From assembly GCF_039363085.1 (NCBI RefSeq), contig NZ_CP134982.1:62001-126000 (forward strand): 64,000 nucleotides of DNA, given 5' to 3'. The notes beneath the pieces were generated by a model. The model was not told the DNA's origin, searched no databases, and was given only the letters and a program-made list of their open reading frames with translations. Made by a program: the position numbers and the translations under genes. Positions 1 to 64,000 of this stretch are shown here, one piece after another. Origin of the DNA: Buchnera aphidicola (Ceratoglyphina bambusae) (GTDB lineage Bacteria > Pseudomonadota > Gammaproteobacteria > Enterobacterales > Enterobacteriaceae). Positions within the stretch are counted from its first letter, which is position 1. Every line of letters begins with the position of its first letter.

Positions 1-285
1 AAAAACTTTAATAAAAAGATTTTACGTGGAATTAAATCTGTTGAATTAAATAATTTTAATAACTTTTTAAGTTTATTAAACTATGGTATAAAAAAAAAAG
101 AAAAACATATTTTAAAAATAAATACAAAATATAAAAATTTTTTATTAAATTTTTTAAAAAATAAAAAAGAAATAGAAATTTTAAAATTTTTTAAATTTTT
201 TTTTATAAAAAAAAAATGTAAAAAAGAGTTTTTTGAGTATCAATTAAATAATGAGGAAAATACTAAAATATTTTTTTTTAAATAG
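1..285 (+). CDS. fliJ: Flagellar export chaperone FliJ, 3' part only
   Basis: The frame is open from the first base of the window to a TAG at 283-285, giving 94 residues; the 5' end lies outside the window. The peptide is lysine-rich and helical. It aligns without gaps to my recollection of the last ~95 residues of E. coli FliJ (shared pattern KN-N----GI-S near the start and K-KKE in the middle). FliJ is a coiled-coil cytoplasmic component of the flagellar type III export apparatus and works with the FliI ATPase and FlhA. The next gene is fliM/fliN, so fliK, which lies between fliJ and the later genes in enterics, is absent here. Similarity is low in absolute terms, so the name rests on both alignment and position. 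Confidence 0.68.
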   Translation, partial: KNFNKKILRGIKSVELNNFNNFLSLLNYGIKKKEKHILKINTKYKNFLLNFLKNKKEIEILKFFKFFFIKKKCKKEFFEYQLNNEENTKIFFFK

Positions 286-350
286 AAACAAATAAATATA
301 ATTAATTATATTTTAAATTTTTATATATTTATATATTTTTAAGGAAATTT

Positions 351-1730
351 ATGAAAAAAAATTTTAATTGTTTTGTTCATGTTAACAAAATTTTTAAAAA
401 ATATGATTGTGTTTTAAAAAAGAATAAGAAAATTAAATTTGATAAAAAATTTCTTATAAATGATTTATATTTATCAAAAATTTTTAATATAAATTTAAAT
501 AATTTTTATTCGAAAGAAAAAAACTTTTTATATAAAATATTTAAAGAATTTTCTAAAAATTTAGAAATATTTTTATCAAACATGTTAGATTACAATATTA
601 AAGTAGATGTTGATAAAATAAAAATAAATACTTATAAAAAATATTTTAGAAATTCATCTTCTTTAATTAGTTTGAATTGTTTTAAAATAAATTCTATAAA
701 AGATTTTGGTTTTTTAATTTATTCTCATAGTTTCATACTAAGAATTTTAGAAATATTTTTTAGAGGAAAATACAATTTTTTATATGAAAATAAATTTAAT
801 AGTATTTCTTATAGTGAAATTTTTATAAATAACAAGTTTAAAAGCTGTGTTATTAAAAAATTATCTAAAATATTATATAAACATTTATTTTTAAATATAA
901 TTTCATATAGAACTAATAAATTTATGTACAAATTTAATAAAAATTTTTTTTCTTTAAATAATTTTGTAATTATTGTTAATTTTAATTTTTGTACTAATGA
1001 ACATAGCAATTCTTTTAGCATATGTTTCCCTTTAAATTTTATTAAATATGTAAATAAATTATTAATAAAAAAAATAAATAGTGCTAAAAAAATAAATAGT
1101 AAAATAACTTTTAATTTATTTAAAAATATAAAATTTGTTATGAAATCTTATTTAAAACATTTTTATATAACTTTGTTAAATTTATATAAATTAAAAAAAA
1201 ATGATATTCTAAAAATAGAAAATCCTAAAAAAACATTTATATATATTGATAAAAAATTATTTTTTACCGGTGAAAACATAGTTTTTAAAAGTAAAAATTC
1301 TATCTTAATACAAAAAATAGTTTATTCAACATTTTTAAAACATGGAGATAATATGAATAATGAATTAGACAAATTTAAAAAATATTCTTCAAAAAATAAT
1401 ACTGAAAGTAAATATGAGTTAGATAATGAAACTTTTTCTGAAAATTTAAATAAAGATGTTTTAAACTCAGAGGATTTAAATAAAAAAATTAATTATATTG
1501 GAGATATTAAAATAAAAATATCTGTAAAATTAGGTAGTGTAAAAATAAAAACAAAAAAATTATTGTCTATAAAAAATGGTTCAGTAATACAATTAAATAA
1601 ATTAGCTGGAGAGCCGTTAGATGTTTTAGCTAATAATTGTGTGATAGCTAAAGGTGAAATAGTGGTTATTAAAAATAGTTATGGAATTAGAATTTTAGAA
1701 ATATTAAATAATTTAAAAGAAATAAAATAA
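351..1730 (+). CDS. fliM-fliN: Fused flagellar switch protein FliM-FliN
   Basis: One 459-residue frame. Residues 1-334 follow FliM from the middle domain to its C-terminal SpoA domain. Residues 335-459 follow FliN, with a variable N-terminal tail and a well-conserved SpoA domain at ~383-455 containing LAGEPLDVLAN and KGEIVV. Separate E. coli proteins have 334 and 137 residues, so both are nearly full length and no stop lies between them. FliM and FliN form the cytoplasmic C-ring, which switches rotation and docks export substrates. The N-terminal CheY-binding motif of FliM (EIDALL type) is not visible. The middle-domain GGxG loop reads RGKY. Both losses fit a bacterium without chemotaxis. ATG 1353 has GGAG five bases upstream, so FliN may also be made on its own. 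Start ATG 351 follows an AAGGAAA site. Confidence 0.87.
   Translation: MKKNFNCFVHVNKIFKKYDCVLKKNKKIKFDKKFLINDLYLSKIFNINLNNFYSKEKNFLYKIFKEFSKNLEIFLSNMLDYNIKVDVDKIKINTYKKYFRNSSSLISLNCFKINSIKDFGFLIYSHSFILRILEIFFRGKYNFLYENKFNSISYSEIFINNKFKSCVIKKLSKILYKHLFLNIISYRTNKFMYKFNKNFFSLNNFVIIVNFNFCTNEHSNSFSICFPLNFIKYVNKLLIKKINSAKKINSKITFNLFKNIKFVMKSYLKHFYITLLNLYKLKKNDILKIENPKKTFIYIDKKLFFTGENIVFKSKNSILIQKIVYSTFLKHGDNMNNELDKFKKYSSKNNTESKYELDNETFSENLNKDVLNSEDLNKKINYIGDIKIKISVKLGSVKIKTKKLLSIKNGSVIQLNKLAGEPLDVLANNCVIAKGEIVVIKNSYGIRILEILNNLKEIK
1344..1355 (+). promoter_or_regulatory. Internal ribosome binding site and start for free FliN
   Basis: GGAG at 1344-1347 is five bases upstream of an in-frame ATG at 1353-1355, exactly where the FliN homology begins in the fused fliM-fliN frame. 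G-rich tetramers are rare in this sequence, which makes a retained initiation site plausible. It would give a free ~125-residue FliN alongside the fusion. Internal starts of this kind are known in SctQ proteins of virulence type III secretion systems. No protein evidence is available here. Confidence 0.5.
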
Positions 1731-1845
1731 TATAAAAAATTTTAAAATAGTAATTTTAAAATTTTTTATTTAATAAAATATAAATAATTTATTAACATAA
1801 ATAATATTATAATTTTTATAATAATTTTATAATTCTTTGGATACT

Positions 1846-2589
1846 ATGATGAGATATAGTAAGATTTTATTATTTTTTTTTTCATTATTTTCTACTTCTG
1901 TTTATGCTTCAAATTTGAATTCAATAAATAATTTGTTTTTAAATAAAGAAAACAATTTTTCTATTCCTTTAGACATTTTAATAATAATTAGTTCTCTAAG
2001 TTTTTTACCTGCTTTAATTTTATTAATGACTAGTTTTACTAGAATAATAATTGTTTTAAGTTTGTTAAGAAATGCATTAGGTTTATCTTATGCCCCTCCT
2101 AATCAAATACTTATAGGACTGAGTTTGTTTATTACTTTTTTTATAATGTCTCCAGTGTTTAATTCAGTTTATAAAGATTCTTATTTGCCTTTTGTTAATA
2201 GACAAATTAATTCTGAGAAAGCAATTGAATCAGCAATTTTGCCTTTTAAAAAATTTATGTTAAATCAAGTAAAAGATTCAGATATATCTTTTTTTCTTAA
2301 ATTATCTAAAAATAAAGATATGAAATTTAAAAATAAATATGATATTCCATTATATATAGTAGTACCAACATTTATTACTAATGAGCTTAAAATATCTTTT
2401 CAAATTGGATTTATGCTGTTTGTCCCATTTATTGTAATAGATTTAATAGTATCCAGTGTTTTAATGGCTTTAGGGATGATGATGGTTCCTCCTTCCAGCA
2501 TATCATTACCATTTAAATTAATTATTTTTGTTTTGGCTGATGGATGGCATTTATTATCACGTTCACTTGTTGAAAGTTTTTATTTTTAA
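1846..2589 (+). CDS. fliP: Flagellar export gate protein FliP
   Basis: Polytopic inner-membrane protein of the flagellar type III export gate (FliP-FliQ-FliR core). The reading gives 247 residues; E. coli has 245. An N-terminal hydrophobic stretch ending VYA-S looks like the cleaved signal peptide typical of FliP. The family signatures MTSFTRIIIVL, LRNALG and APPNQ follow, and LMALGMMMVPP lies near the C terminus. The frame also opens at TTG 1837, but ATG 1846 (or ATG 1849) after TTGGAT matches the family N terminus better. fliO, which precedes fliP in E. coli, is not present: only ~115 non-coding bases separate this gene from fliM-fliN. Confidence 0.95.
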   Translation: MMRYSKILLFFFSLFSTSVYASNLNSINNLFLNKENNFSIPLDILIIISSLSFLPALILLMTSFTRIIIVLSLLRNALGLSYAPPNQILIGLSLFITFFIMSPVFNSVYKDSYLPFVNRQINSEKAIESAILPFKKFMLNQVKDSDISFFLKLSKNKDMKFKNKYDIPLYIVVPTFITNELKISFQIGFMLFVPFIVIDLIVSSVLMALGMMMVPPSSISLPFKLIIFVLADGWHLLSRSLVESFYF

Positions 2590-2625
2590 TTTTTTCATTA
2601 AAATTTTAAAAATTTAGGTATAAAT

Positions 2626-2898
2626 ATGACTTTAGAATCTATTAACACCTTATTAGGTGAAGCAATAAAAACGACTTTAATAATTTCTATGCCTTTACTA
2701 ATAGTTGTATTGATAATCGGGTTAGTAATAAGTATATTTCAAGCTATTACACAAATAAACGAACAAACTTTATCTTTTGTTCCTAAAATATTTTCTGTAT
2801 TTAGTGTATTAATTTTTTTAGGACCATGGATGTTAAATACTATGATTAATTATATTAAAGATCTTTTTAAAATTTTACCTATAGTTATAAATACATGA
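2626..2898 (+). CDS. fliQ: Flagellar export gate protein FliQ
   Basis: Small inner-membrane subunit of the flagellar export gate, 90 residues against 89 in E. coli. It has two hydrophobic hairpin helices (about 16-38 and 52-75), with the conserved LVISIFQAITQINEQTL segment between them. It lies 36 bases after fliP and its stop overlaps the fliR start in an ATGA arrangement, so FliQ and FliR are probably translationally coupled. Confidence 0.95.
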   Translation: MTLESINTLLGEAIKTTLIISMPLLIVVLIIGLVISIFQAITQINEQTLSFVPKIFSVFSVLIFLGPWMLNTMINYIKDLFKILPIVINT

Positions 2899-3683
2899 TA
2901 TATTTAAATTTATATAAAATTATTGAAGTTTTTAACGAAACTGTTTTTGTTTTAGCAAGAGTACTATCTTTAATAGTATGTATCCCAATATTTGGAGAAA
3001 AATTTTTAAACAAAAAAATTAAAATATTGTTTTCTATTTTTATTAGTTTTTTATATTCTAGTTTTTTTTATCAAGATAATTATATTTCTATATTTTCTAG
3101 TATTGGTTTTTTAATTTTTTTGGAACAGATTATTATAGGAATTTTTTTAGGTTTTTTAATACAACTAATATTTTCTATTCCTATAATAATAGGAGAAATA
3201 ATAAGTTTACAAATAGGATTATCTTTATCTACTGTATTTGACATTACGCAAAAATGGAATTCTTCTGTATTTTCTTATTTCATAAAAATTTTTATTTTAA
3301 TGATATTTTTTTCTAATAATGGTCATTTTTGGATAATTTATATAATTTTTAACAGTTTTAAATATATTCCAATTAAGAGTTTTTATTTTTCAAAAGATAT
3401 TTTTTTTTCTACATTATCTTTTTTTTCAAAAGTTTTTTATAGCGGAGTTATTTTAGTTATTCCTATTATTATAATTATTTTAATTTTAAATATTATGATG
3501 TTTTTTTTAAACAAAGCTATTCCTCAATTTTCTGTTTTTTCTATTTTTTTGCCAGCACTTTTATTAATTGGTTTATTAATTCTATATTATTATATTCCAA
3601 TAAATTTAAATAATTTTTGTAATTTGTTACAAAATATGTTTGAACAAATAAATAATTTTCAAAAAAACATAATAATTTATTGA
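2895..3683 (+). CDS. fliR: Flagellar export gate protein FliR
   Basis: Inner-membrane protein that completes the FliP-FliQ-FliR export channel, 262 residues against 261 in E. coli, with about six hydrophobic helices. Family features include the N-terminal RVLSLIVCIPIFGE region, the central GEIISLQIGLSLSTVFD segment and the late NKAIPQFSVF motif. The ATG start overlaps the fliQ stop by four bases. It is the last gene of the flagellar run and is followed by a converging hairpin before rpmG. As Buchnera is non-motile, the retained hook-basal body is thought to serve protein export; that role is inference. Confidence 0.95.
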   Translation: MIYLNLYKIIEVFNETVFVLARVLSLIVCIPIFGEKFLNKKIKILFSIFISFLYSSFFYQDNYISIFSSIGFLIFLEQIIIGIFLGFLIQLIFSIPIIIGEIISLQIGLSLSTVFDITQKWNSSVFSYFIKIFILMIFFSNNGHFWIIYIIFNSFKYIPIKSFYFSKDIFFSTLSFFSKVFYSGVILVIPIIIIILILNIMMFFLNKAIPQFSVFSIFLPALLLIGLLILYYYIPINLNNFCNLLQNMFEQINNFQKNIIIY

Positions 3684-3735
3684 CTTTTTTAAAAATTACA
3701 TTTTTAAATTTATAAAAAAAATATTAACTGCTTGA

Positions 3736-3787
3736 ATTAAACGAATTGATTTTTTATTATTAATTTTAATTTTTCAATTCGTTTAAT
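3736..3787. terminator. Convergent terminator hairpin between fliR and rpmG
   Basis: Perfect 14-bp inverted repeat, 3736-3749 against 3774-3787, with a 24-base AT-rich loop. It lies between the fliR stop and the rpmG stop, which face each other, so it can act in both directions. The arm contains ACGAATTG, an unusually mixed sequence for this DNA. No long T tract follows, so termination itself is inferred. Confidence 0.55.
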
Positions 3788-3807
3788 ATTTTATATTTAA
3801 AAGATTA

Positions 3808-3975
3808 TTATTTTATTTTACATTCTTTGTACCATATATGTTTTTTTAAAATTGGATCATATTTTTTTAATTTAAGTTTTTCAGGATTATTTCTTTTATT
3901 TTTTGTAGTTGTATAGAAGTGACCATTTTTAGATGTAGATAATAATTTTATTTTTTCTCTTAGTTTTTTAGCCAT
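3808..3975 (-). CDS. rpmG: Ribosomal protein bL33
   Basis: A 55-residue frame read on the minus strand, exactly the E. coli L33 length. It starts [10 protein letters not shown], contains the diagnostic [11 protein letters not shown] at ~18-28 and ends WYKECKIK. It is the Cys-pair-free form of L33, so no zinc ribbon is expected. L33 sits near the E site of the 50S subunit. It lies 18 bases after rpmB in the same direction, reproducing the conserved rpmB-rpmG operon. Confidence 0.96.
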
Positions 3976-3993
3976 TTATTATTCCAAATTAAT

Positions 3994-4218
3994 TTATTTT
4001 TTAAAATATTTTTTAAATATATAATCTATTCCTTTTTTATTTATTTCTCTTATTCCTTTAGAGCTTATTTTAATTTTTATAAATTTTTTTATTTTTGGTA
4101 TCCAAAATTTATGCTTTTGTATATTTGCTTTAAACATTCTTTTTGTAGAATTCATTGCATGAGATCTTTTATTTCCAAACATTGTTTTTTTTTTAGTAAT
4201 TTGACATATTTTTGACAA
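3994..4218 (-). CDS. rpmB: Ribosomal protein bL28
   Basis: 74 residues (E. coli 78). Conserved motifs are [11 protein letters not shown] at the start, GNKRSHAMN at ~16-24 and [12 protein letters not shown] near the end. L28 is a structural protein of the 50S subunit. It is the first gene of the rpmB-rpmG pair on the minus strand. Upstream on the minus strand lie a TAAGGAAATTAC ribosome site and ~80 AT-rich bases separating it from ppa. It is slightly shorter than the E. coli protein at the C terminus, with no missing core segment. Confidence 0.96.
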
Positions 4219-4302
4219 AGTAATTTCCTTAATAAAAATTTATTTTATAGTTATATATTGTAATAAATTATAATTTATAAAATTTTCATCATGTTAAATG
4301 TT

Positions 4303-4836
4303 TTATTTTTTACTTTTTATTCTTTTTATAGAATTTAATATTTCATTTTCAGCTTCTTTTTTATCACCCCATCCAATTATTTTAACCCATTTATTTTTTT
4401 CTAATTTCTTATAATTGCAAAAAAAATTTTTTATTTTATTTTTAATATTGTTATTTAAATCTTTTATATTTAATATTTTTTCATATTCATTAGTTATATT
4501 TTTATAAGGAACACTAATTATTTTGTTGTCTTCTCCTAATTCATCTTTCATTTTTAACATTCCAATTGGTCTGCATCTAATTATTGATTTAGGAATTAAT
4601 GGATATGTAGTTATAACTAAAGAATCTAAACAATCTCCATCTAAAGAAATAGTATTATTAATATAACCATAATTACAAGGATAAAACATTGATACAGGAA
4701 TAAATCTATCTACAAATATATTTCCACAATTTTTATTAATTTCATATTTTATTGGAAATGAATTCAGTGATATTTCTATTATTGTATAAATATCTTTAGG
4801 AGGATTTTTTCCTGATAAAATTTTTTTTATATTCAT
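4303..4836 (-). CDS. ppa: Inorganic pyrophosphatase
   Basis: Soluble family I pyrophosphatase (PPi to 2 Pi), 177 residues against 176 in E. coli. It removes pyrophosphate from biosynthesis, including the aminoacylation and HisG reactions encoded nearby. The metal-binding aspartates are seen in SLDGDCLDSL at residues 66, 68 and 71. FVDRF, FYPCNYGYI and the C-terminal KWVKIIGW are also conserved. Within the active-site motif the usual DPVDVL is changed to DCLDSL; the aspartates are kept, so activity is expected. It is divergent from pmbA across ~115 bases. Confidence 0.96.
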   Translation of the reverse strand: MNIKKILSGKNPPKDIYTIIEISLNSFPIKYEINKNCGNIFVDRFIPVSMFYPCNYGYINNTISLDGDCLDSLVITTYPLIPKSIIRCRPIGMLKMKDELGEDNKIISVPYKNITNEYEKILNIKDLNNNIKNKIKNFFCNYKKLEKNKWVKIIGWGDKKEAENEILNSIKRIKSKK

Positions 4837-4951
4837 ATTTTTTTTTAATAAATTAATTTTTATTTTTTTTAAAAAATTTTTTGTTTTAGTAATGATATGA
4901 AATATTATATATTATTTTCATATATAATTAAATTGTATTTAATATTACATT

Positions 4952-6301
4952 ATGAATAAAAATAAAACTTTGTTTTACTCAGAAAAAAAAATAAAAAATA
5001 TAGTATTAGAAATTTTAGAAATTTACAAAAATAAAATTGAATATATTGATTTATATGTTGTAAAAAATGATTATATAAATGTTTTAGTAAGAAATAAACA
5101 TACAGAAATTGTAGAATTTAATAAAGATAATAAAGTTAATATTACTATTTATAATAAAAATAAAAAAAGTAGTATATATACTACTAATTTGAATATAAAA
5201 GAAATAAAAAAAAATATTAATTATGCAATTAAAAATTTAAGATACGTAAATTGTGATAAATATAATAATATTTTTAAAAGAAAAAACAACAAGTTAAAAA
5301 ATAATAAATTTAAATTTTGTCATTCAAAAATTATAAAAGAAAATGAAGCTATTAAAATTGCTTATAATACAGAACAATATGCTTATGAATATAATAAAAA
5401 AATTTTTAATAGTGAAGGAAGTAATTTTTCAAAAAATATTTCTAATATAATTTTTGGAAATAACTATGGAAATATTATGTCTTATTCTACTAGTCATTAT
5501 TTTTTAATGTCTAGTGTAATATCTAAATGTAAAGATAAAATCTATAATGGAATAGATTATTCTTGTTCTGCAAAATTTAATAAATTGAAAACACCTAAAA
5601 TAGTTGGAAGAAATTCAGCTAAAAAAGCTATACATAAAATTTCTTCACAAAAAATTTTAACTAATAAACTTCCAGTTATTTTTTCTAATGAAGTAAGTTA
5701 TAGTTTGTTTGAAAACTTGTCAGAAGCAATATTAGGAGAAAATGTATGTAAAAAATCTACTTTTTTATTAAATTTTTTAAATAAAAAAATATTTCCTGAT
5801 TGGTTGAATATTTTTGAAGATCCTCATTTGAAATATGGATTATGTTCTCATGCATTTGATTCAGAAGGAACTTTTACATATCAAAAATATATAATTAAAA
5901 ACGGATTTTTAAGAACTTGGATTTTAAACAATTATTGCGCTAATAAATTGAATTTAAAAACTACTGGAAATTCTATAGGAACATATAATTGGAGAGTTTT
6001 TTCTAAAAAAGATAAAGTAATTAATTTTAATGAATTATTAAAAAAAATGAATACAGGTATATTAGTTAATGAACTAATTGGTGATGGAGTTAATATTATC
6101 AACGGAGATTATTCTATAGGTGTTAGTGGTTTTTTTGTAGAAAATGGTATGTTAAAATATCCTATTCATGAAATTACTATTTCAAATAATTTAAAAGATA
6201 TGTTTTTGAACATTGTAGATTTTTCTGATGATTTCAATAAAATTAATAAAATTTCTTGTCCTTCTTTATTGTTAGAAAATATGAACATATCTGGAAAATA
6301 A
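4952..6301 (+). CDS. pmbA: TldE/PmbA metalloprotease subunit
   Basis: 449 residues against 450 in E. coli PmbA (TldE), the non-catalytic partner in the TldD/TldE metalloprotease that degrades unfolded peptides and matures some peptide natural products. The C-terminal half contains family motifs such as HAFDSEGT and LVNELIGDGVNIINGDYSIGV. As expected for TldE, no HExxxH zinc motif is visible. tldD is not in this window, so whether the pair is complete is unknown. The gene ends against rnpB in a convergent arrangement. Confidence 0.94.
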   Translation: MNKNKTLFYSEKKIKNIVLEILEIYKNKIEYIDLYVVKNDYINVLVRNKHTEIVEFNKDNKVNITIYNKNKKSSIYTTNLNIKEIKKNINYAIKNLRYVNCDKYNNIFKRKNNKLKNNKFKFCHSKIIKENEAIKIAYNTEQYAYEYNKKIFNSEGSNFSKNISNIIFGNNYGNIMSYSTSHYFLMSSVISKCKDKIYNGIDYSCSAKFNKLKTPKIVGRNSAKKAIHKISSQKILTNKLPVIFSNEVSYSLFENLSEAILGENVCKKSTFLLNFLNKKIFPDWLNIFEDPHLKYGLCSHAFDSEGTFTYQKYIIKNGFLRTWILNNYCANKLNLKTTGNSIGTYNWRVFSKKDKVINFNELLKKMNTGILVNELIGDGVNIINGDYSIGVSGFFVENGMLKYPIHEITISNNLKDMFLNIVDFSDDFNKINKISCPSLLLENMNISGK

Positions 6302-6336
6302 AATATTTTATCAATTGTGTAAAAAATATTTTTTTT
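6301..6336. terminator. Hairpin with T tract between pmbA and rnpB
   Basis: AAATATTTT at 6301-6309 pairs with AAAATATTT at 6323-6331, followed on the plus strand by a T run to 6336. It starts at the last base of the pmbA stop codon, so it is a good intrinsic terminator candidate for pmbA. It lies just past the 3' end of rnpB, so it may also stop rnpB transcription. The arms are pure A/T, which lowers certainty. Confidence 0.5.
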
Positions 6337-6339
6337 ATT

Positions 6340-6687
6340 GAAGTTGGCCTGTAAGCCGGATTCTGTATTAAACAGTCATTCATCTAGATTAGTAATTACT
6401 TATTAATTCATGCGACTTACCCAGACTTTATTTACGGGTATTTTAGTCTTGTTTAGTCTTGCTCTAAGTGGAGTTTACATTGACCACAAATTGTTACCAA
6501 CTTGCGCGGTGTGCTTTTACCACACCTTTTCACCCTTTCCTAAAATTTTTATAGGAGGTTTATTTTCTGTTGCACTATTCGTAAGTTTACACTTCCCAGG
6601 AGTTACCTGGCACTTTACCCGTATAGAGTCCGGACTTTCCTCTTTTTATTATAATATTTTATAAAAAGCGACTGTATGGCCAACTTC
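6340..6687 (-). ncRNA. rnpB: RNase P RNA (M1 RNA)
   Basis: Catalytic RNA of RNase P, which cuts the 5' leader from tRNA precursors. Read on the minus strand, the 5' end GAAGTTGGCC pairs with the 3' end GGCCAACTTC, forming helix P1. The universally conserved block GAGGAAAGTCCGGAC follows the 5' region, and the 3' part contains AGATGAATGACTG and ACAGAATCCGGCTTAC. The length of ~348 nt is close to the E. coli 377 nt. The GC content is clearly above the surroundings, as expected for a structured RNA. Ends are placed from the P1 pairing and could be off by a few bases. Confidence 0.96.
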
Positions 6688-6702
6688 AATAACATTAATA
6701 TA

Positions 6703-7574
6703 TTATATATGAAACTTTATTTCATTATTTTTTTTTAAAATATATTTGTATAATAAATTTTTTTTTATTTTATGTATTTTTGATGTTAATTTTATGCAAC
6801 TACTTTTTGGTAATTTTTTTTTTAAAATTTGATAAGTTCTAAGAACATTTTTTTCTATAATTTTGCTTTTTTTATTTTTTTTTCCTTCTATTATTAATAC
6901 TATTTCTCCTTTATATCTTTTTTTATCATATTTAAGCCAATTTATTAGATTTTTTATATTTGTTTTATGAATTATTTCCCAAAATTTTGTAATTTCTTTT
7001 GCTATTGTTATTTTTCTATTTTTTCCAAAAAATTTTATCATTTCATTAATAGATTTTATTATTCTTTTAGAAGTTTCATAAAAAATAATAGTTCTTTCTT
7101 CTAATGAAGTTTTAGAAAATATTTTTTTTCTATCATTTTTTTTAGATGGAATAAATCCTTCATAACAAAATTTTTTTGCGCTTATACCGGAGCTAGAAAT
7201 TGCAGATATAGCTGCGCATGGACCTGGAATAGGAATTATTTTAATATTTTTTTCATGACATCTTTTTACTAAAAATTCTCCTGGATCATTTATTATAGGA
7301 GTTCCAGCATTAGAAACTATAGCTACATTTTTTCTTTCATATAAAATTTTTAATAAATATTTAGTTTTTTTTTTTCATTTTCTTTATTTAAAGAAATAGT
7401 TTTTGTGTTTATTTTATAAAAATTTAATAATTTATATGTATGTTTTATATTCTCTACTGCTATAATATTAACAAAATTTAGTATTTTTATAGCTCTATAT
7501 GTTATATCTTCTAAATTTCCTATAGGTGTAGATACTATATATAAATCACCTTTATTTTTGTTTTTTGCGTTCAT
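6703..7574 (-). pseudogene. rsmI: 16S rRNA 2'-O-methyltransferase RsmI, one frameshift
   Basis: RsmI methylates the ribose of C1402 in 16S rRNA using SAM. The frame opens at 7574 with MNAKNKNKGDLYIVSTPIGNLEDIT (family motif STPIGNLEDIT) but hits a stop after 74 residues, right behind an A11 tract at 7365-7375. In the next frame homology continues at once and runs to the stop at 6703: VSNAGTPIINDPG, the IPGPCAAISA region, then SSSGIS and the C-terminal FFGKNRKITIAKEITK. Adding one A makes 290 codons plus stop, against 286 residues in E. coli. Everything except the tract is intact, so transcriptional slippage could still give some full-length protein. Otherwise it is a very young pseudogene or a sequencing error. 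Confidence 0.85.
7365..7375 (-). repeat. A11 homopolymer at the rsmI frame break
   Basis: Eleven T on the plus strand, A11 in the rsmI sense. The two rsmI frames join exactly here: A11 gives NEKKKLNIY and a stop, while A12 (or A9) continues into the conserved methyltransferase. The context AATG-A11-CTA is the same as at the tilS start. Confidence 0.8.
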
Positions 7575-7701
7575 ATTTTGTAATTTAGTAATATTTTTTT
7601 TAAATTAATTTGTATATTAATTTTATAATAAATTATAAATATAACATTGTTTTTTTAAAAATATATTTTTTAAAATTTTAATATTTTTTTTGGAAACTTT
7701 T

Positions 7702-8916
7702 ATGAGAAGAGTAGTAGTAACAGGTATAGGAATATTATCTAGTATAGGAAATAACAAAAGTGAAGTTTTATATTCTTTGAAAAATTTGAAATCTGGAATT
7801 TCTTTTTCTAAAAAAATGCATAAATTAAATATGTTTAGTAATGTAATAGGAGATATAAAATTAGATAAAAAAAAAAAAATTGATAAAAAAATTTTTAAAT
7901 TTATGAATTTATCAACAATATACTCATATTTTGCTTTTTTAGAAGCATTAGAAGATTCAAAGCTTAGTACTAAATTGTATCAAAAAAATTCTAGAGTAGG
8001 TTTAATAGCAGGATCAGGAAATTCATCATATAGTTCTCAATTTTTATTTTATAAATCTATTTATGAAAAAAAAAAAGTACATCCATATTTTGCTATACAA
8101 TCACTTCCTTCAAATATTACTGCTTGTTTGTCTACATATTTTAAAATTTATGGAGTAAGTTATTCTATTAGTTCTGCTTGTACAACTTCATCTCATTGTA
8201 TATGTAATGCTTTTGATTTAATAAAATATGGTAAACAAGATATTGTTTTTGCTGGTAGTGGAGAAGAAATAAGTTTAGAATCTATATATAGTTTTGATAT
8301 AATGCGTGTTTTATCTAAAAATTATAATAATAATCCTACAAAATCTTCCAGAGCGTTTGATTCTAAAAGAGATGGCTTTGTAATTTCAGGAGGTAGTGGT
8401 TTTTTGGTTCTAGAAGAATTAGAATTAGCTATTTCCAGGAAAGCTAATATATATGCAGAAATTTTTAATTATGCATCTGTTTCAGATGGATTTAATGTAA
8501 TCTTGCCTTCTTCAGAAGGATCTGTGAGGTGTATGAAAAAAGCTATTAAAGGAATAAAAAAAAAAATTGATTATATAAATGTACATGCTACTTCTACTAA
8601 AATAGGAGATATAGTGGAATATAAATCTATTTTAAAAGTTTTTGGCAAAAAATATTTTCCATTAATTTCATCTACTAAATCTATTACAGGTCATTCTTTA
8701 GGATCATCAGGTGTGCATGAGATTATTTATACTATATTAATGATTAAAAATAATTTTATTGTGCCATCTGTTAATATAGATAAAGTTGATAACTCTATTT
8801 CCACAAAAAATATTGTAATGAAAAAAATTAAAAAAAAGATTATTTTTGCTATGTCCAATAATTTTGGTTTTGGTGGAACTAATGTAAGTATAATTATAAA
8901 AAATTTTATATTATAA
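7702..8916 (+). CDS. fabB: 3-oxoacyl-ACP synthase I (FabB)
   Basis: Beta-ketoacyl-ACP synthase I condenses malonyl-ACP with acyl-ACP in fatty-acid elongation, and in E. coli also acts in unsaturated fatty-acid synthesis. The preferred ATG gives 404 residues (E. coli 406). The frame also opens at TTG 7690, but MRRVVVTGIG matches the family N terminus and GGAAA precedes this ATG. Catalytic residues are visible: Cys160 in SSACTTSSH, His295 in VHATSTKIGD and His331 in TGHSLGSSG; GFGGTN lies at the C terminus. The gene contains an A13 run (7867-7879) that stays in frame, longer than the tracts that break rsmI and tilS. Confidence 0.97.
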   Translation: MRRVVVTGIGILSSIGNNKSEVLYSLKNLKSGISFSKKMHKLNMFSNVIGDIKLDKKKKIDKKIFKFMNLSTIYSYFAFLEALEDSKLSTKLYQKNSRVGLIAGSGNSSYSSQFLFYKSIYEKKKVHPYFAIQSLPSNITACLSTYFKIYGVSYSISSACTTSSHCICNAFDLIKYGKQDIVFAGSGEEISLESIYSFDIMRVLSKNYNNNPTKSSRAFDSKRDGFVISGGSGFLVLEELELAISRKANIYAEIFNYASVSDGFNVILPSSEGSVRCMKKAIKGIKKKIDYINVHATSTKIGDIVEYKSILKVFGKKYFPLISSTKSITGHSLGSSGVHEIIYTILMIKNNFIVPSVNIDKVDNSISTKNIVMKKIKKKIIFAMSNNFGFGGTNVSIIIKNFIL

Positions 8917-9024
8917 ATTTAATTATATAAAAAATTATAATATATATATTATTATATAACTTTATATTATAATAAAAAAAATATTTTTTAAATTATTTTT
9001 TTTTAGTATGTAGGAGTTAAAATT

Positions 9025-9975
9025 TTGAATCAATTAGATCAATTAAAAAAATATAGTACAGTAGTTATAGATACAGGTAATTTAGATTTAATAAAGCAAT
9101 TTAATCCGCAAGATGCTACTACTAATCCGTCTTTAGTATTAAATACTATTAAGTCATCTTGTTATAAAAATTTAATATCCAATTCTATAAATTATGCTAA
9201 AAAAATTGGTGGCACTTCAGAGGAGATAATATTAAATGCAAGTAATAAAATCTCTGTGGATTTAGGAACTGAAATTTTAAAATTAATTCCAGGTAAAGTA
9301 TCTACTGAAATTGATTCTAGATTTTCTTTTAACAAAAATTTATGTATATATGAAGCTAAAAAAATTATAAAATTATATGAAGAAAATAATATTAATAAAA
9401 ATAGAGTTTTAATAAAATTAGCTTCTACATGGGAGTCTATACAAGCAGCTAAAGAGTTAGAAAAAGAAAATATAAATTGCAATTTAACTTTACTGTTTTC
9501 TTTTGCTCAAGCTAGAGCATGTGCTGAAGCTAAAGTTTTTTTAATATCTCCTTTTGTGGGTAGAATTTATGATTGGTATTTAAAGAATAAACTTTTAAAA
9601 ATTAATTCCAATTATAAAGATCCAGGAGTTAAATCAGTTAGAAAAATTTTTAATTTTTATAAAAAAAATAATTACAAAACTATTATTATGGCTGCAAGTT
9701 TTAGAAATACTGAACAAATATTATCACTTTCTGGTTGTGATTATCTAACTATTTCTCCTATACTATTGTCTAAGTTAAAATCTAATAATACAATTATCGA
9801 TAGAAAACTATTTTTACCTGAAATAAATGTTTCTAAAAAAAGTAAATTAACTGAATCAGAGTTTCGTTTTCAACATAACAAAGATGCTATGGCTGTAGAA
9901 AAACTTTCAGAAGGAATAAGACAATTTAGTTATGATCAAGAAAAAATAGAAAATATTATAAGAAAAAATATGTAG
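9025..9975 (+). CDS. talA: Transaldolase A
   Basis: Transaldolase moves a dihydroxyacetone unit from sedoheptulose-7-P to glyceraldehyde-3-P in the non-oxidative pentose phosphate pathway. 316 residues, as in E. coli TalA. The Schiff-base lysine is Lys131 in [26 protein letters not shown] and [12 protein letters not shown] are TalA-like rather than TalB-like. The start is TTG at 9025, eight bases after a TAGGAG site; no ATG near the family N terminus is in frame. It is followed by tkt in the same direction, giving a pentose phosphate pair that could feed ribose-5-P to the his operon downstream. Confidence 0.96.
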
Positions 9976-10027
9976 TATTAAAAGTTTTTTAAAATTTAAA
10001 TTTTTTAAATAAATGTAAGGGTATCTT

Positions 10028-12037
10028 ATGTGTTCAGAATTATTGTTATCTAATGCAATAAGAGCATTGAGTATTGATGCTATACAAATGGCTAATTCAG
10101 GACATCCTGGTATGCCGTTAGGAATGGCTGATATAGCTCAGGTATTATGGAGAAAACATTTTAAACATAATCCTGAAAATCCTAATTGGTACAATAGAGA
10201 TAGATTTGTTTTATCTAATGGTCATGGATCTATGTTATTATATAGTTTATTACATTTAACTGGATATGATCTATCAATAGAAGATCTAAAAAATTTTAGA
10301 CAATTTGGATCTAAAACTCCAGGACATCCAGAAAAAAATGTAACTCCAGGTGTAGAAATAACTACTGGTCCTTTAGGACAAGGATTATCTAATGCAGTAG
10401 GTATGGCTATATCAGAAAATGTTTTAAGTAAAAGTTTTAATAGAGAAAAAATTAAATTAATAGATAATTATACATGGGTTTTTGTTGGAGATGGTTGTTT
10501 AATGGAAGGTATATCACATGAGGCTTGTTCTTTGGCTGGTCACTTAAAATTAAATAAGTTAATAGTTTTTTATGACAGTAATAATATTTCAATTGATGGA
10601 AATGTTAAAGGATGGTTTACAGAAGATATAAAAAAAAGGTTTGAATCATATAATTGGCATGTAATTGAAGATGTTAATGGTCATGATCATATTGAAATAA
10701 ATAATGCTATTAAAAAAGCAAAAAGTTTATTAAATAAACCAGTAATTATAATATGTAAAACTTTAATAGGTTATGGATCTCCTAATAAAGAAAATTCTGC
10801 TGAAGTTCATGGATCACCATTAGGTGAAGAAGAAATTAAGTTAACAAAAAAACGATTAAATTGGATATATAAACCATTTTTTATTCCTGATAAAATATAT
10901 AAAAAATGGAATTTTGTCAATAAAGGTAGAAATTTAGAAAAGAAATGGAACAATATATTATTAAAATATAAAACAAAATATCCTAAATTATATAAAGAAT
11001 ATATAAGAAGAATGGAAAAAAAATTACCTAAAAAGTTTAGTAAAAATTTTTTTAATTTTATTAAGAAAACATCAAAATATTACAATGATATATCTACTAG
11101 ACAATCTTCTCAAAATTCTATAGAAGTTTTGGGAAAATATTTGCCTGAGCTTTTAGGTGGGTCAGCTGATTTGTCTCCTAGTAATTTAACAAAATGGTCT
11201 GGATCAAAATCTATATATAATAATTCTCCGGGTAATTATATAGATTATGGTGTGAGAGAATTTGGTATGACTGCTATTGCAAATGGTATATCTAACTATG
11301 GTGGTTTCATTCCTTATACTGCAACATTTTTAATGTTTATGGAGTATGCAAAAAATGCTGTTAGAATGGCAGCTTTAATGAAAATGCATCATATTTTCAT
11401 ATATACTCATGATTCTATTGGATTAGGCGAGGATGGGCCTACACATCAACCTATAGAGCAATTGTCTAGTTTAAGAATTATACCAAATTTAAATGTTTGG
11501 AGACCTTGTGATCAATTGGAAACTGCAGTATCTTGGAAACATTCTATAGAGAGAAAAGATGGTCCATCAGCATTAATTTTATCAAGACAAAATTTAAAAT
11601 TTATAAAAGAAAACAAAAAAAATTATAGAAACATATGTATGGGTGGATATATATTAAAAGATTTTTCGGATGATCCTAATTTAATAATAATTTCTTGTGG
11701 ATCAGAATTAAGTATTGCATATGAAGTTTCAATCATATTAAGCAAAAGTAATTATAATGTACGTTTAGTATCAATGCCTTCTACAAATTTATTTGACTCA
11801 CAAGACGTTTCATATAAAAATAGTGTATTACCATTAAAAATAGAAAATAGAGTTTCTATAGAAGCTGGTACTTCCGATTTTTGGTTTAAATATATAGGTT
11901 ATAATAATTTATCAATTGGAATAAATAAATATGCAGATTCTGCTCCTGGAAATATTTTATTTAAAAAGTTTGGTTTTTGTACTAGTAAAATAGTAAAAAA
12001 AATAAAAAATTTTTTTATAAGAAAGATAAATTGTTAA
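10028..12037 (+). CDS. tkt: Transketolase
   Basis: Thiamine-diphosphate enzyme moving two-carbon ketol units between sugar phosphates. 669 residues against 663 in E. coli TktA. Visible features are the N-terminal SGHPGMPLGMAD, the ThDP motif starting at GDGCLMEG (~155), TGPLGQGLSNAVG, the pyrimidine-domain GVREFGMTAIANG and the GEDGPTHQPIEQL segment. It starts 52 bases after talA with a TAAGGG site upstream. With talA it forms a complete non-oxidative branch. Confidence 0.97.
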   Translation: MCSELLLSNAIRALSIDAIQMANSGHPGMPLGMADIAQVLWRKHFKHNPENPNWYNRDRFVLSNGHGSMLLYSLLHLTGYDLSIEDLKNFRQFGSKTPGHPEKNVTPGVEITTGPLGQGLSNAVGMAISENVLSKSFNREKIKLIDNYTWVFVGDGCLMEGISHEACSLAGHLKLNKLIVFYDSNNISIDGNVKGWFTEDIKKRFESYNWHVIEDVNGHDHIEINNAIKKAKSLLNKPVIIICKTLIGYGSPNKENSAEVHGSPLGEEEIKLTKKRLNWIYKPFFIPDKIYKKWNFVNKGRNLEKKWNNILLKYKTKYPKLYKEYIRRMEKKLPKKFSKNFFNFIKKTSKYYNDISTRQSSQNSIEVLGKYLPELLGGSADLSPSNLTKWSGSKSIYNNSPGNYIDYGVREFGMTAIANGISNYGGFIPYTATFLMFMEYAKNAVRMAALMKMHHIFIYTHDSIGLGEDGPTHQPIEQLSSLRIIPNLNVWRPCDQLETAVSWKHSIERKDGPSALILSRQNLKFIKENKKNYRNICMGGYILKDFSDDPNLIIISCGSELSIAYEVSIILSKSNYNVRLVSMPSTNLFDSQDVSYKNSVLPLKIENRVSIEAGTSDFWFKYIGYNNLSIGINKYADSAPGNILFKKFGFCTSKIVKKIKNFFIRKINC

Positions 12038-12093
12038 ATTTATTTATATTAATAAATTGATATATACATTTATATTTTTAGTGAGAATATTTT

Positions 12094-13242
12094 ATGATTT
12101 GCCCTATTTTAAAATTAGCGAAAAAATTAATTTCTATCCCGTCTATTAGCCCTAATGATTTAGGTTGCCAAAAAATCATTTGTAATAGATTAATTAAAAT
12201 TGGTTTTTCTATAAAATATTTTAATATAAAAGATACTAAAAATATTTGGGCTGAAATAGGTAATAATAATGGTAAAACTATAAATTTTTTAGGCCACACT
12301 GATGTAGTACCTCCTGGAGAAATTTCAAAATGGAAGTTTTATCCTTTTAATCCAACTGTTTATAAGAATAATTTATTTGGAAGAGGAGTTGCTGACATGA
12401 AGGGGGCTATAGCGGCATTTATCACAGCTATAGAAAGATTTTTATTAAAATATAGTAATCAATATAAAGGTAAAATTACAATTTTGTTAACTTCTGATGA
12501 AGAAGGAAGTGGAAAATATGGAATAAAAGAGGTTGTTAAAAACCTTATTAATGAAAAAATAAAAATAAATTATTGCATAGTTGGAGAGCCTACTAGTAAA
12601 AAATTTTTAGCAGATACCATAAAAAATGGTAGAAGAGGATCTTTAAATGTTGAAATACATATATTTGGAAAAGGAGGTCATATTGCCTATCCTAAATTTT
12701 CTGAAAATATAATACATAAAACATGTTTTTTCATAAATGATTTAATAAAATTTAATTGGAAAGAAAATATAAAACATTATGATGAAAGAACTTGTGTCCA
12801 AATTTCTAAGATAAGATCAAAAGATGTTGTAGAAAATTCGCATTCAGAAAGTTTATATATTAGAATTAATTTTAGGTTTAGTTATAAAAATAATGTAGAA
12901 AAAATAAAATTATGTGTACAAAATTTATTAAAATTACATAACATAAAATATAAAATCTTTTGGAGATTATCAGGAAGCCCGTTTATAACTAAAAATGGAT
13001 TACTTTTGGATGCTGTTAAAAAATCTATTTTTCTTTTTAATAAAATGCACCCTAATATTTCTACTTCAGGGGGAACTTCAGATGGTAGATTTATTTCTTC
13101 TATGAAGTCTGAAATAATAGAATTAGGATTATTAAATAGTAATATACATAAAGTAAATGAAAATGTTAAAATATCTGATTTAAAAAAATTAAGTTTAATT
13201 TATGAAAATATTATAAAAATATTATTTTTAAATAAAGATTAA
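12094..13242 (+). CDS. dapE: Succinyl-diaminopimelate desuccinylase
   Basis: Zinc aminoacylase of the succinylase branch of lysine/diaminopimelate synthesis, converting N-succinyl-LL-DAP to LL-DAP and succinate. 382 residues (E. coli 375). Metal ligands of the M20 family are visible: His68 and Asp70 in GHTDVVPPG, Asp101 in ADMKGAIA and Glu136/Glu137 in TSDEEGSG, with GEPTS later. The dimerisation lid domain lies between, and the active site resumes at SGGTSDGRF. It is followed by a strong hairpin and faces dapA on the other strand; dapB is also in this window. Confidence 0.97.
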   Translation: MICPILKLAKKLISIPSISPNDLGCQKIICNRLIKIGFSIKYFNIKDTKNIWAEIGNNNGKTINFLGHTDVVPPGEISKWKFYPFNPTVYKNNLFGRGVADMKGAIAAFITAIERFLLKYSNQYKGKITILLTSDEEGSGKYGIKEVVKNLINEKIKINYCIVGEPTSKKFLADTIKNGRRGSLNVEIHIFGKGGHIAYPKFSENIIHKTCFFINDLIKFNWKENIKHYDERTCVQISKIRSKDVVENSHSESLYIRINFRFSYKNNVEKIKLCVQNLLKLHNIKYKIFWRLSGSPFITKNGLLLDAVKKSIFLFNKMHPNISTSGGTSDGRFISSMKSEIIELGLLNSNIHKVNENVKISDLKKLSLIYENIIKILFLNKD

Positions 13243-13283
13243 ATTTTAAATTATAATTTTGTTTTTAATATGTTTTTTATTAT

Positions 13284-13318
13284 AATACACGGAGTATCTA
13301 ATAGACACTCTGTGTATT
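13284..13318. terminator. Bidirectional terminator between dapE and dapA
   Basis: Twelve-base arms at 13284-13295 (AATACACGGAGT) and 13307-13318 (ACTCTGTGTATT) pair with a single G-T wobble across an 11-base loop. A T-rich run follows on the plus strand (TTTATTTTTTTTT). It lies between two facing stop codons and is one of the most GC-rich short pieces of the neighbourhood. It is a convincing intrinsic terminator for dapE and probably for dapA. Confidence 0.8.
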
Positions 13319-13358
13319 TTTATTTTTTTTTATATTAATTTTTTAAATTTATATTTTT

Positions 13359-14231
13359 TTATATTATTTTTTTTAGCGTATTATTTAATACATTTTGATT
13401 TTTTTTAGTTAATTTTGTTAATGGTAGTCTTACATAATCATGGTTAATTATACCTAATTTTTTTGCCGCCCATTTTATTGGTATAGGATTTGTTTCTATA
13501 AATAATAATTTATTCAATTTATAAATTTCAAAATTAATTTTTCTAGCTTTTTTAAATTTTTGATGTATAGCTAATTTACATATTTTAAAAATTTTATAAG
13601 GAATTATATTAGCTGTTACAGAAATTACTGCATGTCCTCCTAATTGTATAAAATCTAATGCTGTATTGTCATCACCACTTATTAATAAAAATTTTTTATT
13701 TACTAAGGATTTTATATGATTTACTCTAGATAAATCACCGCTTGCTTCTTTTATTCCAATTATATTTTTTAATTTAGATAGTTTTAAAACTGTTTCTGGG
13801 AGCAAGTCTACACCAGTTCTTTGTGGTATGTTGTATAATATTTGTGGTAAATTAGTATTTTTGGAAATTTCATTAAAGTGTTTAAACATTCCTTTTTGAG
13901 TAGGTTTATTATAATATGGTACTACACTAAGGCATGCTGATATTCCTGAATTTTCTAATTTTTTTGTTAGTTGTATAGCTTCATAAGTGGAATTAGAGCC
14001 AGTACCTGCGATTATTGGTATTTTTTTTTTAGCATATTTTACTGTTTTTACTATAATATTATAATGTTCTTCTTGTGTAAGAGTAGCAGATTCTCCTGTA
14101 GTCCCTACAGAAACAATAGCATTAGTATTATTTTTTATATGATATTTTACTAATTTTTTTAAACTTTTATAACATATTTCTCCATTTTTTTTCATAGGAG
14201 TTATTAAAGCAACAATACTTCCTTTAAACAT
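13359..14231 (-). CDS. dapA: 4-hydroxy-tetrahydrodipicolinate synthase
   Basis: First committed enzyme of lysine synthesis, condensing pyruvate with aspartate semialdehyde. 290 residues (E. coli 292). Schiff-base Lys161 lies in IGIKEASGDLSR, Tyr133 in ILYNIPQRTG and the Thr44/Thr45 pair in VGTTGESATL, so the catalytic set is complete. It is encoded opposite to dapE. The start ATG at 14231 has an AGAGAGAGTT ribosome site upstream. About 260 bases separate it from aroC, with no gene visible. Confidence 0.97.
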   Translation of the reverse strand: MFKGSIVALITPMKKNGEICYKSLKKLVKYHIKNNTNAIVSVGTTGESATLTQEEHYNIIVKTVKYAKKKIPIIAGTGSNSTYEAIQLTKKLENSGISACLSVVPYYNKPTQKGMFKHFNEISKNTNLPQILYNIPQRTGVDLLPETVLKLSKLKNIIGIKEASGDLSRVNHIKSLVNKKFLLISGDDNTALDFIQLGGHAVISVTANIIPYKIFKICKLAIHQKFKKARKINFEIYKLNKLLFIETNPIPIKWAAKKLGIINHDYVRLPLTKLTKKNQNVLNNTLKKII

Positions 14232-14491
14232 ATTAACTCTCTCTTAGCATAAAGAATTTTTATATAAAATATAATTTATTAAAAAATGTTTAAAATTAAA
14301 AATTTATCTAAAAAAAAAATAGTTGTTGAAATATTTTTTTTTATCAATTTTTATGAAGTAACTGGTTAAAAAAAATTATTATTTAAAATTACACATTTTA
14401 CTAAATATTTATTTTTTTTTATATAATGTATTATATATTTCATAATAAATTGTGAATTGATAATTTTTATATAAATATTTTTTAAAAATTT

Positions 14492-15553
14492 TTATTTTCC
14501 ACATTGTGCTTTATGTCTTAGTATATGATCCATTAAAACAATTGATGTCATAGATTCTGCTATAGGAACTGCTCTTATTCCTACACATGGATCATGTCTT
14601 CCTCTAGTAATTATTTCAGTATTTTCATTTTTTACATTTATAGTTTTTCCTTTTATTCTAATACTAGAAGTTGGTTTTAAAGATATAGTTAATATTATAT
14701 CTTCCCCATTACTTATGCCTCCTAAAATTCCCCCAGAGTGATTTGACATAAATCCGTTATTACTAATTTCATCTCTATTTTCTTTGCCTGTTTTACTAGC
14801 AACTTTAACTCCATCACCAATTTCTACAGATTTTACTGCATTAATTCCCATTAATGCATGCGCTAAATCTGCATCTAGTTTGTTAAATACTGGTTCTCCT
14901 AATCCTATTGGTACATTTTTTACTATGATTCTTATTTTGGCTCCTATTGAATTTCCCTCTTTTTTCATTTTTTTTATAATTTTTTTTATTAAATCTACTT
15001 TTTTTTCTTCTCCACAAAAAAATGGATTCTTTTTTATAGTTTTGAAATTTTTCATTTTACAAGATATATTACCTATTTTTTTTAAATATCCTATTATTTT
15101 TATATTATATTTTTTTTTTAAATATTTTTTAGCAATGGCTCCTGCGGCTACTCTCATACATGTTTCTCTTGCTGATGATCTACCCCCTCCTCTATAATCT
15201 CTAATACCATATTTTTTTTCATATGTGTAATCTGCATGACCTGGTCTATATATATTTTTTATTTCATCATAATCTTTTGTTCTTTGATCTTCATTTTTTA
15301 TTATTAAACCAATACTAGTACCAGTAGTTTTGCCATTGAATATTCCTGATAATATTTTTATTTTATCTTGTTCTTTTCTTTGGGTAGTATATCTAGAATT
15401 TCCTGGTTTTCTTTTATCTAGTTCTTTTTGTATATCTTTTTTACATATTTTAATTCCTGGTGGCATTCCATCTATTATACATCCTAAAGAATGACCATGA
15501 GACTCTCCGAAAGTAGTTACACAAAATATTTTTCCTATAGTGTTTCCTGACAT
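14492..15553 (-). CDS. aroC: Chorismate synthase
   Basis: FMN-dependent enzyme that makes chorismate from EPSP at the end of the shikimate pathway. 353 residues against 361 in E. coli. Family signatures are visible: [18 protein letters not shown] near residue 15, RPGHADYTY at ~105, [11 protein letters not shown] at ~120 and the C-terminal [13 protein letters not shown]. It works downstream of aroH (33.8 kb), which starts the pathway. It is divergent from smrB. Confidence 0.97.
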
Positions 15554-15735
15554 TTTATAACCTTATAAAATTTAATTTTTAATTTTTCTTTGAAATTATT
15601 ATATACATAATTTATATGTTTAAGAAATTTTTATTATTTTTATCTTTTATAAAATTCTTTTGTTTAAAAAAAAATAAAATTTATGATATTATTAAAAATT
15701 TATTATTTTTTTGTAATTTGTTGTTTGGTGAAATT

Positions 15736-16260
15736 ATGAATAGAAAAAAATTTGTTTCTTATAATGATTTTAATTTATTTAAAAAATCTTTTAATAAAAT
15801 AAAAAAGATAGTGCAAGATAATGTTTTTCATACTAGAAATAATTATTGTGAAAAAAAAAATTTTTATAGAAAGTTATGTTTTGAAAAAGATTTTCATAAT
15901 TATTCTTTGTCTAAAAAAAAGTCAAATAGTAGATTATCTTATAAACCAATAAAATATGTTAGATCTAATTGTTTTAATAAAAATTTGAAAGAAATAATTT
16001 ATGGAAACTTTTTTCCTGAAATTTTTTTAGATGTACATGGATTAAACATTATTGAAACTAAAAGAGAATTAGCTAGTTTGTTAACTTTTTGTCATAAAAA
16101 AAAAATTTCTTGTATTAGTATTATTCATGGTCATGGTAAAGAAATTTTAAAAAAGCAAATACCATTTTGGTTATCTAATCACCCTGATATAATTGCTTTT
16201 CATGAAGCTCCGAGAATATATGGAAAAAGTTCTTCAATTTTTGTTATTATTGAAATTTAA
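15736..16260 (+). CDS. smrB: Smr-domain ribosome rescue endonuclease SmrB
   Basis: The preferred ATG gives 174 residues (E. coli SmrB/YfcN 183). The frame also opens at ATG 15616, but its first 40 codons are low-complexity hydrophobic sequence with no family match, whereas the downstream ATG fits the E. coli N terminus. The Smr domain carries DVHGL at ~99-103 and IHGHGKEIL at ~126-134. SmrB cuts mRNA between collided ribosomes in E. coli; the same role here is inferred. It lies between aroC (divergent) and hisG. Confidence 0.9.
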   Translation: MNRKKFVSYNDFNLFKKSFNKIKKIVQDNVFHTRNNYCEKKNFYRKLCFEKDFHNYSLSKKKSNSRLSYKPIKYVRSNCFNKNLKEIIYGNFFPEIFLDVHGLNIIETKRELASLLTFCHKKKISCISIIHGHGKEILKKQIPFWLSNHPDIIAFHEAPRIYGKSSSIFVIIEI

Positions 16261-16401
16261 TTTTTTTAAATATTTAAAATATATTATATTTATATTTTGT
16301 GAAAAACAATTAATTTTGTAAAATATACATGTTTTACATTTAATTATATTTTTTATAATTATATTTTTAAAAAAGTTTAAAAATTAAGAGAGATATTTAA
16401 A

Positions 16402-17298
16402 ATGTATGATAATAAATTGAGAATAGCTATACAAAAATCTGGAAGACTTAGTAAAGATTCAAGAAGATTATTATATAATTGTGGTATAAAAATAAATTTT
16501 CAAAAAAATAAATTAATATCTTTTTCTGAAAACATGCCAATTGATGTAATGTGTGTTCGAGATGATGATATACCAGGATTAGTTATAGATGGTATAGTAG
16601 ATTTAGGAATAGTTGGTAGAAATGTTTTAGAAGAGGAGGTATTAAAAAGAAAATTTAAATCTGAAAAAATATCTTTTAAAATATTAAAACATTTAGATTT
16701 TGGTATATGTAGATTATCTATAGGAATACCAGCGGAAAAAAAATATCATGATATTAATTGTTTAAATGGATTAAGAATAGCCACTTCTTATCCTTATATA
16801 TTAAAAAAGTATTTTAATAACAAAAATGTTTCTTTTAAAATTTGTAAATTAAATGGATCTGTTGAAGTAGCTATTAGAGCAGGATTAGCAGATGCTATTT
16901 TTGATTTAGTTTCTACAGGTGAAGCTTTAGTATCTAATGGATTAAAAGAAGTAAAAGTTATACATAATTCTAGCGCATGCATAATACATAATAAAAATAA
17001 TTTTAGTGATTTTAAAAAAAATATTATAGAAACATTTATTTCTAGAATAAATGGTACTATAAAAGCAAGAGAATCTAAATATATAATGTTACATATATCT
17101 TCCAATAAAGTAGATAATGTAGTTAAATTATTTATAGATTCTGAAAAACCTACTATATCAAAGTTGTTAGGAAGAAAAAATATGGTAGTTATGCATATTG
17201 TAAGTAGAGAATCAATATTTTGGGAAACTATGGAAAAATTAAAAAATTTAGGTGCTAGATCTATATTAGTTTTGCCAATTGAGAAAATGTTGGAGTAA
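16402..17298 (+). CDS. hisG: ATP phosphoribosyltransferase
   Basis: First enzyme of histidine synthesis, joining ATP and PRPP; normally feedback-inhibited by histidine. 298 residues (E. coli 299), long form with a C-terminal regulatory domain. Conserved pieces are [11 protein letters not shown] at the start, [29 protein letters not shown] and the C-terminal [14 protein letters not shown]. It opens a tight eight-gene his operon. The ~140 bases upstream contain no His-codon-rich leader peptide like E. coli hisL; only a small A/T hairpin (16317-16338) is seen. Confidence 0.97.
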
Positions 17299-17303
17299 TA
17301 AAA

Positions 17304-18632
17304 ATGTTTATAAAAAATAAAATATATGATTGGAAAAGTTTAAATGATTTAGAAAAAATTAAAGTATTAAATAGACCGGCTTCATTTCTAAGTCAAAATG
17401 TTAAAAATGAAGTTAAAAATATTTTAGAAAATGTTAAAAAATTTGGTGATTCAGCTATATATAAATATTCTTACATTTTTGATAAAATAAAAATAAATAA
17501 AATAAAAATAAATTGTAAAAAAATTAAAAAAGAAAATATTAAAATATCTAAAAAATTTAAAAATGCTATATTTTACGCTAAAAGAAATATAGAAAAATTT
17601 CATATTTTACAAAATAATTTACAAGATTTATCTATAAATATAGATAAAGGAATTAATTGTAGATATACATTTAATCCTATAAATAATATTGGAATTTATA
17701 TACCTAAAGGAGTCAATTCTAATTTAATATCTACCATGCTAATGTTATGCATACCAGCTAATATAGCAGGATGTAAAAATATTGTTATTTGCTCTCCTCC
17801 TAAAATTAGTAATGAGCTTTTATATGTAGCCAAAATTTGTAATATACGAAAAATATTTCAAGTAGGGGGAGCTCAAGCAATTGCAGCTATGGCATTTGGA
17901 ACTAAAACAATTCCTAAAGTAAATAAAATTTTTGGGCCTGGCAATTGTTATGTAACAGAAGCAAAATCTCAAATTAGTATTATGGATAATGTATGTACTA
18001 GTATTGATATGATCGCTGGCCCGTCTGAGCTATTAATAATTTCTGACAAGTATTCTAATCCTGATTTTATAGCATCTGATTTAATATCTCAGCTTGAACA
18101 TGGTAAAGACTCTCATGTAATATTAATAACTAATCATAAACCTTTATTTAAAAAAGTTTTTAATTCTTTAAGAATACAATTAAATGATATTCCTAGGAAA
18201 AACATTGTTGAATTTTCTTTATCAAATAGCAAATTTATTTTGACAGATGATTTAATTAATTGTATAAAAATATCTAATTTATATTCTCCAGAGCATCTTG
18301 CTATATATACTAAAAATTTTAAATCATTGTTAAAATATGTAGAAAATGCTGGATCTATTTTTTTGGGGCAATGGTCTCCTGAATCTATTGGTGATTATGC
18401 ATCTGGAACTAATCATGTATTGCCTACATATGGTTATGCATCATCTGTATCTGGAATAGGATTGAAAGATTTTATAAAAAATATTACAATTCAAGAATTA
18501 ACTTATGAAGGTTTTTTAAAACTTTCTAATACTGTAGAAACTTTGTCTTCTGTAGAAGGATTAGAAGGTCATAGAAATTCTATTTATATTAGAAGAAAAT
18601 ATTTAAAGGAGAAATATAATCTTGGATTTTAA
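17304..18632 (+). CDS. hisD: Histidinol dehydrogenase
   Basis: Zinc enzyme catalysing the last two NAD-dependent steps, L-histidinol to L-histidine. 442 residues (E. coli 434). Visible motifs include YIPKG, VGGAQAIAAMAFGT, KIFGPGN, DMIAGPSEL, SQLEHGKDS and the zinc-site region YSPEHLAI. It starts five bases after hisG and overlaps the 5' end of hisC by 11 bases, so expression is almost certainly coupled. Confidence 0.97.
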   Translation: MFIKNKIYDWKSLNDLEKIKVLNRPASFLSQNVKNEVKNILENVKKFGDSAIYKYSYIFDKIKINKIKINCKKIKKENIKISKKFKNAIFYAKRNIEKFHILQNNLQDLSINIDKGINCRYTFNPINNIGIYIPKGVNSNLISTMLMLCIPANIAGCKNIVICSPPKISNELLYVAKICNIRKIFQVGGAQAIAAMAFGTKTIPKVNKIFGPGNCYVTEAKSQISIMDNVCTSIDMIAGPSELLIISDKYSNPDFIASDLISQLEHGKDSHVILITNHKPLFKKVFNSLRIQLNDIPRKNIVEFSLSNSKFILTDDLINCIKISNLYSPEHLAIYTKNFKSLLKYVENAGSIFLGQWSPESIGDYASGTNHVLPTYGYASSVSGIGLKDFIKNITIQELTYEGFLKLSNTVETLSSVEGLEGHRNSIYIRRKYLKEKYNLGF

Positions 18633-19683
18633 AAAGTTAGTTAAATTTGACATAAAAAAATTTTCTTCATATAAATCAGCTAGAAGTTTATGTGTTAAAG
18701 GAAATATTTGGTTAAATGCAAATGAATCTCCAATTAGTTATGAATTTTCAACAGTAAACAAACATTTAAATAGATACCCAGATTCTCAATCTAAAGATAT
18801 ACTTTATAAATATTCTAAATATTCTAATATAGATTATAACAACATATTAATTAGTAGAGGTATAGATGAATCTATTGAATTATTAATAAAAACTTTTTGC
18901 AATCCTTTTGTAGATAAAATAATATATTTTTATCCAACATATGATATGTATAAAATTACTGCAGAAATATTTGGAGTAGAATCAATTAAAATTTTTTTAA
19001 AAAATGATAGTTTAAAAAAATATGAAAAAATAAAAAATAATATAAATTATATAAAATTAATATATATTTGTAGACCTAATAATCCTACTGGATGTTTAAT
19101 GTCTAAAAAAGAATTAATAAATATATTAGAAATTACTTTTGGTAAAGCTTTAGTAATTGTAGATGAAGCATATATTGAATTTTGTATTTTAGAAAGTGTA
19201 GTGCCTTTAATAAAGAAATATTCTAATTTAGTTGTATTAAGAACACTTTCTAAAGCATTTGGATTAGCTGGTATAAGATGTGGTTTTACTTTAGCTAATA
19301 GTGAAATTATAAAAATTTTGAATAAAGTAATATCTCCATATCCTATACCAAGTATAACGTATGAAATTGCTAATTTTGCATTAAATAAATCTTTTTTAAA
19401 TTTTATGGAAAAAACTGTATTAAAATTAAATAAAAACAAAAATTGGTTGTTAAAAGAATTAAAAAAAATTAGTTATGTTAAAAAAATTTTTAAAAGTTTT
19501 GCGAATTATATATTAGTTGAATTTTATGACTCTAGTTTTATTTTTAAAAACATGAATAAAAAAGGAATAATATTAAGAGATCAAAGTTATAAAAAAGGAT
19601 TAAAAAATTGCATAAGGATTTCTGTAGGAAATAAGATAGAATGTAAAAAATTAATTTATGAACTGAAAAAAAAAATATTATAA
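18622..19683 (+). CDS. hisC: Histidinol-phosphate aminotransferase
   Basis: PLP-dependent aminotransferase converting imidazole-acetol phosphate to histidinol phosphate. 353 residues (E. coli 356). Markers are WLNANESP, the RYPD segment, RPNNPTG, VDEAYIEF and the PLP lysine in RTLSKAFGLAGIRCG. The start is TTG 18622, supported by AAAGGAGA at 18605-18612 with good spacing; it lies inside the hisD end. Confidence 0.96.
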   Translation: MDFKKLVKFDIKKFSSYKSARSLCVKGNIWLNANESPISYEFSTVNKHLNRYPDSQSKDILYKYSKYSNIDYNNILISRGIDESIELLIKTFCNPFVDKIIYFYPTYDMYKITAEIFGVESIKIFLKNDSLKKYEKIKNNINYIKLIYICRPNNPTGCLMSKKELINILEITFGKALVIVDEAYIEFCILESVVPLIKKYSNLVVLRTLSKAFGLAGIRCGFTLANSEIIKILNKVISPYPIPSITYEIANFALNKSFLNFMEKTVLKLNKNKNWLLKELKKISYVKKIFKSFANYILVEFYDSSFIFKNMNKKGIILRDQSYKKGLKNCIRISVGNKIECKKLIYELKKKIL

Positions 19684-19715
19684 AATTCTATAATAATTTG
19701 TCAAAAATCGAAATT

Positions 19716-20789
19716 ATGAAAAAAAAATTTTTATTTATAGATAGAGATGGAACTATTATTAATGAACCTTTATCAGATTTTAAAATAGATTCAATAAATA
19801 AATTAAAATTTGAAAAAAATGTGTTTTCTGTTTTATCAAGTTTTAAGAAAAAAGACTATCATTTTGTAATAGTTACAAATCAAGATGGTTTAGGAACAAA
19901 AGAGTTTCCTAAAGAAAAATTTAATTATGTAAATAATTTTATTATTAATGTTTTTTTGTCTCAAGGTATAAAATTTTATGACTTTTTTATTTGTCCTCAT
20001 TATTTAAAAGAAAATTGTAAATGTAGAAAACCTAAAATTGGATTGTTAAAAAAATTTATTAAGAATAATAAAATAGATAAAAAAAATAGCTTTGTTATAG
20101 GAGATAGAAAAACAGATATAGAGTTTGCTAAAAATATTGGAATTAAAGGGATTTTATATAATAAAAATAGTTTTAATTGGAGTAAAATTAAAAAAAAAAT
20201 AATTTATAGTAATGAAATAATAAAGTTTAATAGAATTACGAAAGAAACTAATGTTTTAATCAATTTAAATATTAATAAATATGTTAAAAGTAAAATTAAT
20301 ACTGGAATAAAGTTTTTAGATCATATGTTAGAACAATTTTCTTTTCATGCTAAAATTTATTTATTTATAAAAGTTATAGGTGATTTGCATATAGATGATC
20401 ATCATACTATAGAAGATGTAGCTATTTCACTAGGAAGATCTATTTTAACAGCTGTTAAAAAAAGAAAATATATTAATAGATTTGGTTTAGGTATAATACC
20501 TATGGATGAAAGTATATCTAAATGTGTATTAGATATTTCTGGAAGACCTTACATTAAATTTAATACTAATTTAAGTGGTAATATATTAGGAGATTTAAAT
20601 TTAAATATGATAAAGCACTTTTTTTATTCATTAAGCTATTCAATGAAAAGTACTATACATTTTAAATCTTTTGGAGAGAATGATCATCATATTTGTGAAA
20701 GTATATTCAAATCTTTTGGAGTTGCTTTTAGAAAGGCAATTTTTTCTAATTGTAACAATATTCCTAGTACTAAAGGGGTTTTATTATGA
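19716..20789 (+). CDS. hisB: Bifunctional histidinol-phosphatase / IGP dehydratase
   Basis: Two-domain enzyme of 357 residues (E. coli 355). The N-terminal HAD phosphatase carries FIDRDGT, TNQDGLGT and a zinc loop CPHYLKENCKCRKP. The C-terminal imidazoleglycerol-phosphate dehydratase begins near residue 165 and shows FLDHML, DDHHTIED and NDHHICES metal-binding motifs. The frame also opens at TTG 19698, six codons earlier, but ATG 19716 matches the family N terminus. The stop overlaps the hisH start (ATGA). Confidence 0.97.
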   Translation: MKKKFLFIDRDGTIINEPLSDFKIDSINKLKFEKNVFSVLSSFKKKDYHFVIVTNQDGLGTKEFPKEKFNYVNNFIINVFLSQGIKFYDFFICPHYLKENCKCRKPKIGLLKKFIKNNKIDKKNSFVIGDRKTDIEFAKNIGIKGILYNKNSFNWSKIKKKIIYSNEIIKFNRITKETNVLINLNINKYVKSKINTGIKFLDHMLEQFSFHAKIYLFIKVIGDLHIDDHHTIEDVAISLGRSILTAVKKRKYINRFGLGIIPMDESISKCVLDISGRPYIKFNTNLSGNILGDLNLNMIKHFFYSLSYSMKSTIHFKSFGENDHHICESIFKSFGVAFRKAIFSNCNNIPSTKGVLL

Positions 20790-21391
20790 TTTATAAAATA
20801 GTTATATTAGATACAGAATCTTCTAATGTATCTTCTTTAATATGGTCTATTAATAGATTAGGATATAAACCTATTGTTTCTAATGATTTAAATGTTATTA
20901 AAAAATCTGATAGATTATTTTTGCCTGGTGTTGGTACAGCACAATCTGTAATGAATATAATTAAAAAAAAAAATCTTTTGAATGAAATATTAAATTATAA
21001 AAATCCTATTTTAGGTATTTGCTTAGGAATGCAAATATTTTGTAAATATAGTGAAGAAAGTAGTAATAATAATATAACAAAAACTTTAAACATTTTTAAA
21101 GATCATGCATCTTTAATAAAATCTAATAGATTGCCTGTTCCACACATTGGATGGAATAATGTTGTGCATAATAATAAAAGTGTTTTATTTAAAAATATAT
21201 TACAAGGATCTAGATTTTATTTTGTGCATAGTTATTATGTTCCAATAAATAAATATACTGTTTCTTACACTTTTTATGAAAAATATTTTAGTTCAGCTAT
21301 ACAAATAAAAAATTTTTTTGGAGTTCAATTTCATCCAGAAAAATCAGGAAATGTAGGTTCATTATTATTAAAAAATTTTTTGGCGGTATAA
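20786..21391 (+). CDS. hisH: Imidazole glycerol phosphate synthase, glutaminase subunit
   Basis: Class I glutamine amidotransferase that supplies ammonia to HisF. 201 residues (E. coli 196). The catalytic Cys is in LGICLGMQ, and His/Glu of the triad are in VQFHPEKSG near the C terminus; LPGVGTA marks the N-terminal part. It overlaps hisB by four bases and is followed three bases later by hisA. Its partner hisF is two genes downstream. Confidence 0.97.
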   Translation: MIYKIVILDTESSNVSSLIWSINRLGYKPIVSNDLNVIKKSDRLFLPGVGTAQSVMNIIKKKNLLNEILNYKNPILGICLGMQIFCKYSEESSNNNITKTLNIFKDHASLIKSNRLPVPHIGWNNVVHNNKSVLFKNILQGSRFYFVHSYYVPINKYTVSYTFYEKYFSSAIQIKNFFGVQFHPEKSGNVGSLLLKNFLAV

Positions 21392-21394
21392 ATT

Positions 21395-22141
21395 ATGATA
21401 ATTCCATCATTAGATATATTAGATAATAATATAGTTAGATTATATCAAGGTAATTATAAAAAAATAAAATTTTATGATAATAATTTATTTTTTTTAATTG
21501 AACAATATAGATTAAATGGAGCTAAATTATTACATTTAGTTGATTTAAATGGAAGCAGGGATCCTAAAAAAAGACAAATTAAGTTTATTGATAAAGTTGT
21601 TAAAAATATAAATATACCTGTTCAAATAGGAGGAGGTATTAGAAATATTGAAGATATAGAAAGTTTATTATTATCTGGAGTAAAAAGAGTAGTTATAGGA
21701 TCTATTGCTATTAACAATCGTGAAGAAGTAAAAAAATGGTTTATAAAATATAGTGAAAAGCTTGTATTAGCTGTAGATGTTTTTATTAATGATAAAAATA
21801 TAAAAGAAGTAAAGATAAATGGTTGGAGAGAAAAAACTAATGTAGATATGATAGATTTAATTTCAGAATATGTAGAACATGGTATGAAATATTTATTGTG
21901 TACTGATATAAAAAAAGATGGAACATTTAACGGCCCAAATATTAGTTTGTACAAAGAAATAGTAAAAAAGTTTAATAATTTATTAATTCAAGCATCTGGA
22001 GGAGTGAGTTGTTTAAAAGATATAGAAGAAATTAAATCTACTGGTGTTAATGATGTTATAGTTGGAAGAGCTCTTTTAGAAAATAGATTCAATTTATCGG
22101 AGGCTATTTCATGTTGGCAAAAAGGATCATTCCTTGTTTAG
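21395..22141 (+). CDS. hisA: ProFAR isomerase
   Basis: TIM-barrel isomerase opening the ribose ring of ProFAR in histidine synthesis. 248 residues (E. coli 245). Conserved segments are MIIPSLDI with the first catalytic Asp, [26 protein letters not shown] and [14 protein letters not shown] carrying the second catalytic Asp. The 3' end overlaps the hisF start by 31 bases, a tight arrangement kept in enteric his operons. Confidence 0.97.
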
Positions 22142-22887
22142 ATATAAAAAATAATAAAGTAGTTAAAGGGAAAAAATTTAGAAATCATAAAATTATTTCT
22201 GAAGATATTTTATCTTTAGTAAGTAGATATGTTAAAGAGGGAGCTGACGAATTAGTTTTTTATGATATCACTGCTTATACAAGTAATAAATTAGTAAACA
22301 AAAATTGGATATATAAAATATCAAAAATTTTAGATATACCATTTTGCGTGGCCGGGGGAATTAAAAGTATTGAAGATGCTAAAAAAATATTGTCTAATGG
22401 TGCAGACAAAATATCAATAAATTCTTCAGCAATTGATAACCCAAAATTAATTAGTAAATTAGCAGATAAGTTTGGTAAACAATGTATAGTTGTTGGAATT
22501 GATTCTATGTTTGACAGAATATCAAAAAAATATTTTGTTTTTAAATATACAGGAGATTCTTCTAAAACAATTAAAACTAATATATATACTTTAGATTGGG
22601 TTAAGAAAGTGCAAAAGCTAGGAGCCGGAGAAATAGTTTTAAACGTAATAAATTTTGATGGTTTAAATTCTGGATATGATATAAATCAATTGAAAAGTAT
22701 TAAAAAGATTTGTAAAGTCCCATTAATTGCTTCTAGTGGAGCAGGTTGTTATAGTCATTTTTACAAAGTTTTTTTGAAATCTAATGTGGACGGTGCGTTA
22801 GCTGCATCTGTTTTCCATAGTAAAAGAATTAATATTAAGAAATTAAAAAATTATTTATTTGAAAAAGGTATAGAAGTTAGATTATGA
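22111..22887 (+). CDS. hisF: Imidazole glycerol phosphate synthase, cyclase subunit
   Basis: TIM-barrel cyclase that uses HisH-derived ammonia to make IGP and AICAR. 258 residues, as in E. coli. [12 protein letters not shown] at the start, [36 protein letters not shown] and the late ASSGAG are all family marks. The start lies inside hisA, and its stop overlaps the hisI start (ATGA). Confidence 0.98.
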
Positions 22888-23504
22888 TTAATAAAAAATA
22901 TATTAGTTTAATAAATTGGAGTAAAGTTAATAATATAATTCCAGTAATAATACAGCATAAATTGTCTGGTAAAGTTTTAATGCTAGGATATATGAATTAT
23001 GAAGCATTAAAAAAAACTATTTCTAAAAAAATTGTGACTTTTTTTTCTAGAGTTAAAAATAGATTATGGACTAAGGGAGAAACATCAGGAAATTACTTAA
23101 AAGTTATAGATATTATATTAGACTGCGATAATGATAGTATATTAATAATAGTTAATCCTTTAGGTAATACTTGTCATTTAAATAATAATAGTTGCTTTAA
23201 ATACAAAAATACTATTTTTGATTTTTTATATAAATTAGATAATAAAATAGAATATAAAAAAAAAAATAGTAAAAATTCTTATACTAAAAAACTTTATAAA
23301 TCTGGAATTTATAGAATATCTCAAAAAGTTGGAGAAGAGTCTGTAGAAACTATATTAGCTGCTACAAAAAAAGATACTGATGAATTAATTAATGAGACAT
23401 CTGATTTAATTTATCATATATTAGTTTTGTTGCATGCAAAAAATTTAAGTTTATATAATGTAATTTCTAAATTGGTTGAACGTAATAAAATTAATAAAAA
23501 GTAA
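22884..23504 (+). CDS. hisI: Bifunctional PR-AMP cyclohydrolase / PR-ATP pyrophosphatase
   Basis: HisIE fusion of 206 residues (E. coli 203). The N-terminal cyclohydrolase shows [30 protein letters not shown] and the metal site around CDNDSILI. The C-terminal pyrophosphohydrolase carries [10 protein letters not shown] near residue 150. These are steps two and three of histidine synthesis. It overlaps hisF by four bases and is the last gene of the operon; gnd follows 58 bases later with its own ribosome site. Confidence 0.96.
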
Positions 23505-23562
23505 TTTAACATTTAATAAATTTTTAAAAAAAAATATTTATATTTTTTATATGAGGAACAAT

Positions 23563-24966
23563 ATGGAAAAAAGACAAATTGGAGTAGTTGGAATGTCTGT
23601 TATGGGAAGTAATTTATGTTTAAATTTAGAAAGAAATGGTTTTTTTGTTTCTATATTTAATAGATCTTTTGAAAAAGCTAAAAAAATAGTACTTGATAAT
23701 CCTAATAAAAACATCTTTTGTTTTGAAAAAATTAAAGATTTCGTAAATTTTATTAAAACTCCTAGATGCATTTTATTAATGGTTAAATCAGGTAAAGTTA
23801 CTGATAAAACAATTGAGTTAATAATTCCACATTTAAATAAAAATGATATAATAGTAGATTGTGGCAATTCTTTTTATAAAGATACTATACTAAGAGAAAA
23901 ATATTTAAATAAAATAGGAATAAATTTTATTGGCGCTGGAATTTCAGGTGGAGAAAAAGGTGCTTTGTTTGGACCATCTATTATGCCTGGTGGTAATAAA
24001 AAAGTTTATAATTCTATTAAAAATATATTTTTTAAAATATCAGCTAATTATAAAGGAGTTTCATGTGTTGATTATATAGGTCCAAATGGTTCTGGTCATT
24101 ATGTAAAAATGATTCATAATGCTATAGAATATGGAGATATGCAAATTATATCTGAATCTTATTCTTTATTAAAAAATTTGCTTAAATTAGACAATTATGA
24201 AATATCAGAAATTTTTAAAAAATGGAATAAAGGTGAATTAAATAGTTATTTGATAGAAATAACTAAATATATTTTTTTAAAAAAAGATAGTTCAGGTAAA
24301 TATTTGATAGATTTAATTTCTGATGTAGCCAAAAATAAAGGCACAGGGAAATGGGCTAGCATAAATTCATTAGAAATAGAATCTCCTTTATCTTTAATTA
24401 CTGAGTCTGTGTTTTATAGATATATATCTTCTTTAAAAATGGAAAGGACGTGTGCTTCTGATATATTAAAAGGCCCAGTTATTGATTTTTCTTGTAAAGA
24501 GAAAAACTTTTTTATAGAAGAATTAAGAAAATCTCTGTACTTTAGTAAGATAATATCTTATGCTCAAGGTTTTTCTCAAATGCATTTAGCTTCTAAATTA
24601 AATAATTGGAATTTAAATTATAAGAATATTGCTAAAATTTTTAGAGCCGGGTGTATAATTAGAGCTAAATTTTTAGATAAAATAATGTTAGCTTACGAAA
24701 AGAAAAGTAATTTAAATAATTTATTATTAGATGATTATTTTACTAAAATAACTTTTTCATATCAAAATTCATTAAGAAACATTTTGTCTACATCTATAAA
24801 ATATGGTATACCAGTTCCTGCTTTATCTTCTGCAATTTCTTATTATGATAGTTATAGATCAAAAAGACTTTCTTCAAATTTAATACAAGCTCAAAGAGAT
24901 TTTTTTGGATCACACACATACGAAAGAATAGATATGGATGGAAATTTTCATACTAATTGGAAATGA
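23563..24966 (+). CDS. gnd: 6-phosphogluconate dehydrogenase
   Basis: Oxidative pentose phosphate enzyme making ribulose-5-P, CO2 and NADPH. The chosen ATG gives 467 residues (E. coli 468) and is preceded by GAGGAA at 23553-23558. An upstream extension to 23476 is open but has no family match and overlaps hisI. The NADP-binding motif GVVGMSVMGSNL is at the N terminus, GAGISGGEKGA with SIMPGG follows, the catalytic lysine is in GHYVKMIHNAIEYGDMQ, and the C-terminal tail is GSHTYERID. The position beside the his genes is the old enteric gnd-his linkage. Confidence 0.96.
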   Translation: MEKRQIGVVGMSVMGSNLCLNLERNGFFVSIFNRSFEKAKKIVLDNPNKNIFCFEKIKDFVNFIKTPRCILLMVKSGKVTDKTIELIIPHLNKNDIIVDCGNSFYKDTILREKYLNKIGINFIGAGISGGEKGALFGPSIMPGGNKKVYNSIKNIFFKISANYKGVSCVDYIGPNGSGHYVKMIHNAIEYGDMQIISESYSLLKNLLKLDNYEISEIFKKWNKGELNSYLIEITKYIFLKKDSSGKYLIDLISDVAKNKGTGKWASINSLEIESPLSLITESVFYRYISSLKMERTCASDILKGPVIDFSCKEKNFFIEELRKSLYFSKIISYAQGFSQMHLASKLNNWNLNYKNIAKIFRAGCIIRAKFLDKIMLAYEKKSNLNNLLLDDYFTKITFSYQNSLRNILSTSIKYGIPVPALSSAISYYDSYRSKRLSSNLIQAQRDFFGSHTYERIDMDGNFHTNWK

Positions 24967-25016
24967 TCTTTTAATTTTTTTTAACAAAAATATAATAATT
25001 TATTTAAAATATTTTC

Positions 25017-25049
25017 TAGCTATAAAAATTTTATAAAATTTTATAGCTA
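25017..25049. terminator. Perfect 11-bp hairpin after gnd
   Basis: TAGCTATAAAA at 25017-25027 pairs perfectly with TTTTATAGCTA at 25039-25049 across an 11-base loop, 50 bases after the gnd stop and ~90 before metG. There is no clean T tract, so it may be a terminator or an RNA-stabilising hairpin at the end of the his-gnd unit. Confidence 0.55.
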
Positions 25050-25136
25050 TAAAAATATTTATTAATATAAATTGTTTAATAAAACATTATTTTTTATTTA
25101 GTTAATTAATTATTTTATAAGTTTTAAATTATTATT

Positions 25137-26768
25137 ATGAAAAAAAAAAATTTAGTTACTTGTGCTTTACCATATGCAAATGGTCCTATTCATATAGGTC
25201 ATTTATTAGAACATATTCAAGCGGATATATTTGTTAGATATAAAAGAATGATTGGAGAAAAAGTTTTTTTTATATGTGCTGATGATGCTCATGGTACAGC
25301 TATTATGTTAAAAGCTGAAGAAAAAAAAATTTCTGAAAAAATTTTAATTAAAAAAATTTTAGAAGATCATAAAAAAGATTTTTTTAATTTTAATATAATT
25401 TATGATAATTATCATTCAACACATTCTAAAGAAAATCTATTTTTTGTGAAAAAAGCATTTTATTTATTAAATAAAAAGAAATTAATATATATTAAAAAAA
25501 TAAATCAATTTTATGATATAAAAAAAAAAATGTTTTTGTCAGATAGATATATAAAAGGAACTTGTCCAAATTGTAATTGCAAAAATCAATATGGAGATAA
25601 TTGCTCATTATGTGGTTCTTTTTACTCAGTTATGGATTTATTATCTCCGAAATCTGCTATTTCTAAAAGTGATCTTGTGTTAAAAGATACTACTAATATA
25701 TTTTTTAATTTATCTTATTTTGAAAAAATTTTAAAAAAATGGATTGTTTCTGGTGTATTAGACAATGCAATTTCTAAAAAAGTTATGGAATGGTTTGAAA
25801 ATGGTTTAAAACATTGGTGTATCTCAAGAGATCATCCATATTTTGGTTTTAAAATTCCTGGTTTTAAAAAAAAATATTTTTATGTTTGGTTAGACGCTCC
25901 TATTGGATATATTAGTACATTTAAAAATTTAACTAACAAAAATAGTAAAATAAGTTTTAATGAATTTTGGAAGAAAAATAGTAAAAATAAATTATATCAC
26001 TTTATAGGAAAAGATATAATTTATTTTCATAGTATATTTTGGCCTGCATTGTTAGATGTAATGTCTTTTAGAAAGCCTACTAAAATATATGTTCATGGTC
26101 ATGTGAATATAAATGGAAAAAAAATTTCTAAATCAAAAAATAGTGTAATAACTGCAAAAAAATGGTTAAAAAATTTTAATTCTGATAGTTTACGTTATTA
26201 TTATGCTTCTAAAATTTCTAAAAATTCGCAAGATATAAATATTAATGCATATGATTTTTTTAATAAAATAAATTCAGGATTAGTAAATAATGTTGTAAAT
26301 TTAGCTATGAGAAACGCTAGTTTTATAAATAAATATTTTGATGGCATGCTTTCTAAAAAAATATATGACATTAAAAATTATAAAAGTTTTATTTTAAAAA
26401 CAAATAAAATAGATTTTTTTTTTAAAAACATGCAATATAAAGATGTAATTAATGAGATTTTAAAAATATCTAGTTTCGCTAATTTTTATATTAACAAAAA
26501 ATCCCCTTGGGTATTTATAAAAAATGTTAATAAATTTAATTATGTTCAAAATGTTTGTTCTCTTGGTATAAATTTTTTTAGAATAATTATGATTTATTTG
26601 AAGCCAATTGTTCCAAGTTTATCACACAAAGTTGAATTTTTTTTAAACACAAAATTAAATTTTAAAAATATAAAACGTCCTTTAATAAATCATAAAATTT
26701 CTAATATAAAAATTTTATATAAAAAAATATTTATAGAAGATTGCAAAAAATTTTTTGAAAATAAATAG
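25137..26768 (+). CDS. metG: Methionyl-tRNA synthetase
   Basis: Class I synthetase charging tRNA-Met. 543 residues against 677 in E. coli. The missing part is the C-terminal linker and EMAP/OB-fold dimerisation domain, which is dispensable for catalysis in E. coli truncations. The catalytic core is complete: HIGH-type motif PIHIGHLLEH at ~17, four-Cys zinc knuckle CPNCNCKNQYGDNCSLCG at ~142, and KMSKS-type KISKSKN at ~330. The stop is three bases from the tilS stop on the opposite strand, leaving no room for a separate terminator. Confidence 0.97.
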   Translation: MKKKNLVTCALPYANGPIHIGHLLEHIQADIFVRYKRMIGEKVFFICADDAHGTAIMLKAEEKKISEKILIKKILEDHKKDFFNFNIIYDNYHSTHSKENLFFVKKAFYLLNKKKLIYIKKINQFYDIKKKMFLSDRYIKGTCPNCNCKNQYGDNCSLCGSFYSVMDLLSPKSAISKSDLVLKDTTNIFFNLSYFEKILKKWIVSGVLDNAISKKVMEWFENGLKHWCISRDHPYFGFKIPGFKKKYFYVWLDAPIGYISTFKNLTNKNSKISFNEFWKKNSKNKLYHFIGKDIIYFHSIFWPALLDVMSFRKPTKIYVHGHVNINGKKISKSKNSVITAKKWLKNFNSDSLRYYYASKISKNSQDININAYDFFNKINSGLVNNVVNLAMRNASFINKYFDGMLSKKIYDIKNYKSFILKTNKIDFFFKNMQYKDVINEILKISSFANFYINKKSPWVFIKNVNKFNYVQNVCSLGINFFRIIMIYLKPIVPSLSHKVEFFLNTKLNFKNIKRPLINHKISNIKILYKKIFIEDCKKFFENK

Positions 26769-26771
26769 TTT

Positions 26772-28087
26772 TTATATGTCATTTATCCAAGATATATGCC
26801 AATGTTTTTTAATATTTTCTTTGCTTTTTGACAAAAACAAACCAATTGCGGATATAAATGTTTCATTATAAAATAATAATGGAATATAATTCCTATATAA
26901 AATAGGTATTTTTAGTCGGTTTAAAATTTTTTTAATTTTACATTTTTTATTTATTTCATGTGTCAAAATTTTTTTTGAAAAATTAAATCTAATATTTACT
27001 AAATCTGTTTTTTTTGGAGGAGGTACTTTCATTCCATTTTTACTTTTTTTTATTTTACCTAATTCATGTGGTAAAATAATTTTTTTAAAAGGATAGTGGC
27101 AAAAAATTATTAAATTTTTGATATTTGGAATTAATTTGCAATAAAATATTATATTTTTATATTTTTGCAACTTATATTTTTTAAAATACATAGAAGGAGA
27201 CTTATTTTTTTTTGTTAATATTATATCTTTATATATTTGATGATTTTTTTTGTATGAAATAAATTTTTTTGTTAAGTCGTGCATCCAATATCTTATAATT
27301 AAGATTATTATTTCTTTAGGAAATTTTATTATTTTTTTTATTTTTATTTCTGTTTTACTTAATTTGCATTTTTTTAATATAGAATGGATAAAAAAATTTA
27401 TAACTTTTTTGTTTTCTTGACATATTTTTGTAGTTCTATAAAAATTTTTTAATAAAAAAGGCCATTTACTTTCAAGTATTGGAATTATTTTTATTCTAAC
27501 AAAGTTTCTTTCAATATTTATATTGAAATTACTTTTATCTGTAATCCATTTTAATTTTTTTTTTATAGCCCATTTTTTTAAAATTTTTTTTTCAAATTTT
27601 ATAAATGGTCTGATTAATAATTGTTTTTTATTGCCAAATTGTATAACTTTTTTTATACAAGATAGACCATCTGGTCCGCTTCCTCTTTTTAATGCTAATA
27701 TTAATGTTTCGCATTGATCATTTAGATGATGTGCAGTCATTAATATTTCACGTTTTAACAATTCTTTTTTTATAATTTTATATCTATGTATTCTTAATGA
27801 ACATTCTATATTATTTTTATATTTTTTATTTATTTTCTTTAATATAATTTTTATATTATTTTTTTTACATTGTTTATAGCAATGATAGCTCCATATATCA
27901 GAGTTTTTATTTATAGAATGATTTATATGTATTGCTCTTATTTTTATTTTTTTATTTTTTTTTTTTAATTCAATTAATTGATATAATAATACTGTAGAAT
28001 CTAATCCACCGCTATATGAAACTAATATTTTTTGGTTTGGTTTTATATATTTAATAATATTTTCTATTAATAGTTTTTTTTTTTCAT
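26772..28087 (-). CDS. tilS: tRNA(Ile)-lysidine synthetase TilS, start out of frame at an A11 tract
   Basis: TilS converts the wobble C of tRNA-Ile(CAU) to lysidine so that it reads AUA; it is essential in E. coli and AUA is abundant here. The PP-loop motif SYSGGLDSTVLL is near the N terminus, with HHLNDQCETLILALKRGSGPDGLS later and full-length TilS C-terminal domains. The in-frame ATG at 28151 lies inside the tRNA-Val gene and is implausible. The natural start, ATG at 28087-28085, is followed by A11 and then a stop in its own frame. One extra A (A12) would join it to the conserved frame, giving 438 residues against 432 in E. coli. No other ATG, GTG or TTG lies between the tRNA and the PP-loop. 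It probably depends on transcriptional slippage, unless the A11 is a sequencing miscall. Confidence 0.88.
28074..28084 (-). repeat. A11 homopolymer directly after the tilS start codon
   Basis: Eleven T on the plus strand, A11 in the tilS sense, immediately after the likely ATG (28087-28085). A11 leads to a stop within a few codons; A12 or A9 gives TilS. The immediate context AATG-A11-CTA equals that of the rsmI break. Confidence 0.8.
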
Positions 28088-28114
28088 TGTAAAAGTTTTT
28101 ATTATATAAATTTA

Positions 28115-28188
28115 TACGTCCGAGTGGATTCGAACCACTGGCATCCATCATGTCATAATGGCACTCTAACCTGCTGAGTTACGGACGT
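28115..28188 (-). tRNA. tRNA-Val (anticodon GAC)
   Basis: The minus strand folds as a full cloverleaf. The acceptor stem ACGTCCG pairs with CGGACGT, the D arm is ACTCAGCAGGTTAGAGT, and the anticodon stem is CCATT/GATGG with loop ATGACAT (anticodon GAC). The T arm is AGTGG-TTCGAAT-CCACT, followed by discriminator A. It closely matches E. coli tRNA-Val(GAC). CCA is not encoded; the next bases on the minus strand are TAAA. It lies 27 bases upstream of the tilS start, so the two are probably co-transcribed and separated by tRNA processing. Confidence 0.96.
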
Positions 28189-28314
28189 AAATATTATTTT
28201 AATAATAATATATAAAAAAATAATTTTCAACATTATATTTATTTTTATTTTATTTATTTTTTGATATGTTTAATATATTTTAAATTTTTAATAATAATTC
28301 TTATGTGTAACATT

Positions 28315-30504
28315 ATGTTTGTTGTTAAAGTTATGTTATTTATACCTATAAACAAAACTTTTGCGTATTTATATAATTTTAAAAAAAAACCTATAGTTGG
28401 AGGCAGAGTAATAATAAATTTTAAAAAAAATAAAAGTGTAGGAATTATATTGTCTTATAAAATATATAATAAAAATAAAAAAAATATAGAATTAAAATAT
28501 GTAGATTCTATAATTGATAATTTTTCTATATTTAATTATTATGTTTGGAACACTATATTAAAATGTTCTAAATATTATAGATGTTCTATAAATTTTATCA
28601 TTTTTTTTGGAGTTCCTAAATTTATAAAAAAAGGTAATTCTTTTAAAAATAAGTTAAATTTTGTTTGGTCAATAACTAAGCTAGGAAGATTAATAGATAT
28701 AAATATTTTAAAAAAAACTCCTAAACAATTCTATACTTTGTCTTTATTAAGAAAAAAAAATATAGATAAAATATTTTTAAAAAAATGTAATATTTCAAAT
28801 TATATATTTTCTCAACTTTGTAAAAAAAAATTATGTGAAAAAGTTTATAAAGATTTTAAAATATCTTTTATTAACAAAAATAAAATAAATAATAATTTTT
28901 TTTTAAAATCTAATGACGTTTTTTGTAAATATATTAATAGAATTTTAAGTAATTTGAATAATTTCAGTACATGGTTAATAACAGATAATTTATTTTATAT
29001 GAAATTAAAATTTTATTTCGCTTTATTTAAAAATATATTAAAAAATGATTTAAAAATATTGTTCATAGTTTCTAATTTGTATATGTTGAATAAAATAAAA
29101 AATGAAATAAAAAAAAATATGTCATATCCTATATATTCTTATCATTCTAAGCTTACAGATAGTAAAAAAATAAAATGTTGGAATGAGTTTCAAAAAAAAA
29201 ATGCTTCAATAATAATTTCTACCAAAGTTGGAGTTTTTGTTCCTATTAAAAATTTAGGAATAATTATATTAGATGAAGAAAATAATTTATCTTATAGAGT
29301 TTTAGGTAAGTGGACATTTAACTTAAAAAGTGTAATCCTATTAAGGTCTTATTATGAAAAAATTCCAGTTATTTTAGAGTCTTCTGAGCCAAATTTAAGT
29401 ACATTATATAATGTTCAAAAAAACAAAATAAATTGTATTAAAATATCGAATGACATATTAAATTTTTATAAAAATTTAAAAAAAATATTAATAGACATTA
29501 AAATTGAAAGATTTAGAGGTGTTTTTTCTTTATCTTTAATAAAAGAAATTAATTTTCATTTAAAAAATAATTATAATATATGTTTAATTATAGATGGATT
29601 TTCTTATATGTTTTATTTTGTTAAATGTTTTAAATGTAATTATATTTTTAGATGTAATGTATGTTATCAAATTTGTGAATTTAAAATTCATGAAGGTGTT
29701 TTTGTTTGTAGATTTTGTTTTAATATAAATAAAGAATTTAAATGTTTATATTGTAAATGTGAAAAATTTGTTTATAGTCGTTGTAATACTTCTTTTTTAA
29801 TAAAAAATATTAAAGAAATTTTTGATAATACTGTAATTATATTTTTAGATAAAAATAACACAAACAAAAATATTAAATTTTTTTCTAAATCTATTTTTAT
29901 AAGTAAAAAAAAATACCTTTATAAATATAATTTGTATAATATTAAATTATTAATTTTTTTATATATAGATTATTATTTTTTATTTCCAAATTTTAGATCT
30001 ACAGAATATTTTAGTCAAATATATTATAGTATAATAAGATTATTTTTAGAATCTTATAATTCTTCTTTTAAAATAATTATACAAACTAATTTAATTTATA
30101 ATATGTTGTTTAAAAAATTAATTTATAATGGTTATAATAATTTTTCTAAATATTTATTAAAATGTAGAAAGAAATATAAATTACCTCCATTTAGTTTACA
30201 TGCAATTTTTAGAATAGAAAGTAATAAAAAACATAAAATTTTATTTTTTTTAAAATATATAAAACCTTTTCTGGAAAAAATATCTAAAAAAGAGAAAAAA
30301 TTTTGGTTTATGTGTTCTAATTATATTTTTTTAGAAAAATATAAAAAATTTTTTTATTATAATATATTATTTTCTAATAATACTAAATTTGCTTTAAGAA
30401 AAATTTTTGATAAAATATTAAAATATTTTAATAAATTTTTATCTTATAATAAAATATATTTAATATTTGATATAGATTCAGTACAAATTATTTCATTTTA
30501 TTAG
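28315..30504 (+). CDS. priA: Primosomal protein PriA with lost ATPase/helicase motifs
   Basis: The chosen ATG gives 729 residues (E. coli 732); the open frame starts at 28261 but MFVVKVMLFIPINKTF matches the PriA N terminus. PriA binds abandoned forks and reloads DnaB. Alignment to E. coli is collinear throughout, and all eight zinc-site cysteines are present (438, 441, 447, 450, 465, 468, 477, 480). The motor is gone. The Walker A site GVTGSGKT is replaced by ITDNLFYMK (~222-230), DEEH reads DEEN (~320), GTRSA reads STKVG, GSATP reads ESSEP, motif V (GTQMLAKGHHFP in E. coli) has no match, and the arginine-finger motif QVAGRAGR reads YYSIIRLF. The C-terminal domain keeps KLPPFS. A non-catalytic fork-binding or scaffold role is inferred; slow decay is the alternative. 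Confidence 0.9.
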   Translation: MFVVKVMLFIPINKTFAYLYNFKKKPIVGGRVIINFKKNKSVGIILSYKIYNKNKKNIELKYVDSIIDNFSIFNYYVWNTILKCSKYYRCSINFIIFFGVPKFIKKGNSFKNKLNFVWSITKLGRLIDINILKKTPKQFYTLSLLRKKNIDKIFLKKCNISNYIFSQLCKKKLCEKVYKDFKISFINKNKINNNFFLKSNDVFCKYINRILSNLNNFSTWLITDNLFYMKLKFYFALFKNILKNDLKILFIVSNLYMLNKIKNEIKKNMSYPIYSYHSKLTDSKKIKCWNEFQKKNASIIISTKVGVFVPIKNLGIIILDEENNLSYRVLGKWTFNLKSVILLRSYYEKIPVILESSEPNLSTLYNVQKNKINCIKISNDILNFYKNLKKILIDIKIERFRGVFSLSLIKEINFHLKNNYNICLIIDGFSYMFYFVKCFKCNYIFRCNVCYQICEFKIHEGVFVCRFCFNINKEFKCLYCKCEKFVYSRCNTSFLIKNIKEIFDNTVIIFLDKNNTNKNIKFFSKSIFISKKKYLYKYNLYNIKLLIFLYIDYYFLFPNFRSTEYFSQIYYSIIRLFLESYNSSFKIIIQTNLIYNMLFKKLIYNGYNNFSKYLLKCRKKYKLPPFSLHAIFRIESNKKHKILFFLKYIKPFLEKISKKEKKFWFMCSNYIFLEKYKKFFYYNILFSNNTKFALRKIFDKILKYFNKFLSYNKIYLIFDIDSVQIISFY

Positions 30505-30577
30505 TTAAATACTAAAGTTAAGTTTATTTTTAAAATATTTTTAAAAAATCAATATTAACATTATAAAGAAAAAATTT

Positions 30578-31879
30578 ATGTTAAATAAAATAATAATAAA
30601 TGAATTTAAAAAATCAGGTATAATAGATAAAATTACCGATGAAAAGAGTTTTTTAGAAGAAATTAAAAAAAATAAAAATATTACATTGTATTGCGGGTTT
30701 GATCCTACTTCTGATAGTTTACATATAGGTCATATATTACCTTTGTTATTTTTGAAAAAAGTTCAAAAATATAAAAATAAAATAATAATTTTGATAGGAG
30801 GGGCTACTAGTTTAATAGGAGATCCTAGTTTTAAGGATGATGAAAGAAAGCTTATTAGTAAAAAAAATATTTTAAAGTATCAATCTAAATTATTTGATCA
30901 GATATCATATTTTTTAAATAAACATTTTGATATTAAAAATGTTAAAATTATTAATAATTATAATTGGTTTAATGATATGAATATTTTAAAATTTTTAAGA
31001 AATGTAGGAAAATATTTTAATATAAAAAATATGATACAAAAAACTTCTGTTAAAAAAAGAATAAATAGAATTGATAAAAATATGTCTTTTACAGAATTTT
31101 CTTATAGTTTATTACAATCATATGATTTTTCTTACTTATATAAAAATTATAATACTATATTACAAGTAGGAGGATCAGATCAATGGGGTAATATTGTATC
31201 AGGAATAAATTTAACTAAAAAATTATATAACAAAAAAGTTTTTGGAATTACAATTCCATTATTTACAAAAAAAAATGGAAAAAAATTTGGTAAAAGTGAA
31301 AAAGGATCTATTTGGTTAAATAAAAGAAAAACATCAGTTTTTGATTTTTATCAATTTTGGATAAACATTTCTGATGAAGAGTCTAATTATTTTATTAAAA
31401 TATTTAACTTTTTAGATTTATTTAAAAAAAAAATTTATAATAATACAACAACCATAACATATAATATTATAAAAAATAAAAAACTTTTAGCTGATTCAAT
31501 AACAAGATTTGTTCATGGTTATAAAGATTTTTGTATAGTTAAAAAAATTTCAAAAATATTATTTAATAAAAATTTCATTAAAATTAGTAATTTAAATTTT
31601 ATATTTTTAACAAAAAAATATGTTGGAATACCAAAATTTTATATAAATAATAAAAGCACTTTAGAAGAAATTTTATTAAAAATATCTTTTACTAATTCTT
31701 TAAGTAATTCTAGAAAAATTATTTTGTCTGGATCAATAAAAATAAATAATGTTGTAATAAAAAATTGTAAACATGTTTTTAATAAATCAGAAAAAAAATT
31801 TTATCAATATTTTTTATTATCTAAAGGGAAAAAAAATTTTTGTGTTTTACAGTATGAACATATTATTAATTTATGTTAA
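30578..31879 (+). CDS. tyrS: Tyrosyl-tRNA synthetase
   Basis: Class I synthetase, 433 residues (E. coli 424). The tyrosine site lies in YCGFDPTSDSLHIGH with the HIGH motif at 49-52; QVGGSDQWGNI follows at ~190 and the KMSKS-type loop is KFGKSEKG at ~235. The C-terminal S4-like RNA-binding domain contains SNSRKIILSGSIKIN. Its 3' end overlaps the 3' end of sufA on the other strand by 14 bases. Confidence 0.97.
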   Translation: MLNKIIINEFKKSGIIDKITDEKSFLEEIKKNKNITLYCGFDPTSDSLHIGHILPLLFLKKVQKYKNKIIILIGGATSLIGDPSFKDDERKLISKKNILKYQSKLFDQISYFLNKHFDIKNVKIINNYNWFNDMNILKFLRNVGKYFNIKNMIQKTSVKKRINRIDKNMSFTEFSYSLLQSYDFSYLYKNYNTILQVGGSDQWGNIVSGINLTKKLYNKKVFGITIPLFTKKNGKKFGKSEKGSIWLNKRKTSVFDFYQFWINISDEESNYFIKIFNFLDLFKKKIYNNTTTITYNIIKNKKLLADSITRFVHGYKDFCIVKKISKILFNKNFIKISNLNFIFLTKKYVGIPKFYINNKSTLEEILLKISFTNSLSNSRKIILSGSIKINNVVIKNCKHVFNKSEKKFYQYFLLSKGKKNFCVLQYEHIINLC

Positions 31880-32219
31880 AGCTTTTCCCACACCCACAAA
31901 AATTTTTTATATTATAATTTTTAAATTCAAAATTTTTATTTAATCCATTACTTACAAAATCTATCTCAGTATTTTTAAATATGTTTAAAAATTTTTTTGA
32001 TATTAATATTTGTATTTTTTTATTTATAATTATTTTTTTTTTATTTTTTGTATAATCTTTAACATTTTCAATAAATTTCATTTTATATTTTAATCCAGCA
32101 CAACCAGTTTTTTTTATATATATTTCTAAAATTTTAGAATTATATTTTTTTGTTAAAATTTCTATTTGTTTTATTGCATTTTTTGTAATTTTTATATTTT
32201 TGTATGTTTTTTTTTTCAT
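31866..32219 (-). CDS. sufA: A-type iron-sulfur carrier SufA
   Basis: 117 residues. The three conserved cysteines of A-type Fe-S carriers are Cys40 in KKTGCAGLKY and Cys108/Cys110 in FCGCGKSF. The TGCAG form and DFVSNGLNKNFEFKN resemble SufA more than ErpA or IscA, and ydiK next door matches the E. coli neighbourhood of suf. It carries Fe-S clusters to target proteins such as NuoB and NuoE encoded here. It converges on tyrS with a 14-base overlap. The ErpA/IscA alternative is not excluded. Confidence 0.82.
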   Translation of the reverse strand: MKKKTYKNIKITKNAIKQIEILTKKYNSKILEIYIKKTGCAGLKYKMKFIENVKDYTKNKKKIIINKKIQILISKKFLNIFKNTEIDFVSNGLNKNFEFKNYNIKNFCGCGKSFNIN

Positions 32220-32492
32220 ATTTTGTATATTGATTTTATTTTTTTTTATAATAAATAAATAATTTTTAATTTTATTATATATTATAAGTTTTTACAAAAA
32301 TATTTTACAGTATTTTATTTTATTTTTTTAATAATAATTATCTTGTTAAAAATACGTTTATATTATTAAAATTAAGTTTTAAAAGTTTTTCAAAAATATA
32401 ATATTACATTATTAACATTTTAATTAAATTAAAATTTTAATATGATCTATTTATATAAAAAATAATTTAGTAATTTTTGAGGTATTATTTTT

Positions 32493-33560
32493 ATGAAAAA
32501 TTTAAAATTATTTATGTATTCTAAAAAAGAAATATTTTCTTTAATTTTTATTTTTTTAATGTCATTTTTAAGTTTTTTGGTAATAAAACCATTTATTTTT
32601 AGTTTTATTTGGTCGTGTATAATAGTAACATCTACATGGCCGATTATGTTAAAATTGCAAAAATATTTTTATGGTAAGCGTTATGTTGCTATAATTATAA
32701 TGGTAATTTTTACTTTTTTGTTTATATTAGTTCCAATATTGTTATTTTTTAATATATTAATATATAATTTTAAATCTTTTATAATTTTTTTGTTTTCTAA
32801 TAGTTTTAAGTTTCCTGAGCTTTCATATTTAAGAAATATTCCTTTAGTTGGAAAAAAAATATTTTTTAATTATAAAAATTTAAATGTTAATCATGGATCT
32901 GATTTTATTACATATTTACAACCTTATCTTGTAAAATTTTCAGAATTTTTTTTTATAAAAATAGGATATGTTAGTTCTATAATAATACAATTAAACTTTA
33001 TATTAATATTTAATGTATTTCTTTATTTTAATGGAGAAAAATTTTTAGAAATAGCAAAAAATTTAGCTTGTAGAATTTCTTATAGGTATGGTAATTCTAT
33101 GTTGTTATTAGTAGGAAAATCTATTAGAACAATATCTTTAGTAATTTTAGTTACTACTATTGTTCAAACTTTTTTAGGTTGGATAGGATTAATTATTTCA
33201 GAAATTCCAAATTGTTCTTTTTTTTTATTACTTATATCATTATTTTGTTTTATTCAATTAGGACCTCTTCCTATTTTAATACCATTGTCAATATGGTTAT
33301 TTTTAAACAATAATTTCATTTTTGGCACAATACTTTTGTTTTGGAGTTTTTTTATATGCATATTAGATAATATATTAAGACCCATATTAATACGTTTAGG
33401 AATAAGATTACCCTTTCTTCTTATATTATCTGGAGTTATTGGTGGTTTAATTTCTTTTGGAGTAATAGGTGTTTTTATTGGACCAATAATTTTAGTTGTT
33501 ATGCATAGGTTAATATTATCTTGGATATATAATAGATCATCTATTTCAAGATTTTTTTGA
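32493..33560 (+). CDS. ydiK: AI-2E family membrane transporter YdiK
   Basis: Polytopic inner-membrane protein of 355 residues (E. coli YdiK 370). About seven hydrophobic helices are visible, with two near the N terminus and a dense cluster from ~200 to the end. Family marks are the FSFIWSCIIVTSTWPIM region and the C-terminal LRPILIRLGIRLPFLLILSGVIGGL with GVIGVFIGPI. The substrate is not established in the family. Start ATG 32493 follows a TGAGGT site. It is divergent from sufA across ~270 AT-rich bases. Confidence 0.93.
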   Translation: MKNLKLFMYSKKEIFSLIFIFLMSFLSFLVIKPFIFSFIWSCIIVTSTWPIMLKLQKYFYGKRYVAIIIMVIFTFLFILVPILLFFNILIYNFKSFIIFLFSNSFKFPELSYLRNIPLVGKKIFFNYKNLNVNHGSDFITYLQPYLVKFSEFFFIKIGYVSSIIIQLNFILIFNVFLYFNGEKFLEIAKNLACRISYRYGNSMLLLVGKSIRTISLVILVTTIVQTFLGWIGLIISEIPNCSFFLLLISLFCFIQLGPLPILIPLSIWLFLNNNFIFGTILLFWSFFICILDNILRPILIRLGIRLPFLLILSGVIGGLISFGVIGVFIGPIILVVMHRLILSWIYNRSSISRFF

Positions 33561-33848
33561 AACTTTTATATATTATATTATTTAACATTAGATTTCAAAA
33601 TTTTTAATTTATTTATTATAAATATTTTTTCAATACAAAATTTATTGTTATTTAAAAATATTTTTTTTTTAAAATTTTCTTATAATTATTTATTATTTTA
33701 ATTATTTTGCATTTTTGCAAATGTCTGGTAAATTTAAAATTATAGTATATTTTTTGTTTTTTCTTATTAAAAGTTATTTTTGAGTATATATATTTATAAT
33801 TTATATTTTTATGTATTTTATTTAATAAATATTTTTATAGAGAGTCAA

Positions 33849-34895
33849 ATGAAAAAAATAAACAAATTAAGAATTAATAAAATTGATAAATTAATTACAT
33901 TATATAAAATATATAATAATTACAAATTAAGTGAAGATATTGTAAATAATATTTATAATTCTAGAAAAAATATTTATAATATAATGAGAGGTAAGGATAA
34001 AAGATTATTAGTAATTATTGGGCCATGCTCTATTCACGATCCAGATGCTGCTTTTGATTATGCTAATAGATTATTAGAACAGAGGAAAAAATATAGTTCT
34101 AGATTAGAAATTGTTATGAGAACATATTTTGAAAAACCCAGAACAATAGTAGGATGGAAAGGATTAATTGTAGATCCATATTTAGATGGAAGTTTTAAGA
34201 TAAATGATGGTTTAAAAATTGCTAGAAAATTATTAATAGATATAAATAAAATAGGTTTACCTTTAGCTACTGAATTTTTAGATATGTCTATATGTCATTT
34301 TACGCATGATTTAATTAGTTGGGGCGCTATAGGAGCTAGAACTACTGAAAGTCAAACACATAGAGAAATGGCATCTTCATTATCTTGCCCTATTGGTTTT
34401 AAAAATGGTACAGATGGAAATATAAAAATTGCTATAGATGCTATAAAGTCCGCCAAACATAAACATTTATTTATAACCTTTGATCCAAATGGAAAAATGT
34501 TTGTATATAACACATCAGGTAATAAAAAATCTCATATCATAATGAGGGGAGGTAAAAAACCTAATTACAAAGAAGTTGATATTAAAAATGCAATATTATT
34601 ATTAAAAAAAAATAATTTGTGTAAAAATATAATGATAGATTTTAGTCATGCTAATTGTTTTAAAAATCATATTTTGCAATTAAAAGTTTCAGAATCTATT
34701 TGTTCGCAAATTTGTAAAGGAAACATGTCTATTTCTGGTGTTATGATAGAGAGTTTTATAGAAGAAGGTTCTCAAGACATAAAAGATAATAATAATTTAA
34801 TTTATGGAAAGTCTATCACTGATCCTTGTTTAAGTTGGGAAGATAGTAAAATCATTTTAAAAGATTTAGCTAATTCTATAAATTGCAGATTTTAG
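33849..34895 (+). CDS. aroH: DAHP synthase (AroH type)
   Basis: 3-deoxy-D-arabino-heptulosonate-7-phosphate synthase, first step of the shikimate pathway from PEP and erythrose-4-P. The chosen ATG gives 348 residues, exactly the E. coli AroH length, and follows AGAGAG. The open frame begins at 33780 but the extra 23 codons are AT-rich and unmatched. Motifs are IGPCSIHDP, MRTYFEKPRT, GWKGLI, the LATEFLDM segment, GARTTESQTHRE and the metal-site DFSHAN near the C terminus. It is likely the Trp-regulated isozyme by similarity and position near thrS; feedback type cannot be proved. Confidence 0.94.
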   Translation: MKKINKLRINKIDKLITLYKIYNNYKLSEDIVNNIYNSRKNIYNIMRGKDKRLLVIIGPCSIHDPDAAFDYANRLLEQRKKYSSRLEIVMRTYFEKPRTIVGWKGLIVDPYLDGSFKINDGLKIARKLLIDINKIGLPLATEFLDMSICHFTHDLISWGAIGARTTESQTHREMASSLSCPIGFKNGTDGNIKIAIDAIKSAKHKHLFITFDPNGKMFVYNTSGNKKSHIIMRGGKKPNYKEVDIKNAILLLKKNNLCKNIMIDFSHANCFKNHILQLKVSESICSQICKGNMSISGVMIESFIEEGSQDIKDNNNLIYGKSITDPCLSWEDSKIILKDLANSINCRF

Positions 34896-34904
34896 ATTGA
34901 AATA

Positions 34905-34928
34905 GTACCAGTTCTTTTAGGCTGGTAC
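34905..34928 (+). terminator. Hairpin after aroH
   Basis: GTACCAG at 34905-34911 pairs with CTGGTAC at 34922-34928 over a 10-base loop, ten bases past the aroH stop. It is GC-rich for this DNA, but only a delayed T run follows (34944 on). It probably ends the aroH transcript before thrS. Confidence 0.6.
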
Positions 34929-35028
34929 AAGTTATTATGAAATATTTTTTTATATATTCTAAATTTTAATTTTTATTAAGTTTCAAAATATTTAATTTTT
35001 ATTAAACTAATATTAGAAAGGATTTAAT

Positions 35029-36945
35029 ATGTCAGTAGTAATATTTCCTGATGGATCTAGAAAAATATATACAGAAAAGTTTTTAACAAAAAATATTTTT
35101 AAAAATATTAATATAAAAAATGAATTTTTAATTGCATTAAAAGTAGACAATAAATTAATTGATTTAAACGATTCAATTAATAGATATAAAAAAGTGTTTT
35201 TAATAACAAATAAAAAATATAAAATTTTTTTAAAATTAATACGATCTACTTGCGCAAATTTACTATCTCATTCTATTAAAAAAATATGGCCTAATTCTAA
35301 AATGGCTGGATTTAAAATTACTACAAATGGTTTTTATTGTGATTTTGATGTTCCAGAAAATTTTAATAATAAACATTTAATTTTAATATATAATAAAATG
35401 ATAGAACTATGTAAAAGAAAATATGTAATAACTAAAAGATCATTTTCTGTGGATAGATTAATAAAATTTTTTTTTTCTAGAAAAGAAATTTATCAAGTTG
35501 AAATTTTAAAAGAAATTAAAAAAAAAAATGAATTTATAAATATTTATTTTCATAATAATTATTTAATTTTTATTCCTGGAGTTCAATTATATAATATAAA
35601 TTTATGTATAAATTTTTCTTTAACGAAATTTTCTGGAGTATATTGGAAAAATGATAAAAAAAATAAAGTTTTACAAAGAATATATTGTATATCTTTAGAT
35701 TCTAAAAAAACTCTATTAAATTGTTTAAAAAAAAATGTAGAAAATATTGAAGTAGATCATAGAAAAATTGGATCCAAATTGAATTTATATCATATTCAAA
35801 AAGAATCCCCTGGTATGATATTTTGGCATAAAAATGGTTTAATTATATTTAAATTATTAAAGAAATTTATTAGAAAGCATTTGGAAAAATATGACTATGA
35901 AGAAGTTTCTACTCCATTAATTATGAAAAAAATTATTTGGGAAAAAAGCGGTCATTTAGGAAATTATGCAGATAATATTTTTAAAACTTTTTCTGAAAAT
36001 AAAGAGTATTGTATTAAACCTATGAATTGTCCTGGTCACATTCAGATATTTAAAAAAAATATTAAATCTTATAAGGATTTACCTATTAGATTGTCTGAAT
36101 TTGGAATATGTCATAGAAATGAATATTCTGGATCTTTGCATGGATTAATGAGAATTAGATCTTTCACTCAAGATGATGCGCATATTTTTTGTAGTAAATA
36201 TCAAATTGAAAATGAAGTTAATAATTGTATTGATATGATATTTGATATATATAAAATTTTTAATTTCAATAATGTTAAAGTGCAATTTTCTACTAGACCT
36301 AAAAAAAGTATAGGTAGTGATAGTACTTGGGAATTTTCAGAAAATCTTTTATCTAAAATTTTAAATAATAAGAATATTAAATTTACAATTAAAACAGGAG
36401 AAGGTGCTTTTTATGGTCCTAAAATAGAATTTATATTAAAAGATAGTTTAAACAGATTTTGGCAATGTGGAACTATTCAGTTAGATTTTTATATTGCTAA
36501 ACGTTTAAAAGTTTTTTATATTAACAAACATAATATAAAAAAAAATCCTATTATAATTCATAGAGCTATTTTAGGATCTATAGAAAGATTTATAGGAATA
36601 TTAATAGAAGAATATAATGGATATTTTCCATTATGGTTAGCTCCTATACAAATTGTTATATTAAGTATAACTGAAAAAAATATAAATTATGTAAACAATC
36701 TTTTTGTTAAATTGAAGTCAAATAATTTTAGAATAATATATGATATTAAAAATATTCCATTAAATGCTAAAATAAGAAAATATTCTTATATGAAAATACC
36801 ATATATTTTAATTTGTGGTGATAGAGAAGAAAAAAATTCTAATTTTACTGTTAGATATATGAGTGGTAAAATTGTTAATAACGTTTTTTTAAAAGATTTT
36901 GTAAAACAAACTATTAAAAAAATATATTCTTATAGTTTTTTTTAA
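35029..36945 (+). CDS. thrS: Threonyl-tRNA synthetase with ablated editing site
   Basis: Class II synthetase, 638 residues (E. coli 642). The order is TGS domain (1-~60), editing domain (~62-225), catalytic core and anticodon domain. Zinc/active-site ligands of the core are present in [18 protein letters not shown] and IHRAILGS. In the editing domain the HxxxH pair reads Asn77-LLS-His81. The segment equivalent to E. coli Y-V-D-M-C-R-G-P-H reads YLIFIPGVQ, so Asp180, Cys182 and His186 are Ile, Ile and Gln. Hydrolysis of Ser-tRNA-Thr should be impaired or lost. It starts the thrS-infC-rpmI-rplT cluster, two bases from the TTG that opens the infC frame. Confidence 0.96.
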
Positions 36946-36949
36946 TTTT

Positions 36950-36965
36950 GAGGAAATATAGTATT
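36950..36965 (+). promoter_or_regulatory. Ribosome binding site and AUU initiator of infC
   Basis: GAGGAA at 36950-36955 followed by ATT at 36963-36965, with eight bases between AGGA and ATT. The rare AUU initiator is the known target of IF3 autoregulation in E. coli. The upstream TTG shares bases with the GAGG element and cannot use it. Confidence 0.75.
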
Positions 36966-37511
36966 AAATTAAAAAAGAAAATTAAATATGTTCGTTCTAA
37001 TAGAATAAACAATGAAATACGAGCACAAAACGTTCGTTTAATAGGAATTAATGGTAATTTAATAGGGATAGTTAGTTTAAGAAAAGCTTTATATGAAGCA
37101 GAAAAATGCGGTCATGATTTAGTAGAAATTAGTACTAATTCAGATCCAATAGTATGTAGAATAATGAACTATGGAAAGTTTTTATATGAAAAAAGTAAAA
37201 GTAATAAAATACAAAATAAAAAACAAAAAAGAATTCAAATAAAAGAAATAAAATTAAGGCCTGTTACGTTTGAAGGTGATTATCAAGTAAAATTGAATAG
37301 ATTAAAGAAGTTTTTATTATTAGGTAATAAGGTTAAAGTTACTATTAGATTCAGAGGAAGAGAAATGGCTCATAAAGAAATAGGAATAAACATGTTGCTT
37401 AGAGTTAAAAAAGATCTATCTTCTCTTTCTACAGTAGATTTTTTTCCAAAAAGAATTGAAGGGAGGCAGATGATTATGCTTCTTTCGTCAAAAAGAAAAA
37501 AAAATATTTAA
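36963..37511 (+). CDS. infC: Translation initiation factor IF-3, AUU start
   Basis: 182 residues (E. coli 180). The chosen start is ATT 36963. The 14 codons from ATT to the conserved [10 protein letters not shown] region match the spacing of E. coli IF3, whose gene also starts with AUU, and AGGA at 36951-36954 lies eight bases upstream. The alternative TTG 36948 overlaps that ribosome site and adds five unmatched residues. Marks are [31 protein letters not shown], the [13 protein letters not shown] motif and EGRQMIM. IF3 proofreads start codons and in E. coli represses its own AUU-initiated mRNA; the preserved AUU suggests the loop is kept. Confidence 0.93.
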
Positions 37512-37536
37512 AATTTTAATATTTTGGAATTTAAGT

Positions 37537-37734
37537 ATGCTTAAAATAAAAACGCTAAAAAGCGCATCAAAAAGATTTAAAAAAACTTCCTCTGGGCTAT
37601 TTAAAAGGAAAAAAAGTAATTTACGTCATTTATTAACTAAAAAAAATAAAAATTATAAAAGAAATTTAAGAAAAAAAATAGTTATTTCAAAACATGATAA
37701 TAAAAAAGTTAATTTATTTTTACCATATTTATAA
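37537..37734 (+). CDS. rpmI: Ribosomal protein bL35
   Basis: 65 residues, as in E. coli L35. Lysine-rich; conserved KTLKSASKRFKKT at the start and the RHLLTKKNKNYKRNLRK segment in the middle. It is a 50S subunit protein bound to 23S rRNA. It lies 25 bases after infC and 36 before rplT, in the classic infC-rpmI-rplT operon that L20 represses in E. coli. I did not identify the pseudoknot operator. Confidence 0.96.
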   Translation: MLKIKTLKSASKRFKKTSSGLFKRKKSNLRHLLTKKNKNYKRNLRKKIVISKHDNKKVNLFLPYL

Positions 37735-37770
37735 TTTTTTTGATTTAACATATTTTCATATGGAGAAAAC

Positions 37771-38124
37771 ATGACAAGAATAAAGCGTGGTGTTAAATCC
37801 CATGCTCGTCATAAGAAAATTTTAAAAAAAGCTAAAGGATATTATGGAGCTAGATCTAGAGTGTATAGAGTTGCTAACCAAGCTGTAATAAAAGCTTCTC
37901 AATATTCTTATAGAGACAGAAGACAGAAAAAACGTCAATTTCGCAGACTATGGATAGTTAGAATAAATGCAGAAAGTAGAATTTATAATTTATCTTATAG
38001 TAGTTTTTTAAATGGATTAAAAAAATCTAATATAATTATAAATAGAAAAATTCTTTCTGAAATTGCTGTCTCAGATAAAAATTTATTTAAAACTTTAGTT
38101 ATAGAAGTAAAAAAAGTAATATAA
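37771..38124 (+). CDS. rplT: Ribosomal protein bL20
   Basis: 117 residues (E. coli 118). The N-terminal basic arm [37 protein letters not shown] and the [14 protein letters not shown] segment are diagnostic. L20 is needed early in 50S assembly and represses rpmI-rplT in E. coli. The start follows a TGGAGAAA ribosome site. It is followed by a 22-bp perfect hairpin before pheS. Confidence 0.97.
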
Positions 38125-38187
38125 TGTTTTAAATGTATATTATAAAATTATATTTTTTAATTTTTATTATTATAATTTGTTTCATTA

Positions 38188-38237
38188 TTTTAATATTAAA
38201 AAAGCTTCCTATGTTGGAAGCTTTTTTAATATTAAAA
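38188..38237 (+). terminator. Perfect 22-bp hairpin between rplT and pheS
   Basis: Arms 38188-38209 and 38216-38237 are perfectly complementary over 22 bases, with loop TATGTT. The core is AAAAAAGCTTCC / GGAAGCTTTTTT, so the 3' arm itself supplies the T6 run of an intrinsic terminator. It lies ~65 bases after rplT and ends 28 bases before the pheS ATG. In E. coli this interval holds the pheM leader and attenuator; no Phe-rich leader peptide is recognisable here. Confidence 0.85.
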
Positions 38238-38265
38238 CTTCTAGAATCGTTAATAATTTAAAAAT

Positions 38266-39252
38266 ATGAATAAAAATAAAATTGAATTTTTTATTACGGT
38301 TATAATGGCTATTGTAGATAATATAAAAAATATCTCGTATTTAAAAAAGTTTAAAAAAAAAATTTTAGGTAAACATAGTTACTTATCTAATAAGATGAAG
38401 CAATTAAAATTTTTAGAATTAAATAAAAAAATATTTTTTGGAAAAATTTTAAACAAATCTTTTAAAAAAATTAAAATTCATTTTTTAAATCGAGAGAAGA
38501 AATTAAAAATTAATTTTGTTAAAAATTATGATATTAATAGAAATTTTGATTATACACTACCAGGTAAAAAACTTTTATTTGGATCATTACATCCAATAAC
38601 TAAATCTATTTATAAAATAGAAGATTTTTTTTCTAAAATAGGTTTTAGCATAATTAATGGATATGAGATTGAAGATGAATATCATAATTTTAGTTGTTTG
38701 AATATACCCAAAGATCATCCATCTAGAAATAAAAAAGATACCTTTTGGTTAAGTGATAATATATTATTACGTACTCAAACTTCTAATATGCAAGTTCATA
38801 TTATGAAAAATAAAAAATTTCCTATAAAGATAATATCTTCTGGTAAAGTTTATAGAAATGATAACGATATAAAACACACTCCTATGTTTCATCAAATAGA
38901 AGGCTTAATTGTTAGTAAAAATATTAGTTTTGCTAATTTGAAATGGATAATATGTAAGTTTTTAAATTTTTTTTTTAAAAAAAAAATTTCTATAAGATTT
39001 AGAAATTCATATTTTCCATTTACTGTTCTATCAGCAGAAGTTGATATAAAAGAACAAAATGGTAAATGGTTAGAGATACTAGGATGTGGAATAGTTCATC
39101 CAAATGTATTGGACAATATGAATATAGATTATAAAAAATATTCTGGTTGTGCTTTTGGTATAGGAATAGAAAGATTAACAATGTTATATTATGAGACATT
39201 AGATTTAAGAAATTTTTTTGAAAATAATTTAAATTTTCTTAAACAATTTTAA
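38266..39252 (+). CDS. pheS: Phenylalanyl-tRNA synthetase alpha subunit
   Basis: Class II catalytic subunit, 328 residues (E. coli 327). An N-terminal coiled-coil (~20-85) that binds tRNA is followed by the catalytic domain: [17 protein letters not shown], motif 2 in [40 protein letters not shown] and motif 3 [10 protein letters not shown]. It forms an alpha2-beta2 enzyme with PheT, encoded 13 bases downstream. The start is ATG 38266; an internal ATG (38305) would also leave most of the coiled coil. Confidence 0.96.
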
Positions 39253-39265
39253 TAAAGAGAAAAAA

Positions 39266-41659
39266 ATGAAAATAAGTAAAAGTTGGATTGTAGAATGGTT
39301 AGATTCTTCAATTAATGTAAAAGATATTTATAAAAGTTTAAACAAGTCTGGTATAGAAGTAGAAAATTTTAAAAAAGTTTTTATTAATAATTATAATTTG
39401 TGTTATGGTAAAATATTAAGTAGAAAAAAAATTGTTTTAAGAGATATTTTTTTTTTTAAATATAATGTTAAAATAAAAAAAAATAAATTTTTAAAAATAT
39501 TATCTAAATTTAAATGTAATGTTAATAAAATATTTGTTTTATCTATTTGTAAAAATTCTTTTCCTCAAAGAATTTTTGATTCTTTACAAAAATATCATCA
39601 TTCTTCTTCCGAAGGTTTTTTATGTTCACCATTTTCTATTGGTGTTTCTACAAAAAAAAAACAACCAGTAGAATTGTCTGAATATAATAGTATGAATAAA
39701 ATTATAAATAAAAATTTTTATATTTGTGATTATATAATTAAATTAAATATTCCTTATAATAGAATAGAAGAATTAAGTGTTTTAGGGATTTCTAGAGAAA
39801 TATATTCTATAAATAATATATTATTTCCTAATTTAATAAATAATAATAAAAATATTTCTTATGTTAGTAATTTTTTTAATGTATACGTTGAAGAAAATAT
39901 AAATAATTACAGTTATGTGGGTAGAATTTTCAATAAAATAAATTTTTTTGCTGATACTCCAGAATGGATGTTGCATAGATTAAAAATTAATGGATTTAAG
40001 AATAAAAATGTTTTAAAAAATATAATAAATTATGTATTTTTAGAATTAGGAGAATCATTTCATATTTTTAATATTGATTCAGGAAATAAAAAAATATTTA
40101 TAAAAATTTTAAAAAATTTTCAAAAAATTTGTGTAAATAAAAAAATTTTTTTTTTAAAAAAAAATGTGTTAGTGATTTGTAATAAAAAAAAAATATTAGT
40201 ATTTGGAAATAATTACAATACTGAAAATTTTTATAATAAAAAAAAACATAATAGAATATTTTTAGGATCACTTTTTTTAAAAGATTCAGTGTTTAAAAAC
40301 TATAAAAAAAATAGTTTTAATGAATATAATATAAATTATTTTAAATATAGTACTAATTTAAAAATTCAGTTGTTTGCATTAAATTACATTACTAAATTAA
40401 TTTTAAGAATTTGCGGGGGGGATGCTGAGGATATTTTTAACATAAAAAATGTTAGTGAAGTTAAAAAAAAAAAAATTGTTTTATTTAAAAATAAAATTAA
40501 AAAAATTATAGGTATAAAAATACCTAATATTATTATTGAAAAAATTTTATATACATTAGGTTATAAATTTTATAAAAATAAATTTGGGTGGAATATAGTA
40601 GTTCCTTATTGGAGAAAAGATATTTTAATTGAAGAAGATGTAATATCTGATATATTAAGAATTTATGGAATAGATAGAATATCTAATATTTCACCTTTAG
40701 AAAAATGTCAAATACATAAGAATGATTTTTTAAACTATAATATTTTAAAAAAAATAAAATATTTTTTAAAAAATATAGGTTATAATGAAGTAATAAATTA
40801 TAGTTTTATAGATATATATTATAAAAATATCTTTTGCTCTGATCTTAATGATATAATTATTAAAAATCCTATTTCTAAAAATATGTCTGTTATGAGATCT
40901 TCTTTATGGCCATGTTTGTTAAATAATTTTATATATAATAAAAATAGACAACAAGATCATATTCGTTTATTTGAATCTGGATATTGTTTTATAAAAGATA
41001 AAAAAAAATATTTAGGAATAAATCAAAAATTTTTACTTTCTGGAATTTTATATGGAAAATTAAATAAATTAGATTGGAGTACAAAGGAAAGAGATTTAGA
41101 TTTTTATGATTTAAAAGGAGATATAGAGTCTATTCTAAAATTTTTTAGATTAGATAATAATGTAACATTTATTAAAGAAAAAATAAATGGATTAAAAGAA
41201 AATTTTAGTTTTTATATTTTTTTAAACAAAAAATGTATTGGTAAATTTGGTAAGTTATCTTCTTCTGCTCTGAAAAAAAATAATTTTAAAAAGAAATTTA
41301 ATATATTTTTATTTGAAATATATTTTGATGATATAAATAAAAAACAAATTTTTAAAATAAACAAAATTTCTAGTTATCCTAAAATTATTAGAGATATTTC
41401 TATTATAGTTTCGGAAAATATAAAATATATTAAAGTAACAGAATTTTTTAAAAAAATATTTAAAAAATATTTGATAGAATTTAAGATATTTGATTTATAT
41501 ACAGGCAGCAAAATACCTAAAGGGAAAAAAAGTATATCTATTAGATTAGTATTACAAAGCTTGAATAAAACATTAAAAGAATCTTATATAGATAATATAA
41601 TTGAAAACAATATGAAAATTTTAAAATTAAAATTTAATGCTATAATAAAATGTAAATAG
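39266..41659 (+). CDS. pheT: Phenylalanyl-tRNA synthetase beta subunit
   Basis: 797 residues (E. coli 795). Recognisable parts are the N-terminal KISKSWIVEWL region, a degraded OB-fold up to SSSEGFLCSPFSIGV, the B3/B4 editing module (~240-370) starting TPEWMLHRLKINGF, the DILIEEDVISDILRIYGIDRI segment and the C-terminal anticodon-binding B8 domain. In the editing module the His of ESFHIF is present, but the HTDASHRYERG block of E. coli reads NEYNINYFKYS, so Phe/Tyr editing may be weakened. The gene carries an in-frame A13 run at 40463-40475. ihfA, which follows pheT in enterics, is missing. Confidence 0.95.
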   Translation: MKISKSWIVEWLDSSINVKDIYKSLNKSGIEVENFKKVFINNYNLCYGKILSRKKIVLRDIFFFKYNVKIKKNKFLKILSKFKCNVNKIFVLSICKNSFPQRIFDSLQKYHHSSSEGFLCSPFSIGVSTKKKQPVELSEYNSMNKIINKNFYICDYIIKLNIPYNRIEELSVLGISREIYSINNILFPNLINNNKNISYVSNFFNVYVEENINNYSYVGRIFNKINFFADTPEWMLHRLKINGFKNKNVLKNIINYVFLELGESFHIFNIDSGNKKIFIKILKNFQKICVNKKIFFLKKNVLVICNKKKILVFGNNYNTENFYNKKKHNRIFLGSLFLKDSVFKNYKKNSFNEYNINYFKYSTNLKIQLFALNYITKLILRICGGDAEDIFNIKNVSEVKKKKIVLFKNKIKKIIGIKIPNIIIEKILYTLGYKFYKNKFGWNIVVPYWRKDILIEEDVISDILRIYGIDRISNISPLEKCQIHKNDFLNYNILKKIKYFLKNIGYNEVINYSFIDIYYKNIFCSDLNDIIIKNPISKNMSVMRSSLWPCLLNNFIYNKNRQQDHIRLFESGYCFIKDKKKYLGINQKFLLSGILYGKLNKLDWSTKERDLDFYDLKGDIESILKFFRLDNNVTFIKEKINGLKENFSFYIFLNKKCIGKFGKLSSSALKKNNFKKKFNIFLFEIYFDDINKKQIFKINKISSYPKIIRDISIIVSENIKYIKVTEFFKKIFKKYLIEFKIFDLYTGSKIPKGKKSISIRLVLQSLNKTLKESYIDNIIENNMKILKLKFNAIIKCK

Positions 41660-41702
41660 AAAGTATTTTTTATAAATATTTTATATTTTAATTTTTATAA
41701 AA

Positions 41703-41727
41703 ATGTTGCTAATAAAATTAACAACAT
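41703..41727. terminator. Convergent hairpin between pheT and glyS
   Basis: ATGTTGCTAAT at 41703-41713 pairs with ATTAACAACAT at 41717-41727 with one C-A mismatch and a three-base loop. It sits between the facing stops of pheT and glyS, 44 and 27 bases away. T-rich sequence follows in both directions, so bidirectional termination is plausible. Confidence 0.55.
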
Positions 41728-41753
41728 ATTTTAAATTTTATATAAAATTTAGT

Positions 41754-43676
41754 TTATATTTTTTTTAAATCAATAATTTTTTTAAATTCTTTTATAATTT
41801 TTTGAAGAATTAGTATTCTGTTTGTTCTAATAATTATATTTTTATCATTTATAAATATTTTTTTAAATAGTAAGTTAGTTAATTTACATATTATATTCAT
41901 ATAATAGAATATATTTTTATAATTAAAACATTTTAACATATGTTTTCTTTTTTTTTCGAATATTAAAATTAAATTATATATTTTTTTTTCTATTTGATTA
42001 TTAATAAATTTTTTATATATTTTATTCTTTTTGCTGTATTTATTATTTTTAGTTATATTTTTTATTCTTTTATATATATTTTTAACATCATTTATTTTTT
42101 CGTAATTTGAAACATAAAATATATTTAAATATATGTTTATTGGTATCATATTACATGTTTTTATTGAAGATTTTATTATTTTTTCATTAAAACAATATTT
42201 TTTTTTCATTAAATGTAATATTCTTTTTTTAAAATATTTTATAATTTTATTTTTAATATTTTTTTTTATTTTATTATTTTTATATAGTGAAATTGAAATT
42301 TTTATTAATTTTTTTATATCTATTCTAATTTTTTTTTCTAATAAAATTCTTATTATACCAATTGTATTTTTTCTTATATAAAATGGATCGTTTTTTCCAT
42401 TTGGATGTTTACCTATAATGAATATTCCTACTATAGTATCTATTTTGTCAGAAATTGATATAGCGCAAGAAAGATTTGTTTTTGGAATTTTTGAAGTTTT
42501 TTTTAATGGATAATATTGTTCTTTTATAGATCGAGCTATTTTTTTATTTTCTTTTTGGATAATTGCATATTTCATTCCTATGTATCCTTGCATTTCAGGA
42601 AATTCAAGAACCATATTTGTTAAAAGATCACATTTCGATAATAAAGCAGATCTTATTGCATGTTTTTTATTAATTTTTATATTTTTAGAAATCCATAAAA
42701 CTATTTTTTTTATTCTTATAGTTTTATTAAATAGATTTCCTAATTTTTCATGAAAAATATTTTTCTTTAATTTTTTTAATCTGCTTATTAACTTATTTTT
42801 AGTGTCTATTTTAAAAAAAAAATTTATGTCTTTTAATCTTTCATTTATTGTTTGTTCATTTTCTAATATTATTTTTTTTTTGTTTTCAGAAATTATATTA
42901 GATATTATTATAAAATATTTTATTAATTTTCCATATTTAGAGTATAAAGTTATACATTTTTGTGTTTTTTCTATTACATATATTATTAATCTTCTAGGCA
43001 ATTTCAAGAATTTTTCTTTGAATGAGCCAATATAAATTTTAGGCCATTCTATTGTAGAATTTATTTCATTTAATATACTTTTGTTTTTTTTAAAAGTAGC
43101 GTTTATTATATTTATTTTTTTTTTTATATCTTTAACTATTTTTCTTTTTCTTTTTTTAAAATCTATTAATATTTTTCCTTCTTTTATTATTTTTTTTTTA
43201 TATTCAGAAGCATCATTAATTTTTATGATTTTATTGTTTTTCATAAAAAAATGACCAAATGTATAATTGTGTGAATTTATTCCAAATATTTTTATTTTTA
43301 ATATTTTATTGTCTAACATAGATAGTATATTTCTTACAGGTCTTATAAATTTGTTTTTTTTTGTATTCCAGTGCATAGATTTTATTATAGAAATTTTTTT
43401 TATAGAAATTATTATAACTTTTTTTAATTTTTTGTGTATTTTATATTTTTTTTTATTTTTTTTTATTTTTTTTTTAAAATTATCTTTTTTAATTAATATA
43501 TTTTTTATTTCTATTATTAATCTCCTTGAAGTTGCATACCAAAATATTTTTTTATAATTTATTTTTTTTTTTTTTAATTCATTAATTATATTTTTATATA
43601 GAGATTTTATTATTGACAATAAATTTTTTGATGGTAATTCTTCTGTAATAATTTCTAATATAAATTTTTTTTTCAA
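41754..43676 (-). CDS. glyS: Glycyl-tRNA synthetase beta subunit, with internal deletion
   Basis: 640 residues against 689 in E. coli. The start MKKKFILEIITEELPSKNL, the FIRPVRN segment, HAIRSALLSKCDLLTNMV, GYIGMKYA, ISDKIDTIVGIF with HPNGKNDPF, and the C-terminal anticodon-binding region ending RTNRILILQKI are conserved. About 47 residues are missing between residue ~75 and ~100, corresponding to E. coli ~80-147; nearly the whole length difference is there. The beta subunit binds tRNA and pairs with GlyQ, encoded 15 bases upstream on the same strand. Poly-Lys tracts are frequent. Confidence 0.95.
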   Translation of the reverse strand: MKKKFILEIITEELPSKNLLSIIKSLYKNIINELKKKKINYKKIFWYATSRRLIIEIKNILIKKDNFKKKIKKNKKKYKIHKKLKKVIIISIKKISIIKSMHWNTKKNKFIRPVRNILSMLDNKILKIKIFGINSHNYTFGHFFMKNNKIIKINDASEYKKKIIKEGKILIDFKKRKRKIVKDIKKKINIINATFKKNKSILNEINSTIEWPKIYIGSFKEKFLKLPRRLIIYVIEKTQKCITLYSKYGKLIKYFIIISNIISENKKKIILENEQTINERLKDINFFFKIDTKNKLISRLKKLKKNIFHEKLGNLFNKTIRIKKIVLWISKNIKINKKHAIRSALLSKCDLLTNMVLEFPEMQGYIGMKYAIIQKENKKIARSIKEQYYPLKKTSKIPKTNLSCAISISDKIDTIVGIFIIGKHPNGKNDPFYIRKNTIGIIRILLEKKIRIDIKKLIKISISLYKNNKIKKNIKNKIIKYFKKRILHLMKKKYCFNEKIIKSSIKTCNMIPINIYLNIFYVSNYEKINDVKNIYKRIKNITKNNKYSKKNKIYKKFINNQIEKKIYNLILIFEKKRKHMLKCFNYKNIFYYMNIICKLTNLLFKKIFINDKNIIIRTNRILILQKIIKEFKKIIDLKKI

Positions 43677-43691
43677 TTTTTTTTCCTCATG

Positions 43692-44585
43692 TTATTTTTC
43701 TTTATAACTTGCATTATTTTTAATACAATACTTTATTGCAATTTTTTTAGATAGACCTCTTATTTTAGAAATGTAATTTTGTCTTTCTGTGATAGAAAAA
43801 TATTTTCTTGATTCTAATATATTAAATTTGTGTGTTGCTATTAACATATATTCATAAGATGGAAATATTAATGGATTTTTTAACATTATTAGTCTTTCAG
43901 ACTCTTTAACATTTCTTTTAAAAGATGTAAATATTTCTTTTATATTAGCGAATTTAAAATTATAAGAACTTTGCTCTATTTCATTTTGTAGGTATAAATC
44001 TTTATATTTTATCTTATGTTTTTTATTTTTATTCCAGATCAATTTATATATGTTGTCTATATTTTGTATATGCATAGCAATTCTTTCTAATCCATATGTT
44101 ATTTCTATAGTTGAAGGATTACATTCTAAACTACCTATTTTTTGGAAATATGTGAATTGTGTTACTTCTATCCCGTTTATTCTTATCTCCCATCCTATAC
44201 CAGACGCTCCTATAGTTTTATTTTCCCAATTATCTTCAATAAATCTTATGTCTTGTTTTTTAGGATTTATATCAAGTTTTTTTAAAGATTTTATATATAA
44301 TTCTTGTATATTTTTTGGAGGTGGATTAATTACTACTTGCATTTGATAATAATGTTGTAATCTATTTTTACTATTTGCATTTCTACTATCTGATGGTCTT
44401 CTGCATGCTTGTAAATAAATTCTAGAAAAATTTTTTGATAATATAGAATTAAAAAATGTTTCTTTATGAAAGGTTCCCGCTCCTACTGGTAGATCTATTG
44501 ACGGTACTATAGTACATCCATTACTTTCCCAATATTTTTCTAAAATTTTTATTATTTTTTGTAATGTTTTTTTTTTATTATTCAT
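43692..44585 (-). CDS. glyQ: Glycyl-tRNA synthetase alpha subunit
   Basis: Class II catalytic subunit of the alpha2-beta2 GlyRS, 297 residues (E. coli 303). Conserved stretches are YWESNGCTIVPSIDLPVGAGT, YLQACRRPSDSR, YYQMQVVINPPP, DIRFIEDNWENKTIGASGIGWE and ITYGLERIAM. It starts the glyQ-glyS operon on the minus strand and is divergent from nfo. Confidence 0.97.
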   Translation of the reverse strand: MNNKKKTLQKIIKILEKYWESNGCTIVPSIDLPVGAGTFHKETFFNSILSKNFSRIYLQACRRPSDSRNANSKNRLQHYYQMQVVINPPPKNIQELYIKSLKKLDINPKKQDIRFIEDNWENKTIGASGIGWEIRINGIEVTQFTYFQKIGSLECNPSTIEITYGLERIAMHIQNIDNIYKLIWNKNKKHKIKYKDLYLQNEIEQSSYNFKFANIKEIFTSFKRNVKESERLIMLKNPLIFPSYEYMLIATHKFNILESRKYFSITERQNYISKIRGLSKKIAIKYCIKNNASYKEK

Positions 44586-44676
44586 ATTTTTAAAAAATTT
44601 TTTATAAATTATTTATATGTTAATATATAAATAATTTTAAATACATATTTTTATTAAATAATTTTTAAAAATTTAT

Positions 44677-45519
44677 ATGAAAAAATATATAGGCTCTCAT
44701 TTCAGCTCTGTTGGAGGTTTAGATACAGTTTTTAAGAAAGCTAAAAAAATTAATGCTGATGCAATATCATTTTTCGTAAAAAATCCAAGAAGATGGTTTG
44801 AAAATGATATTAATTATGATACTATAAAAAGTTTTAAGAATAATTTGAAAAAATATAATTTTAAATATAGTCAAATTTTACCTCATGCTGGTTATTTAAT
44901 AAATTTATGTAATCCTATAAAAAAAAAATTAAATTTATCAAAAACATCTTTGTTGCATGAATTAATAAGATGTAAAAATTTGGGAATAAAATATTTAAAT
45001 ATTCATCCAGGTAATTATTTAGAAAAAGATAATTATAAATTTTGTTTAAAAACAGTTTCTAATTCTATAAATGAAGTTTTATCACAAATTGATGATATTT
45101 CTATAGTAATAGAAAATACATCTGGACATGGTACTAGTATAGGATATAGTTTTGAACATTTATATGAAATTATTAATTCAATAAATCATATATCTAGAGT
45201 TGGAATTTGTATAGATACTTGTCATTTGTTTTCTTATGGTTATGACATTAGTACTATTGAAGGGATAGAGAAAGTATTTTATAGATTTAATGATTTGATT
45301 GGTTTTAATTACCTCAAAGGATTGCATTTAAATAATTCTATAGGATGTCTTGGTAGTAAAATAGATAGACATGAAAATTTAGATTTTGGCCTGATAAAAA
45401 AATCTGTTTTTTCATTTATAATAAAAAATAAAAAGTTTAATGAAATTCCTATAATCTTAGAAACAAAAAAAAAAGAATATAGAAAAAATGAAATAAAATG
45501 GTTAAAATCATTTATTTAA
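44677..45519 (+). CDS. nfo: Endonuclease IV
   Basis: AP endonuclease of base-excision repair that cuts 5' of abasic sites. 280 residues (E. coli 285). TIM-barrel zinc ligands are visible in order: LPHAGY, NIHPGNY, VIENTSGHGTSIG, GICIDTCHLFSYGYDI, GLHLNNS, KIDRHENLDFG and ILETK. The metal site therefore appears complete. rplY follows 87 bases later. Confidence 0.97.
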   Translation: MKKYIGSHFSSVGGLDTVFKKAKKINADAISFFVKNPRRWFENDINYDTIKSFKNNLKKYNFKYSQILPHAGYLINLCNPIKKKLNLSKTSLLHELIRCKNLGIKYLNIHPGNYLEKDNYKFCLKTVSNSINEVLSQIDDISIVIENTSGHGTSIGYSFEHLYEIINSINHISRVGICIDTCHLFSYGYDISTIEGIEKVFYRFNDLIGFNYLKGLHLNNSIGCLGSKIDRHENLDFGLIKKSVFSFIIKNKKFNEIPIILETKKKEYRKNEIKWLKSFI

Positions 45520-45606
45520 TGTAATAAAAATAAATTTATATATTATAATAGTATATTTCATGAAAATAAATTTTATATTTTTTTTCAATGTTTATTAAGG
45601 AAAAAT

Positions 45607-45906
45607 ATGGAAACAATTTTAAATGTTAATATTAGAAATTTAATTGGAACTAATAATATTAATAAACTAAAAAATCAAAATAAATGTCCTGCTATATTAT
45701 ATTCTATAGAAAATAAATCTGTTCCAATAGAATTAGATGAAAAAGAAATATTTAAATTAAAATTTATGAAAAACATTTATTTAAAAAAGATTTTTATTAT
45801 TTTGAATAAAAAAAAATATTTAGTAAAAATAAAAGAAATACAAAGACATGTATTTAAAAATAATATATTACATATAGATTTTTTATTTATTAAACAAATT
45901 TATTAA
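45607..45906 (+). CDS. rplY: Ribosomal protein bL25
   Basis: 99 residues (E. coli 94), the short form without a CTC extension. It binds 5S rRNA. Recognisable parts are CPAILYSIENKSVPIELDEKE and the C-terminal KIKEIQRHVFKNNILHIDFLFI, matching the QRHPFKPKLLHIDF region of L25. The start has an AAGGAAAA site. It is followed by a GC-rich hairpin and then the largest gene-free stretch of the window. Confidence 0.94.
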   Translation: METILNVNIRNLIGTNNINKLKNQNKCPAILYSIENKSVPIELDEKEIFKLKFMKNIYLKKIFIILNKKKYLVKIKEIQRHVFKNNILHIDFLFIKQIY

Positions 45907-45924
45907 TTTTTTATTAAAAAATTT

Positions 45925-45972
45925 CGGCACGTATTTACTAATTTTATTCTATTTTAATATTTTTACGTGCCG
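45925..45972 (+). terminator. GC-rich 9-bp hairpin after rplY
   Basis: CGGCACGTA at 45925-45933 pairs perfectly with TACGTGCCG at 45964-45972 around a 30-base AT-rich loop. A second CGTGC at 45972-45976 could pair with the same 5' arm, and a T-rich run follows (45980-45988). It is likely the rplY terminator; the long loop and duplicate 3' arm are unusual. Confidence 0.6.
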
Positions 45973-45976
45973 CGTG

Positions 45977-46805
45977 CAAATATTTTTTTACATTTTTTGA
46001 AAAATAAAATATTATATTATTTTAATATTACCTCTTTATTTAATAAATCATTTTAATAAAAATGTATTATTACAATTTTTAATATTATAATAATATATAT
46101 TAAAAATATATTTATTTGTTTTTTCTTTTTTTTTGCATTTTTTAAATATTTTGTTTAAAAATAATATTGTTAATATAAATACTATGTATAATTAAAATTA
46201 TAAAAAACAATTTAAATTTTTTGTATATATAAAATATTAATTATTATAATTGCAATTACTTTAGCAGAAAAATGTATATATACTTATAATATATATTAAA
46301 TAAAATTAGATACATTTTTTTATAGTATTTTTAAAATTCTAAACAGTAATGAAATTTTACATCTAGTAGGTGTTATTAATTTGCTTAAGAATATCGTTAA
46401 AATGCTATATTATATATTTATATTAAATTTTTTTATTAATAATTTATTTTTTTAAATATATCATATTTATATATAAAATTTTTAAATTTATATTTTAAAT
46501 AATATTAATATAATAGTGTTATAAGTATACTATTGTATTTTTATTTTCAAATGTATATATAAATTTATTTTTTATAAAATAAATATAAATATGATAAAAG
46601 ACTACAAAAAAATATATAAAAAATATTATTAAAAAATTATGTTCTATTTATTTATTAATTAAATATATAATATATTTTTTATATTTCTTTTATTTAATAA
46701 TGTTTAAAATTTGTTTTATTTTTTTTTATTTAAAAAATTTATTTTAATTTAATAAAAATTTTAATAACATATTTTTTTTTATATATATTTTATGAGGAAA
46801 TTGTT
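45977..46805. other. Gene-free AT-rich region between rplY and ksgA
   Basis: About 830 bases without a convincing gene on either strand. Most is A/T low-complexity sequence. A patch at ~46340-46400 has more mixed composition, and its longest open frame (46300-46455, 51 codons) lacks an ATG start and matches nothing I know. A weak inverted repeat AATAGT/ACTATT lies at 46512-46534. In enterics surA and pdxA lie upstream of ksgA, so this may be the grave of lost genes. The last ~10 bases hold the ksgA ribosome site. Confidence 0.6.
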
Positions 46806-47600
46806 TTGAAAAACTTTTTATACAAAAATTTTAAGATTAAAAAAGAATTAGGTCAGAATTTTTTGATAGATTATAATGTTAAAAATAATATCATAAATTA
46901 CATAAATTTAAAAGAAAACGATACAATTTTTGAAATTGGGCCAGGTTTTGGGCATTTAACAGAATTTTTATTTAAACATGTTAAAAAATTGTCAGTTATA
47001 GAAATAGATGACAAATTAACATATTTTTTAAAAAAAAAATTTTTTAACAAGAGAATAAATATTTTTAATAAAAATGTTTTAAAATTTAATTTTTTTAAAT
47101 ATAATACTTCTAATAATTTAATTAGAATAGTTGGAAATTTACCGTATAATATTTCTGTTCCTATAATTTTTCATTGTTTATCTTTTATTAAAATAATTAA
47201 AGATATTCATTTTATGGTTCAATATGAAGTTGGTAATAAAATTTCTGCCCCTGTGAACAATAAATTTTATAGTAAGTTGAGCATATTTGTACAATATTAT
47301 TTTTTAGTAAAAAAGATATTTAAAATAGATTCTAAATCGTTTTATCCTTCTCCTAAAGTTAAATCTTATTTTATAAAATTAATACCTAGAAAAAAAAATA
47401 TTTATAAAAAGATAAATATAAATAATTTTAAGTACATAGTTTCTACAGCATTTCAGCAAAGAAGAAAAATTTTAAAAAATAGTTTATCCAAAATTTTTAG
47501 TGAAAATACTTTAATAAATTTAGGAATAAATCCTTTTTTAAGAGCTCAAAATTTAACAATTTTAGAATATTGCGTTCTCACAGAGAATTTTTCTAAATAA
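46806..47600 (+). CDS. ksgA: 16S rRNA dimethyladenosine transferase KsgA
   Basis: SAM-dependent enzyme dimethylating A1518 and A1519 of 16S rRNA late in 30S assembly. 264 residues (E. coli 273). QNFLID, the SAM motif EIGPGFGHLTE and the catalytic NLPYNIS are visible, followed by YPSPKVKS and FQQRRKILKNSL. The start is TTG 46806, seven bases after a GAGGA site at 46794-46798; no in-frame ATG is near. apaG, normally between ksgA and apaH, is missing. Confidence 0.96.
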   Translation: MKNFLYKNFKIKKELGQNFLIDYNVKNNIINYINLKENDTIFEIGPGFGHLTEFLFKHVKKLSVIEIDDKLTYFLKKKFFNKRINIFNKNVLKFNFFKYNTSNNLIRIVGNLPYNISVPIIFHCLSFIKIIKDIHFMVQYEVGNKISAPVNNKFYSKLSIFVQYYFLVKKIFKIDSKSFYPSPKVKSYFIKLIPRKKNIYKKININNFKYIVSTAFQQRRKILKNSLSKIFSENTLINLGINPFLRAQNLTILEYCVLTENFSK

Positions 47601-47683
47601 AAACATTAATTATTTTATTGATTTAAAAATTTTTTATTGATATAATATTAGAAATATATTTTTTGAAATTTTGTTTATAAAAA

Positions 47684-48508
47684 ATGAGCATTTATTTTGT
47701 TGGAGATGTACATGGATGTTACAAGCAATTAAAAGCTTTATTAGAGAAAGTTGAATTCAATTATAGAAAAGACAAATTATGGATAACTGGAGATTTAGTA
47801 TCTAAAGGTCCAGATTCTATGAAAGTATTAAACTTTTTAAATATTAATAAAAATTCTATAAAAACAGTTTTAGGTAATCATGATTTAAACTTGATTAGAT
47901 TATATTTTAAAAATATTATTTATTCAAATAAGATTAGTAATTTAGAATATAATTATTTTGATAATAATTTTAGAAATATAATTAATCTATTGAGATTTCA
48001 ACCTATTGTAAAAATGGATTTTAAAAAAAAATTTATACTATCACATGCTGGTATACCACCTCAATTAGATATTTACACTGTTAAATTATATGCCAAAAAA
48101 ATTGAAAAAATCTTACGATCTGATGATTATGAAAAAATTTTAGAATTATTAACTATGATGCATAATAACATTTGTATATGGAATAAAAATTTATCTATTA
48201 ATGAAAAATTAAAATTTGCAATAAATAGTTTTACAAGAATGAGGTATTGTTTTAGTAAAACTAAAAATTTAGATTTAGAGTATAAAGTTTTTCCTCCTGA
48301 AATTTCTAAAAATCATTTGATTCCATGGTTTTTAATTAAAAATAAAATACCTAAGGATTTTTTTTTAATTTTTGGTCATTGGTCTTCATTAAATGGTAGG
48401 TGTTTAGTAGATAAATTTTATGCTTTAGATACTGGTTGCTGCAAAGGAAATAAATTAACTTTATTAAGATGGAAAGATAAAAAAAAATTTTATGAGCCAT
48501 TTTATTAA
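47684..48508 (+). CDS. apaH: Diadenosine tetraphosphatase ApaH
   Basis: Symmetrical Ap4A hydrolase (Ap4A to 2 ADP), 274 residues (E. coli 280); it also decaps Np4-capped RNA in E. coli. Metallophosphatase motifs are FVGDVHGC at the start, ITGDLVSKGPDS at ~34-45, LGNHD at ~64, LSHAGIPPQ at ~123 and FGHWSSLNG near the C terminus. It stands 83 bases after ksgA and converges on carB across a hairpin. Confidence 0.97.
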   Translation: MSIYFVGDVHGCYKQLKALLEKVEFNYRKDKLWITGDLVSKGPDSMKVLNFLNINKNSIKTVLGNHDLNLIRLYFKNIIYSNKISNLEYNYFDNNFRNIINLLRFQPIVKMDFKKKFILSHAGIPPQLDIYTVKLYAKKIEKILRSDDYEKILELLTMMHNNICIWNKNLSINEKLKFAINSFTRMRYCFSKTKNLDLEYKVFPPEISKNHLIPWFLIKNKIPKDFFLIFGHWSSLNGRCLVDKFYALDTGCCKGNKLTLLRWKDKKKFYEPFY

Positions 48509-48519
48509 AATTAATTATT

Positions 48520-48571
48520 TTATAAACAAAATTATATAAATTTTTTTAATTTTACATAATTTTGTTTATAA
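48520..48571. terminator. Convergent hairpin between apaH and carB
   Basis: A 16-base arm, TTATAAACAAAATTAT at 48520-48535, pairs perfectly with 48556-48571 across a 20-base loop. It lies between the facing stops of apaH (48508) and carB (48579). The arms are mostly A/T but contain an internal G-C pair, and the length makes chance unlikely. Confidence 0.65.
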
Positions 48572-48578
48572 TAATTAT

Positions 48579-51500
48579 TTATGTTTTATGTAATTTTTGT
48601 AATGATATTATGTTTTTTGTTGGATCTGATTTTAAAGATTTTACTGTAGCTATAGCTGAATTTATTGTAGTATCAAAATGAATATTATATTTTATTGCAT
48701 TTTTAATTATTTTAAAAGAACTTTTTATAGATTCTTTACTATTATTTACAGTATTTATTATATAATCATATTTTTTGTTTTTTATGTTATATAAAATTTT
48801 TGATTTTGGTTCATTCATTTTTTTTACTATTAATGTTTTTATTTTTTTATTTTTTAAAAATTTATTTGTGCCAATTGTAGTTTCAATAAAAAATCCTATT
48901 TTTTTTAATTTTTTATATATTTTTACAATATATTTTTTATCAAAATTATTTACAGATATAAAAGCTCTTTTTACTTTTTTAATATTTGTTTTAGTAGATA
49001 ATATTATTTTTGAAAATGCTTCAGAAAAATTTATTCCTATTCCCATTATTTCTCCAGTAGATTTCATTTCCGGGCCTAAAGCATATCCTGTATCATAAAA
49101 TTTATTAAATGGAAATATTGATTCTTTTACAAAAACGTGTGATAAGATTTTTTTTTTTATAATTTTTTGTTTATTAATAGAAATTCCACAAATTACTTTT
49201 GTTGCTATTTTTACTAATGGTAGTCCTATAGCTTTTGAAACAAATGGTATCGTTCTAGAAGCTCTTGGATTTACTTCTAATATATATATTTTGTTTTTTT
49301 TAATTGCAAATTGTATGTTTATTATGCCTACAATTTTTAAATAAATAGATATTTTTTTTACTTGATTCTTTATTTTTTTTATAATTTTTTTACTTAATTT
49401 ATATGTAGGAATAATACAAGCTGAGTCTCCAGAGTGTATTCCAGCGTTTTCTATATGTTCCATTATTCCAGCTATAAAAACTGTTTTTTTATCACAAATT
49501 GCATCTACATCTACTTCTACAGCATTTTCAATATAATGATCTATTAAAATTGGTGTTTTATTATTTTTTTTATAGAATTTTTTAAAATATTTTTTTAATT
49601 GGTTATCATTATATATTATTTCCATATTTTTCCCTCCTAACACATATGATGGTCTTACTATTATTGGATATTTTACTTTTTTAGATTTTAATAAAGATTC
49701 CTTTAGTTTTAAAGCTGTAGAATTTTTTGGTTGTTTTAGTTTTAATTTTTTTATAATTTTTTTAAAATATTTTCTATTTTCTGTTTTTTTTATACTTCCT
49801 ATTTTTGTTCCTAAAATTTTTATTTTATTTTTATGTAATTTGCCTGCAAGTTTTAATGGTGTCTGACCTCCATATTGTATTAAAACTCCTAAAGGATTTT
49901 CTATTCTTACTATATTTAATATGTTTTCTAATGTAATTGGTTCAAAATATAATTTGTCTGAAATGTTATAATCAGTTGATACTGTTTCAGGATTGCAGTT
50001 TATCATTATTGCTTCAAAATTTATTTTTTTAATTGCTAATGCTGCGTGCACACAACAATAATCAAATTCTATTCCCTGTCCTATTCTATTAGGACCGCTA
50101 CCTATTATTAATATTTTATTTTTTTTTTTCGTAGGATTAGACTCACATTCTTTTTCCCATGTGGAATACATATATGTAGTTTGAGTTGGAAATTCAGCAG
50201 AACATGTATCTATTCTTTTATATACAGGATATAAATTATATTTTTTTCTAATTTTTCTTATTTTATGTTCTTTTACGTTTTTTAAGAACGCTATTCTAGA
50301 GTCTGAAAAACCATTTTTTTTTATTTTTTTTAAAAAATTTTTGTCAAAATTTTTTATATTTTTTTTTATAATTTTTTTTTCTAATTTTACTATTTCTTTA
50401 ATTTGATATAAAAACCATTTATTTATATTTGTTAATTTTTGTATTTTGTTTATGTTAAATCCAAGTCTTATAGAATCTGCTATATAAAAAATTCTATCAG
50501 GCCCTGCTTGTTTTAGCTCAAATTTTATTTTTTTTTTGTAATTTTTTTTAAATTTATTTATTTTTGAAATTAAACCATTTGTATTATTTTCTAAGCTACA
50601 CAAACCTTTTTGTAAAGATTCTTTAAAATTTCTACCTATAGACATTATTTCTCCAACTGATTTCATTTGTGTAGTTAATCTATCATTACAGTTTTTAAAT
50701 TTATCAAAATTAAATTTTGGTATTTTTGTTACTATATAATCTATAGAAGGTTCAAAAGATGCTGTTATATTATTTTTAGTTATATCATTTTTTAATTCGT
50801 CTAAAGTATATCCTATAGATAATTTTGTAACTATTTTTGCTATAGGAAATCCTGTAGCTTTAGACGCTAATGCAGAAGATCTAGATACTCTTGGATTTAT
50901 TTCTATAACTACAATTTTTCCATTTTTAGGATTTATAGCAAATTGTACATTAGATCCTCCTGTTTCTATTCCTATTTCCTCTAATATTAAAATTGAATAA
51001 TTTCTTAAATTTTGATATTCTTTATCCGTTAAAGTTTGGGCTGGAGCTACTGTAATGGAATCTCCAGTATGTATGCCTACAGGATCAAAATTTTCTATAG
51101 AACATATTACTATACAATTTTTATTTATATCTTTTATTATTTCTATTTCATATTCTTTCCAACCTATTAAAGATTCATCTATTTGTAATTGATTAATTGG
51201 AGAAGCTTCTAAACCAATTTTACATATTTTTTTAAATTCATCTAAATTGTTAGCTATTCCACTACCATTACCACCCATAGTAAAAGATGGTCTAATTATA
51301 CATGGAAATCCTATCTTTTTAACAATTTTTTTAGCTGATTGTATATTTTTTGCGATTCCATATTTTGCAATGTTTAAATTTATATTTTTCATAGATTTAT
51401 TAAACAGTTTTCTATTTTCAGATTTGTTTATAGCATTTATTGAAACTCCTATAATTTCTATTTTATATTGGTCTAAAATTTTTTTTTCATTTAATTTTGT

Positions 51501-51797
51501 AACACAATTTAATGCTGTTTGACCTCCCATGGTAGGTAATATTGCATCTGGTTTTTCTGTTTCTATAATTTTTTTTATTATTTTCCAATGTATAGGTTCT
51601 ATATATGTTGCATCAGATATTTCTGGATCTGTCATTATTGTAGAAGGATTAGAATTTATTAAAATAACTCTATATCCTTCTTCTTTTAGAGCTTTACAAC
51701 ATTGTGTTCCAGAATAGTCAAATTCACAAGCTTGACCAATTATTATAGGACCAGATCCTATAACTAAAATAGATTTAATATCTTTTCTTTTTGGCAT
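48579..51797 (-). CDS. carB: Carbamoyl-phosphate synthase large subunit
   Basis: 1072 residues (E. coli 1073). Two homologous ATP-grasp halves are visible: [17 protein letters not shown] and [13 protein letters not shown] in the first, [16 protein letters not shown] and [13 protein letters not shown] in the second, plus a C-terminal allosteric domain. It makes carbamoyl phosphate for arginine and pyrimidines using ammonia from CarA. It starts two bases after carA in a dapB-carA-carB run. A T11 (plus strand) tract at 50119-50129 stays in frame. Confidence 0.98.
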
Positions 51798-51799
51798 TT

Positions 51800-52948
51800 T
51801 TATTTCTCTAATTTTTTTTTATTTTTTATCATTATTCTAATAAATTTTTGAAAAATGCTATTAGCGTCATTAGGACCTGGATTTCCCTCAGGATGTCCTT
51901 GAAAGCTTATTACATTTCTATTTTTTATAGAAATACCTTGTATAGTATTATCTAATAAAGAAACATGTGTAACTGTTATTTTTTTATTTATTTTTTTATT
52001 CATTCTAACTGAAAAATTATGATTTTGTGATGTGATTAATATTTTGTTTGTATTTAATTCTTTTACTGGATGATTAGATCCGTGATGGCCAAATTTCATT
52101 TTTATAATTTTCATTCCACTCGATAATGATAATAATTGATGACCTAAACAAATACCTAACATTGGTATTTTAGTTTTTTTTAATATTTTTTTTATTATCA
52201 TAGATTCTTCTTTATATTCATTAGGATCACCAGGTCCATTAGATAGTAATATTCCATCTGGAGAATATTTTAAAATTTCTTTTATTTTAGTATTAGATGG
52301 TACTATTATTAATTTACAATTATTATTTGATAATATATTCAAAATACTATTTTTTATTCCATAGTCATATACAATTACGTTTAAAATACTATTTTTGTTT
52401 TCTTTATGTTTTTTTTTAAATAAATTTTTATATATATATATATATTTAGTAGATATTTTTTTTATTTTTTTTTCCTTGATAATATTTTTAAAGGATATAA
52501 TTTTTTTTAAAGCTTTTTTATAATTTTTTTTTTTATTTTCAAAAATACATCCTATTTTAGTGCCAAATTTTCTTATTATTTTAGTTAATTTTCTAGTATC
52601 TATATCATATATAGAAATTATATTATTCTTTTTTAAAAATTTATTTAAATTTATTTTACTTTTATAATTACTGGGATGTTTAGTAATATTTTTTAATATT
52701 AAACCACTCAAATGTATTTTATTAGATTCATTATCTTCACAATTTATTCCAGTGTTTCCTATATGTGGTGATGTTAATAAAACAATTTGATTAAAATATG
52801 ATGGATCAGTAATTATTTCTTGATATCCAGTCATTGATGTATTAAATATAATTTCACCAACACACATATAATTCGAACCTGCTAATTTTCCATAAAATTT
52901 TTTTCCATTTTCTAACATTAAAACAGCTTTTTTTGTTTTTTTTGCCAT
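51800..52948 (-). CDS. carA: Carbamoyl-phosphate synthase small subunit
   Basis: Glutaminase subunit, 382 residues, as in E. coli. The catalytic Cys is in [11 protein letters not shown], and His/Glu are in [13 protein letters not shown] near the C terminus. The N-terminal domain has the [14 protein letters not shown] segment that contacts CarB. The end is two bases from carB, so translation is probably coupled. dapB is 12 bases upstream. Confidence 0.97.
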
Positions 52949-52960
52949 AATATTATTTTT

Positions 52961-53701
52961 TTATTTATTAATTACGTTTTTCATATTAAATAATCCATTT
53001 GTTCTTTTGTAAGACCATTTTGCTGATTTTATAGCTCCTAAAGCAAAAATTGATCTATTTTTTGCTTTATGTTTAATTTCTATTTTTTCATATTTGTTTG
53101 AAAATATTATTTTATGTTTCCCTATTGTATTGCCTATCCTTTTAGAAATAAAATTTATTTTTTTATTTATAGATAATTTTTTTTTTATAGTTTTCCCTAT
53201 TTCTATAGCTGTTCCTGATGGAGAGTCTTTTTTGTTTTTATGATGTTCTTCTACTATTTTAATTTTTAAATTTTTTAATTTATTAACTATGTTTTTTAAA
53301 ATTAAATGTATCAAATTTATTCCTTTGCTGAAATTTGCAGATTTTACTATACAAATTTTTTTAGAAGAATTTTTAATAAATTTTTCTTGAGTTTCATTAA
53401 ATCCAGTAGTTCCAATTATTATATTTTTTTTATGCTTAATACAATATTTGATATTTTTAATAGTATTTTTTTTTTCAGAAAAATCTATTAAAATATCAAA
53501 TTTATTATTTTGATTTTTTAAAGAATATTTTGTTGGAATGAAATTTTTTATTTTTTTTATTTTTATATTTTTATGTTTATTTTTTTTTATTAAAAGCAAT
53601 CCTATTGTTAAATCATTTCTTTTTTTTATTTCTTTTATTATTATTTTGCCCATTCTTCCATTTGCGCCAGATATTGCTAATTTAATTTTTTTATTTTTCA
53701 T
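52961..53701 (-). CDS. dapB: 4-hydroxy-tetrahydrodipicolinate reductase, shortened
   Basis: NAD(P)H reductase following DapA in lysine synthesis, 246 residues against 273 in E. coli. The Rossmann motif SGANGRMGK, IDFS, IGTTGF, ANFSKGIN and the catalytic EEHHKNKKDSPSGTA are present. About 17 residues are missing after the catalytic block: E. coli SREGHTGERV...GEH corresponds here to SKRIGNTIGKH. The C-terminal GLFNMKNVI is kept. lspA and ispH, expected between this gene and ileS, are absent. It is the first gene of a dapB-carA-carB unit. Confidence 0.95.
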   Translation of the reverse strand: MKNKKIKLAISGANGRMGKIIIKEIKKRNDLTIGLLLIKKNKHKNIKIKKIKNFIPTKYSLKNQNNKFDILIDFSEKKNTIKNIKYCIKHKKNIIIGTTGFNETQEKFIKNSSKKICIVKSANFSKGINLIHLILKNIVNKLKNLKIKIVEEHHKNKKDSPSGTAIEIGKTIKKKLSINKKINFISKRIGNTIGKHKIIFSNKYEKIEIKHKAKNRSIFALGAIKSAKWSYKRTNGLFNMKNVINK

Positions 53702-53874
53702 GTTATATATGTTCGTTTCACTGTAGTATTTTAAATGTTAAAATATTTTTTTTTTATAAAATATAGTTATTATAAAATTATTTTTAACATAAGTTATATA
53801 TTTTGTTATATAATTGTTATATTATTGATAAATTTTATTTACATATTATATTTTTATTTTGAAAATTATATAAA

Positions 53875-56694
53875 TTATAAAAATTTTCTAATTTCTCCTT
53901 TTCCTTCAATATTATTTATACATCTTTTGCATATGCTTTTATGTTTTTTATTTTTTATAATTTTTTCATAAAAAAAATTCCAACATCTATTACATTTTTT
54001 ACCAATATTTTTTTTTATTAATATTTTCAAATTTTTTTTTATGTCATTTAAATCAGAATTTTTTTCTTTGAAATGTTTTTTTTTTATTTTTACTTTAGAT
54101 GTTATAAATAAAAATTTTATTTCTTTTTTTAATGTTCTTATTTTTTTTTCAAAAGTAGAATTTATGTAAATTATTATAAATGATTCTAAAGAATTTTTTA
54201 CTATTTTTTTTTTAATAGATTCTTCTAATTTTTTATTTACTTCATTTTTTATTAATATTAAATTGTCCCAATCTTTTAAGCTTAAAATTTCATTTTTTGA
54301 AAAATTTTTTAATTTTTTATACCATTTTTGAGTAAAAACATATTTATTTTTTTTCTGTGGCACAAAATCCCAAATTTCATCTGATGTAAAAGGTAAAATA
54401 GGAGTAATCCATATTACTATTGCATTTAAAATTATATATAAAGATGTTTGGCAACTCTTTCTTTCTAAACTTTTTTTTGGTAAAGTATATAATCTATCTT
54501 TTACTATGTCTAAGTAAAATGATCCTAGTTCTGTATTAAAAAATTTTATAATTGTATTTATAACTTTATAAAATTTATATTTTTGGTATAAATTTATTAT
54601 TTTTTTTTGAATAATTTTTGTTTTTCCTATTATCCATTTATCTATTAAAACAAGTTTGTTATATTTTATTTTTTCTTTATTAGGATAAAAATCATATATA
54701 TTTGATATAATAAATTTTATTGTATTTCTAATTTTTCTATAAATATCAATTGTGTTTTTTATTACATTATCTGATATAACAATTTCTTTAGAGTAATTAG
54801 TAGATGCAACCCATAATCTTAAAATATCTGCTCCAAATTTTTTTGTTATGCTATTTGGCTCGATAATATTTCCTATCGACTTAGACATTTTTTTTCCATT
54901 TTTGTCTACAACGAAACCATGAGATATTATTTTTTTATATGGAGAAATGTTTTCGGTAGCTACAGATATTATTAAAGAAGACATAAACCATCCTCTATAT
55001 TGATCAGATCCTTCTATATATAAATCAGCTGATTTATTTTTATTAAAATTTTTATATATGGATTTAACATCTATAGAACCAGAATCAAACCATACATCTA
55101 ATACATCTTTACTTTTGAAAAATTTTTTATGATCTGATTTTAAGAATATTTTTTTTTTCAAGTTATGCCAATATTCATTTCCTTTATAATATATTTTATT
55201 TTTTATTATTTTAATGAATTTTTTTGTATTTTTATGCATTTTGTTATTTTTTTTATTTATAAAAATTGTTATTGGTACCCCCCAATACCTTTGTCTTGAA
55301 ATGCACCAATCTGGTCTATTTTTTATCATCTTGTATATTTTTTTTCCGCCCCATTTAGGAGACCATTTTATTTTTTTAATTTCTGAAAATATTTTGTTTT
55401 TTAAATTTCTCTTGTTTAAGTTTATAAACCATTGTGGTCTAGAAATAAAAATTGTTGGATAATTATGTCTCCAGCAAAAAGGATATTTATGGAATATAGT
55501 TTTTGTTTTAATTATTTTTTTTTTATCTTTTAATATTTTTATTATTATTTTGTTAGAATTAAAAATTTTTTTATTGTTTAATAATGGATGTATATTTTTT
55601 TTGTAATATCCTTTTTTATTTATTAAGTTAGAAATCTTTATATTATATTTTTTACTTATATTAAAATCTTCTTCTCCATGGTCTGGAGCTATATGAACTA
55701 TTCCAGTACCAGATTTTATATTTACATGTTTAGATAAAATTATAGGCACTTTTTTTTTTATAAAAGGATGTTCACAATTTATAAATTCTATTTTTTTACC
55801 TAATATGCAATTTATAATTTTCCATTTAAATATTTTAAATTTTTTTAAAACTTTTTTAGATATTTCTTTAGCAATAATTAAATTATTTGTTTTAGTTTCT
55901 ATTAAATTATAATAAATATTTGGATTTACAGATATTGCTTTATTAGAAGGTAAGGTCCATGGTGTAGTTGTCCATATTACAGCATAAATATTTTTTTTAT
56001 TTTTTTTTTTTATTTTAAAAATCTTATGTGTATTATTATCTTTAATAATTTTAAAGTTAACAAAAATAGTTTTACATTTTTGTTTCGTATATTTTAATTC
56101 TGATTCTGCTAAAGATGATTGGCATTTTATACACCAATGTATAGGTTTATGTGCAGAATAAATGTATTTTTTTTCAATTAATTTTTCTAATTTATTTAAA
56201 ACATTTTTTTGGCTTTTAAAACTCATAGTTAAATGTGATTTATTCCAATTTGCAAATATTCCTAATTTTATAAATTCTTCTTTTTGTTTTTTTATTTGTT
56301 TTAAAACATATTTTTTGCATGCTTTGTTAAATTTATTTAATGCAAAATTTTTATTGTTTTTTTTAAATTTTTCTTCAATTTTTTGTTCTATAGGAAGCCC
56401 ATGGCAATCCCATGATGGAGTATATAATGTATTCATGCCAGACAGATTTTTATATTTTATTATTATGTCTTTCAATATTTTATTCAATGCATGACCTATA
56501 TGAATATTTCCATTAGCATATGGAGGTCCATCTTGTAATATAAATTTTTTGTTGAACTTATTTTTTTTTTTTATTATTTTATATATATTTATTTTTTTCC
56601 ATTTTTTTAAAATTTTTGGCTCTTTGTTTATTAAATCAGCTCTCATAGAGAATTTTGTTTTAGGTAGATTTAATGTATTTTTATAATTTTTCAT
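53875..56694 (-). CDS. ileS: Isoleucyl-tRNA synthetase
   Basis: Class I synthetase, 939 residues (E. coli 938). The HIGH motif is in PYANGNIHIGHALNK at ~66. The CP1 editing domain keeps the Thr-rich TTTPWTLPSN and the Asp-containing APDHGEEDF, so Val editing looks intact, unlike ThrRS here. KMSKS occurs in GKKMSKSIGN at ~605. The C-terminal zinc site has CNRCWNF and CKRC. rpsT is divergent upstream; ribF, which precedes ileS in E. coli, is not seen. Confidence 0.97.
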   Translation of the reverse strand: MKNYKNTLNLPKTKFSMRADLINKEPKILKKWKKINIYKIIKKKNKFNKKFILQDGPPYANGNIHIGHALNKILKDIIIKYKNLSGMNTLYTPSWDCHGLPIEQKIEEKFKKNNKNFALNKFNKACKKYVLKQIKKQKEEFIKLGIFANWNKSHLTMSFKSQKNVLNKLEKLIEKKYIYSAHKPIHWCIKCQSSLAESELKYTKQKCKTIFVNFKIIKDNNTHKIFKIKKKNKKNIYAVIWTTTPWTLPSNKAISVNPNIYYNLIETKTNNLIIAKEISKKVLKKFKIFKWKIINCILGKKIEFINCEHPFIKKKVPIILSKHVNIKSGTGIVHIAPDHGEEDFNISKKYNIKISNLINKKGYYKKNIHPLLNNKKIFNSNKIIIKILKDKKKIIKTKTIFHKYPFCWRHNYPTIFISRPQWFINLNKRNLKNKIFSEIKKIKWSPKWGGKKIYKMIKNRPDWCISRQRYWGVPITIFINKKNNKMHKNTKKFIKIIKNKIYYKGNEYWHNLKKKIFLKSDHKKFFKSKDVLDVWFDSGSIDVKSIYKNFNKNKSADLYIEGSDQYRGWFMSSLIISVATENISPYKKIISHGFVVDKNGKKMSKSIGNIIEPNSITKKFGADILRLWVASTNYSKEIVISDNVIKNTIDIYRKIRNTIKFIISNIYDFYPNKEKIKYNKLVLIDKWIIGKTKIIQKKIINLYQKYKFYKVINTIIKFFNTELGSFYLDIVKDRLYTLPKKSLERKSCQTSLYIILNAIVIWITPILPFTSDEIWDFVPQKKNKYVFTQKWYKKLKNFSKNEILSLKDWDNLILIKNEVNKKLEESIKKKIVKNSLESFIIIYINSTFEKKIRTLKKEIKFLFITSKVKIKKKHFKEKNSDLNDIKKNLKILIKKNIGKKCNRCWNFFYEKIIKNKKHKSICKRCINNIEGKGEIRKFL

Positions 56695-57047
56695 ATTTTT
56701 CTTTTTATTAGATTTTTTTATAATTTTTTTTTATAGTTAATGTATATATTTTATTATACATTTTTTAAAAAAATAAAATTTAATTTTAATATAAATTGTG
56801 TTTTAAAAAATGTATAAATTTCAATTATATTTTAAGTTGTTATTAATGAATCTTTTAAATTTTGGATTTAAATAATTTTTTATTTAAAAATATTAATGAA
56901 AATTATGTTTTGTAATATTTACAATATATTGATATAATATTTTATTATATAATAATATCTTTAAATCTTGAATATATAAATTGTTTAATATTAATTTGAA
57001 TTTTATATATTAATATATAGTTTATATATAAATAATATTGTAAAACT
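56695..57047. other. Divergent AT-rich region between ileS and rpsT
   Basis: 353 bases without a gene. It should hold the promoters of ileS (minus) and rpsT (plus), but promoter boxes cannot be told from background in such A/T-rich DNA. A perfect 8-bp hairpin AATGTATA/TATACATT lies at 56739-56762, followed by a T run. In E. coli ribF occupies this interval; no trace of it was recognised. Confidence 0.6.
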
Positions 57048-57314
57048 ATGGCTAACATTAAATCTTCTAAAAAAGATAAAATAAAATCTAATAATCGTAG
57101 AATTAGAAACATGAGTCAAAAATCTAAATTTAAGACATTTTTAAAAAAAGTTAATATAAATATAAATAATAAAGATATAACAAATTCTATTAATTCTTTT
57201 AAGATTTTTCAATCTATTGCGGATAGATGCTCTACTAAGGGTATTATACATAAAAATAAAGTATCTCGCCATAAGCATAATATAATTAAAAAAATTAAGA
57301 ATATTAATTCTTAG
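57048..57314 (+). CDS. rpsT: Ribosomal protein bS20
   Basis: 88 residues (E. coli 87). MANIKSSKKDKIKSNNRR at the start, RNMSQKSKFKTFLKK, and the late ADRCSTKGIIHKNKVSRHKHN are clear S20 signatures. It binds 16S rRNA in the body of the 30S subunit. It stands alone on the plus strand, divergent from ileS, and converges on dnaJ across a hairpin. Confidence 0.97.
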   Translation: MANIKSSKKDKIKSNNRRIRNMSQKSKFKTFLKKVNININNKDITNSINSFKIFQSIADRCSTKGIIHKNKVSRHKHNIIKKIKNINS

Positions 57315-57384
57315 ATAAGAAAAAAAAATAATTTCTAATTTTAAATATTATTATATATTTTATATAAATTTTGGGGGCTATAAA

Positions 57385-57415
57385 TTGCCTCCTTGTAATT
57401 GAACTAAGGAAGCAA
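57385..57415 (-). terminator. Terminator hairpin between rpsT and dnaJ
   Basis: On the minus strand TTGCTTCCTT pairs with AAGGAGGCAA (ten pairs, one G-U) around an 11-base loop, followed by a short T run; it begins five bases past the dnaJ stop. On the plus strand the same stem has a C-A mismatch, so it suits dnaJ better than rpsT. It is clearly GC-richer than its surroundings. Confidence 0.75.
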
Positions 57416-57419
57416 TATT

Positions 57420-58574
57420 TTATATTTTATATTTTCTAAGATTTTTAAAAAATTTTTTCACACTAGAAAAAAATCTTTCATGTTTTGGATTATTTTTATT
57501 TCCATTAGATGAATTTAAACTTTTTCCTAATTTTTCTACTATTTTTTTTTGTTTTGCATTTAGATTTACAGGTGTTTCAACTATTATTTTACATATTAAA
57601 TCTCCATAATATGTATTATTAATTGATTTTACACCCTTTCCTTTTATTCTAAATAATTTTCCTGATTGTGTTTCTTTTGGTATTTTTAATTTAACTTTTC
57701 CATTTAATGTAGGAACTTCTACATCACCACCTAATGCAGCTATATGAAAATTTATTGGTATTTTACAATACAAATTCATTTTTTTTCTTTTAAAAATAGG
57801 ATGTTTATTTATTTTTATTTTTATATATAAATCTCCGCTTGAAGAATTATTTTTACCTGCTTCTCCTTCTCCATTTAATCTTATTTTATTTCCATTGTCT
57901 ATACCTGAAGGTATTTTTATAGATAATGTTTTTATTGTATTTATTCTGCCATTACCATTACACTTATAACAAGGATTTTTTATGTATGTTCCTTTTCCAT
58001 AGCACATATGACAAGTTTGTTGAACAGAAAAAAAACCTTTTCTAATGTGTATTTGTCCACTCCCTTCACAAGTATTGCAATAATTGTTTTTATTTGAGAT
58101 ATTTTTGCTTCCACTGCCATTACAAATATTACATTTTTTTAAAGTAGGTATTTTAATTTTTTTTTCTACTCCATTTACTGCATCTTCTAAGTTTAAATTT
58201 AAATTATATTGTAAATCTGATCCTCTCTCTTCTCGTGTGTTATTTCTTTTGTCACTACCAAATATATCTCCAAAAACTTCTCCAAAAATATCTCCAAAAT
58301 CATTTGTACTAGTAAAACTTTCATTATAATCATTTTTATAATTAGATTGATTAAAAGCGTTATGCCCATATTTATCATATGATTCTCTTTTTTTAGAATC
58401 AGATAATATTTCATAAGCTTCTTTTACTTCTTTAAATTTATTTTCATAAATTTTATTACCATGATTTCTATCAGGATGATATTTTATGGCTAATTTCTTA
58501 TAAGCTCTTTTTATTTCTAAATCATTAGCTTCTGGAGATATTCCTAAAACTTTATAATAATCTTTTTTCGCCAT
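57420..58574 (-). CDS. dnaJ: Chaperone DnaJ (Hsp40)
   Basis: 384 residues (E. coli 376) from the chosen ATG 58574, which follows AGGAAA; the open frame begins 11 codons earlier without a family match. The order is J domain with KYHPDRN (~31-37), Gly/Phe-poor linker, cysteine-rich zinc domain with four CxxCxGxG repeats ([32 protein letters not shown]), then client-binding domains. It stimulates DnaK ATPase. It lies ~100 bases downstream of dnaK, with a hairpin in the gap. Confidence 0.97.
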
Positions 58575-58604
58575 ATTTAATTTCCTAAATTTAATATATA
58601 AAAT

Positions 58605-58632
58605 CACGGGTTAAGATAAATCTTTTCCCGTG
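58605..58632 (-). terminator. Intercistronic hairpin between dnaK and dnaJ
   Basis: On the minus strand CACGGG-AA-AAGAT-TT-ATCTT-AA-CCCGTG folds into two stacked stems with a 2x2 AA internal loop; a T-rich stretch follows. It may attenuate transcription so that DnaK is made in excess of DnaJ, or protect the dnaK mRNA end. The GC-rich outer stem stands out from the surroundings. Confidence 0.65.
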
Positions 58633-58673
58633 TTAATTTACGGCGTGTAATAATTTTAGTTTTTATAAATTTT

Positions 58674-60587
58674 TTATTTTTTAGATTTTTTTACTTCTTC
58701 AAATTCTGCATCTACTACGTTCTTTTCTTTTTTTTCTTTTGTAGTATTGTTTTTATTTTCTTTATTTTCATTATTTGTATTGTTAAATTGCATAATTTTA
58801 GCAGTCACTTTTATAACTGATTCTATACATTTTTCTATTTTTTCTTTATCTTCTCCTTTTAAAGAAAAATCAAGTTCTTGTAAAGATTTTTCTATAATTT
58901 TTTTGTCATCTTCGTTAATTTTTTTATCATTTTCAGATAATTGTTTTTTTGTACTATGAGAAATTTGATCTCCATGGTTTTTAACTTTCATTAATTCTTC
59001 AAATTTTTTGTCATTTTCAGAATTTATTTTTGCATCATCAATCATTTTTTTAATTTCTTCTTCGTTTAGACCTGATGATGATTTTATAGTTATTTTCTGT
59101 TCTTTATTAGTATTTTTATCTTTTGCTGATACATGTAAAATTCCATCTGCATCTATATCAAAAGTAACTTCTATTTGAGGCATTCCTCTTGGCGCTGGTT
59201 GTATTCCATCTAAATTAAATTGTCCTAATGATTTATTGTTTAATGCCCTTTTTCTTTCTCCCTGTAGTATATGTATAGTTACAGCAGATTGATTATCTTC
59301 AGCAGTAGAAAATATTTGACTATGTTTAGTTGGTACAGTAGTGTTTTTATTTATTAATGTAGTCATTATACCACCCATAGTTTCTATTCCTAGTGATAAA
59401 GGAGTTACATCAAGTAATAATACATCTTTTACAGATCCAGATAACACTCCTCCTTGTACTGCTGCTCCTACCGCAACAGCTTCATCAGGATTAACGTCTT
59501 TTCTTGGTTTTTTACCAAAGAATTCTTCTACTTTTTTTTGTACCATAGGCATTCTAGTTTGGCCACCAACTAAAATTATATCATTTATTTTAGATTTTGA
59601 TAATTTAGCGTCTTTTAACGCCATTTCAAGAGGTTTTATAGATCTTTCAATTAAATCTTCTACTAATGATTCTAATTTAGTTCTAGTTAATTTTATATTA
59701 AAATGTTTAGGACCATTAGAATCTGCTGTTATATAAGGTAAATTTATGTCAGTTTGTTTAGTTGAAGATAATTCTATTTTAGCTTTTTCTGAAGATTCTT
59801 TTAATCTTTGCATAGCTAATGCATCTTTTCTTAAATCTATTCCTTGTTCTTTTTTAAATTCATCTACTAAATAATTTATTATTCTGCTATCAAAATCTTC
59901 TCCTCCTAAGTGTGTATCTCCATTTGTAGATAGAACTTCAAACGTTTTTTCTTTATCTACTTCATCTATTTCTATTATAGAAATATCAAATGTTCCTCCA
60001 CCTAAATCATATACTGCTATAGTTCTATTCCCTTTATTTTTATCTAATCCATAGGCCAAAGCCGCGGCAGTTGGCTCGTTTATTATTCTTTTTACTTCTA
60101 ATCCTGCTATTTTACCAGCATCTTTAGTTGCTTGTCTTTGAGAATCATTAAAATATGCTGGAACTGTTATCACCGCTTCTTTTATTTTTTCACCTATATA
60201 TTCTTCAGCTGTTTTTTTCATTTTTTTTAATATTTCAGCTGAAATTTGAGGTGGAGCTATTTTTTTGTTCTTTATTTTTATCCATGCATCTCCATTATTT
60301 GAATTTATTATTTCATAAGGCATAATTTTTATATCTTTTTGTACTTCTTTATCTGAAAATTTTCTTCCTATTAATCTTTTTATTGCAAATAAAGTGTTTT
60401 TAGGATTTGTTACAGCTTGTCTTTTCGCCGGCTGCCCTACTAGAACTTCTCCTTCTGATGTATATGCAACAATTGATGGTGTAGTTCTGTCCCCTTCTGA
60501 ATTTTCTAATACTTTAGTTTTATTAGCATCTATTATAGCTACACAAGAATTTGTAGTACCTAAATCTATTCCTATAATTTTACTCAT
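58674..60587 (-). CDS. dnaK: Chaperone DnaK (Hsp70)
   Basis: 637 residues (E. coli 638), one of the best conserved proteins here. ATPase motifs: [13 protein letters not shown] at the start, [28 protein letters not shown] and [11 protein letters not shown]. The EEVKKSKK tail ends a Lys/Asn-rich lid (~510-637), while the substrate domain includes [17 protein letters not shown]. Chaperonins and DnaK are highly expressed in endosymbionts, where they buffer destabilised proteins. A heat-shock promoter lies upstream. Confidence 0.98.
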
Positions 60588-60660
60588 ATTTTTCCTCGAA
60601 TTATTTTCTTTTTTTTTTTTATTTACTAAATGTAATATTTTAAATTTCTCTTATAATAAT

Positions 60661-60692
60661 AAGATGGGGGTGATTGAGTTATCTATCAAGTG
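60661..60692 (-). promoter_or_regulatory. Sigma-32 heat-shock promoter of dnaK
   Basis: Read on the minus strand: CACTTGAT (60692-60685) as -35 and CCCCCATCTT (60670-60661) as -10, with 15 bases between CTTGAT and CCCCAT. The sigma-32 consensus is CTTGAAA and CCCCATNTA; E. coli dnaK P1 also has CTTGAT and CCCCAT. The C5 run is exceptional in this A/T-rich gap. The -10 ends 73 bases upstream of the dnaK ATG. Confidence 0.85.
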
Positions 60693-60800
60693 TAAATTTA
60701 TTAAAAAAATTGATTTTTGTAAATAATTGTATCAATATAAAATAAATATTTTAACAATATTTTTATTTTATAATAATATATTTATTAATTAAATTAATTT

Positions 60801-61160
60801 ATGGAAAATATATCTGTTTTAATCTGTTTAATTTTATCAATTATATTTTGTTTGTTAATATTGTTGTTTAGTTATTTTTTAGGTAACAAATCTATATCAA
60901 AAAATAGAAATTTACCATTTGAGTCAGGAATATATTCTTATAAAAAAAATAACTTAAAACTTTTTATACAATTTTATTTAATAGCTATGTTTTTTGTTAT
61001 TTTTGACACAGAGTCATTATATTTATATACATGGTCTTTAAGTATAAAAGAAAACATGTGGTATGGATTTTTTGAATCGTTATTTTTTGTTTTTACGATT
61101 CTTTTAGGTTTATTATATATAATAAAATTAAATATATTTAGTTTTAATAAAAGTAAATAA
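60801..61160 (+). CDS. nuoA: NADH-quinone oxidoreductase subunit A
   Basis: Membrane subunit of complex I, 119 residues (E. coli 147; shorter at both ends). Three hydrophobic helices lie at about 4-26, 54-74 and 84-110. The conserved loop PFESGIYSY and the FLIAMFFVIFDTESLYLYTWS segment are diagnostic. It opens the nuo operon and is divergent from dnaK. Confidence 0.95.
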   Translation: MENISVLICLILSIIFCLLILLFSYFLGNKSISKNRNLPFESGIYSYKKNNLKLFIQFYLIAMFFVIFDTESLYLYTWSLSIKENMWYGFFESLFFVFTILLGLLYIIKLNIFSFNKSK

Positions 61161-61190
61161 AATAATTTTAAATTATCTTATAAGGAAAGT

Positions 61191-61850
61191 ATGAAATATA
61201 TATTAACTAAAGTAAATGATTATAATAAGAAAAAAAACAAAACAAATAGTTTTAAAAAAAAAAGTACAAATAATTTTTTTAAAAATGTGTTTTTAGGAAA
61301 TATAAAAAACATATTAAATAATTTAGTAAATTGGGGTAGAAAAAATTCTATATGGCCTTATAATTTTGGATTATCATGTTGTTATGTAGAAATGGCTACT
61401 AGTTTTACTTCTATTCATGACATTTCTAGATTTGGATCAGAAGTTATAAGAACTTCTCCAAGACAATCTGATTTAATGGTTGTTTCTGGAACTCCATTTA
61501 TTAAAATGGTTCCAGTAATAAAACTTTTATATGATCAAATGTTAGAGCCTAAGTGGGTTATTTCAATGGGGGCTTGTGCTAATTCTGGAGGAATGTATGA
61601 TATTTATTCAGTAGTACAAGGAATTGACAAAATATTGCCTGTAGATGTATATATTCCAGGCTGTCCTCCTAGACCAGAAGCTTATATTCATGCGTTGAAT
61701 TTGTTGCAAAAATCTATATCAAAAGAAAAAAGACCATTGTCTTGGGTAATTAGTGATAAAAAGTTTGAAAAACCTATTATGAAGTCAGAAAAAATATTAA
61801 AAAATAAAAGAATGTTTATAAAAAAATATAAAAATCCTGAAATAATATAA
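61191..61850 (+). CDS. nuoB: NADH-quinone oxidoreductase subunit B
   Basis: Peripheral-arm subunit holding Fe-S cluster N2, 219 residues (E. coli 220). The four cysteine ligands are visible: the adjacent pair in GLSCCYVEM, one in MGACANSGG and one in PGCPPRPEA. Cluster N2 passes electrons to quinone at the NuoB/NuoCD interface. It starts 30 bases after nuoA with an AAGGAAA site and is followed 16 bases later by nuoCD. Confidence 0.97.
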
Positions 61851-61866
61851 TATAATTTAAAAGAAA

Positions 61867-63657
61867 ATGAAAATAAAAACAATAATCACTAATAATAATT
61901 TAAATTTTAACAATTGTTCTAATTTTTCTATTATAAATAAATTAGTTAATATTTTTAAAAAAAATATATTAGCTATACAAAATACTAAAATTGGATGTGA
62001 TGTTATATGGATTAAAAAAGAAATTTTAATAGATGTTTTACTATTTTTAAAAAATATAAAAAAACCATATATTTTTTTATATGATCTTCATGGTATAGAT
62101 GAAAGAACAAGAATATATAAAGATGAATTACCTAAAGCAGATTTTTCTGTATTTTATTATATAATATCTATAGAAAGAAACAAAGATATAATGTTAAAAG
62201 TGCCATTAAAAAATGATGATTTAACAATAAATAGTATAACTAAATTATTTAAAAATTCTAATTGGTACGAATGTGAAACTTGGGAAATGTTTGGAATAAA
62301 ATTTTTAGGTCACCCATTTTTAAGAAGAATAATAATGCCTAGAAATTGGAAAGGTTATCCATTAAGAAAAGATTATTTAGCTAGAGCAACAGAAAGAGAA
62401 GAATATAATTTAAGCAAAGAAATTGAAAATATAGAAATGGAATCATTGAAGTTTAATCCAAAACATTGGGGAATGATTGATGAAAAAAATTCTGATTTTA
62501 TGTTTTTAAATTTAGGGCCAAATCATCCTTCTGTACATGGAGTCTTTAGAATAATATTAAAATTAAGAGGAGAAATAATTGTAGATTGTCTTCCTGATAT
62601 AGGATTTCATCATAGAGGAGCAGAAAAAATGGCTGAAAGGCAAACTTGGCATAATTATATTCCATATACTGATAGAATAGAATATTTAGGTGGTTGTGTT
62701 AATGAAATGCCTTATATATTGTCTTTAGAAAAATTAGCTAATATAATAGTTTCTGATAGAATTAAAGTTATAAGAGTAATGTTGTCTGAATTATTTAGAA
62801 TAAATAGTCATTTATTATATATAGCTACATTTATTCAGGATGTTGGAGCTATGACTCCAATATTTTTAATTTTTACAGACCGTCAAAAAATATATGATAT
62901 AATAGAAGCTATAACTGGTTTTAGAATGCATCCAGCATGGTTTAGAATAGGAGGTGTGTCTCATGATTTACCTATAGGGTGGAACAAATTATTAAAAAAT
63001 TTTTTAGAATGGATACCTAAAAGATTAAATTTATATTATAAAACTGCTTTAAAGAATAGTATATTAATAAATAGATCTAAAAATGTTGCTTGTTATGATA
63101 AAAATCAGGCATTGTCTTGGGGTATAACAGGAGCGGGGCTAAGAGCTACAGGAATAAATTTTGACGTTAGAAAATCCAGACCGTATTCTGGTTATGAAAA
63201 TTTTGATTTTAAAATACCATTAGGATACGAAAATAGTGATTGTTATACTAGAGTTATGCTTAAATTTGAAGAAATTTTTCAAAGTATAATTATTTTGCAG
63301 CAATGTATGGACAATATGCCAGAAGGGCCTTTTAAAGTAGATCATCCTTTAACTACTCCCCCTCCTAAAGAATTAGTATTTAATGATATTGAAAACATGA
63401 TATCTCATTTTTTGCAAGTTTCATGGGGGCCTATTATGCCATGTGATGAATCTTTTCAAATGATAGAAGGGACTAAAGGAATAAATAGTTATTATGTAAT
63501 AAGTGATAAAGGAAATATGAGTTATCGTACTAGAATTAGAACTCCTAGTTTTGCACATTTGCAACAAATTCCATCAGTTATAAATGGATATACTATTTCA
63601 GATTTAATTGCATATTTAGGTAGTATAGATTTTGTTATGTCAGATGTAGATAGATAA
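61867..63657 (+). CDS. nuoC: NADH-quinone oxidoreductase fused subunit C/D
   Basis: 596 residues (E. coli NuoCD 600). The NuoC part covers ~1-175, with [23 protein letters not shown] and the PLRKDY segment. The NuoD part follows from ~210, starting [14 protein letters not shown], with [14 protein letters not shown] and the C-terminal [12 protein letters not shown]. The C/D fusion is the normal enterobacterial form. It lines the quinone site together with NuoB. Confidence 0.97.
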
Positions 63658-63684
63658 CATTAAAATATTTAAAATGAAATTTAT

Positions 63685-64000
63685 ATGAAAAATAAAAAAT
63701 TAAGTGTAAAAGAAAAAAAATTTATTTTGAAAGAAATAAAGAAATATAATAACTCTGATGCAGCTATTATAGAATCTTTAAAATTTGTTCAAAGAAGATT
63801 AAATTGGATATCATCAGATATAATGTTAGAAATTTCTAAAATTCTTTTAGTTCCAGTTTCTAAAATAGAAAGTATTGCAACTTTTTATAGTCAAATTTTT
63901 AGAAGACCAGTAGGAAAAAATATTATAAGATATTGTGATGGTGTAGTATGTTATATAAATGGTTATAAGAATATAGAAAAATCTTTATCTAATTATTTAA
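63685..64000 (+). CDS. nuoE: NADH-quinone oxidoreductase subunit E, 5' part only
   Basis: The frame starts at ATG 63685, 27 bases after nuoCD, and is still open at the window end, giving 105 codons of an expected ~160-165. Matches to NuoE include AAIIESLKFVQRRLNWI, IATFYSQIFRRPVGKN and RYCDGVVCYINGY, which holds the first two cysteine ligands of cluster N1a. The remaining ligands lie outside the window. Confidence 0.94.
   Translation, partial: MKNKKLSVKEKKFILKEIKKYNNSDAAIIESLKFVQRRLNWISSDIMLEISKILLVPVSKIESIATFYSQIFRRPVGKNIIRYCDGVVCYINGYKNIEKSLSNYL

Follow-up and report, generated by a model that had tools for sequence, protein, structure and literature searches.

The threonyl-tRNA synthetase editing pocket is erased in a Buchnera aphidicola genome, very probably as part of a general loosening of tRNA-charging quality control

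Eroded editing sites in the aminoacyl-tRNA synthetases of host-restricted bacteria are already an established phenomenon. In Mycoplasma, the editing domains of ThrRS, PheRS and LeuRS are degenerate, as described by Li et al. (2011) and relayed in later papers (PMC7373986, PMC10057733, PMC4014445), and editing sites that are mutated or missing have been reported from host-restricted organisms with small genomes by Melnikov et al. (2018), as summarized in PMC7373986 and PMC10057733. According to PMC7373986, there is no known Mycoplasma genome from which three or more editing functions have been lost. For the Escherichia coli ThrRS, single substitutions are enough to cripple the activity: H73A and H186A lower the kcat of editing about 7000- and 70-fold, respectively, and C182A/S lowers it more than 500-fold, the C182A/S enzymes mischarging Ser (PMC4041444). 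The yeast mitochondrial ThrRS manages with no editing domain through pre-transfer hydrolysis of Ser-AMP, yet some Ser-tRNA(Thr) is formed (PMC4267643). The ThrRS of Buchnera aphidicola (Ceratoglyphina bambusae) described here is a clear further case of erosion. A limited literature search, in which Li et al. (2011) and Melnikov et al. (2018) were represented by papers that cite them, turned up nothing on ThrRS editing in Buchnera.

The gene lies in a stretch of 64,000 nucleotides (positions 62,001 to 126,000 of contig NZ_CP134982.1) that we refer to as the window. The genome totals 433,948 bp in three contigs, with a chromosome of 424,619 bp and, as the second contig, a pLeu-like plasmid that shares about 80% identity with the plasmids of Buchnera from Cerataphidini aphids. 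Elsewhere in the window (351-1730, + strand), a 459-aa open reading frame matches FliM and continues into FliN-like sequence, with two FliMN_C stretches, and is apparently a FliM-FliN fusion in a relic flagellar apparatus.

The uninterrupted thrS open reading frame stands in the gene order thrS-infC-rpmI-rplT-pheS-pheT, and its product scored 604.8 bits against the TIGR00418 equivalog model (cut-off, 383.65) and matched E. coli ThrRS (1qf6) with an E value of 1.5e-194 (Table 1). The first-pass annotation had held that the synthetic-site ligands are all present, and we found that each of the nine mapped residues (C334, R363, Q381, H385, Y462, Q484, H511, A513 and S517) is identical to its E. 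coli counterpart. Furthermore, 65 of the 69 catalytic-domain positions that are invariant across 45 ThrRSs with an intact catalytic editing set are kept in the window enzyme.

Table 1. Synthetase features discussed in the text. Positions are those of the window, except those prefixed G000:C1, which are given in the coordinates of the whole genome (G000).
Feature	Position	Strand	State	Basis
thrS, threonyl-tRNA synthetase	35029..36945	+	638 aa; full length, N1-N2-catalytic-anticodon	TIGR00418, 1qf6 match
N2 (editing) domain, residues 63-224	35215..35700	+	Fold family recognizable, pocket erased	Identity, PF07973
Former HxxxH motif	35245..35259	+	His73-Ser-Cys-Ala-His77 of E. coli is Ser73-Thr-Cys-Ala-Asn77; Ser73 codon 35245-35247, Asn77 codon 35257-35259	Alignment, register test
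His81	35269..35271	+	Counterpart of E. coli His81, non-catalytic	Alignment, register test
Pocket residue 95	35311..35313	+	G95 to Phe95	Residue mapping
Pocket residue 104	35338..35340	+	Y104 to Cys104	Residue mapping
Pocket residue 156	35494..35496	+	K156 to Gln156	Residue mapping
Former DMCRGPH motif (180-186)	35566..35586	+	IFIPGVQ (D180I, C182I, P185V, H186Q); codons Ile180 35566-35568, Ile182 35572-35574, Gln186 35584-35586	Alignment
ThrRS zinc ligands	36028..36561	+	Cys334 (36028), His385 (36181) and His511 (36559) intact	Residue mapping to E. coli
pheT, PheRS beta	39266..41659	+	G318N (40217), E334G (40265), T354E (40322); H265 kept	3pco alignment
ileS, IleRS (control)	53875..56694	-	T241-T243, N250, H333 and D342 present	Residue mapping
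ProRS (L164)	G000:C1:186004-187569		INS editing domain shrunken	INS length, Pfam
LeuRS (L105)	G000:C1:318798-321323			CP1 site residues

Identity to the E. coli enzyme is 59% in the catalytic domain versus 35% in N2, and the tRNA_SAD model PF07973 gave 12.7 bits on the window ThrRS, under its gathering cut-off of 24 bits. The replacements of Asp180 and Cys182 by Ile and of His186 by Gln, as first annotated, were confirmed by mapping to E. coli numbering. The same annotation had paired His73 with Asn77 and His77 with His81, a register that is off by four residues; the true pairs are His73 with Ser73, whose codon falls just outside the interval first annotated (35257-35586), and His77 with Asn77. 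Aligned in this way, E. coli IIRH(73)SCAH(77)LLGH(81) and Buchnera LIRS(73)TCAN(77)LLSH(81) fall within a stretch with 15 of 29 identities, and the register shifted by four, with 1 of 29, was rejected. Because the surviving His81 pairs with the non-catalytic His81 of E. coli, both catalytic histidines are gone and the loss is fuller than was first described. Position 81 is Tyr in most other members of the genus.

We also asked how this loss compares with the general divergence of the domain. Among the 45 reference ThrRSs, 23 N2 positions are invariant, the five catalytic ones partly by construction, since the intact set was selected by those very positions. The window enzyme keeps none of the seven invariants that belong to the pocket, as defined from general background and PMC4041444, versus 11 of the remaining 16 (Fisher p = 0.003, a value that is only indicative because the reference set was chosen by its catalytic residues and the pocket list draws partly on general background). 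These counts point to pocket loss that exceeds background drift.

A survey of ThrRS in other Buchnera, already envisaged in the first-pass annotation, extended the loss to all six members of the genus and revealed graded loss in other aphid symbionts. In each of the six genomes (this one and the Buchnera of Chaitoregma tattakana, Astegopteryx bambusae, Ceratovacuna japonica, C. keduensis and Pseudoregma panicola) all five catalytic residues are absent, with Ser, Val or Asn at position 73 and Asn or Gln at position 77. Among the other aphid symbionts, that of Formosaphis keeps D180 and C182 and has Tyr and Gln at 73 and 77, the Nipponaphis symbiont keeps D180 only of the catalytic set, the Cinara confinis symbiont keeps C182 and the Baizongia symbiont keeps D180. 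Several small-genome symbionts have the set intact or with one or two residues changed, and it is intact in nearly all of the larger-genome relatives examined. At the other extreme, six reduced genomes of the family encode a ThrRS of 409-436 aa with neither N1 nor N2.

Loss of post-transfer Ser-tRNA(Thr) editing in this ThrRS is strongly supported at the level of sequence, because published single changes cripple editing, all of these residues are replaced together here, and no substitute was found in the three families searched (see below). We regard it as very probable that intact zinc-dependent charging is here combined with a dead N2 editing site, as one part of a general loosening of tRNA-charging quality control. 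This bacterial-type enzyme would charge tRNA(Thr) at its intact zinc-dependent synthetic site, whereas N2 would no longer be able to hydrolyze Ser-tRNA(Thr). The pocket probably decayed stepwise, since His73 and His77 are changed even where relatives keep Asp180 or Cys182, and drift together with relaxed selection would be the agents in a symbiont that is passed on vertically; the N2 scaffold would stay in frame, still aiding the folding of the enzyme or holding the tRNA acceptor stem. Discrimination of Thr from Ser would rest on the zinc site and on any pre-transfer hydrolysis of Ser-AMP there, a fallback that, by analogy with the yeast mitochondrial enzyme, seems the likeliest. Accuracy would further depend on the Thr:Ser ratio in the surroundings of the enzyme, and the cell would have to tolerate a mild Thr-to-Ser substitution; some Ser-for-Thr mistranslation would be expected in this Buchnera. 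The genome contains thrC (threonine synthase), and threonine can therefore probably be made inside the cell; serC is also present but says little about serine supply, as SerC also serves vitamin B6 synthesis. Editing by PheRS and ProRS, and perhaps by LeuRS, would have been hit by the same decay, which would not be a threonine-specific adaptation.

One possible reason why a domain with a dead pocket should be kept at all is that N2 has a role outside editing, be it a structural one or that of a clamp on the tRNA acceptor stem, so that only the scaffold is selected. This possibility is a refinement of the main explanation and not its opposite, and we judge the evidence for and against it to be evenly balanced. 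N2 is open at full length in all six genus genomes, most of its invariants outside the pocket survive, as counted above, and N2 is noted to provide an interface to which the acceptor stem binds (PMC4267643). The neighboring N1 is missing or out of frame in two Ceratovacuna symbionts, which have kept N2. On the other side, the six reduced symbionts that dropped both N1 and N2 show the module to be dispensable in principle. By the Nei-Gojobori method, on genus pairs, dN/dS was 0.14-0.26 in the catalytic domain and 0.21-1.05 in N2, the N2 values being 0.21-0.30 in the three closest pairs, in favor of a retained role, and 0.58-1.05 in pairs with this genome, against it, all of them rough because these AT-rich genomes offer few synonymous sites, which are moreover partly saturated. 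Values down to 0.21 imply that some function is still kept by N2, and the pattern fits a scaffold that is relaxed but not free.

The loss of activity in N2 would matter less if a free-standing or host-supplied factor cleared Ser-tRNA(Thr). Some insect hosts supply proteins to their symbionts. Suitable factors exist, as in the case of ThrRS-ed in archaea and ProXp-ST (PMC7373986), and a free-standing trans-editing protein encoded in the genome had been named in the first-pass annotation as a finding that would count against the loss. We searched the symbiont genome, family by family, for the three relevant families PF07973, PF04073 and PF02580 and found no substitute, although such a search would miss a host-encoded or structurally novel deacylase. 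In a profile search of the whole genome, AlaRS was the only match to tRNA_SAD, so no free-standing SAD or AlaX protein was detected; no Dtd-fold protein (PF02580) was found in the genome; and no YbaK-type protein was found, the sole PF04073 match being sub-threshold and inside the ProRS frame. On this evidence, we consider rescue by such a factor improbable.

It is also conceivable that N2 itself still edits, through a pocket remodeled around other residues, and it would be in keeping with this that the domain persists and still shows some constraint. However, Cys182, all three histidines, Asp180 and Lys156 are replaced; the replacements (Ser, Asn, Ile, Ile, Gln and Gln) are mostly unlikely activators of water; and they vary within the genus at positions 73 and 77, as drift predicts, so that we give a remodeled pocket very little credence. 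A structure predicted from the single sequence had a mean pLDDT of 35.8. Prediction with nine Clostridia relatives raised the better N2 regions to 70-90 but left most of residues 151-192, the second half of the pocket, below 50, and the model thus gives no verdict on pocket geometry. The match of the predicted model to ThrRS entries in the PDB (1qf6, 6vu9 and 1tje) supports the fold family only.

The first-pass annotation had also described the ThrRS loss as selective, on the grounds that IleRS in the window retains its editing residues. That IleRS retains them is correct, and we found in addition that ValRS keeps its TTRPETxxGD and K277 motifs and that the HxxxH and C-GTH motifs of AlaRS are intact. 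Selectivity did not hold up, however: PheRS beta has lost editing residues, the ProRS editing domain is degenerate, and LeuRS carries D345E. As a separate observation, IleRS position N250 is Ser or Cys in the Baizongia, Cinara confinis and Formosaphis symbionts and in two further genomes (G018 and G073), and in these aphid symbionts IleRS editing may be eroding.

The pheT gene starts 2.3 kb downstream of thrS. The B3/B4 editing domain of its product is kept as a fold (PF03483, 75.6 bits), but G318 is replaced, as are E334 and T354, which we take to be editing residues. Every one of the six genus members shows similar losses, and most of the other aphid symbionts likewise lack E334. In E. coli PheRS, the change of G318 to Trp alone lowers editing more than 70-fold (PMC4066437). 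In ProRS, the INS domain has 141 residues, versus 184 in E. coli-like ProRS, and falls under the Pfam cut-off; it is absent altogether from G018 and G077. The CP1 site of LeuRS keeps T247, T248, R249 and T252 and carries D342N and D345E, and Glu345 is found in five of the six genus members. On the assumption that LeuRS D345 and the ProRS INS residues are relevant to editing, LeuRS editing is perhaps lost through D345E, and the decay appears to have reached Thr, Phe and Pro, perhaps also Leu, which would amount to a general loosening and not a selective loss.

These results bear on the proposal that the ThrRS change is adaptive, yielding a statistical proteome specific to threonine. Fixation of the loss throughout the genus could be read in its favor, but PheRS and ProRS editing also appears to be lost in the same genome, the graded losses in relatives fit relaxed selection, and there is no evidence of a benefit; we consider this proposal very improbable. 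A sequencing or assembly artefact, or a pseudogene, has nothing in its favor and a negligible chance of explaining the data, being refuted by a state common to the genus: the same loss is present in the five other genomes, the 638-aa frame is open and stands in the gene order given above, and the catalytic domain is under strong purifying selection. The general loosening that we favor can be taken one step further for the Buchnera of Cerataphidini. Proofreading for Thr, Phe, Pro and perhaps Leu may have been lost together while that for Ile, Val and Ala was kept, so that the set of tolerable errors would be ordered by amino acid and not random, and the dead N2 would be kept only as a scaffold that holds the tRNA; we see this extended version as having an even chance of being right.

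Naturally editing-dead synthetases reveal the translation error load that a living cell can carry. A single symbiont family here provides a graded series of ThrRSs, from intact through partly eroded and fully erased pockets to a deleted domain, and the erased pocket coincides with PheRS and ProRS enzymes that appear to have lost their proofreading. This genome may thus be a case of at least three lost editing functions outside Mycoplasma, and it may be new in combining losses for Thr, Phe, Pro and possibly Leu with retained editing for Ile, Val and Ala. If the three losses hold, the limit of tolerance becomes testable in Buchnera proteins by mass spectrometry.

Compared with E. coli ThrRS (1qf6 and 1tje), the Buchnera enzyme has the same domain order, aligns from end to end and is identical at its synthetic and zinc residues, but every residue of the editing pocket is replaced. 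Like the yeast mitochondrial ThrRS, it would work without post-transfer editing by leaning on its synthetic site; there the editing domain is absent, whereas in Buchnera N2 seems to remain as an inert scaffold, and the deletion architecture of the yeast enzyme is matched instead by the six other symbiont genomes of our survey. The eroded sites of Melnikov et al. (2018), as the citing papers present them, are the same general phenomenon. Mycoplasma, to judge from the papers relaying Li et al. (2011), shares with this Buchnera a reduced, host-dependent genome, mutated editing residues, more than one affected synthetase and, for the three families searched in Buchnera, a lack of trans-editing factors; it differs in belonging to another phylum and in that mistranslation has been measured there, at Leu and Phe codons, whereas the Buchnera case is drawn from sequence, and Buchnera in addition has a degenerate ProRS editing domain that was once present.
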